Made by a program: the position numbers and the translations under genes. Of a stretch of DNA of 37,802 nt, positions 1 through 37,802 are shown piece after piece. How positions within the stretch are numbered: the stretch's first letter is position 1; every line of letters begins with the position of its first letter. The stretch spans positions 1-37,802 of the forward strand of contig JALQVV010000036.1 in the NCBI GenBank assembly GCA_023260255.1, written 5' to 3'. The DNA comes from Candidatus Saccharimonadia bacterium (GTDB taxonomy: Bacteria; Patescibacteriota; Saccharimonadia; Saccharimonadales; Saccharimonadaceae). The notes below the pieces were generated by a model that did not search any database, had not been told where the DNA came from, and saw nothing but the letters and a program-made list of their open reading frames with translations.

Positions 1-329
1 CGCTCCTTTTTCAGCTCGGCAAGTTTTGATTCTATCGCTGTTTTTTGCGCTGCCGTGATTGTTCCGTCATCAACAAGCGCCTGTAGCCGGTCACTCACTT
101 GTTTTTCCCGCTCTACCTGGCGCGCCGATCGATCCGCGTCAAATACCGCCTGGACTTTTGATTTGTCCAGATTAAATGTTGATGCAATCTTATCGACAAG
201 GCTCGACATTGGATCCGTGGAACTACTACCACTCTCAGCACCGGCAATCGAGGCTGTCGCCAGACCTCCGGTCCCGACAAGCCCTACAATGCTCGCTGCA
301 ATCAATGATTTTGTTATTGTCTTCATCAT
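1..329 (-). CDS. Secreted small protein with signal peptide (partial, runs off window start)
   Basis: Absent from the ORF track because it is truncated. Minus-strand reading: MMKTITKSLIAASIVGLVGTGGLATASIAGAESGSSSTDPMSSLVDKIASTFNLDKSKVQAVFDADRSARQVEREKQVSDRLQALVDDGTITAAQKTAIESKLAELKKER..., preceded by the RBS GGAAGGAG. Confidence 0.8.
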   Translation of the reverse strand, partial: MMKTITKSLIAASIVGLVGTGGLATASIAGAESGSSSTDPMSSLVDKIASTFNLDKSKVQAVFDADRSARQVEREKQVSDRLQALVDDGTITAAQKTAIESKLAELKKE

Positions 330-535
330 TCTCCTTCCTTTTGCCCTGACTGCTCTTCTTTTATGGTACGCCTTTAATAGACGCCGCTGCGTCATGGGCG
401 TGGCACTCCATATGTGTTCATCAGGCTTCGAATTATGTAATGTTACCCGCAGGGCAACCACTCCTAATAGTAGGCTCCTTGCTTGAAATCTAGCTGATAG
501 TGTTTCGGGCGATAGTGCTTATGAATAGAATATTA

Positions 536-564
536 TTGACATTAGGTAAAATTTAAGTTATATT
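536..564 (+). promoter_or_regulatory. Sigma70-type promoter of the surface-protein gene
   Basis: TTGACA (536-541), 17 nt, TATATT (559-564). Confidence 0.75.
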
Positions 565-601
565 CCATAACAATATTTATGGTGGGCTGAGAGGTAAAAG
601 G

Positions 602-2344
602 TTGTCCACCATGATTCGCGCACTCCGTCGAACTACTAACATAATCTTCGCACTTTTGTTGGCTGTATTTTCAGTTAATTTGTCTGGGGTTTTAACACTA
701 CAGAATGCTGCAGCTGATAAACCAGCAGGCAACAACGGCACCGTCAAAATCGGTGAATTTGATGCAGACAACGGTAACGCAAACGATCCACACGTCGGGT
801 GTAGCCTCGATGTGAAATTCTTTGGTTTTGACGAGGGCACTCGTAACGGAACAGTTACTTTTGAGGCACAGGCTCCGACAGCGGGTCAACTTGCGAGCCC
901 TATCGGTCCTCAGCCAGTCACCTTTACCGGCAGTGGTCCTGGCAACAACCTTGACTATACAAAGACATATACACTAGCTTTCACCGGTGCACCTCAGCAG
1001 AACCAAGGCTACCATGTCAAAGCGACGGTCACCGTTGACGGTGCTCAGGGTAACGACACAAAATCTAAAACTTTTTGGGTGGAGGGTTGTGGACCTACCG
1101 TTATCACACCAGCAACTCCTACCTTTATTGAAGAGTGTGGTAGCCAAAATGATAAGTATGTTATTCCTCAAACAAACGGCGTCATTTACCAAGTAAAGAT
1201 TAACAATGGCAGTTTCCAGACTGTTCCCGCAAACACCTACACGGTATTTCCTGCAGGTGCAGTTGTTGTAGTGAAAGCTTTGCCAGTAGACAACACTGTT
1301 ATCCTCGATGGAACGACAAGCTGGTCATTCGATTTTAGTACAGCAAAGTGTGAGGTCACTGCAACCACACCAGAAAAGATCGATGTTTGTGGAACCGACA
1401 ATGATAAATACGTCATTCCTTCTACACCTCACGTTACTTACAAAGTACGCACCAGCCTACTCAATTACGATGTAAAAGTCGCGGGGACATATAGCCTGAA
1501 CACATTCCAAAAACTGTTCGGTGTTAAGATTATAGCCGAAGCTGATGCAGGCTATACTCTAACTGGCCAAAAAACATGGGATTTTGATTATAGCTCACGC
1601 CCATGTGAAATAACTGCTGCTGCGCCAACCAAGATTGACGAATGTGGCACTGCTAATGATAAATACATTATCCCTGAGTCTGAACACGTAAAATACTACG
1701 TCAACCTGTCTCCAATCGCTAAACCTGCGGGCGAATACACAGCAGGACATATCGTTGGCATCATTGCCGTACCAGATCCTGGCTATGTCATCACCTCGCA
1801 GTTTGCATGGGTATTCGTTTACACCAACACTGCTTGCCCCGTATCGGTTACTCCAGGTGAAGTCACCAGTGTGAACCCATGTGGCACCGATCAAGATGGC
1901 TTTACTATCCCATCAACAACGGGTGTTATTTACAAAAACGGTGACGAAGTTTTGACACCAGGCTTCCACCCTGCAACCGGTACAGTAACAATCGTTGCCG
2001 AAGCAGCGGCTGGTTACGTCCTAACAGAACCTGCAAGCTGGACATTTACTTACACCAACGAAGCATGTCCGCCAGAGCCTTGTACGCCAACGATGGTCAC
2101 GCTGCAGGACCTAACCCTCCTTAGCCAAACTCAGTCCGACGACGATTGTCCTATCTATAATGGCAATCAAGGTGGTGAAACACCAACACCTAAGCCAGCC
2201 GTACCAGCAGGTATTGAACTGCCAGAAACAGGTGCCAATGAAGGCAATGCTCTCGCAAAGGCATTCACACTACTGATCGCCGGCCTGACGACCTACGGCA
2301 TCATGTTCTTCCTGATCAACCGCCGCCAACTTTCAAAGAAATAA
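602..2344 (+). CDS. Sortase-anchored surface protein with four Cys-containing repeats
   Basis: N-terminal hydrophobic signal; repeats CGSQNDKYVIP / CGTDNDKYVIP / CGTANDKYIIP / CGTDQDGFTIP; C-terminal LPETG, TM helix and basic tail (INRRQLSKK). Start is TTG 602 or ATG 611. Confidence 0.9.
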   Translation: MSTMIRALRRTTNIIFALLLAVFSVNLSGVLTLQNAAADKPAGNNGTVKIGEFDADNGNANDPHVGCSLDVKFFGFDEGTRNGTVTFEAQAPTAGQLASPIGPQPVTFTGSGPGNNLDYTKTYTLAFTGAPQQNQGYHVKATVTVDGAQGNDTKSKTFWVEGCGPTVITPATPTFIEECGSQNDKYVIPQTNGVIYQVKINNGSFQTVPANTYTVFPAGAVVVVKALPVDNTVILDGTTSWSFDFSTAKCEVTATTPEKIDVCGTDNDKYVIPSTPHVTYKVRTSLLNYDVKVAGTYSLNTFQKLFGVKIIAEADAGYTLTGQKTWDFDYSSRPCEITAAAPTKIDECGTANDKYIIPESEHVKYYVNLSPIAKPAGEYTAGHIVGIIAVPDPGYVITSQFAWVFVYTNTACPVSVTPGEVTSVNPCGTDQDGFTIPSTTGVIYKNGDEVLTPGFHPATGTVTIVAEAAAGYVLTEPASWTFTYTNEACPPEPCTPTMVTLQDLTLLSQTQSDDDCPIYNGNQGGETPTPKPAVPAGIELPETGANEGNALAKAFTLLIAGLTTYGIMFFLINRRQLSKK

Positions 2345-2358
2345 ATCTCTGAGTTATC

Positions 2359-2387
2359 AAAAGACGCCCACCTAACGGGCGTCTTTT
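2359..2387 (+). terminator. Rho-independent terminator
   Basis: AAAAGACGCCC / GGGCGTCTTTT. Confidence 0.85.
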
Positions 2388-2431
2388 GTATTGAGAGGTA
2401 TAATGAATATATGTAAGCAGGAGGGCGCAAG

Positions 2432-2830
2432 ATGAAAGTAAACGCAGTTTTTAGTGGCTTTTCGGTCGATGACCAAGCCAAAGCCAAGGATTTTTATACA
2501 AATATAGTGGGGCTCACCCTAGACAGCGAAGAAATGGGGTTAAATTTTAAGTTACCACAGGGCGGCACAGTATTTGTCTACGAAAAACCTGGCCATCAAC
2601 CAGCAACCTATACCGCCCTCAACCTCGTGGTTGATGACATTGATGCAGCCGTAGATGAACTCACAAGCAAAGGTGTAACATTCGAACATTACGACAATAT
2701 GCCTGCCAAACAGGATGAAAAGGGGATTATGCGTTCGCCCGATCCGGCAAAATACGGCCCGTCAATTGCCTGGTTCAAAGATCCAGCCGGTAACATCCTC
2801 GCTGTTTTGCAAGATGACATGAAACAATGA
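2432..2830 (+). CDS. VOC (glyoxalase/bleomycin-resistance fold) family protein
   Basis: VDDQAKAKDFYTNIVGL ... WFKDPAGNILAVLQ; RBS AGGAGG upstream. Confidence 0.85.
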   Translation: MKVNAVFSGFSVDDQAKAKDFYTNIVGLTLDSEEMGLNFKLPQGGTVFVYEKPGHQPATYTALNLVVDDIDAAVDELTSKGVTFEHYDNMPAKQDEKGIMRSPDPAKYGPSIAWFKDPAGNILAVLQDDMKQ

Positions 2831-2862
2831 TCACATCGCTAGCAGCGTTCAGCAAAAAAGTA

Positions 2863-2887
2863 AGCCTCGCCCCATAGGAGCGAGGCT
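2863..2887. terminator. Stem-loop, probable terminator
   Basis: AGCCTCGC / GCGAGGCT; no good T-run. Confidence 0.5.
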
Positions 2888-3245
2888 CAACTTCAGGGCG
2901 AGGATACACCTCCAATGGCGTTATCTAGTGTTGGTGCTCATGGCTATTGCAGAGAGCGACAGCACAGAGAAAGTCGCTCGTCTTGCTACCGCAAAGATGC
3001 GTCGCCTGCCCGCCACATATGAAACAGATCGTTTCTAGGTGTCTCATGCAGTAGATCGCATCTTGCATGACATCCTTTCCGCATTCACTGATTCCGGCCA
3101 ATCTGAATTCACAGACACTCAGTTGCGTTGCGCCGAACCAACCCAACGTATTCTCCTATCACAATTGCACACGCCAAAGGACTGCATATTGATAATAACA
3201 ATCAGGATAAAAAGGCGGGGTTACTTATCTCACACAAATAATTCA

Positions 3246-5180
3246 TTAGTTGTTATAAGCATCGAGGAAACGCTCCGTTCGCCCAAGCGTCGCAAGTGTT
3301 TCGTTGATAGATAAATCTATTTGTTCGACCAATTGCCTCAGAAAATTCTCTTCCTGAAAAAGCTCGCTGCGACGTATCGCCACTTTGCTCTGACGAGTAT
3401 GATACTTCATCCGTTTACATAATTGAGGCAGCGTGTGATGCCAGAACTGGCGCTCAAGTTTTGGGATCAGTTGATCAACTGCGTACTCGCCCGGTTCATA
3501 ATTCAATTCACCCAAGATCCTCGTCACGACATAGGTGATGCGACCAGCTTGTAAATCTTCTTTCCAGTCATGTAAATCATCGTTCAGCTGACGTGCGATG
3601 ATATAGTGCCGAAGCGCAGTGAGTAGCTGTTTAGCGCTCTCTTGATCAGGCGACACACCCGCAGCCGCAACAACACCAAGCGCGGGCAGTGCATGACCAA
3701 GCGAACGCTCGGCTAGAGCATCGAGCCGTTTGTAATCAGGTAATTTAGCAATCATTATTCGCTCGCCGTCAACGACAAACCGAGCATGCGTCACTTCCCA
3801 CACATTGGCGGCATCGATCGTATCAAATACATCACGCACAATATGCTGAAATGTATGTTTTTTCGGAAGCACCCGACCAAAAGATTCGACCGACCGACGC
3901 ATCATCACATTTGCCGCAGACAAATAGCGAGGATCACCTTCATCGTCCAAAAAATCATCATATATTGTATAAGCAATCCATCCATAGAGATTGGCAAGGC
4001 TAAGGTTGTTAAGGATATGCCGAGGCAAACGCCGTTGCTGTTTTAGTGATGAGGCAACAAGGTACGGCAGTAATGTAATTTCGTGCGCATTTCTCCCAGA
4101 CGCCGTGCGGTCGATCATGGCTAGTACGCTACGGCGAAGTGTTTTGTCTAATTGCCCCGCTTCTTGGCGAGCCTGCTCAAACACAACAATCGAGCGTGGA
4201 TCAAGTACGGAGGGTTGGACATCTTCCGCCAATCGAGGGGAACTATGCGAATAGCGCTCAAGTGCTTCGATAGCAAATGCCGTTACTAGTGCAGACGAAC
4301 CAGCATAATACGTCTCCCCGCCTCGCTTACGATCCAGCCATACCGCCTCGTTTGGCCACGAGCCATCAGTTTGTTGCGTTTTGATCAGATACTCAATTGC
4401 AGCTTCGGGCACCGCCTCACTCAGCCGTATAAGCGACGATACACAAAGTGCTGTTCGCAGTGGCGAACGACCAATAGTTGACTGGAGTTTTTGTCGTAAC
4501 CACCTGGTCAACTTTTTTTGCGATCTACCCTTGTACACACTGGCCACATAATATGCCACCAGTTCCTCATGAGGATAATACGGCGATGCAAACACCCCAG
4601 CCTGAACCGCTCGCTCTAAAAGATCCACCACATTTGGCAGCGAACTCCCAATCAAAGATAAAAAATAGGCAACGTTTGCATTTACAGCAACATCAACATC
4701 TTGCCATACCTTTGCTGCGCCAGGTGGTACTAGCCAGGTTTTGTAGGGACCACCAACGTGTGATTCTGTGGCAAGCAGGAGTTTGACACTATGTGCCAAC
4801 ACGGTTTCATCAACCAATGAACTATCGTGCAGCCATAGACCCGCAAGAGCACAAAACGTATCATCCAAGTCATCAGGATATGACATCGTCTTATACTCAT
4901 GGCTACCACGATCCCAATAATTCAATGACCATCGTTCACTCTTTTGCGATAGCAAGTATTGTGCAAGTTTGTCCTTTACCGTTTGCGCTTGCCGAAGCGT
5001 CACCTCACCAAGCACTCTTAAAATCAGTGCTGAACCGAAGACAATTTTGTACTCTTTGCCAGTAGACGATAGAGTATCATTCATGAAAACAGTTGTCGTA
5101 AAACCACCATCTGGTAGTTGCCGCGAGGCAAGAAACAGCGTGCCTCGTTCTATGCTTTGACTAATTTTTACTGCGCCCAT
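3246..5180 (-). CDS. Fused terpene-cyclase-like protein (class II-like N-half, isoprenyl-diphosphate/class I-like C-half)
   Basis: N-half: YPDDLDDTFCALAGL (DxDD) and the QW-like TQQTDGSWPNEAVW. C-half: YDDFLDDEGDP and RQLNDDLHDWKEDLQAGR (two DDxxD motifs). Confidence 0.75.
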   Translation of the reverse strand: MGAVKISQSIERGTLFLASRQLPDGGFTTTVFMNDTLSSTGKEYKIVFGSALILRVLGEVTLRQAQTVKDKLAQYLLSQKSERWSLNYWDRGSHEYKTMSYPDDLDDTFCALAGLWLHDSSLVDETVLAHSVKLLLATESHVGGPYKTWLVPPGAAKVWQDVDVAVNANVAYFLSLIGSSLPNVVDLLERAVQAGVFASPYYPHEELVAYYVASVYKGRSQKKLTRWLRQKLQSTIGRSPLRTALCVSSLIRLSEAVPEAAIEYLIKTQQTDGSWPNEAVWLDRKRGGETYYAGSSALVTAFAIEALERYSHSSPRLAEDVQPSVLDPRSIVVFEQARQEAGQLDKTLRRSVLAMIDRTASGRNAHEITLLPYLVASSLKQQRRLPRHILNNLSLANLYGWIAYTIYDDFLDDEGDPRYLSAANVMMRRSVESFGRVLPKKHTFQHIVRDVFDTIDAANVWEVTHARFVVDGERIMIAKLPDYKRLDALAERSLGHALPALGVVAAAGVSPDQESAKQLLTALRHYIIARQLNDDLHDWKEDLQAGRITYVVTRILGELNYEPGEYAVDQLIPKLERQFWHHTLPQLCKRMKYHTRQSKVAIRRSELFQEENFLRQLVEQIDLSINETLATLGRTERFLDAYNN

Positions 5181-6567
5181 GTCGAGGCAAAGTCACGGTA
5201 AATACCGTTCCAGTTTTGTGATTGCTACTGACGGTAATCGTTCCTCCGAAATCTTTCTGTACCATACTGCGCGCAATCGAAAGCCCCATGCCACTGCCAT
5301 TCTTTTTGGTTGTATAAAAAGGATCAAAAATCCTTTCTTGTTTAGCAGGGGAAATACCGCCACCATGATCAATAACAAGTATCACAATCTCATGAGAAAA
5401 GTTTTCTACCATGACATACACCGAACGTTCTGATTGTTTTTGACCTTCGTACGCGTCGATGCTGTTAGAGATAATATTCGTCATAATCTGCCAAAAATGA
5501 TTCACGCTGCCTCTGTACATCAATTCACTACGCTCAGGTGCACTTTGCCATTCCAATGTGACCCGCGCTGCACTGGCCTTGTACTCAAGTATTCGCATCA
5601 CTTGATCAATTTCATCGGCTATATTAAACCGCGAAACAACCGCTTCGCCTTTGATTTGCCTGCGTACCTGGCCGGTCAAACTATCGAGATGGCGAATACT
5701 TTGCTGAACACGCTGTAGTGCTTTAGAGCGATTCTGTTTTGCCTGTTTAAGGTCTTCGATGTCGAGCGACAACACTGCCAAGTAATTCGCCATGTCATGG
5801 AGTAACGCTGTGCTCATATGACCAAGTTCAGCAAAACGATAGAGTTCTTGTACGCGCACCATATGCGCTTCTTGCAGCTGCCGAGTACGCTCCTCCACCT
5901 TTACTTCCAGCAGTTCTTTCTGACGAAGCAGGGCTTTTTCCGAGCGACGCGCTCGTTTGAGTGACTGATCCATTGAACGATTAAATAACCACGATACGAC
6001 AGCAACATTTGCCAGAATGATGCTATAGGCAACAACGTCATACCACGAAATAATATTAAGTGCCCACGAGGTATCGGGATGAATAATACTTCGCGAAGCA
6101 AGCCACGTAAAAAGACTAATTGTCCCCACCGCAAGGAAAAGTGCGTAAAGTGCGTATCGAGCGCTGAGCAATATTCCCGCAAGTATAATACTAAACGCAT
6201 ACATTAACTGACTAACAGGATTATGCATCCCCCAGGCATAGCCAACTCCCACTGCACCCAAGAAATAAAATCCAAGTAATACTATCGTGGGAAGCAGTAA
6301 ACTCCCCCTCCTGAATCGCCCATAGAGTCCAGCCAGGATAATCAAAATCGAAGCTGCTATGAATATTCGTCCCCATAAATACTCGCGGTGAAGCATCCAG
6401 AGGTTGCCGAGTAAAACAACGAGGATCCCCACAACAAAAGCCATAGTACTGAGCAGAAGTATATTCAGAACCTGCTCTTTACTGCGACGGTCAGGATCTT
6501 GTGAATAGGTACTAAATAAAAAACGAATCCCCCGCTTTAATCCATGAATAGCAGGGGATCGTGTCAT
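5161..6567 (-). CDS. Membrane sensor histidine kinase
   Basis: Multiple N-terminal TM helices; H-box ELGHMSTALLHDMANYLAVL; HATPase boxes NIISNSIDAYE, DHGGGISPAKQERIFDPFYTTKKNGSGMGLSIA. Overlaps the start of the downstream gene by 20 nt. Confidence 0.9.
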   Translation of the reverse strand: MTRSPAIHGLKRGIRFLFSTYSQDPDRRSKEQVLNILLLSTMAFVVGILVVLLGNLWMLHREYLWGRIFIAASILIILAGLYGRFRRGSLLLPTIVLLGFYFLGAVGVGYAWGMHNPVSQLMYAFSIILAGILLSARYALYALFLAVGTISLFTWLASRSIIHPDTSWALNIISWYDVVAYSIILANVAVVSWLFNRSMDQSLKRARRSEKALLRQKELLEVKVEERTRQLQEAHMVRVQELYRFAELGHMSTALLHDMANYLAVLSLDIEDLKQAKQNRSKALQRVQQSIRHLDSLTGQVRRQIKGEAVVSRFNIADEIDQVMRILEYKASAARVTLEWQSAPERSELMYRGSVNHFWQIMTNIISNSIDAYEGQKQSERSVYVMVENFSHEIVILVIDHGGGISPAKQERIFDPFYTTKKNGSGMGLSIARSMVQKDFGGTITVSSNHKTGTVFTVTLPRHGRSKN

Positions 6568-6587
6568 TTTCTTCTTGTCACCTTATC

Positions 6588-6707
6588 TTATTCTGCGACA
6601 TCAGCCCAAGGAGCCGCAATCTCTGCCTGGTTGATGAGTTGGCTCTCAACAACCTCTGCGCCTCGTGCCTCATTGTCGGTTAAAATATTTGTAATCACAC
6701 TTTGCAT
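6588..6707 (-). CDS. 39-aa mini-ORF between response regulator and kinase
   Basis: Absent from the ORF track (short). Minus strand: MQSVITNILTDNEARGAEVVESQLINQAEIAAPWADVAE*, weak AAAGGA upstream; fills the gap between the two genes. Confidence 0.5.
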   Translation of the reverse strand: MQSVITNILTDNEARGAEVVESQLINQAEIAAPWADVAE

Positions 6708-6740
6708 ACTCGCCCATCCTTTCGCAATTATGTTGTATTT

Positions 6741-7427
6741 TTATAATACCATGTCGTGGTCTTCTATTGTATATCCTACACCATGTGCTGTTTTTATCAG
6801 TGGTTTTGTGAATGGCCGATCAACTTTATCGCGCAAATATTTGATATGTACACGTACGGTTGGTTTTCGTTCATCGGTATCGCTTCTGTCCCATACATCT
6901 CGCAAGATCATGTCGGGTGACACCGGCTTGCCCAGATTGCGCACAAGATATTCCAAAATCTCATATTCTTTGCGGCGTAGATGAATAGGTACGCCTCCTC
7001 GCGTCACTGTCCGCCTGGAAGGATTGATTATAAGATCACCTACTTCCAGCAAAGACAATGGCGAATCAGCCTGCCGACGGCGTAGGAGTGCATAAATCCG
7101 CGCATCTAACTCAGCAAACTCGAATGGCTTTGTTAAGTAATCGTCAGCGCCGCTCTCAAACAAACGAACCTTGGTGTCCGTATCACTTTCGGCAGTCAAA
7201 ATAAGAATTGGCATCATCATACCCGCCTGCCGCAAATGAGCGCAGACTTCTTCGCCACTTATATCTGGAAGGCCAAGATCAAGAATGACAACATCATACG
7301 GTCTGGTTTTGGCGAGTTCTTCGCCTTCGACACCAGTGTACGCCGTATCGATAGTAAAACGATCCTCTAAATGGGTCTCTAACCTCTCGGTGAGAAACAC
7401 ATTATCATCAACAATCAGCAGCCTCAT
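6741..7427 (-). CDS. OmpR-family response regulator
   Basis: Receiver DVVILDLGLPDISGEEVC ... LTKPFEFAELDARI; winged-helix RRKEYEILEYLVRNLGKPVS ... VRVHIKYLRDKV ... GVGYTI. Confidence 0.93.
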   Translation of the reverse strand: MRLLIVDDNVFLTERLETHLEDRFTIDTAYTGVEGEELAKTRPYDVVILDLGLPDISGEEVCAHLRQAGMMMPILILTAESDTDTKVRLFESGADDYLTKPFEFAELDARIYALLRRRQADSPLSLLEVGDLIINPSRRTVTRGGVPIHLRRKEYEILEYLVRNLGKPVSPDMILRDVWDRSDTDERKPTVRVHIKYLRDKVDRPFTKPLIKTAHGVGYTIEDHDMVL

Positions 7428-7455
7428 ACTACCTCTACTATATCATCTATTATCC

Positions 7456-7489
7456 CTGGTGGCTTAAACTATTCCCCAAGTGCCACCAG
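7456..7489. promoter_or_regulatory. 8-bp perfect inverted repeat just upstream of the response-regulator promoter
   Basis: CTGGTGGC-N18-GCCACCAG; on the minus strand it ends about 2 nt before a GATAAT -10 candidate. Could also be a terminator for the 7502-7702 gene. Confidence 0.45.
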
Positions 7490-7501
7490 TTATTCAAATA
7501 G

Positions 7502-7702
7502 CTACGCACCGAGTGTTTGCAGAACATGGAAAACAAGAATTGCAGGCCAGACGATTGCCTGCAAAAATGCCCACACAAAATCACCAAAATCATTCGCACC
7601 CTGAGCGAAATAGACAAATGCACCGACAAATGCCACAAACGCGATGAATCCTGATGGCCCTTGGTTAATTACCTTCACCTTCATACTTTCGTTCTTTGTC
7701 AT
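7502..7702 (-). CDS. Small membrane protein
   Basis: 66 aa with hydrophobic segments and a GGAGGG-type RBS. Confidence 0.6.
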   Translation of the reverse strand: MTKNESMKVKVINQGPSGFIAFVAFVGAFVYFAQGANDFGDFVWAFLQAIVWPAILVFHVLQTLGA

Positions 7703-7885
7703 ACACCCTCCTTGAATTAGTATCTCCAGTATAGCACCCGCTTAAGTTTTATCCTTCATTGATTTTAATCCGATTTAGTTCTCTCAATTTGATAGTATCG
7801 ACCTCTGATAGGGTCTGTATTAAATCCAAAAAATCACCTATACTAGGATGGTTATTCAAAGCCTTATCAATGAGTTGAGTATCTA

Positions 7886-8314
7886 ATGCAAACCCACAAG
7901 AGCAACCGTTCTCCTCAGTCTCGTACTCTAGACGATGGCCCTTTTTATCATGGGACAAAAGCAGATTTACAAATCGGAGATCTGCTCACGGCAGGATTTC
8001 AGTCAAACTATAAACCAGAAGTAACGATGAATCATATTTACTTTACCGCTCTTGTCAATGGCGCAGGGCTTGCTGCTGAATTAGCCAGTGGCGATGGGCG
8101 TCCGCGAGTTTATCTTGTTGAACCAACGGGAGAGTTCGAAAACGACCCGAATGTCACCGACAAAAAGTTTCCCGGCAACCCTACACGTTCCTATCGCAGC
8201 CAAGAACCATTAAAAATTATTGGCGAGGTTACCGACTGGACAAGGCTCACCCCCGAACAGCTTCAAGAGTGGCGTGACAGACTAGCAAACATCAAGGGTG
8301 AAATTATCAACTGA
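7886..8314 (+). CDS. arr: NAD(+)-rifampin ADP-ribosyltransferase-like protein (Arr)
   Basis: GPFYHGTKADLQIGDLLTAGFQSNYKPEVTMNHIYFTA...ASGDGRPRVYLVEPTGEFENDPNVTDKKFPGNPTRSYRSQEPLKIIGEV is the Arr family signature. Start uncertain. Confidence 0.88.
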   Translation: MQTHKSNRSPQSRTLDDGPFYHGTKADLQIGDLLTAGFQSNYKPEVTMNHIYFTALVNGAGLAAELASGDGRPRVYLVEPTGEFENDPNVTDKKFPGNPTRSYRSQEPLKIIGEVTDWTRLTPEQLQEWRDRLANIKGEIIN

Positions 8315-8488
8315 TAGCCATCTTCTTTTAAACCTATACAAAAAATATTCGATGACAAATCATTGCTAATTTTCATTTATATGAGATAATTATGCTGTAT
8401 TTGGACGACGGCCGACAGGGCCGTAAGGTCCCGATTGTCTGTACCTGACAAGTACATGTTTCAGTCCATCAAGTGAGAGGAGTCTCCT

Positions 8489-10084
8489 ATGCGACAATGG
8501 CGTCGCTTAGGAACTGCGGTTATAGCCGCGGTGTTGTTGATCGGTGCCTTGGTGGCGCCGGTAGGTGGAGGCAGCAGCGTTTCGTCGTTGCTTTCCACGG
8601 CTGTTCAGCACGAAGTGAGCCTGACGACGGCCACCGACTACTACGGTGGAACATCCGATCCGTATGCTCACTGGGGACCGTATTTTGCGAATGGCTCGCT
8701 GAGCCAGGGCACAGTCACCCAGGTGTGGACGCCAGAAGAATTCCGACCGTTCGCGCCGAACTTTCTGCCCACGGAGTGGGATGATCTGACGCTGGATCAG
8801 TCGGTCCGCGTTGGCGCACAGATCATGCTGGCACGCATCCTGGCCAACCAAGATCCCGACCTACGGATCGTCACCGAAAGCCAAAGCTCCATCATAGCCA
8901 CTGTCGTGAAGAGGTGGCTTTTGGAGCATCCCGACCAGGCACCACCGGCGGATCAGCTGACATTTTACACCTTCGAAAGTCAAACGAGACCGAACGGAGG
9001 TATAGCGTCACGCTTCGCAGGGGTGTCGATACCCTTCCTGGGTGTCACCGCCATTGGTCCAACGCCACCGACGCAGTACCGGACCTATGACTTCGCCAGG
9101 GAGTACGAGGGGTTCGTGAACTTCCCCGCGTACCTCGTCAATCTGCCTGCGGTTGTCAACGCCATCATCGGTATCGGCGTGCTCCATGGCCGTATAGCTG
9201 ATGTGGATCTGGATGATCCGTCCTATGTCCGTGAAACGGTTGGTAACACGACCTACATCACGGCACCGACGGCGAATCTACCCATGTTGGTACCCATTCG
9301 GGTGCTAGCGAAGGCGTTCGGGATCACGGACACCAGAGTTATCGATGCCATGGAACCAGTCCTGAAAGTCATCGTTGACGCCGGCTACCCCGGTAACGAC
9401 CCGATGGCAAACCAGGGCGAGTTCATCCCGGCAACGTTGGGTATACCACCGGAAAACGTCGTTCGGATGCTCCAGCAACTCCCGGCTGCAATCCAGGAGG
9501 GGCTGGCCATTCTGCGTACGCCGAAGTCAACAGTCCCTACCCCAACGAATCCACCGACGACATCCCTGGCAGTGGAGTCGGTGAGTTCTTCCGAGCCTCA
9601 GACACAGATGCCATCTGCGTCTGAGACGAAGAAGCAGGTTCCGACAGTCGCGGAAGCGGTCACCCACGATGTCGTGGAAGCACCGAAGATCAGCGACAAC
9701 CCGTCGCCGCAGGTCACCACCTCAGTGACAGACAAGGAGCTCGAACCGTCGGAACAGGTTTCGCAGGATGAGCCGTCGGCAGCCGCCGAACCGACTCACC
9801 CCGACGTTACCACGCCCGCCAATACACCGGCATCTGAACCGTCGGTCGAATCACACTCGACCGACAGCAAACCGGCACCGAAGGCAGCGTCCGACACGTC
9901 GGAGACCACGCCAAAGCCCGCAAAGAAAAAGCCCGGATTCAACCCCGGCGCGAGTATCAAGCGGGTACTGGACCAGATTCACAAGGCGACTCATGCCAAC
10001 GAGCCCAAGAAGAAGCCTGCTTCTTCTGACTCGTCATCGGCAGCCTCGTCCAGTGGATCCGGTAGCGACTCCGGTTCGAACTAA
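8489..10084 (+). CDS. Secreted PE-PPE-domain-like protein with Pro/Ser/Thr-rich tail
   Basis: Signal peptide; core FYTFESQTRPNGGIASRFAGVSIPFLGVT...YDFAREYEGFVNFPAYLVNLPAVVNAIIGIGVLHGRI...YITAPTANLPMLVPIR resembles the PE-PPE C-terminal domain of mycobacteria. RBS GAGAGGAG. Confidence 0.75.
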   Translation: MRQWRRLGTAVIAAVLLIGALVAPVGGGSSVSSLLSTAVQHEVSLTTATDYYGGTSDPYAHWGPYFANGSLSQGTVTQVWTPEEFRPFAPNFLPTEWDDLTLDQSVRVGAQIMLARILANQDPDLRIVTESQSSIIATVVKRWLLEHPDQAPPADQLTFYTFESQTRPNGGIASRFAGVSIPFLGVTAIGPTPPTQYRTYDFAREYEGFVNFPAYLVNLPAVVNAIIGIGVLHGRIADVDLDDPSYVRETVGNTTYITAPTANLPMLVPIRVLAKAFGITDTRVIDAMEPVLKVIVDAGYPGNDPMANQGEFIPATLGIPPENVVRMLQQLPAAIQEGLAILRTPKSTVPTPTNPPTTSLAVESVSSSEPQTQMPSASETKKQVPTVAEAVTHDVVEAPKISDNPSPQVTTSVTDKELEPSEQVSQDEPSAAAEPTHPDVTTPANTPASEPSVESHSTDSKPAPKAASDTSETTPKPAKKKPGFNPGASIKRVLDQIHKATHANEPKKKPASSDSSSAASSSGSGSDSGSN

Positions 10085-10102
10085 CCCCTCTCAACTACCC
10101 GG

Positions 10103-10150
10103 CCCCTGGCTGTACAGCGTTTTATTACTGTACAGCCGGGGGCTTTTCCT
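10103..10150 (+). terminator. Rho-independent terminator
   Basis: GGCTGTACAG / CTGTACAGCC followed by GGGGGCTTTTCCTTTTT. Confidence 0.85.
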
Positions 10151-10216
10151 TTTTGAGACCTCATGTATGGCGGAACCTTATTAGACAAAAATACGTTTAT
10201 ATGTTATTATTTACCT

Positions 10217-11035
10217 ATGGCAGAACGGCTCACAAGCGCATCTAAACCAGATGCCAAAATCATCCTCGAAATCGGTTCCGGCAGATACGAATCGGGGGAT
10301 GACGTGCTAAGCGACACTATCTTCACACACTGGAACTCTATTGCCTTACGTCGGACATTCCGACCACAAGATACGTTCATTGGTATTGATATGGGAAGTC
10401 GTACATCCTATAGGGGCTTCCGCCCCGATGAAGATGCAAAGATGAGGCAAAACTGGGCAACGCTTCAAGCTCGTCGACCAAATGAGCAGTTACATTTTAT
10501 GCAGGCCGACATGACAAAGCTCCCTTTCGCTGATGAGAGTGTTGATGAAGTGATCGCAAGCAATGTTTTTGCTATTGGATCTGGTGCTGATAGGGAACAG
10601 TTCCCTATCATATACGAAGAGGCCAATCGAGTCCTAAAGCCCGATGGAACTATCGTTATCTTTGATAATATTTCCCCTTACTTTGGCCGCGGTCTTCCAC
10701 CAGAAGTGTGGATGGCCGAAGAAGGCTTCGCCGCTCCAGCCCATATCGACCATGTCGACCCTATGAGCGACATAGACAACTATATGGCTGTTGCCGAGCA
10801 GTACGGGTTAAGAGTTCGCTCGCTTTCTGCCGAACAACAAAGCCAGCTCAAAAATCCTCACGAAAAAATGAGTGACTATGATCTCAGAGCACTACTGAGG
10901 CAGGAAATCATATGGCGCCTTGGCAAGACAACAGGCAGAATTGTGCAACCGCCGCTCCCTCAGCTACCCGAACCGACTCCACCAAAACCAAAAAACATAC
11001 TCGACCGACTGCGGTCTTTCAAAAGAACTCGTTAA
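10217..11035 (+). CDS. SAM-dependent methyltransferase (type 11-like)
   Basis: IILEIGSGRYESGDD...FIGIDMGS...FMQADMTKLPFADESVDEVIASNVF...EANRVLKPDGTIVIFDN. ATG 10217 preferred over the track start at 10163. Confidence 0.8.
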   Translation: MAERLTSASKPDAKIILEIGSGRYESGDDVLSDTIFTHWNSIALRRTFRPQDTFIGIDMGSRTSYRGFRPDEDAKMRQNWATLQARRPNEQLHFMQADMTKLPFADESVDEVIASNVFAIGSGADREQFPIIYEEANRVLKPDGTIVIFDNISPYFGRGLPPEVWMAEEGFAAPAHIDHVDPMSDIDNYMAVAEQYGLRVRSLSAEQQSQLKNPHEKMSDYDLRALLRQEIIWRLGKTTGRIVQPPLPQLPEPTPPKPKNILDRLRSFKRTR

Positions 11036-11096
11036 GAGCTTCTGTGCGCTTGAAGCGCTCCCGTTCGAATCCCGCACGACCAAAGAAAAAGTAAAA

Positions 11097-11122
11097 GGCC
11101 CAAGATCTAAAGACCTCGGACC
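11097..11122 (-). terminator. Terminator (minus strand) after the tRNA-Gln-derived unit
   Basis: Minus: GGTCCGAGGTCT-TT-AGATCTTGGGCC (12 bp with three G-U) then TTTTACTTTTTC. Confidence 0.8.
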
Positions 11123-11129
11123 ATTTACT

Positions 11130-11276
11130 TGGCTGGGGATGAGGGATTCGACCTACCTTTGGCAGGCCCGGAAGTCAGTCAAATGAACATAGTTCATTTG
11201 TGACATTCCCTTGCGAACTGCCACAGGCAGTTCTCACCCCGATCAGATCGGGTGTTCGAATCGCCTAAATCCCAAG
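11130..11276 (-). ncRNA. tRNA-Gln-derived unit (antisense copy, hairpins, 3'-end sense copy)
   Basis: 22-nt exact direct repeat of the tRNA-Gln 3' end (11130-11151) and an imperfect inverted copy of its 3' half (11246-11276), enclosing hairpins CAAATGAAC-ATA-GTTCATTTG and GAACTGCC-ACA-GGCAGTTC. Expression unknown. Confidence 0.4.
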
Positions 11277-11286
11277 TTATGAAAAA

Positions 11287-11308
11287 CGCCAGACCAAAAG
11301 GTCTGACG
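11287..11308 (-). terminator. Terminator of tRNA-Gln
   Basis: Minus: CGTCAGACC-TTTT-GGTCTGGCG then TTTTTC. Confidence 0.8.
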
Positions 11309-11315
11309 ATTTTCA

Positions 11316-11389
11316 TGGCTGGGGATGAGGGATTCGAACCCCCGATCACGGGACCAGAACCCGTTGCCTTACCGCTTGGCCAATCCCCA
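11316..11389 (-). tRNA. tRNA-Gln (CTG)
   Basis: Acceptor TGGGGAT/ATCCCCA; anticodon arm ACGGG-TTCTGGT-CCCGT; T-arm GGGGG-TTCGAAT-CCCTC; encoded CCA. Confidence 0.93.
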
Positions 11390-11438
11390 AGATACAAACC
11401 AAATTGTACCATTTATAGGGGTATTGCTCAAGATGTCG

Positions 11439-11975
11439 TTACGCTTTTTTCGCAGTCTTTGCTTCAGCTTTGTGCTTTACGCCAAAGTAGCTGCGGATTT
11501 CAAACAAGAAGTAGCCCCACACAGCAGCCCACAAAACCGCGGTAAAAATACCGAAGATGTTGATATCTACCAAGCTAAAGACGATATTAAAGGCAAAGTT
11601 GATCACAGCAACCGCAAACAATAGTGTCCAGCCTTTTTTTGCTTTGACCTTTAGTGGGTTAATCGCCATTGCCTCGATGATTGTCGTAATGACAAGTGCA
11701 GCAATCGACAGCGTAATACTTAGCCAAGCAAGTCCTGCCCCAGTAACACCCATCGCGCCTGGATATCCATAGGTTGATGCAACGCCACTGGTAATTCCTA
11801 GCACGATCAAGGCAGCGGGTATAAGGAACAGAAGACTAATAACAGAGAGTACAACACCGATAACGACCAGCCACCAAATATTTTCGGCAAGCCACTCAGT
11901 AAAGCCTTTAGGCAAATGTGGCAGATCTTTATACCATTTACTTAGTGTCTTTTCCAAACTAGTTAGCGCTTCCAT
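11439..11975 (-). CDS. Multi-pass membrane protein
   Basis: 178 aa with several hydrophobic helices. Confidence 0.8.
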   Translation of the reverse strand: MEALTSLEKTLSKWYKDLPHLPKGFTEWLAENIWWLVVIGVVLSVISLLFLIPAALIVLGITSGVASTYGYPGAMGVTGAGLAWLSITLSIAALVITTIIEAMAINPLKVKAKKGWTLLFAVAVINFAFNIVFSLVDINIFGIFTAVLWAAVWGYFLFEIRSYFGVKHKAEAKTAKKA

Positions 11976-12033
11976 ATACTCCCCTCCTGATTAAGATTAT
12001 CCTCATCATACTAGGGCGTGTATAAAAACACAA

Positions 12034-12537
12034 CTATTTTTTACGATCAGCTGGCCACAGTCCCCAAGCGGACCATACCGCCAGAACACCGAGCACCACC
12101 GCCCACAATAGTTGGGCTCCATCAGATGGAACCGTCACTTTGGTTCCCAAAATACCACTGTTTGTCATGGCGTTATCGCTCACGACTGCAATGACGCCTA
12201 AAATAACCCATAGCACGGCAGCCACAAGCCCGCAGCCCAGACTGAACCATCGCATCAGTGGACTCAGTGGCATGCGTAGCAAAAATGGCAAAGCAAACAC
12301 TTCGCTCACCACGATCAACCCTGCTAGCAATGTTGTTGCCCCATTGCCGCCAGGCAACCAATAACCCGCAATGAGTGGTATAAATTTTTCAAAACTAAAT
12401 AGTTGACCCACGACCATTATCACAAGCACGGCTGCGTATATCCAAGCAACTTTTTTGGCCGTTTCGGACCGTGGAGAGGGCGCAGGAAGTGCGCGGGCAA
12501 ACTTCATATCCTTAGTATACGCCTTTCTTATCCCCAT
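12034..12537 (-). CDS. Multi-pass membrane protein
   Basis: 167 aa with hydrophobic helices. Confidence 0.75.
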   Translation of the reverse strand: MGIRKAYTKDMKFARALPAPSPRSETAKKVAWIYAAVLVIMVVGQLFSFEKFIPLIAGYWLPGGNGATTLLAGLIVVSEVFALPFLLRMPLSPLMRWFSLGCGLVAAVLWVILGVIAVVSDNAMTNSGILGTKVTVPSDGAQLLWAVVLGVLAVWSAWGLWPADRKK

Positions 12538-12670
12538 TTCGTTGTTATTTTGGTAATACCTCTTGCGCTTTTTTGTGAATACCTGTATCTTTATGAATAG
12601 CGAAAGTTACAAAAACAAAAACATCTCCAAAACAAATGTGACTGATCGCTCTACGATATCCACCGCAACA

Positions 12671-12702
12671 GAAAACACCCCTACCATAACAGGGGTGTTT
12701 TC
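12671..12702. terminator. Bidirectional-looking terminator downstream of trmD
   Basis: GAAAACACCCCT / AGGGGTGTTTTC. Confidence 0.75.
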
Positions 12703-12828
12703 ATTTAGATTGATGAAGCCAGCTCGCAGAAATACCTGCGAAATAGACTAAAAGCGAAGAGCAACCCGAGAAAGTCCTGACTGAATCAGTGACTTTCCCG
12801 GCGTGAAACGGTCTATTGAGTAGGTGTT

Positions 12829-13494
12829 TTAAGAGTTGGCTTCATCAACTTTGAGCGAGTGCTCTTCGCGCCATTTGGCGATTGCAGCATGGTTACCGCT
12901 CAGCAGCACCTCTGGCACTTTCATGCCGCGAAACTCTTCGGGGCGCGTATATTGCGGAAATTCCAATGTTTCACCGTCACTAAAACTTTCAATCTCGGCG
13001 CTCGCCTCACCGCCGAGCACCCCAGGAATCAACCGAACAATACTGTCGACCACTGTCATTGCTGGCAGTTCACCACCCGTCAGCACGTAATCACCAACGC
13101 TGATTTGATAATCAACCAGTGTCGTTATCCGTTCGTCATATCCCTCATATCGCCCACAAATAAAGATATAGCTCTCGTCACTATCGGCAAATTGCTGTGC
13201 CAAGGCTTGCTTCCATCGTTTGCCACGTGCCGTCATCAACACAACTTTTGCCTCTGTATCGTTTGATTTTGCATGCTCAACGGCTGCAAATAATGGTTCG
13301 GCCATCAGTAGCATTCCATCACCACCGCCATATGGCGTGTCATCAACCGTCTTGCGCGGACCCAGACCAAACTGACGCAAATCAATCGTTGACAGCTCGA
13401 CATGTCCGTCCTTTTGCGCTTTCCACATCATGGAACTGCCAAAAACACCCGTAAACATGTCGGGAAATAGAGTAATGACTTGGAATTTTCTCAT
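12829..13494 (-). CDS. trmD: tRNA (guanine-N1)-methyltransferase TrmD
   Basis: MRKFQVITLFPDMF...DDTPYGGGDGMLL...FICGRYEGYDER...ISVGDYVLTGGELPA. Start at 13494 rather than track 13521. Confidence 0.97.
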   Translation of the reverse strand: MRKFQVITLFPDMFTGVFGSSMMWKAQKDGHVELSTIDLRQFGLGPRKTVDDTPYGGGDGMLLMAEPLFAAVEHAKSNDTEAKVVLMTARGKRWKQALAQQFADSDESYIFICGRYEGYDERITTLVDYQISVGDYVLTGGELPAMTVVDSIVRLIPGVLGGEASAEIESFSDGETLEFPQYTRPEEFRGMKVPEVLLSGNHAAIAKWREEHSLKVDEANS

Positions 13495-13591
13495 CTGTAC
13501 CAGTGTACGTGATATTGACATTTTTGTAAATAGTTGCTATAATATTAATACCTGGCCTCTTCCGATGGAGGCTCGCACCAAAGGATATGAA

Positions 13592-13762
13592 ATGCGCTCA
13601 CTGTCCATCGCTCAGTTGATGCTGTATGCAATCACGGCAGTACTTGTCGGGATGGCGGTTCGGAGTGCATACACTCCAAACCACCTCGGTACCGCGCTCA
13701 TCGCCGGTGCCGCTGCGCTCATGTATGGGCTGGCGAGGCATTCCTCGCAGCCAAAACCCTAA
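13592..13762 (+). CDS. Small membrane protein (56 aa)
   Basis: MRSLSIAQLMLYAITAVLVGMAVRSAYTPNHLGTALIAGAAALMYGLARHSSQPKP; AAGGAT RBS, TATAAT upstream, stem-loop downstream. Confidence 0.65.
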   Translation: MRSLSIAQLMLYAITAVLVGMAVRSAYTPNHLGTALIAGAAALMYGLARHSSQPKP

Positions 13763-13842
13763 GCTCACCAAAGAAGCCCGCGTAGATGAAATCCATTTGC
13801 GCCCGCGGCCACTTCGGTGGGCTTCTTCATTTCAGATCAACA

Positions 13843-13878
13843 AAAAAACCGCCTGCAATAAATGCTTGGCGGTTTTTT
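13843..13878. terminator. Terminator between convergent genes
   Basis: AAAAAACCGCC / GGCGGTTTTTT. Confidence 0.8.
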
Positions 13879-13973
13879 CGACATATAAGGCTCTCAAACC
13901 TGGTGTACGGGTTTGCTCGCATGAGCTTTTTGGTTCTCGCAATTGAAGTTTTCGTGCTTCGAACTGATTATGA

Positions 13974-14387
13974 TTATATATCAAGATCGTCGAGTTCGGC
14001 AAGTTCTTTTCGCGACTTTTTGGCGTAATCCGACTCGTTATCCACAGCTTCATCGGTCACATTATCCACACTCTTGTCATCATCGTCAGAAACACTTGTC
14101 GCTACAGTGTCGTCACTACTATATTCACCCCCACGCCCACCGTCGCTGTTGACGATTTTGAGGTTGTACCGGGCGTCATTTTTGGTACCAAGTGCACGCA
14201 GTAACGTACGCAAACTCTGTGCGGTAATACCACGTTTGCCGATGACACGGCCAAGGTCGTCAGGATTGACTGTTAGCGACAGGAGTACGCCTTTTTCATC
14301 GATGACACGATCGACAACAACGTCATCGGGATGCCCTACGAGTGATTTCACGATATATTCTACGAATTGCTGGTCTATCGTCGACAT
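13974..14387 (-). CDS. khpA: KH-domain RNA-binding protein (KhpA-like)
   Basis: EYIVKSLVGHPDDV...NPDDLGRVIGKRGITAQSLRTLL; RBS AAGGGGG. Confidence 0.9.
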   Translation of the reverse strand: MSTIDQQFVEYIVKSLVGHPDDVVVDRVIDEKGVLLSLTVNPDDLGRVIGKRGITAQSLRTLLRALGTKNDARYNLKIVNSDGGRGGEYSSDDTVATSVSDDDDKSVDNVTDEAVDNESDYAKKSRKELAELDDLDI

Positions 14388-14457
14388 AGTTGCCCCCTTC
14401 GGTCATACACTGTAAATAGTACTTTCATTATAGCATGAGCGAGACGAGAGAAAACAA

Positions 14458-14483
14458 TAAAACACCCCCTCAGGGGTGTTTTA
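14458..14483. terminator. Terminator downstream of rpsP
   Basis: TAAAACACCCC / GGGGTGTTTTA. Confidence 0.8.
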
Positions 14484-14497
14484 TGATTCGTTTGAAT

Positions 14498-14917
14498 TTA
14501 TTCAGCCTTTTCTTCTGCTGGTGCTTCTGTGGTTTCTTCAACCGGTGTTTCAGCAGGAGTTTCTGCTGGTGCTTCTTCAGCCACCTCTTCTACCGGTTCT
14601 GGCTCTTGGTTACGGCGAAGTTTTTCTTTGTTCTTGATGTCTTTTTGTTTGTCGCTTGCAGGTTCTTTTACCCACTTTGGCAGTTTCACACCTTCGGCCT
14701 TCAATAGTTTGACGACACGAGGGCTTGGCTGCGCACCATTGTCCAGATATTTTTGAGCAGCGTCTTTTTGGACTGATACTTCTTTGGTGTGTGGGTTGTA
14801 GCTACCAACATAGGCAACCACGCGGCCGCTCGACGGGTGGCGCTGAGCTTCCTGAACGGCGATGCGATAGACTGGATAGCCCTTGCGGCCGATACGTTGC
14901 AAACGAATTGCGAGCAT
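14498..14917 (-). CDS. rpsP: 30S ribosomal protein S16 with acidic C-terminal extension
   Basis: MLAIRLQRIGRKGYPVYRIAVQEAQRHPSSGRVVAYVGSYNPHTKEV; tail PAETPAETPVEETTEAPAEEKAE. Confidence 0.96.
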   Translation of the reverse strand: MLAIRLQRIGRKGYPVYRIAVQEAQRHPSSGRVVAYVGSYNPHTKEVSVQKDAAQKYLDNGAQPSPRVVKLLKAEGVKLPKWVKEPASDKQKDIKNKEKLRRNQEPEPVEEVAEEAPAETPAETPVEETTEAPAEEKAE

Positions 14918-15004
14918 GTTTAAAACTTTTCCTTTACTTCTCTCTTTAGAATATTTCTACAGTTCTCGACTAATTATACAGATTTCACCCCATATGTCAA
15001 TCTG

Positions 15005-15721
15005 TTAGACTGATTGACGTTTTTCATAGGCCACAAGCGCAGCTTTAGCTGCCTCTTGTTGAGCATTTTGCTTGCTACTACCGCTACCTTTACCCATCAA
15101 TTTGTCACCAACATACACGCCGAGGGTAAACACTTTGTCGTGGTCGGGGCCCTCTTCGCTAAGCACCTTGTACACCGGCGTATGGCCGTCAACACGCTGC
15201 GACACCTCTTGCAGGTGTGATTTTGGATCGCGCCAGCTCCCACTCGCCAAAATATCTTCTAGTTTAGACAAGATATGCTTTGTAATGAACTTTTCTGCCT
15301 CTTCATAACCGCGCTCTAGATAGATTGCACCAATCAATGCTTCAAATGCATTGGCAAGTATTTGCTGACGGGCACGTGGGCTACCATTTTTTTCACCACG
15401 ACTCATACGAAGAAGCGACTCATATCCCAACTTGTCACCGGCATCACCAATGCTTTCAGTACGTACTAGGCTCGATCGCCAACTGGTCAAAATTCCCTCT
15501 GGTTCAGCATAATTTCGATACAAATAATCAGTCACAACGAGCTCTAGCACTGCATCACCAAGGAATTCCAGCCGTTCATTATGTTCACTGACACTTTTTT
15601 TGTGTTCATTAACATAACTACGGTGCGTGAGCGCTGTCACCAAGTAGTCAATATTTGAAAATTCAAACCCTAGTTTAGTTTTCGCAAAATCCTGATACGG
15701 GGCAACCTGCATTCCGCTCAC
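15005..15721 (-). CDS. rnc: Ribonuclease III
   Basis: ERLEFLGDAVLELVVTDYLY; dsRBD DPKSHLQEVSQ...GKGSGSSKQNAQQEAAKAAL. Confidence 0.96.
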   Translation of the reverse strand: MSGMQVAPYQDFAKTKLGFEFSNIDYLVTALTHRSYVNEHKKSVSEHNERLEFLGDAVLELVVTDYLYRNYAEPEGILTSWRSSLVRTESIGDAGDKLGYESLLRMSRGEKNGSPRARQQILANAFEALIGAIYLERGYEEAEKFITKHILSKLEDILASGSWRDPKSHLQEVSQRVDGHTPVYKVLSEEGPDHDKVFTLGVYVGDKLMGKGSGSSKQNAQQEAAKAALVAYEKRQSV

Positions 15722-16215
15722 TACAGTTTCTCCTGCCTGATTTTTTTCATAGCCAGCAACATCAATTTTCCAATATCTTCATATTCAATCTCATCCAATG
15801 CATCGTGAAACTTGAACCACCTGATATCTTTCATCCACTCTTCCTTTTTGATTGCATCGGTGTCACCCAGTGCTTTGACCAGATAAATCTGGGTTGTCAT
15901 GAGTACCAATTTGTCGACACGGCGGTAGCGAAAGTGAATTTTACCTAACCACCCAAGCACATCAACATTTTTCAGCCCAGCCTCTTCGCCAATTTCACGG
16001 CGAGCTGTTTGTTGAGCCGTTTCGCCCTCTTCTATATGTCCTTTCGGTATAGTCCAGCGGTCCTTGGCATCTTGGATCAAAAGCACTTCGATTTCGCCGT
16101 CTTTGTTGCGACGATAGACAATACCACCCGCGGTTGGCTCGCGGACAATTTCCTGAATAGACGGTTTTGACCGATTAAAATATTGCTTGAATTTATTGAA
16201 CTTTGGCGTCGGCAT
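15721..16215 (-). CDS. NUDIX hydrolase
   Basis: GHIEEGETAQQTARREIGEEAG (Nudix box). Confidence 0.93.
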   Translation of the reverse strand: MPTPKFNKFKQYFNRSKPSIQEIVREPTAGGIVYRRNKDGEIEVLLIQDAKDRWTIPKGHIEEGETAQQTARREIGEEAGLKNVDVLGWLGKIHFRYRRVDKLVLMTTQIYLVKALGDTDAIKKEEWMKDIRWFKFHDALDEIEYEDIGKLMLLAMKKIRQEKL

Positions 16216-16663
16216 TAGGTGCGTCCTCGACTTCTTCTACAAGCGTTCGGTACGCGGTGCCAAGCACCCCGTTGATGAACTTGCTTGAGTTGTCAGAACC
16301 AAATGCTTTGGCGAGTTCTACCGCTTCGTTGATTGCCACCTTTGGCGGTACTTCAGCGGCACGGTACAACAATTCATATAGCCCCAGCCTTAGGACGTTA
16401 CGGTCGATGCGCGCGATCTGTTCGAGCGGCCATTCTGGTGCCAATGGACGGATTTTGCTGTCAAGATCATCCTGGTGCTCCAGTACGCCACTGACAAGAG
16501 TATGGACAAAATCAGTATCTTCGATTTCATCCTTGTAGCGCTCTAGATTGCGGCTGAGGATTTCGTCAATTGCCGCACTCTTATCATCGCTGCTTATACG
16601 AAATTCATATTCGTACAGCGACTGCAGTGCGACAATCCTGCCCAAATGACGATTCGATGCCAT
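16193..16663 (-). CDS. nusB: Transcription antitermination factor NusB
   Basis: NRHLGRIVALQSLYEYEF...IARIDRNVLRLGLYELLYRAAEVPPKVAINEAVELAKAFGSDNSSKFINGVLG. Confidence 0.94.
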   Translation of the reverse strand: MASNRHLGRIVALQSLYEYEFRISSDDKSAAIDEILSRNLERYKDEIEDTDFVHTLVSGVLEHQDDLDSKIRPLAPEWPLEQIARIDRNVLRLGLYELLYRAAEVPPKVAINEAVELAKAFGSDNSSKFINGVLGTAYRTLVEEVEDAPNADAKVQ

Positions 16664-16716
16664 TGCTGCTTGATTCTTTCTTGTTAATGATTTATTTCAG
16701 TGTAGCTTAAATAATG

Positions 16717-16866
16717 CTACTTGGCGAGCTTTTTGCCAGTTTCGTTCTTGGTCGTGCGGACCTTGACCGGTGATTTTGCGTTGACGCGGCGGGCCAATTT
16801 GAGTACCAAATGGCTGCGGCGAAGACCCGTCTTGCGCGGGCTGCTCTGTTTTTTCGGTTGTGCCAT
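16717..16866 (-). CDS. rpmF: 50S ribosomal protein L32
   Basis: MAQPKKQSSPRKTGLRRSHLVLKLARRVNAKSPVKV; ATG at 16866 with RBS GGAGAA. Confidence 0.85.
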   Translation of the reverse strand: MAQPKKQSSPRKTGLRRSHLVLKLARRVNAKSPVKVRTTKNETGKKLAK

Positions 16867-17062
16867 GGAAAGTTCTCCTTCTACGGGCGTTAATACAAAC
16901 TTACGGTGATTATAGCATTTTATTCGCACTACCTCAAGTGCGATTGCTCTTTCATTATGTTTATGGTATAGTTGCAATAGTCGGCTTGAGACAAGCCGTG
17001 GAGCATTTCAGTATCCACCCGGTTCTGTCTCGCTGGCAGGACCTACGATCGAAAGGCAAAAC

Positions 17063-17365
17063 GTGGGAATCGCGTTTTATACACCCATCGCCGCCGCTTT
17101 CTGCTTGATAGTCAGTTACCTCGTCTGCAAACCAGAGTGGTCAAAGCGCAAGCAGGTATACGTTCATAGCCTGATCTGGCTGGCCGCATTCCTGTTTCTT
17201 ACTGGCGTCGATTTCGTGGCTGCCATTAGCCTGGCACCTAAGGATTCCTACAAGTTTTACGAGGCTTGCGGGATTGTCCACTTCCTGACAGCCCTTGTAG
17301 CACTCCCTCCTCTGGGTGTATTGGCACTCACTTCGAAGAAGCTCTCCGAGCTACCCCGCGACTAG
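17063..17365 (+). CDS. Small multi-pass membrane protein
   Basis: GTG start, hydrophobic helices, own promoter-like TATAGT and terminator. Confidence 0.65.
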   Translation: MGIAFYTPIAAAFCLIVSYLVCKPEWSKRKQVYVHSLIWLAAFLFLTGVDFVAAISLAPKDSYKFYEACGIVHFLTALVALPPLGVLALTSKKLSELPRD

Positions 17366-17379
17366 CCACCGTCGTAGGC

Positions 17380-17404
17380 CACCCCCGTCACATTGGCGGG
17401 GGTG
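17380..17404 (+). terminator. Rho-independent terminator
   Basis: CACCCCCG / CGGGGGTG then ATTCAATTTTAG. Confidence 0.65.
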
Positions 17405-17530
17405 ATTCAATTTTAGTTGCTTTTTTATTGTATTTATGCTATAATTGATTTATTCGGCTTGGATAGCGAATCGGTCAATTGATCAACAAGCGTCCGAGCC
17501 GTCTCGGACCTGAACAAAGGATTCACTCAT

Positions 17531-17818
17531 ATGATTGACTACGGTGTCATTTTGCTCATCATCGAGGCTCTCGCCTTCGGCGCATTCGGCCGACTGATGA
17601 GCTGGTTCGACATCGCGAAGGCGCTGTTCTACATCGCCATTGCCGCGTTCGTTCTGATCGCACTCACCGCCCTCGCCGGCAGCTGGCAGTGGGGCCTCGT
17701 GGTCGCGTTCGTCACCAACCTGGTCTTTATCCCGCTCGCACGGTGGGCGGGTAAGGGACCGCAGCCCAGCGAAGAATCCCATCGAATCAAGAGGGAGATC
17801 TACGGCCCCCGCGCCTGA
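17531..17818 (+). CDS. Small multi-pass membrane protein
   Basis: 95 aa, hydrophobic; own TATAAT, hairpin leader and terminator. Confidence 0.7.
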   Translation: MIDYGVILLIIEALAFGAFGRLMSWFDIAKALFYIAIAAFVLIALTALAGSWQWGLVVAFVTNLVFIPLARWAGKGPQPSEESHRIKREIYGPRA

Positions 17819-17833
17819 ACTCCTCCAGGTCCG

Positions 17834-17875
17834 AACCCCCTTCCGCATCGCGCGGCGAGGGGGTTTGGTTTTTTA
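17834..17875 (+). terminator. Rho-independent terminator
   Basis: AACCCCCT / AGGGGGTT then TGGTTTTTT. Confidence 0.8.
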
Positions 17876-17880
17876 AGGGG

Positions 17881-20352
17881 TTATTTGACGACGATATTCA
17901 CCAGCTTGCCAGGTACGTAGATTACCTTTGCCGGTTGTTGATCACCGACAAACGCTTTGACATTCTCGCTCTCAATGGCGAGTTTTTCTATTGTCTCTTT
18001 GTCCGTATCTTTAGCAACATCCAGCTTGGCGCGCAGCTTACCGTTCACCTGTACCACAATCGTCATGGTGTCTTCGACAATTTGCGCGTCGTCCCACTCT
18101 GGCCACATGGTTTCGTGCACTAGCCCCTCATGCCCGAGCTGCTGCCACAATTCTTCACTCATGTGCGGCGCGAATGGCGCCACTAGCTGGACCAGTACGC
18201 TCAAGGCTTCCCGCCAGGTCGTATCGGAAAATCCGTCGACTTTCAGCTTATACAGGTCATTGACGTATTCCATCAATGCCGAAATAGCCGTGTTAAAGCT
18301 TTGCCTATGAATATCGTTGGTTACTTTACGCGCGGTTTTGTGCTGCAGCCGCGTCACTTCTGCATCATTGCCAGTAAATGATTTATCGGATTCATCGAAT
18401 TCCTGGACCAACGTCCATACACGGTTAATAAACCGATACACGCCGCCAATACCACTCGAGCTCCAATTGGAATTTTCGTCGATCGGACCAAGAAATAGTT
18501 CAAACGTCCGCAGTGCATCGGCACCGTAGCCTTGGTCAATAATTTCGAGCGGATCAACAGTATTGCCCAGCGATTTGCTCATCTTGCGACCGTCTTCGGC
18601 AGCAATCAAACCATGATAAATCAGCTTTTTGACTGGTTCTTTGAAATCAGTAAGCCCCATGTCCTTAAAGACATGTGTCCAGAATCGTACATATAGGAGG
18701 TGTGCAACCGCATGATCACCACCGACGTAAAAGTCGACCGGCGCCCAGTAGTTTGCCAGTTTTGGATCCCACGCCTGCGTGTCATCGTGCGCATCGGTAT
18801 AACGCAGCAGATACCAGCTACTGCAGGCATAACCATCCATCGTATCCGTTTCGCGCTTAGCAGGTTTACCACAAGTTGGGCAGGTAGTATTCACCCAATC
18901 CTCAACATGCGCCAGGACTGACTTGCCATCGCCTTTTGGTGCGAAATCTTTGACATCCGGCAATCGTACCGGTAATTGGTCCTCGGGTACGGCAACTGCT
19001 CCGTGTTCGTCACAATGAATAATCGGAATCGGCGCACCCCAATAGCGCTGGCGACTAATCAGCCAGTCACGCATTTTATATTTGACTTCAGCTCGTGCAA
19101 AGCCCTCGTGTTCAAGGAATTTGATTATTTCTTGTCGGTGACTCGCTGCGACTTTACCCTCAAATGCTTTTGGTTCGATCAAGATACCGTTTGTCATATC
19201 CGTAAAGCAATATTCGAGATTCTTTACTTTTTCAGCCTCGATTGGATCTACAGGAACCATCGTTGGTTTTAAGCGAATGCCGTATTTCTTGGCAAATTCA
19301 AAATCACGCTCATCATGCGCCGAACAAAGAACAATGCCTGTACCATAGTCGGCTAACGCGTAGTTCGCAATCCAAATAGGCAGATCTTCATCGCCAAATA
19401 TATCAAGCGCGTACCGGCCCGTAAAAATACCCTCCGGCTCGCCCAAGCTACCAGGACCTTTTGCATCTCGGTCAATTGCCATTTGTTTAGCTTGGTCAAG
19501 AATATCCTGCGCATTATCTAGTCCATCAACAAGCTTTGGGAGCAATGGATGATCTGGTGCAATTGCAACAAAAGTATTGGCCGTGATGGCTTCGAAATGC
19601 GCCGAGAAAGACTCGATCTCCAGATCGGTATCTTTGACTTTATTTGTGTAAATCACTCCTTCACTTCGGCCAATCCAATTCGTCTGCGCGGTTTTAATCT
19701 TTTCCGGCCAATCCAATTCAGGAATTTCGTCCAGCAGCGCATCTGCATACTCAGTGATTTTGAAAAACCACTGCTTGATGCTTTTTTTCTCGGCTGGTGG
19801 ATCATCAGGGCCATCGTGTCGCCAACATTTGCCATTGACAACTTGTTCGTTCGCCAATACTGTTTGATCGATCGGGCACCACCACTGCAATGATTCTTTT
19901 TGGTACGCCAGTCCACGTTCAAACAGCTTGGTGAATATCCACTGCGTCCAACGATAATATTCCGGATCGCTCGTATTGATTTCACGCGTCCAGTCAATGC
20001 TTGCACCAAGGCGTTTCAATTGGTTTTTAAAATTCGCAATATTTGTTTTCGTCGTTTCCTGTGGTGGTGTGCCGGTTTTGATCGCATAATTTTCGGCCGG
20101 CAATCCAAACGAATCCCAACCCATTGGGTTCATGACGTTGTGGCCATTAGCACGGTGAAAGCGAGCGATTGCATCTACGATCGCATGCTCGAACGTATGC
20201 CCCACATGCATGCCGGCACCACTTGGGTAGGGAAACATCGGTGAAATATAGGTTTTGGGACGATCAGCAAAATCCTGGGCAATAAATGCCTGTTTTTCTT
20301 CCCACACCTGCTGCCATTTTGGCTCGATCTCTTGCGGATTGTAGCGTTTCAC
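17881..20352 (-). CDS. leuS: Leucyl-tRNA synthetase
   Basis: KRYNPQEIEPKWQQVWEE...PYPSGAGMHVGHTFEH...GLIAAEDGRKMSKSLGNTVDP. GTG start at 20352 preferred over track 20385. Confidence 0.97.
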   Translation of the reverse strand: MKRYNPQEIEPKWQQVWEEKQAFIAQDFADRPKTYISPMFPYPSGAGMHVGHTFEHAIVDAIARFHRANGHNVMNPMGWDSFGLPAENYAIKTGTPPQETTKTNIANFKNQLKRLGASIDWTREINTSDPEYYRWTQWIFTKLFERGLAYQKESLQWWCPIDQTVLANEQVVNGKCWRHDGPDDPPAEKKSIKQWFFKITEYADALLDEIPELDWPEKIKTAQTNWIGRSEGVIYTNKVKDTDLEIESFSAHFEAITANTFVAIAPDHPLLPKLVDGLDNAQDILDQAKQMAIDRDAKGPGSLGEPEGIFTGRYALDIFGDEDLPIWIANYALADYGTGIVLCSAHDERDFEFAKKYGIRLKPTMVPVDPIEAEKVKNLEYCFTDMTNGILIEPKAFEGKVAASHRQEIIKFLEHEGFARAEVKYKMRDWLISRQRYWGAPIPIIHCDEHGAVAVPEDQLPVRLPDVKDFAPKGDGKSVLAHVEDWVNTTCPTCGKPAKRETDTMDGYACSSWYLLRYTDAHDDTQAWDPKLANYWAPVDFYVGGDHAVAHLLYVRFWTHVFKDMGLTDFKEPVKKLIYHGLIAAEDGRKMSKSLGNTVDPLEIIDQGYGADALRTFELFLGPIDENSNWSSSGIGGVYRFINRVWTLVQEFDESDKSFTGNDAEVTRLQHKTARKVTNDIHRQSFNTAISALMEYVNDLYKLKVDGFSDTTWREALSVLVQLVAPFAPHMSEELWQQLGHEGLVHETMWPEWDDAQIVEDTMTIVVQVNGKLRAKLDVAKDTDKETIEKLAIESENVKAFVGDQQPAKVIYVPGKLVNIVVK

Positions 20353-20369
20353 AGAGAGTATTATACCAG

Positions 20370-21296
20370 TTATTGGCGCTGCCACAGTGATTTGAATACC
20401 GACTCGGTCACTGTCATAGCCAAACTGTCGTATGCGACGACATCTTTAGGAACATCAATAGTACCAACTTGGGTATCCTGAGCAGTAATGCGCATATCGC
20501 CCGCAGAGACGGTCTTTAGCCGATGATCCGACTTGGTGATAGTGACATCAGCCCCAATTGGTTTTGCCCCACTATTCTTCAGTACTTGATCAAATCCAGC
20601 ACACTCGTTGGTGAGTGACTGATAAAATTTTGTTGCTGCAAGCTTGTCTGCAAATACATCGAGCTTTTTCTTGTCGATATTCACATGATATGTCACCTCT
20701 GTCGCTGTGGTCGTTTTTGTTTGCATACTAAGGAATCCGTTCGAGGCGTAAACATCTGCCAACTCACCCTTAGCCATACGGTTGGTCACCAATTGGCTGC
20801 GGGCACTCAAGAGACATTTCATCGTGTTCGTATCTGCTCCAATGTAGGGCAATTTGGCCGTGTCCATACTTACCCAGCGGTCTTTGAGCGACGTCACCAC
20901 TTGATTAACCACAGGGACTACAGCCGGCAGCAATCCGCTCTTTGGCAAAAACATATCCGCAAACTTGTCTGGGGTTGATGATTTGACGTACAACACATTA
21001 CCGTTAACAACCGCTTCAAATGGCATATCGTGATACGTCCCTTTCAGCGATTGCCGCTGGCCATCAGTTGTGAGTACCATAGTGTCGCCATTTATCGTGA
21101 TAGTGTATTTACCGGGTGCATCGGCCGCATACTGAATAGCATCCGCAAGTGCCTTTTCTGGACTTGCCCGCCATGCCATAAACATCGCGATCGCGAGCAC
21201 GACAAAGACGACCGCCACCAACCCGATGGCAAAAAAGGCAACTGCAAGCCAGTGTCGACGCAGCCAGGGAGTACGAGTATCTGACGTTTCGTTCAT
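20370..21296 (-). CDS. Single-pass membrane-anchored extracytoplasmic protein
   Basis: One N-terminal TM helix followed by a soluble domain. Confidence 0.8.
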   Translation of the reverse strand: MNETSDTRTPWLRRHWLAVAFFAIGLVAVVFVVLAIAMFMAWRASPEKALADAIQYAADAPGKYTITINGDTMVLTTDGQRQSLKGTYHDMPFEAVVNGNVLYVKSSTPDKFADMFLPKSGLLPAVVPVVNQVVTSLKDRWVSMDTAKLPYIGADTNTMKCLLSARSQLVTNRMAKGELADVYASNGFLSMQTKTTTATEVTYHVNIDKKKLDVFADKLAATKFYQSLTNECAGFDQVLKNSGAKPIGADVTITKSDHRLKTVSAGDMRITAQDTQVGTIDVPKDVVAYDSLAMTVTESVFKSLWQRQ

Positions 21297-22603
21297 TAGA
21301 CAAGATTCCTTTCAAAAAATGCTTCTTTTGTGGCCATCCATGCTGGCGATTGGCGAACGAGTTGCGATGCATCTGCTTGATCGAGCAGTAATATTTTGAC
21401 CGCTTCTTCGGCATAGACATCACCCTGCGAACCTTTGGCCAACACAAGTGCATCTTTGTCCAACACGCTATGGGCAAATGCCCCCGCCTGCACGGCATTT
21501 TGGAATGATTTTACCTGACAACCCTGCGAATGTGCGGCTGGCGCCAAGTATTTGCCAGCCTCGTCACCGATGGTAATCACCCATTCCACCATATCCGGGT
21601 GGAACAGTTTGCCAATTTTTTCGTGTTCGGCAGCCGACGACTCACCAAGTTCGTTCATACTCCCCATAATCGCAATACGCTGCGGCGCCTGAATATCATA
21701 AAATGTCTGTATTGCTCCGACAGCTGCAGCCGGACTAGAGTTATAAGTATCATCAATGATTGTGCTGCCATTGAGGCCGCGGAGCAAATTCATCCGCCCA
21801 GGGATGGGGCGAATCCTGCCAAGCCCTGCCGCTACCTCATCACCATTCAAGCCGAATTTTAAGCCTATAGCGCCAGCGGCAATAGCTGGTCGCAAATTAT
21901 GTTCACCCAGTACTTTAATCGTTGCGGCAACACCAGCTGGCAGTTCTGGCCCGACGAAATTACCCGTGTGACCATTCTCAACACTAAAATCTTGCTGCTC
22001 AAAGTGATACTCTGCCACAGCACTGGTGCCATATGTGTCCAGATTGGCATTAGTTAGGTACTGCGCATATGTACCCTCAATATCATCGCGGTTGATAAGA
22101 GCTAGTTTGCTAAAGTTCCCTGCCGCCAGCTCCTCATGCGCCACCGCATCCATGGTTTTGAAAAATTCCATGTGCTCTGGCGTGACAGCCGTCACAACTG
22201 CAATATCTGGTTTTAAATACGTACCAAAATGGTCAATATCACCCGGATGGTCAGCACCTAGTTCTTGCACGATGATATCAACGTCCGCCGGCGCCAATAC
22301 CCTCGCTTGGGCGGTCTTGACCGCCTGTCGCCAGGCACTAAAACTTTTGACATTATCAGGATAAGGAACGCCCAGAATCGCCAACGGCACACTCATATGC
22401 GTATTGTGGTTACCCTGGTGCAAATGCACACGGTATTTTTGCGACAGCATCGTCGCAATCGCTGTTTTTGTGCTTGTTTTGCCAACGCTGCCCGTCACGA
22501 CAACCAGCTTTACTTCTGGGTGCGTCGTAAAGTATGCCACCACTGCTTCTTCCAGCTGTTTTTGGACGCGGTCCCTATATTTGCGCTGCAAACCCTTGAA
22601 CAT
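21296..22603 (-). CDS. murF: Mur ligase family, MurF-like
   Basis: VTGSVGKTSTKTAIATML...QGNHNTHMSVPLAILG...IDDTYNSSPAAAVGAI...GSMNELGESSAAEHEKIG. Confidence 0.88.
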   Translation of the reverse strand: MFKGLQRKYRDRVQKQLEEAVVAYFTTHPEVKLVVVTGSVGKTSTKTAIATMLSQKYRVHLHQGNHNTHMSVPLAILGVPYPDNVKSFSAWRQAVKTAQARVLAPADVDIIVQELGADHPGDIDHFGTYLKPDIAVVTAVTPEHMEFFKTMDAVAHEELAAGNFSKLALINRDDIEGTYAQYLTNANLDTYGTSAVAEYHFEQQDFSVENGHTGNFVGPELPAGVAATIKVLGEHNLRPAIAAGAIGLKFGLNGDEVAAGLGRIRPIPGRMNLLRGLNGSTIIDDTYNSSPAAAVGAIQTFYDIQAPQRIAIMGSMNELGESSAAEHEKIGKLFHPDMVEWVITIGDEAGKYLAPAAHSQGCQVKSFQNAVQAGAFAHSVLDKDALVLAKGSQGDVYAEEAVKILLLDQADASQLVRQSPAWMATKEAFFERNLV

Positions 22604-22772
22604 TAGGGTCATTATATCATTTCTGCTCGGTTCATGCTTGCGCTTTTCAAAGCGTAAGCGCATAATAATGCCATTGCTGATGCGCAATTAGGGGCAACCC
22701 TTCGTAGCGCGGCATAAAATAAACAGCCACCACTAAAAAGGACTCGTGCCCCGGGTGGGCGCGCAGCAGCAG

Positions 22773-22808
22773 GAACTACCTCCTCTAGCAGGAGGTAGTT
22801 CTTTTTTC
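22773..22808 (+). terminator. Strong plus-strand terminator with no annotated gene upstream
   Basis: GAACTACCTCCT-ctagc-AGGAGGTAGTTC then TTTTTT. Confidence 0.85.
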
Positions 22809-22901
22809 GTCTAGAGTAGCTTGTATTCGGCTTAAATTGGAGTATATTCATAAGCACAAGGCTTATGATCCTGTCGGAGGGCAGGGTGTAAAGGAGGAAA
22901 A

Positions 22902-23477
22902 ATGAGTACAAATGTTAAAGAGTACGTCGACAACCTTTGGTGGTTATTCGTACTACAGGGTCTCGCCACACTCGTGTTCGGCGTGATCGCTTTGTTCTTT
23001 CCAGGGCTGACACTTGCCAGTCTCGTACTTGTATTTGCCGTCTACGCAGTTGTAGTTGGCGTTATTGAGTTGGTGCACGGCTTTCGTGACATTGGCAAAA
23101 CCGGCTTTTGGTGGTTTTCGCTACTTGTCGGCGCCGTCCTTGTTGTGGTCGGGGTCTACCTCGTACGCAACCCAACAACCGCACTTGACCTGTTCTTGGT
23201 CATTGTCGGTGCGCTCATTTTGGCGCGTGGTGTTGCCGACCTTGCCGTTGGCGCATTCTTTAGCAGCAATGCAAACAATCGTTGGCTATGGGTTATCTCG
23301 GGCGCACTCGGTGTCGTCGCAGGTATCGTTCTCTGGCGCTATCCCGTTGCTAGCGGCCTTGCATTTGTTTGGGTACTCGGGCTCTACGCACTGCTTGCCG
23401 GTTCAATCGGTTTAGCCTACGCATTCAAAGCCCGCGAGCTTGTCAACGAAGTTGGCGGACGTTTTCTTAAAAAATAA
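22902..23477 (+). CDS. HdeD/DUF308 family membrane protein
   Basis: Repeated TM pairs (GLATLVFGVIALFFPGLTLASLVLVFAVYAVVVGVIELVHGF...); RBS AGGAGG. Confidence 0.85.
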   Translation: MSTNVKEYVDNLWWLFVLQGLATLVFGVIALFFPGLTLASLVLVFAVYAVVVGVIELVHGFRDIGKTGFWWFSLLVGAVLVVVGVYLVRNPTTALDLFLVIVGALILARGVADLAVGAFFSSNANNRWLWVISGALGVVAGIVLWRYPVASGLAFVWVLGLYALLAGSIGLAYAFKARELVNEVGGRFLKK

Positions 23478-23488
23478 CTTAACTTCAA

Positions 23489-23521
23489 ACACCTGTCGAT
23501 GCCTTGGCGACAGGTGTTTTT
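23489..23521 (+). terminator. Terminator
   Basis: AACACCTGTCG / CGACAGGTGTTTTTG. Confidence 0.8.
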
Positions 23522-23541
23522 GTTGGTAAAATATCGTGAGC

Positions 23542-23620
23542 GAGGGGATATAGCTCAGTTGAACAGCCTTGAGCGACAATTATACGTCACTCTAATCAAC
23601 TGTTTAAAAGCTATAGGCCC
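23542..23620 (+). repeat. Partial tRNA-Ala 5' copy plus inverted copy
   Basis: GAGGGGATATAGCTCAGTTGA at 23542-23562 is identical to 23630-23650; CTCTAATCAACTG (23590-23602) + AGCTATAG (23609-23616) is the reverse complement of the tRNA 5' half. Confidence 0.85.
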
Positions 23621-23631
23621 GAATGCAATGA

Positions 23632-23708
23632 GGGGATATAGCTCAGTTGATTAGAGTGCTTCCATGGCATGGAAGAAGTCGAGGGTTTGAGTCCCTCTAT
23701 CTCCACCA
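23632..23708 (+). tRNA. tRNA-Ala (GGC)
   Basis: GGGGATA...TATCTCC-A-CCA; anticodon arm CTTCC-ATGGCAT-GGAAG. Confidence 0.92.
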
Positions 23709-23711
23709 AGG

Positions 23712-23727
23712 TCGAACATATGTTCGA
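23712..23727. promoter_or_regulatory. Perfect palindrome identical to a Gram-positive type LexA/SOS box
   Basis: TCGAACATATGTTCGA; the core CGAACATATGTTCG fits the Bacillus-type SOS box consensus. Confidence 0.4.
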
Positions 23728-23735
23728 AGAATTAT

Positions 23736-23787
23736 CAAATCAACAGAGGTCCGCATGTACCGATGCGGCCTCTTTTTTGTTGATTTG
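23736..23787 (+). terminator. Extended terminator hairpin
   Basis: CAAATCAACA-GAGG-T-CCGCAT-GTACCG-ATGCGG-C-CTC-TTTTTT-GTTGATTTG. Confidence 0.8.
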
Positions 23788-23859
23788 ACCGACTGGTCAC
23801 TATTCCGACCAGCTCACTACCGTGATGCACCCCTGTATCTGTTGTTCTAGTGTTGGAGG

Positions 23860-23916
23860 TCGGTACATTTTTGACGCTTTTTCTCACCCCTGTTAATCGT
23901 TACTAAAATGTACCGA
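23860..23916. repeat. 12-bp perfect inverted repeat
   Basis: TCGGTACATTTT (23860-23871) / AAAATGTACCGA (23905-23916), 33-nt loop. Confidence 0.85.
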
Positions 23917-23948
23917 TGCCTGTTGTTGTCTCTACAACCATGCTGTCC

Positions 23949-24545
23949 CTACCAGACGATCGAAGGGACGGTAGATAAGTCAGGCTCTTGGACTGGAAAC
24001 CGACTGTGAACTCGCTTAGCATTTGCGATCGCGTCGTTCAAAATAGCGTCCGCTATTGGAGCGAGAGCTCTCATATTTGAATCGCTGCTTGCGCGCAATG
24101 CGATGACGAAATCTTTCCATAACCGCACCACCTCGTGTGCAAAATCTACTGGCATCTGATTCAGATGCTTCGTGGTAGTGCCATCAAAACTACTTACTGG
24201 ACGAGGGTTAGATCGATCTTGCGCATGCATGAGATAGCCGTGTAACACACTAACCCAATCAGTCGAGTAAAGCGTCGAAGTTAGAGGTGAGAGGCCGAAC
24301 GCGTTCAAGCCATAGTAATTATTGCTTGTTGGGTTAGTGAAAAATTCGAAAAGGGTACGAGCGTGTAAGAAGGTCGAATCCATCGCATAGACTTGAATAT
24401 GGTAGCCGTCTAGCTCAAGGTTTAGCCGGTCTTGAATATGCCACTCGGTCGCTGCTCGTAGAAGCCACTGAAGTTCGTTATTAAGGTGCTCCTCAAGGTA
24501 CTCCTCCAGTTGAGTGTTGTTCATCGAGGGAGTGTTCCTACCCAT
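23949..24545 (-). CDS. Orphan alpha-helical protein, possible HEPN-like (third gene of trio)
   Basis: MGRNTPSMNNTQLEEYLEEHL...FLHARTLFEFF...KHLNQMPVDFAHEVVRLWKDFV; RBS GGGGAC. Start at 24545 preferred over 24611. Confidence 0.75.
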   Translation of the reverse strand: MGRNTPSMNNTQLEEYLEEHLNNELQWLLRAATEWHIQDRLNLELDGYHIQVYAMDSTFLHARTLFEFFTNPTSNNYYGLNAFGLSPLTSTLYSTDWVSVLHGYLMHAQDRSNPRPVSSFDGTTTKHLNQMPVDFAHEVVRLWKDFVIALRASSDSNMRALAPIADAILNDAIANAKRVHSRFPVQEPDLSTVPSIVW

Positions 24546-24556
24546 AATTACGTCCC

Positions 24557-25474
24557 CTATATCTCGCCCGCATGTATTATGGCGTAACCGTTGGCTTTCC
24601 ACTTCTCGCAATCCGCTTCGACCTTCTCAAACGACTGATACACAATTTCTATTTCGTGTTTTGAAAGGTTACCTAGCTGATCCTGCCAACCAACTGGGAT
24701 CATCGAAGCATGGTCTGATTGGGTAATTAGGAGTAGACAGGCGTAGTAGGCCTCAGTTATACCCTTGATAGACTCTTTCATGTCGCCAATCCGCAACTCC
24801 AGCTCTTTGCCAAGCTGCTGCCGACTTGTGGATGAGGCAGAATGCGCAATATGTTTACCGACGAATGAGATAACTCCATTGAGCTCTGTATTCTTATCCC
24901 CTAGTAGACGTTTCTCTAGTTCATCCAGTACCCGTTTGTTGATTAATCCATTTTTGTCACAAATCCTATCCAGCATGACGTAATTATTGGCTGCGATTAT
25001 CGAAGCAATCGTAGGCTCGCCGTTTTGCGCACCAACAAATTTTATGCCGCCCTGGTCGTACACATCCCTGAAAGGGGGAATGCCGTAAGCCTCGCAGATA
25101 TAGTCAGCTGTCAGCGCACCGCTTTTGCGCAAGCTCTTCATATCGATCAATATATTCATAAGGGAGTAAACGCTTGTATCCTTAGAGCCCTCTTTTTCTG
25201 AAGCTATTTCCGTCAGCCGACGTATCCGTAGCGCCTGTACTTGCAGATAGTTAAAGGCCGTGAGACGCCCGAAGAGCAGATTGGCTAACACGCTTTTTGG
25301 GCTGTCTTTACAGATGGCAATATAAGCCTCATATGCCGCCAACTCCCAGAACAAATCATATAGAACACTAGATATCGAGTTAGGGTCGATTTGCCCATCA
25401 TCAAGATGACCCCCTAGAGCTTCGCCCCATTTGGCAAATTGCTCTTTTGCGGTTCCAGCCTCATCACTCATCAT
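24557..25474 (-). CDS. Orphan alpha-helical protein, AbiU2/HEPN-like (second gene of trio)
   Basis: LYDLFWELAAYEAYIAICKDS...NYVMLDRICDKNGL...VGKHIAHSASSTSRQQL; ATGATG overlaps the upstream stop; RBS GGAAGG. Confidence 0.8.
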   Translation of the reverse strand: MMSDEAGTAKEQFAKWGEALGGHLDDGQIDPNSISSVLYDLFWELAAYEAYIAICKDSPKSVLANLLFGRLTAFNYLQVQALRIRRLTEIASEKEGSKDTSVYSLMNILIDMKSLRKSGALTADYICEAYGIPPFRDVYDQGGIKFVGAQNGEPTIASIIAANNYVMLDRICDKNGLINKRVLDELEKRLLGDKNTELNGVISFVGKHIAHSASSTSRQQLGKELELRIGDMKESIKGITEAYYACLLLITQSDHASMIPVGWQDQLGNLSKHEIEIVYQSFEKVEADCEKWKANGYAIIHAGEI

Positions 25475-26295
25475 TTGCCTTCCGAAATGTCTAGTGCCGT
25501 TTTCAAAAGGCTGGCGATGAGCTTGTCGAGTTTTGCACAAAGTTGAGCCGTGACGGGCAGGGTTATAAAGTAGTCATCATTTCGCAGGCTATCGATGTCC
25601 TGCTGCAGGCCGCTACTAACTGAGGGTTGCCAAGCTTCTAGCCAGGCTATCTTCTGAAGCGGATCGGCCGCTGGATCTATCTGGGCTTTTATCTTTCCCC
25701 TTGCTCGGGCCAAAACAGTATCAACTGCGGATACATCAATACTATCTTTATGCTCAGAGTTGTAATACACCAGATACGGCACATCCCAGATGATGATCAT
25801 TGGGAACAATTTATTTGTGGCATTCCCTTGCCAGTGCTGGACTAGGTCGTCTCGCTTATCTATGATTGCGCGCTGTGCCCACGTGAGATCTTTACCGCAC
25901 GTGCGATATAGCAGTTCGAGCAATTCCGTATCATGCTTTTCCACGCTCTTGCGAAATTTCGTGAAACTATTGAACTGAATGCCCCTCGCCTTGGGACGTG
26001 GGACTGTTTTTGCAAGAATAAAGATGGTTGAAACAAGAGTCTTGTGCGCAAAGAGGTAAAAAGAAGACACGTCAAGAATGGTGTCTGGCAGTGAAAGATT
26101 ACCATTACCATCTGAGCGACGAGCGTATCCTGTAGGTGCAAGATTTCTTTTCGCACTGGTTTCTAATGCCAGGACTTCGTTCATAAAGAAGCCTTTGTAC
26201 GTATCAGAGTGCGAATCTGCACCAATAGAAAGCTGTGGAAGCTTAAACATTTGCTCTTTTGTGAGCGGGAATAATTCCAACGACATTATGTTCAT
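25471..26295 (-). CDS. Orphan protein with HEPN-like R-x5-H motif (first gene of trio)
   Basis: AIIDKRDDLVQHWQG; ends at 25471 where the next gene starts. Confidence 0.75.
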   Translation of the reverse strand: MNIMSLELFPLTKEQMFKLPQLSIGADSHSDTYKGFFMNEVLALETSAKRNLAPTGYARRSDGNGNLSLPDTILDVSSFYLFAHKTLVSTIFILAKTVPRPKARGIQFNSFTKFRKSVEKHDTELLELLYRTCGKDLTWAQRAIIDKRDDLVQHWQGNATNKLFPMIIIWDVPYLVYYNSEHKDSIDVSAVDTVLARARGKIKAQIDPAADPLQKIAWLEAWQPSVSSGLQQDIDSLRNDDYFITLPVTAQLCAKLDKLIASLLKTALDISEGK

Positions 26296-26367
26296 ATTTT
26301 AGGACAATCTCAACCAAAAATCATCTTCTTTGCTTTCTTATACAATTGATCCATACTGTTTTTCGTA

Positions 26368-26838
26368 ATGCCTCGATTAACCCACTCCACATACTCTGCC
26401 CAACACGAAGTCCTGCATGAACTGTGGCTACGAAGTGACGGAGGAGCGTACTCAGTCCTGTCGGCGAACGAGCAATGGGACCTTCACGACTTCTTCGCCA
26501 TTTCGGCCACGTTGTCAGAAGCTGAGCTCCGGGAACACCGACGATTAAAGAGCGCCGCGGATCCGTCGTTGCCGCACCGTGCCGGCCGGGCACTAAAGAA
26601 GTTGATCGAACGGCAGGCGGAGAGAGCGGAGGAGCAAGAAGCGCTGCAGGCAGCGAAGGCAGCTGGTCCAGCACCAGCGAAACGCAAGTACCGAAAGAAC
26701 GTCAACCGAAAGATCCGTGTGGAGTCAGTGGTGCATCCACAACCAGACGTCCAGAAGTTCGCACGTGCATTGATGGAACTTGCCAAGGAGATGGCAAAGA
26801 AAGAACAGGAAGAGCGGAAGAAGCGAGACGCGGCTTAG
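26368..26838 (+). CDS. Hypothetical charged protein
   Basis: 156 aa, rich in Ala/Glu/Lys/Arg; stop overlaps the convergent gene stop. Confidence 0.65.
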   Translation: MPRLTHSTYSAQHEVLHELWLRSDGGAYSVLSANEQWDLHDFFAISATLSEAELREHRRLKSAADPSLPHRAGRALKKLIERQAERAEEQEALQAAKAAGPAPAKRKYRKNVNRKIRVESVVHPQPDVQKFARALMELAKEMAKKEQEERKKRDAA

Positions 26839-27860
26839 GAGACTTCTGTAACCACTTTGCGAACAGCATCGACGACGTCAGTGCTAGTAGCGGAGAGTAG
26901 TGCTGCGGCACGTTGGCGCCAAAGGTTCTTGTCTTCCTTGGCGTCAACGACGAGGTAGAGACCGTCAATTCGATAGAGGATACAGACTCCCAAGTAGCGA
27001 ATGATTCGGTTTTCAAGCGCGGCGAGGGCTGGTGGTGTCACCTCGTCTGCGAGCGCGTCCCTATAGGCAGCCATGAATCGCGCGATAAACTCGACAGCAT
27101 CATCGAGATGCTCAGGTGGTAGCTCGAGCAGGTAGTGCGAAAACAGAAATGCAGGGTCAAAGGCTGGATCGCCGTGCCAGGCACGTTCGAGGTCGAGGAA
27201 CCGAATCTGGTTCGCGTCAACGAATATATTCTTTGAGGCTAAGTCTCCGAGAACGAGGCAACTGATCACACTTGGATCTTTGGTGATCAGATTTTCAGTT
27301 TCTTTTGGAAACGCCTTCATCGCAGGAGCAAGTCGCATACCGAGATGGAACTCGATGGCATCGGCATTCGCCTCAGCATTACCGCGGACCTGCTCATCGG
27401 TGATGCTGAGTGTCGCGGCATGGATAGTACCGATTTTGGCGCCAAAGTCTGAGGCACTGGCAACATGGGCTCGTCCCGCCTGCAGTTCGTTGACAAGCAG
27501 TGGTGCGCCTCGACGAACATCCGTCAGGACAGCGATATTACTTTCGGCATCGAATGATAGAACCATTGGGACAGTGTCAGGAACAATTTCGTTGAGCAGT
27601 TCGAGGATCTTTACTTCAAAGCCGACACGATTCGGATCAACCGGAATCTCGGGACGCGTCTTCACATGATCGCGGCTCTGGCGCAGATACGCAACTTTCT
27701 TTTCACCCGATGCGAGATCAAGCTCAACACGAAAGATCCAATTCACATAGGTCTGTTCAGTGACTTCTGTTGCACTGATAAGATGGCTGCCTGGAAACAA
27801 ACGAAGAACGTTCGATTCAACGTATTCGGACACATTATCTGAAGTCAGCTCAACTGCCAT
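26835..27860 (-). CDS. Phosphotransferase (APH/methylthioribose-kinase-like)
   Basis: CLVLGDLASKNIFVDANQIRFLDLERAWHGDPAFDPAFLFSHYL (Brenner and DFG-like motifs). Start MAVELTSDN near 27860. Confidence 0.8.
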   Translation of the reverse strand: MAVELTSDNVSEYVESNVLRLFPGSHLISATEVTEQTYVNWIFRVELDLASGEKKVAYLRQSRDHVKTRPEIPVDPNRVGFEVKILELLNEIVPDTVPMVLSFDAESNIAVLTDVRRGAPLLVNELQAGRAHVASASDFGAKIGTIHAATLSITDEQVRGNAEANADAIEFHLGMRLAPAMKAFPKETENLITKDPSVISCLVLGDLASKNIFVDANQIRFLDLERAWHGDPAFDPAFLFSHYLLELPPEHLDDAVEFIARFMAAYRDALADEVTPPALAALENRIIRYLGVCILYRIDGLYLVVDAKEDKNLWRQRAAALLSATSTDVVDAVRKVVTEVS

Positions 27861-27917
27861 ATTCTTATTCTCTGATTCATTATAGCAATTTAGTGATTTA
27901 CAACGAACTGAAATCAT

Positions 27918-28349
27918 TTAGCGCTCTCGCCCATGCGTATCGCGCATCTTCACACCCCGCTTCTTCAGCTGCTGCCAGACGGTGGTGTGGTCGACGCCAA
28001 AGTGAGCGCCGATACGGTAGAGGGACTTGCCGTCGGCGTAGAGCTCGACCGCTTCATCGACCTGCTCTGTGGTGAGGCCGCGTTGGCGGATCTCGATGCC
28101 TGCTCGTTTGAGCGTGGCCGTGACGGTTGTGGGGTGGACGTTGAAGTACTTGGCGAGTTCATGGGCTTTCTGGCCCATGACGTAGAGCTTGCAGAGCTCC
28201 CGAACTTGGTCTGGATCAAGGCGGTGAGGACGGGGGTGAACGGTACCGACAGAGCGAGAGACGCCCGTTTGAGCGTCCCTCTTGGCTTGGTCTAATACCT
28301 TGGAAAGCTGCTGAGCTGCGGTTTTATGATTTGAGTACGACCTCAGCAT
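27918..28349 (-). CDS. Tandem helix-turn-helix protein (no catalytic domain visible)
   Basis: LDPDQVRELCKLYVMGQKAHELAKYFNVHPTTVTATLKRAGI and LTTEQVDEAVELYADGKSLYRIGAHFGVDHTTVWQQLKKRGV. Confidence 0.8.
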   Translation of the reverse strand: MLRSYSNHKTAAQQLSKVLDQAKRDAQTGVSRSVGTVHPRPHRLDPDQVRELCKLYVMGQKAHELAKYFNVHPTTVTATLKRAGIEIRQRGLTTEQVDEAVELYADGKSLYRIGAHFGVDHTTVWQQLKKRGVKMRDTHGRER

Positions 28350-28365
28350 CCCCACCAAAATTATT

Positions 28366-28395
28366 AATATATCTGCACACTTGTGCAGATATATT
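28366..28395. promoter_or_regulatory. 14-bp perfect inverted repeat in divergent intergenic region
   Basis: AATATATCTGCACA-CT-TGTGCAGATATATT. Confidence 0.75.
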
Positions 28396-28431
28396 TTTGG
28401 CCAAAGTTCTTGCGCTGTCGTACAAATTCAT

Positions 28432-28448
28432 ATACCATAGGGGGGTAT
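28432..28448. promoter_or_regulatory. CsoR-type operator
   Basis: ATACCATAGGGGGGTAT, G-tract pseudo-palindrome directly upstream of a csoR-containing operon. Confidence 0.7.
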
Positions 28449-28910
28449 ATGAATCACACGCATTCAACTACCTACTCTCAGGTCGCTGTCGCAGCAACAT
28501 TGCACTGCCTGACCGGCTGTGCAATTGGTGAAATAAGCGGCATGGTGATTAGCAATATCCTCAACCTGGCTGTTTTGCCGAGCATTCTCATTTCTACTGG
28601 TCTGGCATTTGTTTTCGGATATACTTTGTCGATCATCCCCTTGCTGCAGTATAAAGTTCCCGTTAAAAAAGCACTCCTGACAGTACTTGCTGCTGATTCG
28701 CTGTCGATTCTCGTAATGGAAATTGCCGACAATACCATCATGGCAATCGTGCCAGGTGCCATGAATGCCAATTTGGTCAATCCAATATTTTGGACGACCT
28801 TGCCCCTATCACTTTTTGCGGGATTCTTGGTCGCATTACCGGTCAACCAATACTTATTAAATCGGGGAAAGGGACATGCACTCGTGCATGAATCAATGCA
28901 CCATGGCTAA
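28449..28910 (+). CDS. DUF4396 family membrane protein
   Basis: ATLHCLTGCAIGEISGMVI...; ATG 28449 directly after the operator. Confidence 0.85.
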   Translation: MNHTHSTTYSQVAVAATLHCLTGCAIGEISGMVISNILNLAVLPSILISTGLAFVFGYTLSIIPLLQYKVPVKKALLTVLAADSLSILVMEIADNTIMAIVPGAMNANLVNPIFWTTLPLSLFAGFLVALPVNQYLLNRGKGHALVHESMHHG

Positions 28911-29184
28911 ACAAACGTATGGATATGCCGAAAATAAAGATGCCGTACTCAAACGGCTCAGTCGCGCCGAGGGTCAGATTCGTGGCATTGCCAAAATGGT
29001 CGACGACGATCAGTACTGTATTGATATCCTGACTCAGATCACCGCTGCGCAGGCAGCTCTGGACAAAGTTGCCCTGGAATTAATCCGTGACCATACTAAA
29101 CACTGTATGATGCATGCCGAGGGTGACGATGAAATGCGCATCAAAGCAGATGAACTAACCGCGGCGATTGGCCGCATGATCTAG
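28903..29184 (+). CDS. csoR: CsoR-family copper-sensing repressor
   Basis: KRLSRAEGQIRGIAKMVDDDQYCIDILTQITAAQAALDKVALELIRDHTKHCMMH, with the C-H-C ligand pattern. Confidence 0.92.
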   Translation: MAKQTYGYAENKDAVLKRLSRAEGQIRGIAKMVDDDQYCIDILTQITAAQAALDKVALELIRDHTKHCMMHAEGDDEMRIKADELTAAIGRMI

Positions 29185-29193
29185 GGAGGAAAT

Positions 29194-29568
29194 ATGATCA
29201 ACAAACCACTTATTGCCGGTGTCGTTGGGTTTTTACTGGGCGGATTACTCGTATCTATCGCCGCAACGACTTTTGACAAGCCAGCCGACACGACAAATGA
29301 TACTGAGGTAAGTATGAGCCAAATGACCGAAATGCTTAAACCCCTCCAGGGTGATGCCTACGACCGAACATTTATTGAGCATATGATCGATCACCACCAG
29401 GCCGCTATAGATATGGCGCACCTCTCGGAAACCCGCGCCAAACACCAAGAAATCAAAGATCTTTCACTTGCGATCATCGCAGCGCAGGAAAAAGAAATCA
29501 CCGATATGAAAGCATGGCAAAAGCTGTGGGGATATGCGGATTCATCTAATTCTCAGATGAACCACTAG
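29194..29568 (+). CDS. DUF305 family exported protein
   Basis: TM anchor; DRTFIEHMIDHHQAAIDMAHL...EKEITDMKAWQ. Confidence 0.9.
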   Translation: MINKPLIAGVVGFLLGGLLVSIAATTFDKPADTTNDTEVSMSQMTEMLKPLQGDAYDRTFIEHMIDHHQAAIDMAHLSETRAKHQEIKDLSLAIIAAQEKEITDMKAWQKLWGYADSSNSQMNH

Positions 29569-29704
29569 TATTTTTCTCGGCAATGTGCTTTAATACGAGT
29601 GTTCAGAAGCATGCGCCGAAATACGTGTTCCTCCATGGATACAGCAGTAATCCGCAGTTGGTCGATCTGACGAAAGCAGTAACCAGAGAGAAGTACATAT
29701 TTCA

Positions 29705-30010
29705 ATGGCAACCCAAAATTTGTTTATCGGTAGCTTGGCTTACGCTACCACTGACGACACACTGAAAGCTTTTTTTGAGCAAATCGGTCCTGTCGCCAGC
29801 GCCCGTGTTATCACTGATCGTGATAGCGGCCGATCGAAAGGCTTTGGCTTTGTTGAATTCGAAAGCGATGACGACAACCAAAAAGCAGTTGATCAGCTAA
29901 ACGGCAAAGAGCTTGACGGACGAGCAATCAACGTCAGCTTGGCTCGGCCAAAAGAAGACCGCCCACGCGGCGGCGACAACGGCGGTTCATTCCGTCAGCG
30001 CAGCTGGTAG
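29705..30010 (+). CDS. RRM RNA-binding protein
   Basis: NLFIGSLAY (RNP2), KGFGFVEF (RNP1), Gly/Arg tail. Confidence 0.95.
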   Translation: MATQNLFIGSLAYATTDDTLKAFFEQIGPVASARVITDRDSGRSKGFGFVEFESDDDNQKAVDQLNGKELDGRAINVSLARPKEDRPRGGDNGGSFRQRSW

Positions 30011-30022
30011 TCTACCGGCACG

Positions 30023-30061
30023 CAAATAAAATACCTCGCACTGTGCGAGGTATTTTATTTG
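30023..30061. terminator. Perfect 18-bp bidirectional terminator
   Basis: CAAATAAAATACCTCGCA-CTG-TGCGAGGTATTTTATTTG. Confidence 0.9.
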
Positions 30062-30435
30062 AAAAAAGGCAGTGGAGAGTTCAACCAATCTAGACCCAGT
30101 CCGAGCACACGATTGATAATTCCATAGCCGTTAAGCAGCCAGATCGTCACCATGACAACCACTGCAGTCAGCAGCCAAAAAAGCGCCTTGATTGTCCAAT
30201 GCTGTCGCTTCAACCAGTCCTGCCAAGCATCATACTTGCCCCGCGCAAAATGGAGTACTCGCTGCGCCCATTCAAATTCAGTCGACAAAATACCTAAGCC
30301 CGCAAACACCACCAACCAGCCTGGCCCGGGATAGGGAATCATAACAATACCCGCTAATAGCACAATACCGCCAACCACACCGATAAATGTTTTTTTCGCC
30401 TGCTTTTTCACTCTTTTTAGTATATCATCAGCCAT
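30055..30435 (-). CDS. PGPGW-motif transmembrane protein (TIGR02611-like)
   Basis: IPYPGPGWLVVFAGLGILSTEFEWAQRVL. Confidence 0.85.
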   Translation of the reverse strand: MADDILKRVKKQAKKTFIGVVGGIVLLAGIVMIPYPGPGWLVVFAGLGILSTEFEWAQRVLHFARGKYDAWQDWLKRQHWTIKALFWLLTAVVVMVTIWLLNGYGIINRVLGLGLDWLNSPLPFFK

Positions 30436-30471
30436 AGCCACGCCATGATAAGCACTATATAATTGATGTAT

Positions 30472-30867
30472 ATGGCTGGTTATTCACATCGAACACTTCG
30501 CGACAAATTGGAAATCAAACCTGGCATGCGTTTGTATTTTTATCAGCTGCCGCATGATGTTGCCAAAGAATTGGGTGATTTAGATGATGATACGACAATT
30601 GTCCATGACGAAGTACTTGCTAATTATTTTCATTATTTCATCTCGACAATAGCCGAACTCCGTATGATCGCCGAAACCATAGCACCGCTCAAAGCGCCAG
30701 GCCAAATCGTCTGGATTTCCTGGCCCAAAAAATCATCCAAGGTCAAAAGTGAACTAACCGAACAGGATCTCCGAGATATCCTACTCCCCACTGGTTTGGT
30801 GGACACCAAAGTCGCTGCCGTTTCCGATATCTATTCCGGATTAAAATTCGTCTGGCGCAAAAAATAG
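30472..30867 (+). CDS. DUF3052-like protein
   Basis: KLEIKPGMRLYFYQLP...KAPGQIVWISWPKKSSKV...LRDILLPTGLVDTKVAAVSDIYSGLKFVWRKK. Confidence 0.8.
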   Translation: MAGYSHRTLRDKLEIKPGMRLYFYQLPHDVAKELGDLDDDTTIVHDEVLANYFHYFISTIAELRMIAETIAPLKAPGQIVWISWPKKSSKVKSELTEQDLRDILLPTGLVDTKVAAVSDIYSGLKFVWRKK

Positions 30868-31608
30868 TTACTTGGTGCGGCGGCGGAGCGTTAACGCACC
30901 AAGCAAAATCGCGCCAATAGCAAATGCCAGTACCACCCAGAGATCACGCCATGCCTCACTGGTAATATCACTATGATCAACCACGATATTCAATGCATCG
31001 ATAGCATAGGTTACTGGCAAAAAGTATGCAATTGCTTCGAGCAAATCAGGCATTTGCGATAGCGGCATCAGCAGTCCACAGATCAATAGTTGTGGCAATA
31101 TAAATGCGGGCATAAACTGCACCGCCTGGAATTCTGTCCGGGCAAATGCACTCACAAACAACCCAAGCGCCGTCCCCAGCAGCGCATCCGCAAGCGCCAT
31201 CACAACCAAAAACCACTGCGGCCCCTCAATAGCGACACCAATCCAATACACCAGCACCGAACTGGCAATTCCCGCCTGAATAACTGCTAGTAGCCCAAAC
31301 GCCAGCATATACCCCACGACAAAGTCCAACTTGGCAATAGGCAGCGCCATCAATCGCTCTAGTGTGCCACCCGTTCGTTCGCGTAGCGTTGCGATCGATG
31401 TCACGATGAACATAATAATAAATGGGAAGACACCCAATAGTGCTGGCGCCAAACGGTCAAACACCGTTAGATTGTCGGTGAATAACCACCGTAACAACCA
31501 CAGCAAAATAACCGGCACAAAGAAAATCAGTGCGACCGTACGATGATCGTGTGCTAATTGCTCCAAAACACGGCGCATCGTCGCAAAAGTGACTTTGACA
31601 TGGTACAT
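30868..31608 (-). CDS. ABC-2 type transporter permease
   Basis: Six TM-like helices; RTGGTLERLMALPIAKLDFVVGYM. Confidence 0.92.
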   Translation of the reverse strand: MYHVKVTFATMRRVLEQLAHDHRTVALIFFVPVILLWLLRWLFTDNLTVFDRLAPALLGVFPFIIMFIVTSIATLRERTGGTLERLMALPIAKLDFVVGYMLAFGLLAVIQAGIASSVLVYWIGVAIEGPQWFLVVMALADALLGTALGLFVSAFARTEFQAVQFMPAFILPQLLICGLLMPLSQMPDLLEAIAYFLPVTYAIDALNIVVDHSDITSEAWRDLWVVLAFAIGAILLGALTLRRRTK

Positions 31609-32354
31609 TACTGTCGTACCTCCGCATGTTTGATCTGGTCCGCTCTTTCGGCCGCATGGATCATGGTGATAAACGCATCACCGACCGACTGTTTTTTCGT
31701 CGCAGTCAATAATTTTGCCTGCGTATCGTGCCAGAGTAATTTACCATCGCGGAGTAGTAACAAATTACCGCACCGCTCCGCCTCATCCATGACATGGCTT
31801 GACACCAGTAGGGTCTTACCTTCTTTTGCCAGATCATGAAACATATCCCACAGTTCGTTCCGCAGTACCGGATCCAGGCCAACCGTTGGCTCGTCCAACA
31901 CTAACAATTCCGGGTCTCCGAGGAGCGCAACCGCCAGGCTCACCCTTGCCTTTTGACCACCAGACAAACTCTCAACCAGCTGTCGCTTTTGTGGTTGCAG
32001 TTTCACTTGTCCAATCACGCGATCAACTTTGTTTGCATTTGCTCCAACCAAAACACCAAAATAACGCAGGTTTTGTTCGACAGTTAAATCAGGGTAAACG
32101 GCCGGACTCTGTGTAACATAACCAATCTTGCTCCGTAATAATTTGTGGCCTGCCGACTCACCCAGTACATTCAAATCACCATTGTATTTCTGTACGCCGA
32201 CAATTGTCCGCATGAGCGTCGTTTTGCCGCTTCCACTTGGCCCGATCAGCCCTGTTAAACTCCCCTTTTCGACAGTGAATCCAAGGTCAGCAAGGATGAT
32301 ACGCTTACCCTTTTCTACCCGTAGTTTGTCAGCCTCAATAGCTGCTTGTGTCAT
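31608..32354 (-). CDS. ABC transporter ATP-binding protein
   Basis: GPSGSGKTTLMRTI, LSGGQKARVSLAVALLGDPELLVLDEPTVGLDP. Confidence 0.96.
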   Translation of the reverse strand: MTQAAIEADKLRVEKGKRIILADLGFTVEKGSLTGLIGPSGSGKTTLMRTIVGVQKYNGDLNVLGESAGHKLLRSKIGYVTQSPAVYPDLTVEQNLRYFGVLVGANANKVDRVIGQVKLQPQKRQLVESLSGGQKARVSLAVALLGDPELLVLDEPTVGLDPVLRNELWDMFHDLAKEGKTLLVSSHVMDEAERCGNLLLLRDGKLLWHDTQAKLLTATKKQSVGDAFITMIHAAERADQIKHAEVRQ

Positions 32355-32382
32355 AGATTCATTGTAACAAAATCAGCGGATC

Positions 32383-36023
<3,641 letters not shown>

Positions 36024-36024
<1 letters not shown>

Positions 36025-36902
36025 CAGAATTTTCCTGCATTGTTGCGAAGTCGGGCAACACGATCAGCCAGCGGCGGGTGTGTGCTAAATAGCGTCGCAA
36101 TCGCACCTGGTTTGAGTGGGTTGCTGAAAAAAAGGTGTGCTGTCGACGAACTTTGGCGGCGCATGGGCCGACCATGTTTTTCGAGTTGCTCCAGCGCACT
36201 TGCCAGGCCTTCGGGGTCTCGCGTTGTCATAGCACCGGTTGCATCAGCCAAATATTCGCGCTGGCGACTGATAGCAAACTGGATCAACGCAGCCATAATT
36301 GGTGCCAAAACAATCAACACAACACCAACGACCAAGACAATAGGATTGATGTTGCGATTATCATTGTTGTCGCCCCAGAAAAACATTCGCAGCGCCAGAT
36401 CAGACAGTAGACCAATGGCACTCACCAGACCAAATGCAATCATACTGACACGAATATCGTAATTTTGGACATGCCCCATTTCGTGCGCCATCACTGCCTC
36501 TAGCTCACGGTCGTCCATAATATCCATGATGCCTGTCGTTGCCGCGACAATCGCATGTTTTGGATCGCGGCCAGTTGCAAATGCATTGGGTGCCGGATCA
36601 TCGATAATATAGACTTTTGGCATAGGCATGCCCGTCGCAATCGACAGGTTCTCAACAATTCGATACAAGCGTGGATTATCCCGCTTCTCGATTTCCTGCG
36701 CTCCCGTCGCCATGACCGCCAATTTGGATGCCGCGAAATACTGAATCAACGCATAAATAGCAGCGCCACCAATCACCCAATAGGTAATCGACGTATTGCC
36801 ATAATACGCACTAATCAACCACCCGATCACACTGACCAGACCGATAAATAGCGCCATGATCAGCAACGTGTTTCGTTTGTTAGCAGCAATAGCTCCGTAC
36901 AT
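36024..36902 (-). CDS. htpX: HtpX-like M48 metalloprotease
   Basis: LEAVMAHEMGHVQNYDIRVSM; N-terminal TM helices. Confidence 0.95.
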
Positions 36903-36930
36903 TGTTTAGACTCTCACACCTCTTATGGGA

Positions 36931-37500
36931 TTATTTCGAAAAATCAACGTCAACTGGTTTGTCGACAGTTGCACGTTCGCTCTCATCAACGTCAAAGAAC
37001 TCGCGTTGTTTAAACCCAAGCATGCCCGCAAAAATATTATTTGGGAACAGTTGGATTTTTGTATTAAGGTCACGGACACCCGTGTTATAGAAACGACGAG
37101 CGGCCTGGATTTTGTCTTCAGTATCAACCAATTCTTGTTGCAGTTCGCTAAAGTTCTGGCTGGCCTTGAGGTCAGGATAGGCTTCGGCGACAGCAAAGAC
37201 GCTCTTGAGCGCATCAGTTAGCATGTTGTCAGCTTTTGCAGCCTCTTTTGGTGAACTTGCGCCTACAACAGCCGCGCGGGCTTCGGTGACCTTTTCGAAC
37301 ACGCCACTTTCGTGTTTGGCGTAGCCTTTAACCGTATTTACAAGGTTCGGGATCAAATCAGCACGGCGCTTCAGCTGAACAGTGATGTCGCTCCATGCTT
37401 CGTCAACACGAATCTTGAGCGTTACCAAACTGTTGTATGTCATCCACACGAACAGGACAATCACCGCGATGATGATGCCAATTATAATCAATGCTGTCAT
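36931..37500 (-). CDS. lemA: LemA family protein
   Basis: YNSLVTLKIRVDEAWSDITVQLKRRADLIPNLVNTVKGYAKHE...RRFYNTGVRDLNTKIQLFPNN. Confidence 0.95.
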   Translation of the reverse strand: MTALIIIGIIIAVIVLFVWMTYNSLVTLKIRVDEAWSDITVQLKRRADLIPNLVNTVKGYAKHESGVFEKVTEARAAVVGASSPKEAAKADNMLTDALKSVFAVAEAYPDLKASQNFSELQQELVDTEDKIQAARRFYNTGVRDLNTKIQLFPNNIFAGMLGFKQREFFDVDESERATVDKPVDVDFSK

Positions 37501-37579
37501 TTCTGAAATTCCCCTTAATTTTCGTTATTCGTTGATACTATAATTATAGCAATTTTCGGTAAAAATAGCGAAGATAACC

Positions 37580-37616
37580 AAAGAAAACACCCCACGTATA
37601 GTGAGGTGTTTTCTTT
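37580..37616 (-). terminator. Terminator after the tRNA-Phe-derived unit
   Basis: AAAGAAAACACC / GGTGTTTTCTTT. Confidence 0.8.
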
Positions 37617-37708
37617 GGTGGCTCCTCCCAGCCTTGAACTGAGGACGGAGCCCTCAGCGCAATCATTCGCTCTGAAGGCCTTGGCCTGAAGAGCCTTGTG
37701 TCCTCCAA
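37616..37708 (-). ncRNA. tRNA-Phe-derived unit (antisense anticodon arm plus sense T-arm/acceptor with CCA)
   Basis: Minus: GGAGGACACAAGGCTCTTCAGGCCAAGGCCTTCAGAGCGAATGATTGCGCTGAGGGCTCCGTCCTCAGTTCAAGGCTGGGAGGAGCCACCA. Expression unknown. Confidence 0.45.
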
Positions 37709-37717
37709 AAAGAAAAG

Positions 37718-37740
37718 AGACCAGTTAGTTATACTGATCT
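37718..37740 (-). terminator. Terminator of tRNA-Phe
   Basis: Minus: AGATCAGT-ataacta-ACTGGTCT then CTTTTCTTTTT. Confidence 0.75.
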
Positions 37741-37748
37741 TCTTTCTT

Positions 37749-37802
37749 TGGTGGCTCCTCCCAGACTTGAACTGGGGACACAAGGCTCTTCAGGCCTCTG
37801 CT
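37749..37802 (-). tRNA. tRNA-Phe (GAA), 5' end beyond window
   Basis: Minus: ...CAGAGGC-CTGAAGA-GCCTTG...CCCAG-TTCAAGT-CTGGG-AGGAGCC-A-CCA. Confidence 0.85.

Follow-up and report, generated by a model that had tools for sequence, protein, structure and literature searches.

A four-gene locus in the window (the whole stretch of 37,802 nucleotides that was analyzed) is probably a self-contained ComQXPA-like peptide-signaling cassette, with its chemistry and sensing being predicted. The genes recur in the same order in other loci, and a conserved peptide with an invariant Trp co-occurs genome-wide with the gene for a putative maturase. The CPR bacteria considered here are reduced and obligately host-dependent. 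To our knowledge, peptide quorum sensing is not known in host-dependent CPR bacteria, and literature searches returned no report of it in CPR. The cassette therefore appears to lie in a lineage without an earlier report of such a signaling system, again with predicted chemistry and sensing. If this reading is true, it would provide a cell-to-cell signal in a group without a known one.

Organization and distribution of the locus

Four collinear genes on the minus strand encode, in order, a response regulator (RR), the 39-aa product of a mini-ORF, a histidine kinase (HK), and a 644-aa protein with two domains; the last two genes share a 20-nt overlap (5161-5180). The initial annotation had described this layout, which is borne out by the coordinates, and had proposed a dedicated sensor, which is supported as well. 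The RR-peptide-HK-fusion order is seen repeatedly across homologous loci. The features are as follows.

6741..7427, minus strand: OmpR-type response regulator, 228 aa (Response_reg + Trans_reg_C); its orthologue adjoins the cassette in most loci
6588..6707, minus strand: predicted precursor peptide MQSVITNILTDNEARGAEVVESQLINQAEIAAPWADVAE, 39 aa; the leader has a conserved Leu9 and an invariant Arg15, and the core an invariant Trp34
5161..6567, minus strand: sensor histidine kinase, 468 aa; about six TM helices, long signaling helix, H257, ATPase domain
3246..5180, minus strand: putative maturase of 644 aa, a fusion of a class II terpene cyclase domain (about 1-320) and a trans-IDS-like prenyltransferase domain (about 330-644)
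4860..4871, minus strand: catalytic-acid motif DxDD (D104 L D106 D107) in the class II half, from sequence and alignment
3945..3959, minus strand: first Asp-rich motif DDFLD, residues 408-412, from sequence and alignment
3567..3581, minus strand: second Asp-rich motif DDLHD, residues 534-538, preceded by Q531, from sequence and alignment

The neighboring genes were compared across loci. No gene common to the loci was found beyond the four cassette genes, and no exporter or leader peptidase was conserved beside the cassette; since only these four genes are shared, no transporter or target operon can be named. A 66-aa membrane ORF upstream of the RR gene (7502-7702) lacked relatives in the other loci, and the Rfam search for regulatory RNAs matched only tRNAs.

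Full-length homologues of the fusion protein in L001-L004 showed 34-39% identity. The cassette was present in 20 of the 380 sampled patescibacterial genomes (about 5%). The cassette is thus not unique to this genome; the initial annotation had considered a bifunctional cyclase under a dedicated sensor unfamiliar in CPR bacteria. The plasmid and phage collections contained no homologue, and one locus from a viral-contig collection (L088, on a contig that is either viral or cellular) carried the whole RR-peptide-HK-prenyltransferase module. In L104 and L105, HK and RR genes were not found nearby and the peptide lies directly before the maturase gene, an arrangement compatible both with a secreted effector peptide and with a pheromone.

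Precursor peptide and two-component system

The mini-ORF (6707-6588) is preceded by GAAAGGA. Left without a role in the initial annotation, it appears from its conservation to encode a precursor peptide, the predicted substrate of the maturase and the most diagnostic part of the cassette. The peptide family consists of a leader (M..[LIV][ILM]..[IVL]LT[DN]..[AV]R), a variable middle, and a C-terminal PW, and a member was present in each of the 37 examined loci that include the class I half together with the region upstream of it. All 36 complete peptides carry a Trp, always within nine residues of the C-terminus; Pro-Trp occurs in 33 of them, and the background rate of PW at short-ORF ends is 1.5%. 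Among the 33 leaders that are in register, Arg15 occurs in 33/33 and Leu9 in 32/33, and the core sequence varies among loci. In an out-of-sample test, a profile from the first-round loci gave 16 matches among 6,851 frames, exactly one per new locus. In a six-frame profile search of the 380 patescibacterial genomes, all 14 strong matches (E<=2.1e-10) were located at a cassette, and the other two were weak (E about 1e-3) and lay inside 820-aa and 439-aa frames. The peptide had no match in Pfam or NCBIfam, and comparison of the peptides with the ComX family (PF05952) gave nothing at E<=1. The PF05952 search of the window's genome gave no match up to E 10, a search in which B. subtilis was also below the cut-off.

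The RR (7427-6741) matched Response_reg (E 8.6e-26) and Trans_reg_C (E 3.8e-20). The HK (6567-5161) matched HATPase_c (E 2.8e-23), carries H257 in an H-D/E box, and has about six TM helices within residues 25-158 and the start of 175-275. This TM sensor was the fastest-evolving part of the kinase (27% identity versus 39-40%). Distances between prenyltransferases and between kinases were correlated (Mantel r 0.74, p 2e-4), a correlation to which shared ancestry also contributes. From synteny, we infer that the HK recognizes the peptide.

Domains of the fused maturase

The Pfam and NCBIfam matches to the fusion protein were weak, and profile and fold comparisons were therefore used. The N-terminal half has both the alpha-alpha barrel fold and the DxDD of class II terpene cyclases. 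Its best profile match by sequence was AsDMS drimenol synthase (E 7.4e-18), and its fold matched SHC, AsDMS, and MstE (E about 1e-6 to 8e-9). The DxDD motif is D104-L-D106-D107 (DLDD), and QW-like repeats lie at about 21-27 and 268-275. A PF00432 search of the window's genome gave no match, nor did the controls. The aligned DxDD was intact in 23 loci and lost in 12 (L036, L037, L039, L040, L088, and L099-L105). In these 12 loci the Trp peptide is kept along with the GGPY segment and the trans-IDS-like domain, and in most of them so is the HK.

The class I half contains two DDxxD motifs (408-DDFLD-412 and 534-DDLHD-538), and its fold matched trans-polyprenyl synthases (TM-score to target up to 0.72-0.73). 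It shows neither the GGKRxR and RRG signatures of canonical trans-isoprenyl diphosphate synthases (trans-IDS) nor the NSE/DTE motif of class I terpene synthases. The IPP-binding GGKRxR was found in 0/39 family members versus 8/9 canonical trans-IDS from cassette-bearing genomes, and RRG after the first Asp motif (FARM..RRG) in 1/39 versus 7/9. Position 541, the would-be Glu of an NSE motif, is variable, and the second metal motif is DDxxD, unlike NSE/DTE. With GGKRxR absent from all 39 members and position 541 not conserved, neither isoprenyl-diphosphate synthase nor class I terpene synthase is a likely identity for this half. The fused class II/class I-like protein of the initial annotation, with its DxDD, QW-like repeats, and two DDxxD motifs, was confirmed in motifs and folds, but not in the catalytic role assigned to the second half; a missing barrel or all-alpha fold, named there as grounds for abandoning the idea, was looked for, and both folds were matched. 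By description, the class I half resembles Trp prenyltransferases such as ComQ, PalQ, and the P domain of ChrPC. The Gln preceding the second Asp motif was rejected as proof of Trp recognition; it is non-discriminating because canonical trans-IDS carry it too.

Canonical trans-IDS were encoded in 14/20 cassette genomes. In L033, the gene lies within the operon, between the RR and the peptide, and in the window's genome it lies elsewhere than the cassette; a prenyl-diphosphate donor is therefore plausible. The isoprenoid-pathway check advised in the initial annotation thus yielded a canonical trans-IDS in the window's genome but no Dxr or MvaD, the markers used for the MEP and mevalonate pathways, and the prenyl carbon may therefore come from the host.

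Proposed pathway, alternatives, and known systems

In the proposed pathway, the N-terminal half of the precursor would recruit the maturase, and the C-terminal (P)W would be modified. At the first Asp-rich motif, the trans-IDS-like domain would ionize a prenyl diphosphate that is probably C15 or C20 and pass the prenyl group to the Trp34 indole. The class II domain, via DxDD, would then protonate the far end of the chain, and cyclization would give a terpenylated tryptophan. After cleavage of the leader, a short lipopeptide would exit the cell, and the 6-TM HK would sense it in or at the membrane and phosphorylate the RR, changing gene expression. The chemical steps and their sequence, the length of the prenyl chain, and everything from processing and export to sensing and target genes are inferred. 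The product may well be a cell-to-cell or epibiont-population pheromone of Patescibacteria, a short peptide with a cyclized terpene on Trp whose prenyl carbon may be host-derived. The idea of a terpenoid signal, suggested in the initial annotation, is supported, in the proposed form of a terpene-bearing peptide. The cassette predicts new pheromone chemistry, a terpenylated Trp for which cyclase-on and cyclase-off variants exist in nature. Its conserved precursor, maturase, kinase, and regulator bring CPR signaling within reach of direct tests that need only four short genes in E. coli. The family is also a large natural set on how trans-IDS-fold enzymes gained peptide substrates.

It is possible, but unlikely, that the modified peptide acts instead as a secreted RiPP effector, either an antimicrobial or a host-acting lipopeptide, and that the two-component system autoinduces its production in the manner of lantibiotic loci. 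Prenylated peptides can be membrane-active, C10 prenylation increases antimicrobial potency (PMC13290415), the peptide core is variable, and an epibiont would have an obvious use for such a product. However, genes for immunity, an ABC exporter, or a protease are not conserved in the cassette, and its single peptide gene with a kinase and a regulator as usual partners fits a pheromone better.

In another reading, which builds on that of the initial annotation, a bifunctional terpene synthase would make a free diterpenoid or sesquiterpenoid, as a signal or membrane lipid under two-component control, and the mini-ORF would encode a regulatory micropeptide. Both folds are known from terpene synthases, but we regard this as quite improbable: it leaves unexplained the invariant C-terminal Trp beside Pro, the exclusive co-occurrence of the peptide with the maturase, and the retention of the peptide after DxDD loss, and the second metal motif and position 541 also differ from NSE/DTE. 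A GGPPS-cyclase fusion, in which the C-terminal domain would act as a prenyl diphosphate synthase and supply the fused cyclase, is scarcely credible despite the two DDxxD motifs and a fold that matches GGPP and polyprenyl synthases, given the GGKRxR and RRG counts and the canonical trans-IDS already encoded in most cassette genomes, in L033 within the operon itself.

The preferred reading, a ComQXPA-like signaling cassette, was compared with known systems. Both ComQ and PalQ prenylate Trp and have the trans-IDS fold (PMC13290415, PMC10853753, PMC5331326). Like the cassette, ComQXPA combines in one locus a small precursor with Trp near the C-terminus, a trans-IDS-fold modifying enzyme with the first Asp-rich motif, a multi-TM HK, and an RR (PMC4008528, PMC5331326). 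The two differ in gene order (RR-X-P-Q versus Q-X-P-A), in the OmpR-type RR of the cassette, in the precursor (a conserved leader and mostly 32-40 aa, versus 53-58 aa without an obvious recognition sequence), in the second DDxxD (intact versus a pseudo-SARM without a second Asp-rich motif), and in the class II cyclase domain fused to the cassette maturase. The cassette occurs in CPR, whereas ComQXPA was found in Firmicutes only in a 2014 census (PMC4008528). The precursor has no sequence-level match to ComX, and the likeness to ComQ, PalQ, and ChrPC is by description.

The PalQ/PalX/PalP system of Paenibacillus, a member of the Firmicutes, also combines a trans-IDS-fold Trp prenyltransferase and a precursor peptide with a neighboring HK, the kinase gene adjoining PalX/PalQ (PMC10853753); PalX pairs an NHLP leader with a C-terminal Trp, and a cyclase domain is unreported for this system. 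AsDMS (HAD-TC beta) and MstE, among the best fold matches to the class II domain, use free FPP or a prenylated benzoate as substrate, either together with a HAD partner or alone, and do not act on peptides. ChrPC, as outlined in its source, is a trans-IDS-like P domain fused to a terpene cyclase domain (PMC13290415). Compared by description, ChrPC and NctPC resemble the maturase as prenyltransferases fused to a terpene cyclase that cyclizes a peptide-Trp prenyl group; the maturase shares the trans-IDS-like and class II cyclase fusion and the dedicated precursor peptide adjoining it, and the NctPC C domain is likened to MstE, also a fold match here. Unlike ChrPC and NctPC as outlined there, the cassette maturase is linked to a dedicated HK/RR pair and a short leader, and it is found in reduced CPR genomes, with the cyclase lost in a sizeable subset.

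Cassette layout and domain folds

The window corresponds to one contig of a genome that is 1.0 Mb in size and 98% complete. The four cassette genes are listed in transcription order, followed by a small neighboring ORF:

7427-6741, minus strand: OmpR-type response regulator, first
6707-6588, minus strand: 39-aa ORF encoding the predicted precursor peptide, second
6567-5161, minus strand: sensor histidine kinase, third
5180-3246, minus strand: 644-aa protein (putative maturase), last
7502-7702, minus strand: 66-aa hydrophobic ORF immediately upstream of the response regulator, without relatives at the other cassette loci

The end of the kinase gene overlaps the start of the maturase gene by 20 nt. 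When compared with the PDB, a profile built from 20 relatives of the maturase matched the drimenol synthase class II domain over profile positions 22-310 (E 7e-18). In an AlphaFold2 model (five-sequence alignment, mean pLDDT 77, pTM 0.49), the fold of one half matched SHC, AsDMS, and MstE, and that of the other half matched polyprenyl/GGPP synthases. Class II and trans-IDS-like folds are thus supported at the domain level, whereas the relative placement of the two domains is without support because the pTM is low. In the family-wide alignment, DxDD, the two Asp-rich motifs, and the GGPY segment all lined up.

The Rifampin ADP-ribosyltransferase family protein at 7886-8314 (plus strand; Arr-ms, E 3e-50) adjoins the cassette. 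At 8489-10084 (plus strand) lies a PE-PPE domain protein (PF08237, E 5e-44) with an N-terminal hydrophobic segment; this family is best known from mycobacteria, and the gene was possibly acquired by transfer from an actinobacterial host. The secreted repeat protein at 602-2344 (plus strand), for which no Pfam match was found, carries a C-terminal LPETG, a TM segment, and a basic tail; these features mark it, in this CPR genome, as a surface protein of the sortase type.

The peptide and the sensor kinase

In 14/14 first-round loci, the gap between the regulator and kinase genes contained a short ORF ending in a C-terminal Trp motif; such an ORF was also present in the remaining loci where the class I half and upstream region were available. 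The complete peptides (n = 36) were mostly 32-40 aa long; all contained the Trp, which was preceded by Pro in 33, and a PW terminus occurred in 1.5% of the short ORFs of the same DNA. Among leaders in register, Arg15 was invariant (33/33) and Leu9 nearly so (32/33), and the segment between the conserved leader and Pro-Trp was variable. The first-round peptide profile identified exactly one frame in each of 16 new loci (16/16) among 6,851 frames, although two of these matches were weak (E 0.0015 and 0.006), one of the two being broken by assembly Ns. A six-frame search of 380 genomes returned 14 strong matches, every one at a cassette, and elsewhere only two weak matches within long unrelated frames; this profile was built in part from the same loci, and the informative part is the lack of matches elsewhere. 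Both searches were independent of position.

A GGTCG(A) element recurred in the non-coding DNA that precedes the peptide gene, 36-49 nt before its ATG (loci L003, L004, L027, L028, L029, L031, L039, L043, and L088), in some loci apparently within the loop of a small hairpin, and is possibly a promoter or leader motif. GGTCG was found within 130 nt upstream in 13/36 loci compared with about 4 expected, with four of the 13 inside the regulator coding sequence.

The membrane helices of the kinase number about six and are separated by short loops; a long signalling helix connects them to a standard kinase core. Conservation was 27% in the membrane part and 39-40% in the kinase part; the membrane part of ComP is likewise the less conserved (PMC4008528). 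Kinase and maturase distances were correlated (r 0.74), to which shared ancestry contributes.

The predicted class I reaction and modularity of the cassette

A chain-elongating synthase was rejected for the class I half, since GGKRxR (IPP-binding) was found in 0/39 family members having the second motif and RRG after the first motif in 1/39, compared with 8/9 and 7/9, respectively, of the canonical trans-IDS recovered from cassette-bearing genomes. The second motif is DDxHD, and the position of the would-be NSE Glu is not conserved. With these features missing, prenyl transfer onto a non-IPP acceptor would remain as the natural reading. In ComQ, PalQ, and the ChrPC P domain, the prenyl group goes to a non-IPP acceptor (PMC13290415).

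The class II active site was intact in 23 loci and decayed or missing in 12 (L036, L037, L039, L040, L088, and L099-L105), without loss of the peptide, the trans-IDS-like domain, or GGPY; in L043 and L044, the class II half was entirely missing. The peptide and class I half thus form the constant core, and cyclisation would be a tailoring step, as expected if peptide prenylation comes first. Maturases without the cyclase site retained the E...GGPY segment despite DxDD loss, and this segment may serve peptide binding, not cyclisation. Near L104 and L105, neither kinase nor regulator was detected, and the peptide still directly precedes the maturase. At L042 (genome G349, 9154-10176, minus strand), a class II cyclase domain stands alone and carries an N-terminal TM segment; no peptide or kinase was found near it.

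Distribution, donor supply, and known systems

The cassette was found in 20/380 genomes sampled across the phylum, in 19/295 of the window's class, and in 5/49 of another class. It was found in none of four other sampled genomes of the same genus, indicating that it is accessory and patchy. Outside CPR, coverage came from a whole-collection scan with narrow patterns. The window's own genome encodes a PF00348 enzyme and gave no match to Dxr or mevalonate-diphosphate decarboxylase; both markers were missing in 12/14 cassette genomes. The host may, speculatively, be the source of IPP/DMAPP or longer prenyl diphosphates. In L033 (G044:C47), a canonical trans-polyprenyl/GGPP-type synthase gene (7013-8199) is inserted between the regulator and peptide genes and is a likely supplier of the prenyl donor.

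All statements on the chemistry of the product (modification, chain length, and cyclisation), on its processing and export, and on its sensing and targets are predictions. The most serious rival explanation takes the product to be a secreted lipopeptide effector with autoregulated synthesis. Read as a signalling system, the cassette is predicted to work in a manner like ComQXPA, but under the ComX-family and pseudo-SARM definitions it does not count as a member. The maturase shares the ChrPC-type architecture, which was reportedly described by Hubrich et al. in 2024, and there is therefore precedent for the enzymatic idea. No report of such a cassette was found in a search of open-access papers; what appears to be new is that a ChrPC-type maturase is coupled to a kinase and regulator dedicated to it and to a precursor with a short leader, and that this combination has spread in CPR.
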